Shown piece by piece: positions 1 through 5,871 of a stretch of DNA of 5,871 nucleotides; within the stretch, counting starts at the first letter, position 1; the number at the start of each line of letters is the position of its first letter. The DNA is from Candidatus Latescibacterota bacterium. Lineage in GTDB: Bacteria > Latescibacterota > UBA2968 > GCA-2709665. Made by a program: the position numbers and the translations under genes. The notes below the pieces were generated by a model that was given only the letters and a program-made list of their open reading frames with translations, did no database searches and was not told the origin of the DNA. Location: NCBI GenBank assembly GCA_030746455.1, contig JASLMQ010000155.1:1-5871 (forward strand), given 5' to 3'.

Positions 1-1667
1 TGCACTCCAACCAGGCAAGGCTGATGGCGAGCTCGTTCTCCACCATCAGCCGCTCCGTGGTGGACTGTGAGATCGCGTTCGTCGATCAGACGACCTACGC
101 TGAGTTCATCCGCCCGCTGTCCAATCCGTCGTGCACCTACACCTTCACCATCGAGCCGATGGGCGGGACCGCGGTGCTCGACTTTCCGCCGGCCATTGCC
201 AATCTGTTCGTCGATCGTCAGTTTGGCGGGACCGGAGCGAATCCGCCCAAGGAGGCCCGCGTCCTGACCAGCATCGAGCGCAAGGTGATGGGCAAGGTCG
301 TATTGCGGGCGCTAAGCGACCTCGAAGCGATGTGGGAGCAGCTGCTGAAGGTCGAGATCTCAGACGTAGAGCTGGAGACGAATCCCGAGTTCATCCATGC
401 GGCAGCACCGTCGGGTACGGTGGTGCTGATCGGCTTTGAGGTGAACGCACAGCACGCCTCCGGGCTGATCAAGCTCTGCTATCCATTTGAGATGCTAGGG
501 CCGGTACTCAGGTACCTGGGGCCTGGCGCGCCGCCCCCGGCCGAGGCCGCGTCCGACGCGCCCAAGAGCGACGGCCCACCAGCCGCTTCGGAGGCCGAGC
601 CAGAGAGCCCCGCTCCAATATCGGCGGAGGATTCGCTGGAGCAGATTGCGGCCCGACGGCCGGTGGACGTCGCCGAGGTAGTCCAGGCGCTCCTGTCAGA
701 AGCAGATGGTGAAGAAGAGGGGATCCCGGGCGCCCACCAGGTCTCGATACTGGTCGGATGCCTTCCTGAAGACCTCGCATCGATCGTGTTGGGGCATTGC
801 TCACCGGAGGAGAAACATTCCATCGGTCAGGCCGCGTCCAAGCTTGGAGACATCACCGCCAGCCAGCGGGACGACGCGTACGCCCGGATCAAGGAGCGGC
901 TCGTCTCCGGCGACTACGTGGTCAAGGGGGCCGCCGACTCTGCGCGTCAGGTCACCGAGGACACGCTCATGTCGGGCTTCTCGATGCTGCAACATATCCC
1001 CGTTGGCCAACTTGCCTCTCTCCTGTCCAAGGAGCACCCGCAGACGATGGCCCTGATCCTCTCGCAGCTCGAGGCGGACCAGGCGGCCCACGTGCTGCAT
1101 CGTCTGCCGGGAGACGATCTCCAAGCCGACGTGTCGTACCGCATGGCGACGATAGAGGATATCTCTGCTCGGGTCCTGCGCGACTTGGAGCGAAGCCTGG
1201 TTGAAGATCTTCGGTCGGCCATGGTAGGCTGGGTCACAGAGATCGGTGGGCCCAAGGCTGTGGCGCAGATGCTCAATCGCACTGGCAGGACCACAGAGAA
1301 GGAGGTGCTGACGCGTCTGGACGCCCAGGACCCAGAGCTTGCGGAAGAGGTTCGGAACCAGATGTTCACGTTCGACGATATCGCCAGGCTCACCGACCGG
1401 GAGATCCAGATGATGCTCAGGGAAGTCGATTCGAAGGACCTGGCGATTGCGCTGAAAGGTGCCAGCGATGAGACGAAGCAACGAATCTTCGGAAACATGA
1501 GCGAGGAGGTGGGTACGAAGATCAGAGAGGAAATGGACTTCTCAGGTCCCGTGCGGATGAGCGACGCTGAGGAGATCCAGCTGGGAGTCGTGGAGATCAT
1601 ACGGAAGCTGGAAGAGGCGGGCCAGATCACGGTTCCTCGAGGACGCTCGGATGAGAAATGGGTCTGA
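1..1667 (+). CDS. FliM-FliG fusion flagellar motor switch protein, 5' partial
   Basis: Predicted cytoplasmic C-ring (switch) protein. Residues are counted from the ATG at 24. Residues 1-165 match the FliM middle domain: TYAEF (24-28), the VDRQFGGTG segment holding the FliG-binding GGxG motif (68-71), ELETNPEF (116-123) and the LIGFEV strand. Residues 166-205 are a Pro/Ala/acid-rich linker. The rest is FliG: a divergent N domain (about 237-315), a middle domain with EHPQ (337-340), the hinge GGPKAVA (408-414), MFTF (447-450), and a C domain with ALKGA, GPVR and a closing EEAGQI. The FliM SpoA/FliN-like C-terminal domain is missing. The frame stays open upstream of ATG 24, and the codons from position 3 read HSNQARL, which fits the FliM helix before this point. 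The true start and the CheY-binding N-terminus therefore lie before the window. No internal ATG with a ribosome site offers a separate FliG start. Domain identities are strong; motor function is inferred. No other flagellar gene is visible. Confidence 0.9.
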   Translation, partial: HSNQARLMASSFSTISRSVVDCEIAFVDQTTYAEFIRPLSNPSCTYTFTIEPMGGTAVLDFPPAIANLFVDRQFGGTGANPPKEARVLTSIERKVMGKVVLRALSDLEAMWEQLLKVEISDVELETNPEFIHAAAPSGTVVLIGFEVNAQHASGLIKLCYPFEMLGPVLRYLGPGAPPPAEAASDAPKSDGPPAASEAEPESPAPISAEDSLEQIAARRPVDVAEVVQALLSEADGEEEGIPGAHQVSILVGCLPEDLASIVLGHCSPEEKHSIGQAASKLGDITASQRDDAYARIKERLVSGDYVVKGAADSARQVTEDTLMSGFSMLQHIPVGQLASLLSKEHPQTMALILSQLEADQAAHVLHRLPGDDLQADVSYRMATIEDISARVLRDLERSLVEDLRSAMVGWVTEIGGPKAVAQMLNRTGRTTEKEVLTRLDAQDPELAEEVRNQMFTFDDIARLTDREIQMMLREVDSKDLAIALKGASDETKQRIFGNMSEEVGTKIREEMDFSGPVRMSDAEEIQLGVVEIIRKLEEAGQITVPRGRSDEKWV

Positions 1668-1685
1668 ACCCTGAGAGGCGAAAGA

Positions 1686-1785
1686 CATTGGGAATTGGGG
1701 AATTGAGAATTGGAAAATGAGCTGTCGAGGACTGGGGCAGGTCGGGAGTAGGGAAGTGTTGGCGAACGGACAGGGAGGCCTGAAA
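1686..1785 (+). repeat. Dispersed intergenic element, copy 1
   Basis: Three blocks in this gap recur in the same order and orientation at 5038-5107. Block A (1686-1712) is a ladder of four ATTG words starting at 1687, 1694, 1702 and 1709, so the spacing is 7-8-7. Block B (1739-1759) begins AGGTCGG and contains GTAGGG. Block C (1773-1785) begins GGGAGGCC. By eye, block A matches the second copy at 21 of 27 positions without gaps. The gap between A and B is 26 bases here and 8 in the other copy. The element ends about 70 bases before the sulfatase start. Its function is unknown; it could be a decayed mobile repeat or a leader element. Confidence 0.5.
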
Positions 1786-1840
1786 GCAAGGAGCAGGACA
1801 GGGAACGCTCGGGCTACGTTAAGCGGAGCGCGGTGAGGGA

Positions 1841-1846
1841 GAGGAG
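1841..1846 (+). promoter_or_regulatory. Ribosome binding site of the sulfatase gene
   Basis: The purine-rich GAGGAG, within a longer GGGAGAGGAG run, lies 8 bases before the ATG at 1855. It supports that start. The encoded protein then begins directly with the first strand of the sulfatase fold, leaving no room for a signal peptide. Confidence 0.6.
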
Positions 1847-1854
1847 CGGATCGA

Positions 1855-3360
1855 ATGACGAAGGATGCACTGAATGTGGTTCTCATTATGGCGGATCAGC
1901 ACAGCCATGCCGTGGCCGGGTGCTATGGGCACGACATCGTGCAGACCCCGGCGCTGGACGAGCTGGCCGGCTCGGGCCTGGTCTACGAGAACGCCTTCTG
2001 TGCGTCTCCGCTGTGCGGCCCGTCCCGAGCGTCCTGTTTCACCGGAACCCATCCCCACACCCACGGTGCGATTACCCACAACAACAGCCGGCACCGCTCA
2101 GGCAAGGTCTACCGGGAGACCCTGAGGCCGGGCATCACGTCCCTTGTGCGTCCGCTTCGGGACGCGGGATACCGGACCCACGGCGCCGGATACATGCACG
2201 TTGAGCAGCACGTGGACAAGTCGGACGATCCATACGGCGAGCTTGGGTTCCAATCGTACCGGATGAACGCCCAGGAATACGGCCGGTTGGTGGGTGAAGA
2301 GGTCAAGCATCGGTACAACTTCGCCAACATCATCTCGGAGATGTGGGAGCACAGCTACCGCAACGTGGAGGGCGATCCCTTTCCCTACCCGGAGGAGCAG
2401 CTCTGGGACTCGATGATCACGGAGGATTGCCTGCGGTTCCTCGATGAACGGGAGACGGATCAGCCTTTCTTCCTCTATACGGGCTACCGTGCGCCGCATC
2501 CACCGTGGTGCGCTCCGCCCCGGTTCCACGAGATGTACGATCCCAACGACATCGGCGACCTGCCCAACTACCTGGTCACCTATCGCGACAAGCCTCGCCG
2601 GGTCGTCGAGCGGATCAACTATTACGAGCTGTGGAGCCTTCCCGAGGAGATGATAAGGAAGTCCATCGCGGCCTACTTCGGGTTCGTCTCCTACCTGGAC
2701 CACTACGTGGGACGGCTGATCCGGGGACTGGAGGAACGTGGGTTGCGGGAGAACACCCTGGTCATCTACACCTCGGACCACGGTGAGATGCTCTACAAGA
2801 ACGGGATTTGCGAGAAGCACACGTTCTTCGAGGACGCGGTGCGCATTCCCCTCATCTGCTCGCTGCCGGGGACGATTGAGTGCGGGAAGCGTACCGACGC
2901 GATGGTCAGCAACATCGACATCCTGCCCACGGTGCTGCCGATGTTGGGACTGCCCCTGCCCGGCTTCGTGGAGGGGAAGGACCTGGCCCCTACCTTCACG
3001 GGCGGAGAGGTGCAGGGCCACATCTTCGCCGAGTACTACCACAGCCTGGATCCCTGCCGCATGGTGCGGGACAAGCGCTGGAAATACATCCACACGGAAG
3101 AGGACATTTGCGAGCTGTACGACCTGGAGAACGATCCGGAGGAGTCGATCAACCTGGCGTGGTATCCTCAGTACGTGCCCCGCATCCGGCGCATGCACGA
3201 GCTTGTGATGGCGGACTGGGAGATCCCCGAGCTCCCGGTGTGGGCGGCGTGGAACGATCTGAACGAGAGGAAGCAGCGGCTCAGATTGACGGACCCGGAC
3301 ATCATCGACCCCAGATCCGAGCCGCCGGAGTGGGTCGCGAACCACCGGGAGGAAGGCTGA
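1855..3360 (+). CDS. Type I (formylglycine) sulfatase, arylsulfatase A-like, likely cytoplasmic
   Basis: Hydrolyses a sulfate ester; the substrate cannot be told from sequence. The 501-residue protein has a sulfatase domain (about 6-365) followed by a short C-terminal subdomain like DUF4976 (about 390-450, with MVRDKRWKYI and ELYDLENDPEE). The catalytic motif C54-G-P-S-R58 matches the C-x-P-S-R signature, in which Cys is oxidised to formylglycine by FGE or an anaerobic sulfatase-maturating enzyme; neither gene is in the window. Likely metal and substrate ligands are D14-Q15 near the start, H215 in the APHPPW motif, D308-H309 in TSDHGE, and K321. D-Q in place of D-D and D-H in place of D-N are common bacterial variants. 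Length is normal. The N-terminus MTKDALNVVLIMADQ shows no signal peptide or lipobox. The gene lies 83 bases before a glycoside hydrolase on the same strand and probably shares its transcript. Confidence 0.95.
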   Translation: MTKDALNVVLIMADQHSHAVAGCYGHDIVQTPALDELAGSGLVYENAFCASPLCGPSRASCFTGTHPHTHGAITHNNSRHRSGKVYRETLRPGITSLVRPLRDAGYRTHGAGYMHVEQHVDKSDDPYGELGFQSYRMNAQEYGRLVGEEVKHRYNFANIISEMWEHSYRNVEGDPFPYPEEQLWDSMITEDCLRFLDERETDQPFFLYTGYRAPHPPWCAPPRFHEMYDPNDIGDLPNYLVTYRDKPRRVVERINYYELWSLPEEMIRKSIAAYFGFVSYLDHYVGRLIRGLEERGLRENTLVIYTSDHGEMLYKNGICEKHTFFEDAVRIPLICSLPGTIECGKRTDAMVSNIDILPTVLPMLGLPLPGFVEGKDLAPTFTGGEVQGHIFAEYYHSLDPCRMVRDKRWKYIHTEEDICELYDLENDPEESINLAWYPQYVPRIRRMHELVMADWEIPELPVWAAWNDLNERKQRLRLTDPDIIDPRSEPPEWVANHREEG

Positions 3361-3363
3361 GAG

Positions 3364-3408
3364 GCATTGTCAGGTGAAGCGTGAAGCATTGTAGGTCGAG
3401 TCGAGGCC
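3364..3408 (+). repeat. Short heptamer repeat and possible degenerate third copy of the intergenic element
   Basis: A tandem pair of GTGAAGC (3374-3387) lies between two GCATTGT words (3364-3370 and 3386-3392). AGGTCG (3393-3398) and GAGGCC (3403-3408) follow. The order CATTG, AGGTCG, GAGGCC echoes blocks A, B and C of the element seen at 1686 and 5038, but the shared words are short. The repeat pair is directly visible; membership in the family is a weak inference. Confidence 0.3.
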
Positions 3409-3428
3409 GGTCCCCTGCCCTCTTCCTT

Positions 3429-3434
3429 GGAGAA
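3429..3434 (+). promoter_or_regulatory. Ribosome binding site that decides the hydrolase start
   Basis: GGAGAA sits 9 bases before the ATG at 3444. This favours that ATG over the in-frame GTG at 3381. The GTG lies inside the GTGAAGC repeat and would add 21 residues with no resemblance to the family's N-terminus. Confidence 0.65.
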
Positions 3435-3443
3435 CTCGATTTC

Positions 3444-4784
3444 ATGCTCAGAGTGAGCGACAACGGACGGTTCCTCGTCGAGGACGATGGCACACCCTTC
3501 TTCTGGATGGGTGACACGGCGTGGGGCCTGTTCCATCGCCTCACGGCAGAAGAGGCCGATCTCTATCTGTTAAACAGGGCGGCCAAAGGCTTCAATGTGG
3601 TCCAGGCGTGTCTGATTGCGCCCGGCCGACTCAACGGGCTGGGTCCCAACGCCTGCGGCCACGCTCCTCTGGCCGACAACGATCCGGCCCGGCCCAGTCC
3701 CGCCCACTTCGATCACGCGGACGCGATCATCCAGCGTGCTGCGTCCCACGGTATTCACGTCGCGCTCGTACCGGTGTGGGGGGCCGTGTACGTGGCCGGC
3801 TACCAGGATGGCCCCCGGGTCTTCGACGACGCGAAGGCCCGTGAGTACGGGGCGTTCGTTGGGGCGCGCTACCGTGATCGTGAGAATATCGTCTGGGTCC
3901 TGGGAGGCGATGTCCCGGTGGTGGTGGAGGACCGTGACTACATCTCGCTTTGGCGGGCCATGGTGGAAGGTATCAAATCGGAAGACCGGTCTGGCCATCT
4001 GATGACCTACCACCCGCGCGGGGGGCAGACCTCAGCGACGTGGCTCCACGACGAGGAGTGGCTCGACTTCAACATGCTCCAGTCCGGACACAGTCACAGG
4101 ACCCGGAACGACGAGCGGATTGCGGCCGATTACGCCCTTGCGCCCCCCAAGCCCTGCGTAGACGGCGAACCACGCTACGAGGACCACCCCGACCGGGGGG
4201 ATGCCTACCACGGCTACATCGACGACTTCGACGTCCGCAAGGCGGCCTACTGGGCGGTGTTCGCCGGCGCCTTCGGCCACACCTACGGCTGTCATGCCGT
4301 CTGGCAGTACTGGCAGCCCGGACGGGAAGCCGTGACAGGGGCGCGGACGCCGTGGACGGAGGCCTTGGAGCTCCCTGGCGCCGACGATATGCGGCACCTG
4401 CGCGCGCTGTTGGGGTCGCGGTCGATCCTGACGCGCGTTCCGGACCCGTCGCTCGTCGTTCTCGGAGAGGGCAAGGCTGCCGAACACGTCTGGGCCACGC
4501 GCGGGGACGACTACGCGTTCCTCTACGTGATCCCCACGCTGAGTCCGATCACGATCCGACTCGGGGTGATCACCGGCGATCGGGTGACCGCCTGGTGGTA
4601 TGATCCGCGCGACGGAACGCACATCCCGGCCGGCACGATTCCCAATACCGGCATTCGGGCGTTCACGCCGCCGCCGACCCCGGCCGACGCAGGACGGGGG
4701 TGTGATTGGGTACTCGTCCTCGACGACGCCGCGCAGGGTTATCCGCCTCCCGGGATCCCTGCTCATCGGCATGTCGCAGGATAG
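3444..4784 (+). CDS. DUF4038 apiosidase-like glycoside hydrolase (GH140-related)
   Basis: Predicted glycosidase with a TIM-barrel of the apiosidase-like/DUF4038 family and a small C-terminal beta domain of the type labelled 'putative collagen-binding'. The 446-residue protein opens with the family hallmark LRVSDNGRFLVEDDGTPFFW and GDTAWGLFHRL. It continues with AAKGFNVVQ (47-54), PLADNDPARP (75-84) and WVLGGDVP (151-158). D156 in GGD and E242 in DGEPRYED are the likely catalytic acids, by analogy with the Asp/Glu pair of the Bacteroides apiosidase. The end carries VTAWWYDPRDGT (381-392), typical of the C-terminal domain. There is no signal peptide. Being next to a sulfatase suggests the two remove sulfate and then a terminal sugar from the same glycan. 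The family is broad, so apiose as the substrate is not established. Confidence 0.88.
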   Translation: MLRVSDNGRFLVEDDGTPFFWMGDTAWGLFHRLTAEEADLYLLNRAAKGFNVVQACLIAPGRLNGLGPNACGHAPLADNDPARPSPAHFDHADAIIQRAASHGIHVALVPVWGAVYVAGYQDGPRVFDDAKAREYGAFVGARYRDRENIVWVLGGDVPVVVEDRDYISLWRAMVEGIKSEDRSGHLMTYHPRGGQTSATWLHDEEWLDFNMLQSGHSHRTRNDERIAADYALAPPKPCVDGEPRYEDHPDRGDAYHGYIDDFDVRKAAYWAVFAGAFGHTYGCHAVWQYWQPGREAVTGARTPWTEALELPGADDMRHLRALLGSRSILTRVPDPSLVVLGEGKAAEHVWATRGDDYAFLYVIPTLSPITIRLGVITGDRVTAWWYDPRDGTHIPAGTIPNTGIRAFTPPPTPADAGRGCDWVLVLDDAAQGYPPPGIPAHRHVAG

Positions 4785-4965
4785 CACAATCAGACACCTC
4801 ACCGTCGCCATTCCCTCCTTGCTTTCCCCTCTCGCTCGAACTATCTTCCCGCCATAGCATTACGACATAGCAGGGTCCGATGCGGGGACGGGTCCCGGGT
4901 GAGACCAATTCATAGCTTGGTAGATACCTTGCTGCCATCCGGGACCACGATGGACCTGGGGATCT

Positions 4966-5004
4966 GGGGCATGCTTCGGACAGGCGAAGTGTGCCCTTTG
5001 TCAT
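4966..5004 (+). terminator. Candidate intrinsic terminator after the sulfatase-hydrolase pair
   Basis: The arms 4966-4978 and 4985-4997 can form a 13-pair stem with a six-base loop (GACAGG). I count ten Watson-Crick pairs and three G-U pairs. The G-U pairs form only in RNA from the + strand, which fits a + strand transcript. The downstream tail TTTGTCAT is short in T for a strong terminator. The stem lies about 180 bases after the hydrolase stop, so it may instead be a 3' UTR or leader structure. Confidence 0.45.
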
Positions 5005-5037
5005 AGGGATACGCGACAGGCTGAGAGGTGCAGGAAC

Positions 5038-5107
5038 CATTGTGGATTGTGAGATTGAGAACTGAAGTACGGAGGTCGGTGGTAGGGGGAGTGTGAGGGA
5101 GGCCGAA
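5038..5107 (+). repeat. Dispersed intergenic element, copy 2
   Basis: Block A (5038-5064) has ATTG words starting at 5039, 5046 and 5054 and an ACTG at 5061, the same 7-8-7 spacing as copy 1. Block B (5073-5094) starts AGGTCGG and contains GTAGGG. Block C (5097-5107) starts GGGAGGCC. The copy ends about 85 bases before the kinase start, a position comparable to copy 1 before the sulfatase. It is shorter than copy 1, mainly between A and B and between B and C. Confidence 0.5.
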
Positions 5108-5192
5108 GTGGGCAGAGAGGAAGGCCCGCAGCCGAGCCGACCCGTAGCGCCTGTTCCCCATCTCGCTTTGACAGCCGCCGCATGGGCTGGTG

Positions 5193-5871
5193 ATGAAAAT
5201 GATCGGCCAAACGATATCCCATTACAGGATTCTCGAGGGGCTCGGGGAAGGCGGCATGGGCGTCGTGTACAAAGCCGAGGACACCAACCTCGAACGCACG
5301 GTTGCCCTGAAGTTTCTGCCGTCCGAACTGACGCGCGACGAAGAGGCACGGCAGCGCTTCGTGCACGAGGCGAGAGCGGCTTCGGCTCTGGATCATCCCC
5401 ATATTGGCACCATCTACGAAATCGACGAAGCAGACGGCCTGTCCTTCATCGCGATGGCACACTATGAGGGGGAAACCCTGAAGGACAGGATTGAGCGGGC
5501 GCCGTTGGCCGTCGAGGACGCCATCGACATTGCCATCCAGATTGCCCAGGGCCTCTCGGCGGCCCATTCGAGAGACATTGTTCATCGGGACGTCAAGCCG
5601 GCCAACGTTCTGATCACGGCAGAGGGTCAGGCCAAGATCATCGATTTCGGGCTCGCGAAGCTGAGAAGAGGCAGCCTGCTCACCCGAACGGGAACGACCA
5701 TGGGTACCGTCGCCTACATGTCACCCGAGCAGGCCCAGGGCGCTGAGGTGGACGACCGGACGGACGTCTGGGCACTGGGAGTCATGCTGTATGAGATGCT
5801 TGCAGGGGATCGACCGTTCAAGGGCGAGTATGAACAGGCCGTGATGTATTCGATTACGAATGAGGAGCCGG
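5193..5871 (+). CDS. Hanks-type Ser/Thr protein kinase, PknB-like, 3' partial
   Basis: Phosphorylates serine or threonine on unknown protein targets. Only the N-terminal catalytic domain (226 codons) is inside the window. The first residues MKMIGQTISHYRILEGLG are typical of this bacterial kinase group. Visible motifs are the glycine-rich loop G18-E-G-G-M-G23, VALK with the ATP-anchoring K40, E59 of helix C, the catalytic loop H131-R-D133 with K135 and N138, D151-F-G153, and an activation segment rich in Thr (164-172) followed by MSPEQ (176-180) and D191 of DVWALG. All catalytic residues are present, so an active RD kinase that autophosphorylates is expected. Start choice lies between ATG 5193 and ATG 5199; an in-frame stop at 5169 limits any upstream extension, and no good ribosome site is visible. 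Related proteins often carry WD40/TolB-like or TPR sensor regions after the kinase domain; whether this one does is beyond the window. Confidence 0.93.
   Translation, partial: MKMIGQTISHYRILEGLGEGGMGVVYKAEDTNLERTVALKFLPSELTRDEEARQRFVHEARAASALDHPHIGTIYEIDEADGLSFIAMAHYEGETLKDRIERAPLAVEDAIDIAIQIAQGLSAAHSRDIVHRDVKPANVLITAEGQAKIIDFGLAKLRRGSLLTRTGTTMGTVAYMSPEQAQGAEVDDRTDVWALGVMLYEMLAGDRPFKGEYEQAVMYSITNEEP

Follow-up and report, generated by a model that had tools for sequence, protein, structure and literature searches.

A single-chain FliM-FliG gene from Latescibacterota belongs to a conserved class of switch-protein fusions lacking the SpoA domain

Introduction

In the flagellar C-ring, the GGxG motif of FliM contacts FliG, its partner being the EHPQ motif of the FliG middle domain (FliG_M). 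FliM further carries an N-terminal CheY-binding motif of the EIDALL type, and the charged residues of the FliG torque helix are, in E. coli numbering, K264, R281, D288, D289 and R297. C-ring partners can also be joined in one gene, as in the known fusions of the FliM-FliN type. How a ring made of FliG, FliM and FliN switches is a long-standing question, hard to study under a membrane motor.

Several described systems are close to the proteins considered here, in which the partner joined to FliM is FliG. Like FliM and FliG of the Salmonella C-ring (8UMD, 9N49), these proteins have the FliM middle domain, the N, M and C domains of FliG, and the GGxG and EHPQ motifs. Unlike the Salmonella proteins, they form one chain that has no SpoA domain, a shortened stretch between FliG_N and FliG_M and a changed torque-helix arginine; they also contain a segment probably related to the FliF tail, and those relatives that have their start show no CheY motif. 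Fusions of FliF with FliG are reported to be natural in Chlamydiaceae and engineered in Salmonella and Vibrio (PMC4768692, PMC7355467, PMC11481574). There too a FliF part stands ahead of FliG on one chain, but this FliF keeps its ring-forming part (in Chlamydia joined to an M-like region of FliG), whereas our proteins have at most a diverged tail segment, itself preceded by FliM. Finally, in the co-fold of FliFc with FliGn from Thermotoga (5TDY) FliF is a protein of its own and contributes the tail; in our protein a putative contact of this kind would be made by a tail of the same chain. No FliM-FliG fusion was found in the titles and abstracts of the open-access papers listed by literature searches, in line with the remark in a sequence-only reading of this DNA that such a fusion is not known to have been described.

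Results

Domain organization of the fusion gene

The window, that is, the whole analysed stretch of 5,871 nucleotides, is a single contig of a Latescibacterota bacterium and begins inside the gene of interest. Its features are the following (domains of the fusion protein are on the + strand; amino acid numbers refer to the truncated product):

3-1667, +: single-chain gene FliM-(segment probably related to the FliF tail)-FliG, 554 aa, stop codon at 1665-1667, 5' end cut by the contig
3-515, +: FliM middle domain, aa 1-171 (PF02154, E = 1.2e-39, 136.6 bits against a cut-off of 27)
225-236, +: GGTG, the GGxG motif of FliM, read from the sequence
516-632, +: linker rich in Pro, Ala and Glu, aa 172-210 (pLDDT below 50 at aa 181-202 of the predicted structure)
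633-707, +: segment probably related, via sister FliGs, to the C-terminal tail of FliF, aa 211-235 (predicted helices 212-218 and 220-235)
729-968, +: FliG N-terminal domain (FliG_N), aa 243-322, terminating in a shortened N-M helix
1008-1220, +: FliG middle domain (FliG_M), aa 336-406 (PF14841, E = 3.2e-23)
1032-1043, +: EHPQ motif of FliG_M, read from the sequence
1314-1631, +: FliG C-terminal (torque) domain (FliG_C), aa 438-543
1506-1508, +: Glu502 in place of the torque-helix Arg, from alignment with ordinary FliG
1855-3360: sulfatase, downstream of the fusion (Pfam)
3381-4784: apiosidase-like protein (glycosidase) with a putative collagen-binding domain (Pfam)
5190-5870: Ser/Thr protein kinase, incomplete at the contig end (Pfam)

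The open reading frame 3-1667 is uninterrupted, with zero internal stops, and Pfam domains confirm the single frame from the FliM middle domain through a linker into FliG that had been proposed from the sequence alone. Alignment with the relative P0002 indicates that about 25 residues are missing from the start. No FliMN_C/SpoA domain (PF01052) was detected in the window protein by a Pfam scan up to E = 0.001, so the loss of the FliN-docking domain, also proposed earlier, stands. The protein passes the cut-off of the NCBIfam FliG model TIGR00207 (247.8 against 226.7 bits) and stays below that of the FliM model TIGR01397 (127.9 against 219.6 bits), as expected since the C-terminal third of FliM is missing. 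The FliM part is 72% identical to the ordinary FliM of genomes G003, G004 and G001. GC content at third codon positions is 0.70-0.90 along the gene, with values of 0.80 for 453-602 and 0.70 for 603-752; in the latter stretch first positions exceed it (0.82). The structure model of the protein has a pTM of 0.55. Downstream of the fusion there is no FliN-like, flagellar or related signalling gene within the window; the sulfatase shares 69% identity with one in G007 and about 73% with one in G012. Together with the identity of the FliM part to ordinary FliMs, this makes Latescibacterota a very likely source of the window.

A conserved class of FliM-FliG fusions

Examination of the best 120 of 573 matches in a protein search revealed the same architecture in at least 11 other proteins (P0002-P0012), 43-75% identical over 76-100% of the query; counts for this class, hereafter the window class, are lower bounds. 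Seven of the 11 relatives are complete (566-595 aa), while P0010 and P0012 lack the start of FliM. Five of the 11 come from long contigs: P0005 and P0009 from 7.4 Mb, P0007 from 8.4 Mb, P0008 from 293 kb and P0006 from 262 kb. The finding of homologs with the same fusion, for which the sequence-only reading had called, speaks against misassembly, and the window gene is confirmed as a real, conserved FliM-FliG fusion. P0007 and P0008 break off early within FliG_C despite their long contigs; this looks like a frameshift, either real or due to sequencing.

In a local profile scan, FliM and FliG were found in one chain in 18 of 256 proteins, the window protein included. The eighteenth, P0153, combines a distant FliM with the M and C domains of FliG. 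Among the matches listed for the 64 genomes of the phylum, a fusion is present only in G012 (locus L020), and it is of a different kind.

A second kind of fusion and separate origins

This second kind (P0013-P0015, P0121 and P0122; 801-942 aa, P0122 being without its start) has the order FliM-SpoA-FliG. Two SpoA stretches were found in P0013-P0015, the three proteins scanned with Pfam; P0121 and P0122 span both in the alignment, and two are also seen in the copy in the genome of G012, the source of P0015. A second SpoA region is thus a property of this sister class and not of the window class. Judged by domain content, FliM, a FliN-like part and FliG all reside on one chain here. The structure model of a 924-aa relative (pLDDT 54.7) was too poor for use.

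Phylogenetic trees were built for FliM (85 rows) and FliG (83 rows), in which one in four rows of ordinary FliM and FliG and one in two of the other fused FliMs were kept; P0012 was left out of the FliM tree because of its short length. A single origin of both kinds of fusion was rejected by the AU test (p = 1.3e-4 in the FliM tree, p = 1.7e-63 in the FliG tree). For the window class itself, one origin fits the data. P0009 and P0122 were placed outside their respective classes in the FliM tree, but a constrained tree uniting the window class had the better score (p = 0.96); support for the class in the FliG tree is 94, not starred. P0009 and P0011 have long branches. Four of the five SpoA-bearing rows group with the ordinary FliM of G012 (L016), and P0122, which is half filled, adjoins FliM rows with a receiver domain. 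Replacement of the SpoA domain by FliG, as originally described, therefore holds for the window class, but at least one further design, in which SpoA is kept, arose independently of it.

In the FliG tree the window class is placed among FliGs with other N-terminal partners. A clade uniting the window class, FliGs fused to an FGE-sulfatase-type domain (FGE-FliG) and other extended FliGs was rejected (p = 3.6e-4), and P0028 groups with the FliG belonging to G006 itself. Since this common clade is rejected, multiple origins of the tail-FliG unit are possible.

Conserved and altered motifs

The proposed contact pair is well preserved in the window class, GGxG being kept in 9 of the 10 members covered and EHPQ in 11 of 12. 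By contrast with ordinary FliM, the CheY-binding motif was not seen in any of the nine members with a start (P0002-P0009 and P0011); the window protein itself begins further downstream. Within the SpoA-bearing class the motif is present in P0121 and has altered forms in P0013-P0015.

The torque-helix charges read K-E-E-E-R in the window protein and K-R-E-E-R in ordinary FliGs of the search, so that four of five are kept in kind. The exception is Glu502, at what we take to be the site of E. coli R281. Arginine occupies this site in 93 of 95 ordinary FliGs, whereas the window class has Glu in 7 of 10 and Lys, Ala and Arg once each, with two members not covered. FGE-FliGs likewise have Glu (5 of 6), and all five SpoA-bearing fusions retain both the arginine and the torque charges. 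The stretch between FliG_N and FliG_M comprises 15-17 residues in all 12 window-class proteins, compared with 31 in 95 of 95 ordinary FliGs. For FliG_N, Pfam scores are 51.6-55.7 bits in the five window-class proteins scanned versus 89-117 in nine other tail-bearing FliGs. Hence the "full FliG" of the sequence-only reading is correct in that the N, M and C domains are all found, but the N-M stretch is 14-16 residues short and the torque arginine is mostly glutamate.

Probable relationship of the segment before FliG_N to the FliF tail

Linkers of different groups were compared with FliF in the form of sequence profiles. The profile of 10 linkers from FGE-FliG and other extended FliGs (sister profile) matched the tails of 15 of 15 FliFs (best E = 1.1e-4); among 200 column-shuffled profiles, none reached this score in any part of FliF, tail included. 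A profile made solely from linkers of the SpoA-bearing class likewise matched 15 of 15 tails, and 0 of 200 shuffles equalled it there. With the 12 linkers of the window class by themselves, 10 of 15 tails were matched at a best E-value of 30, which is not significant; shuffles reached the same score in the tail in 1 of 200 cases and anywhere in FliF in 24 of 200. When a FliF-tail profile was compared with the 12 window-class members, E-values below 1 were obtained only for P0002, P0003 and P0012, the window protein having E = 10. Direct identity with the FliF tail is thus unsupported for the window class alone: the signal of a mixed profile (12 window-class and 10 sister linkers), whose score one of 200 shuffles equalled outside the tail of FliF, came from the sister linkers.

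The window-class profile does, on the other hand, match a tail-bearing FliG of locus L006 with E = 1.6e-8 and others with 0.006, 0.026 and 0.12, which ties the window class to the tail-like segment. On these profile comparisons, the segment 633-707 is probably related to the FliF tail through sister FliGs, having diverged in the window class, and it seems to descend from the tail by which FliF of the MS ring docks FliG. What the earlier reading took as a linker is accordingly not neutral in its last part, 633-707, which is homologous to the FliF-tail-like segment of sister FliGs. Search of the linker against PDB sequences gave no match up to E = 10.

Among FliGs of the inspected loci, 27 have an extension of at least 40 aa, one of them, in L020, being the SpoA-bearing fusion itself. 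Five have a clear FliF-like tail (L086, L017, L007 and two in L006) and four a weak match with E = 0.005-0.75 (L090, L095, L018 and L091, all of the FliN-FliN-FliG-FliM type and the four of that type in which the FliG start was seen). In L032 the match is no better than chance (E = 0.96), and no FliF-like tail was found in 16 of the 27, several of which have doubtful start codons.

Ordinary flagellar genes and accessory cassettes

Fusions of the window class apparently coexist with ordinary switch genes. An ordinary FliM (P0231) and the fusion P0006 are encoded on contigs of equal size (261,724), from which we infer that the contig is the same; likewise, the longest contig of the ordinary FliG cluster P0031 (7,406,310 bp) has the size of the P0005/P0009 contig and is identified with it on that ground. 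In G012, contig C101 carries FliF, FliM, SpoA/FliN, FliP and FlhA together with other flagellar genes named by eye. In this genome FliF occurs once in full and once as a partial match, FlhA and FliP are single, and flagellins are present; a profile search gave 10 places with FliG_M above 90 bits and six with FliM above 70 bits. Directly upstream of its fusion (G012:C15) are two FliN-like genes. Cassettes of the order FliN-FliN-FliG-FliM occur in seven places (G012:C75, G012:C8, G013:C258, G007:C63, G064:C272, G009:C68 and G011:C330); in an eighth (G008:C25) there is a single FliN, and FliG contains a stop. Neighbourhoods of the cassettes inspected by eye showed neither export nor rod genes, and both the SpoA-bearing fusion gene and the cassettes stand away from the flagellar operon. 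A gene with a FapA domain lies about 5 kb upstream in L018 (G007:C63). In L013 (783-3172) fliF is directly followed by a fliH-like gene identified by eye, with no fliG between them, the latter having seemingly moved.

FliP and FlhA are missing in 5 of 21 genomes (G006, G059, G061, G063 and G064), yet FliG_M matches are present. These genomes are unusable as proof of C-ring independence, since all five have flagellin and their completeness is not given. Flagellin was in fact found in all 21 genomes tested, so that use in a real motor is possible.

Judging by gene content, related Latescibacterota genomes have one ordinary flagellar set plus extra FliG, FliM and FliN paralogs, and by its sequence the fusion is a member of this wider accessory family. 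The relatives thus bear out the earlier notion of an additional switch protein, and they point to a duplication of the switch ring, the copy having perhaps become a device of its own.

Other fusions and neighbours of accessory switch proteins

Accessory switch proteins are joined to various other domains. A receiver (PF00072) precedes FliM with SpoA in L007 (1550-2974), P0123, P0125, P0128 and others, a recurrent covalent design resembling CheY-FliM. L086 (1208-4042, - strand) encodes a hybrid histidine kinase (HisKA, HATPase, receiver) joined to a FliF-like tail, FliG_N and FliG_M, and a receiver-SpoIIE gene comes next; in L017 (5235-9353) a two-component-propeller/SpoIIE sensor contains FliG_C (aa 546-638, E = 3.5e-27). 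The FGE-sulfatase-type domain (PF03781) is fused to FliN-like proteins or FliG in L017 (11223-12446), L006 (3364-5445) and P0019; FGE domains on FliG and FliN are found in L006, L007 and L017. Genes for ECF sigma factors adjoin accessory FliM/FliN or FliG in L010 (1912-4933) and L019 (7332-10876), and in L010 an ECF sigma and an anti-sigma (zf-HC2) gene precede FliM. P0256, a sigma-70 region fused to FliM, may reflect a deletion or an assembly join. A short stretch of the Trp-x-Pro type, noticed by eye, recurs near the N-termini of accessory FliGs (P0016, P0019, L006, L017, L091 and L092). In L087 (2-1660) FliG_M and a truncated FliG_C share an open frame that continues into a glycosyltransferase, which could be an accident of frame.

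Discussion

Of the readings considered, the likeliest, with a little less than an even chance, is that the window protein is a rotor-like accessory protomer, blind to CheY, which would assemble away from the MS ring and serve as a signalling or scaffolding part instead of a torque rotor. Its putative tail-derived helices would pack against FliG_N in the same chain or in a neighbouring one, occupying the MS-ring docking site, and the GGxG loop of FliM would sit on the EHPQ face of FliG in a fixed 1:1 ratio. The resulting protomer would then be built into a device separate from the MS ring. Lacking SpoA, and with the CheY motif absent from relatives that have a start, the subunit would be unable to bind CheY-P or FliN by the usual route. 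Against this reading, the signalling fusions occur in relatives and not in the window, and the window-class linker profile has no significant match to FliF. The weak tail matches of the cassettes, the genes downstream in the window, the four torque charges kept in kind and the flagellin found in all 21 genomes also count against it. A broader version is possible but doubtful: FliG paralogs with their own FliF tail could form, together with FliM and FliN paralogs, C-ring-like assemblies independent of the MS ring, located in the cytosol or on sensors and driven by receivers, histidine kinases and ECF sigma circuits. Its components (FliM, tail and FliG, or FliM, FliN, tail and FliG) would have merged into a single polypeptide in some lineages, giving a complete protomer.

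The strongest competing view places the fusion in a real motor as a specialised subunit, where it would tune the bias or stiffness of the ordinary C-ring and the segment before FliG_N would be only a linker or be displaced by the FliF tail. This is conceivable, if well short of an even chance. Flagellar genes are present in genomes of the clade; the contact motifs and four of five torque charges are retained, as are the torque charges in all five SpoA-bearing fusions; and divergence of the tail-like segment fits this view as well. Moreover, engineered FliF-FliG fusions of Salmonella are reported to still rotate, with altered bias (PMC4768692, PMC7355467). However, an in-motor subunit is at variance with the missing FliN dock and CheY motif, with the Arg-to-Glu change in most members and the shortened N-M helix in all 12, and with the distance of the SpoA-bearing fusion gene and cassettes from the flagellar operon.

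Decay of a functionless duplicate of switch genes is unlikely. Low FliG_N scores, the early ends of P0007 and P0008 and the long branches of P0009 and P0011 could be seen as its signs, but seven relatives are complete and of similar length, the contact motifs persist in nearly all members, the shortened N-M stretch is common to the entire class and a second FliM-FliG fusion exists independently. An assembly artefact or contig chimera, suggested only by the short, 5'-open single contig of the window, is ruled out for practical purposes: at least 11 further proteins have the same joint, including five from contigs 0.26-8.4 Mb in length, and the SpoA-bearing fusion is present in a named genome record (L020).

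A natural protomer with FliM and FliG in one chain offers a soluble 1:1 unit for structural and single-molecule work, and would show which contacts suffice for ring building. If it is true that accessory rings work outside the flagellum, a part of a rotary motor would have been reused for signalling.
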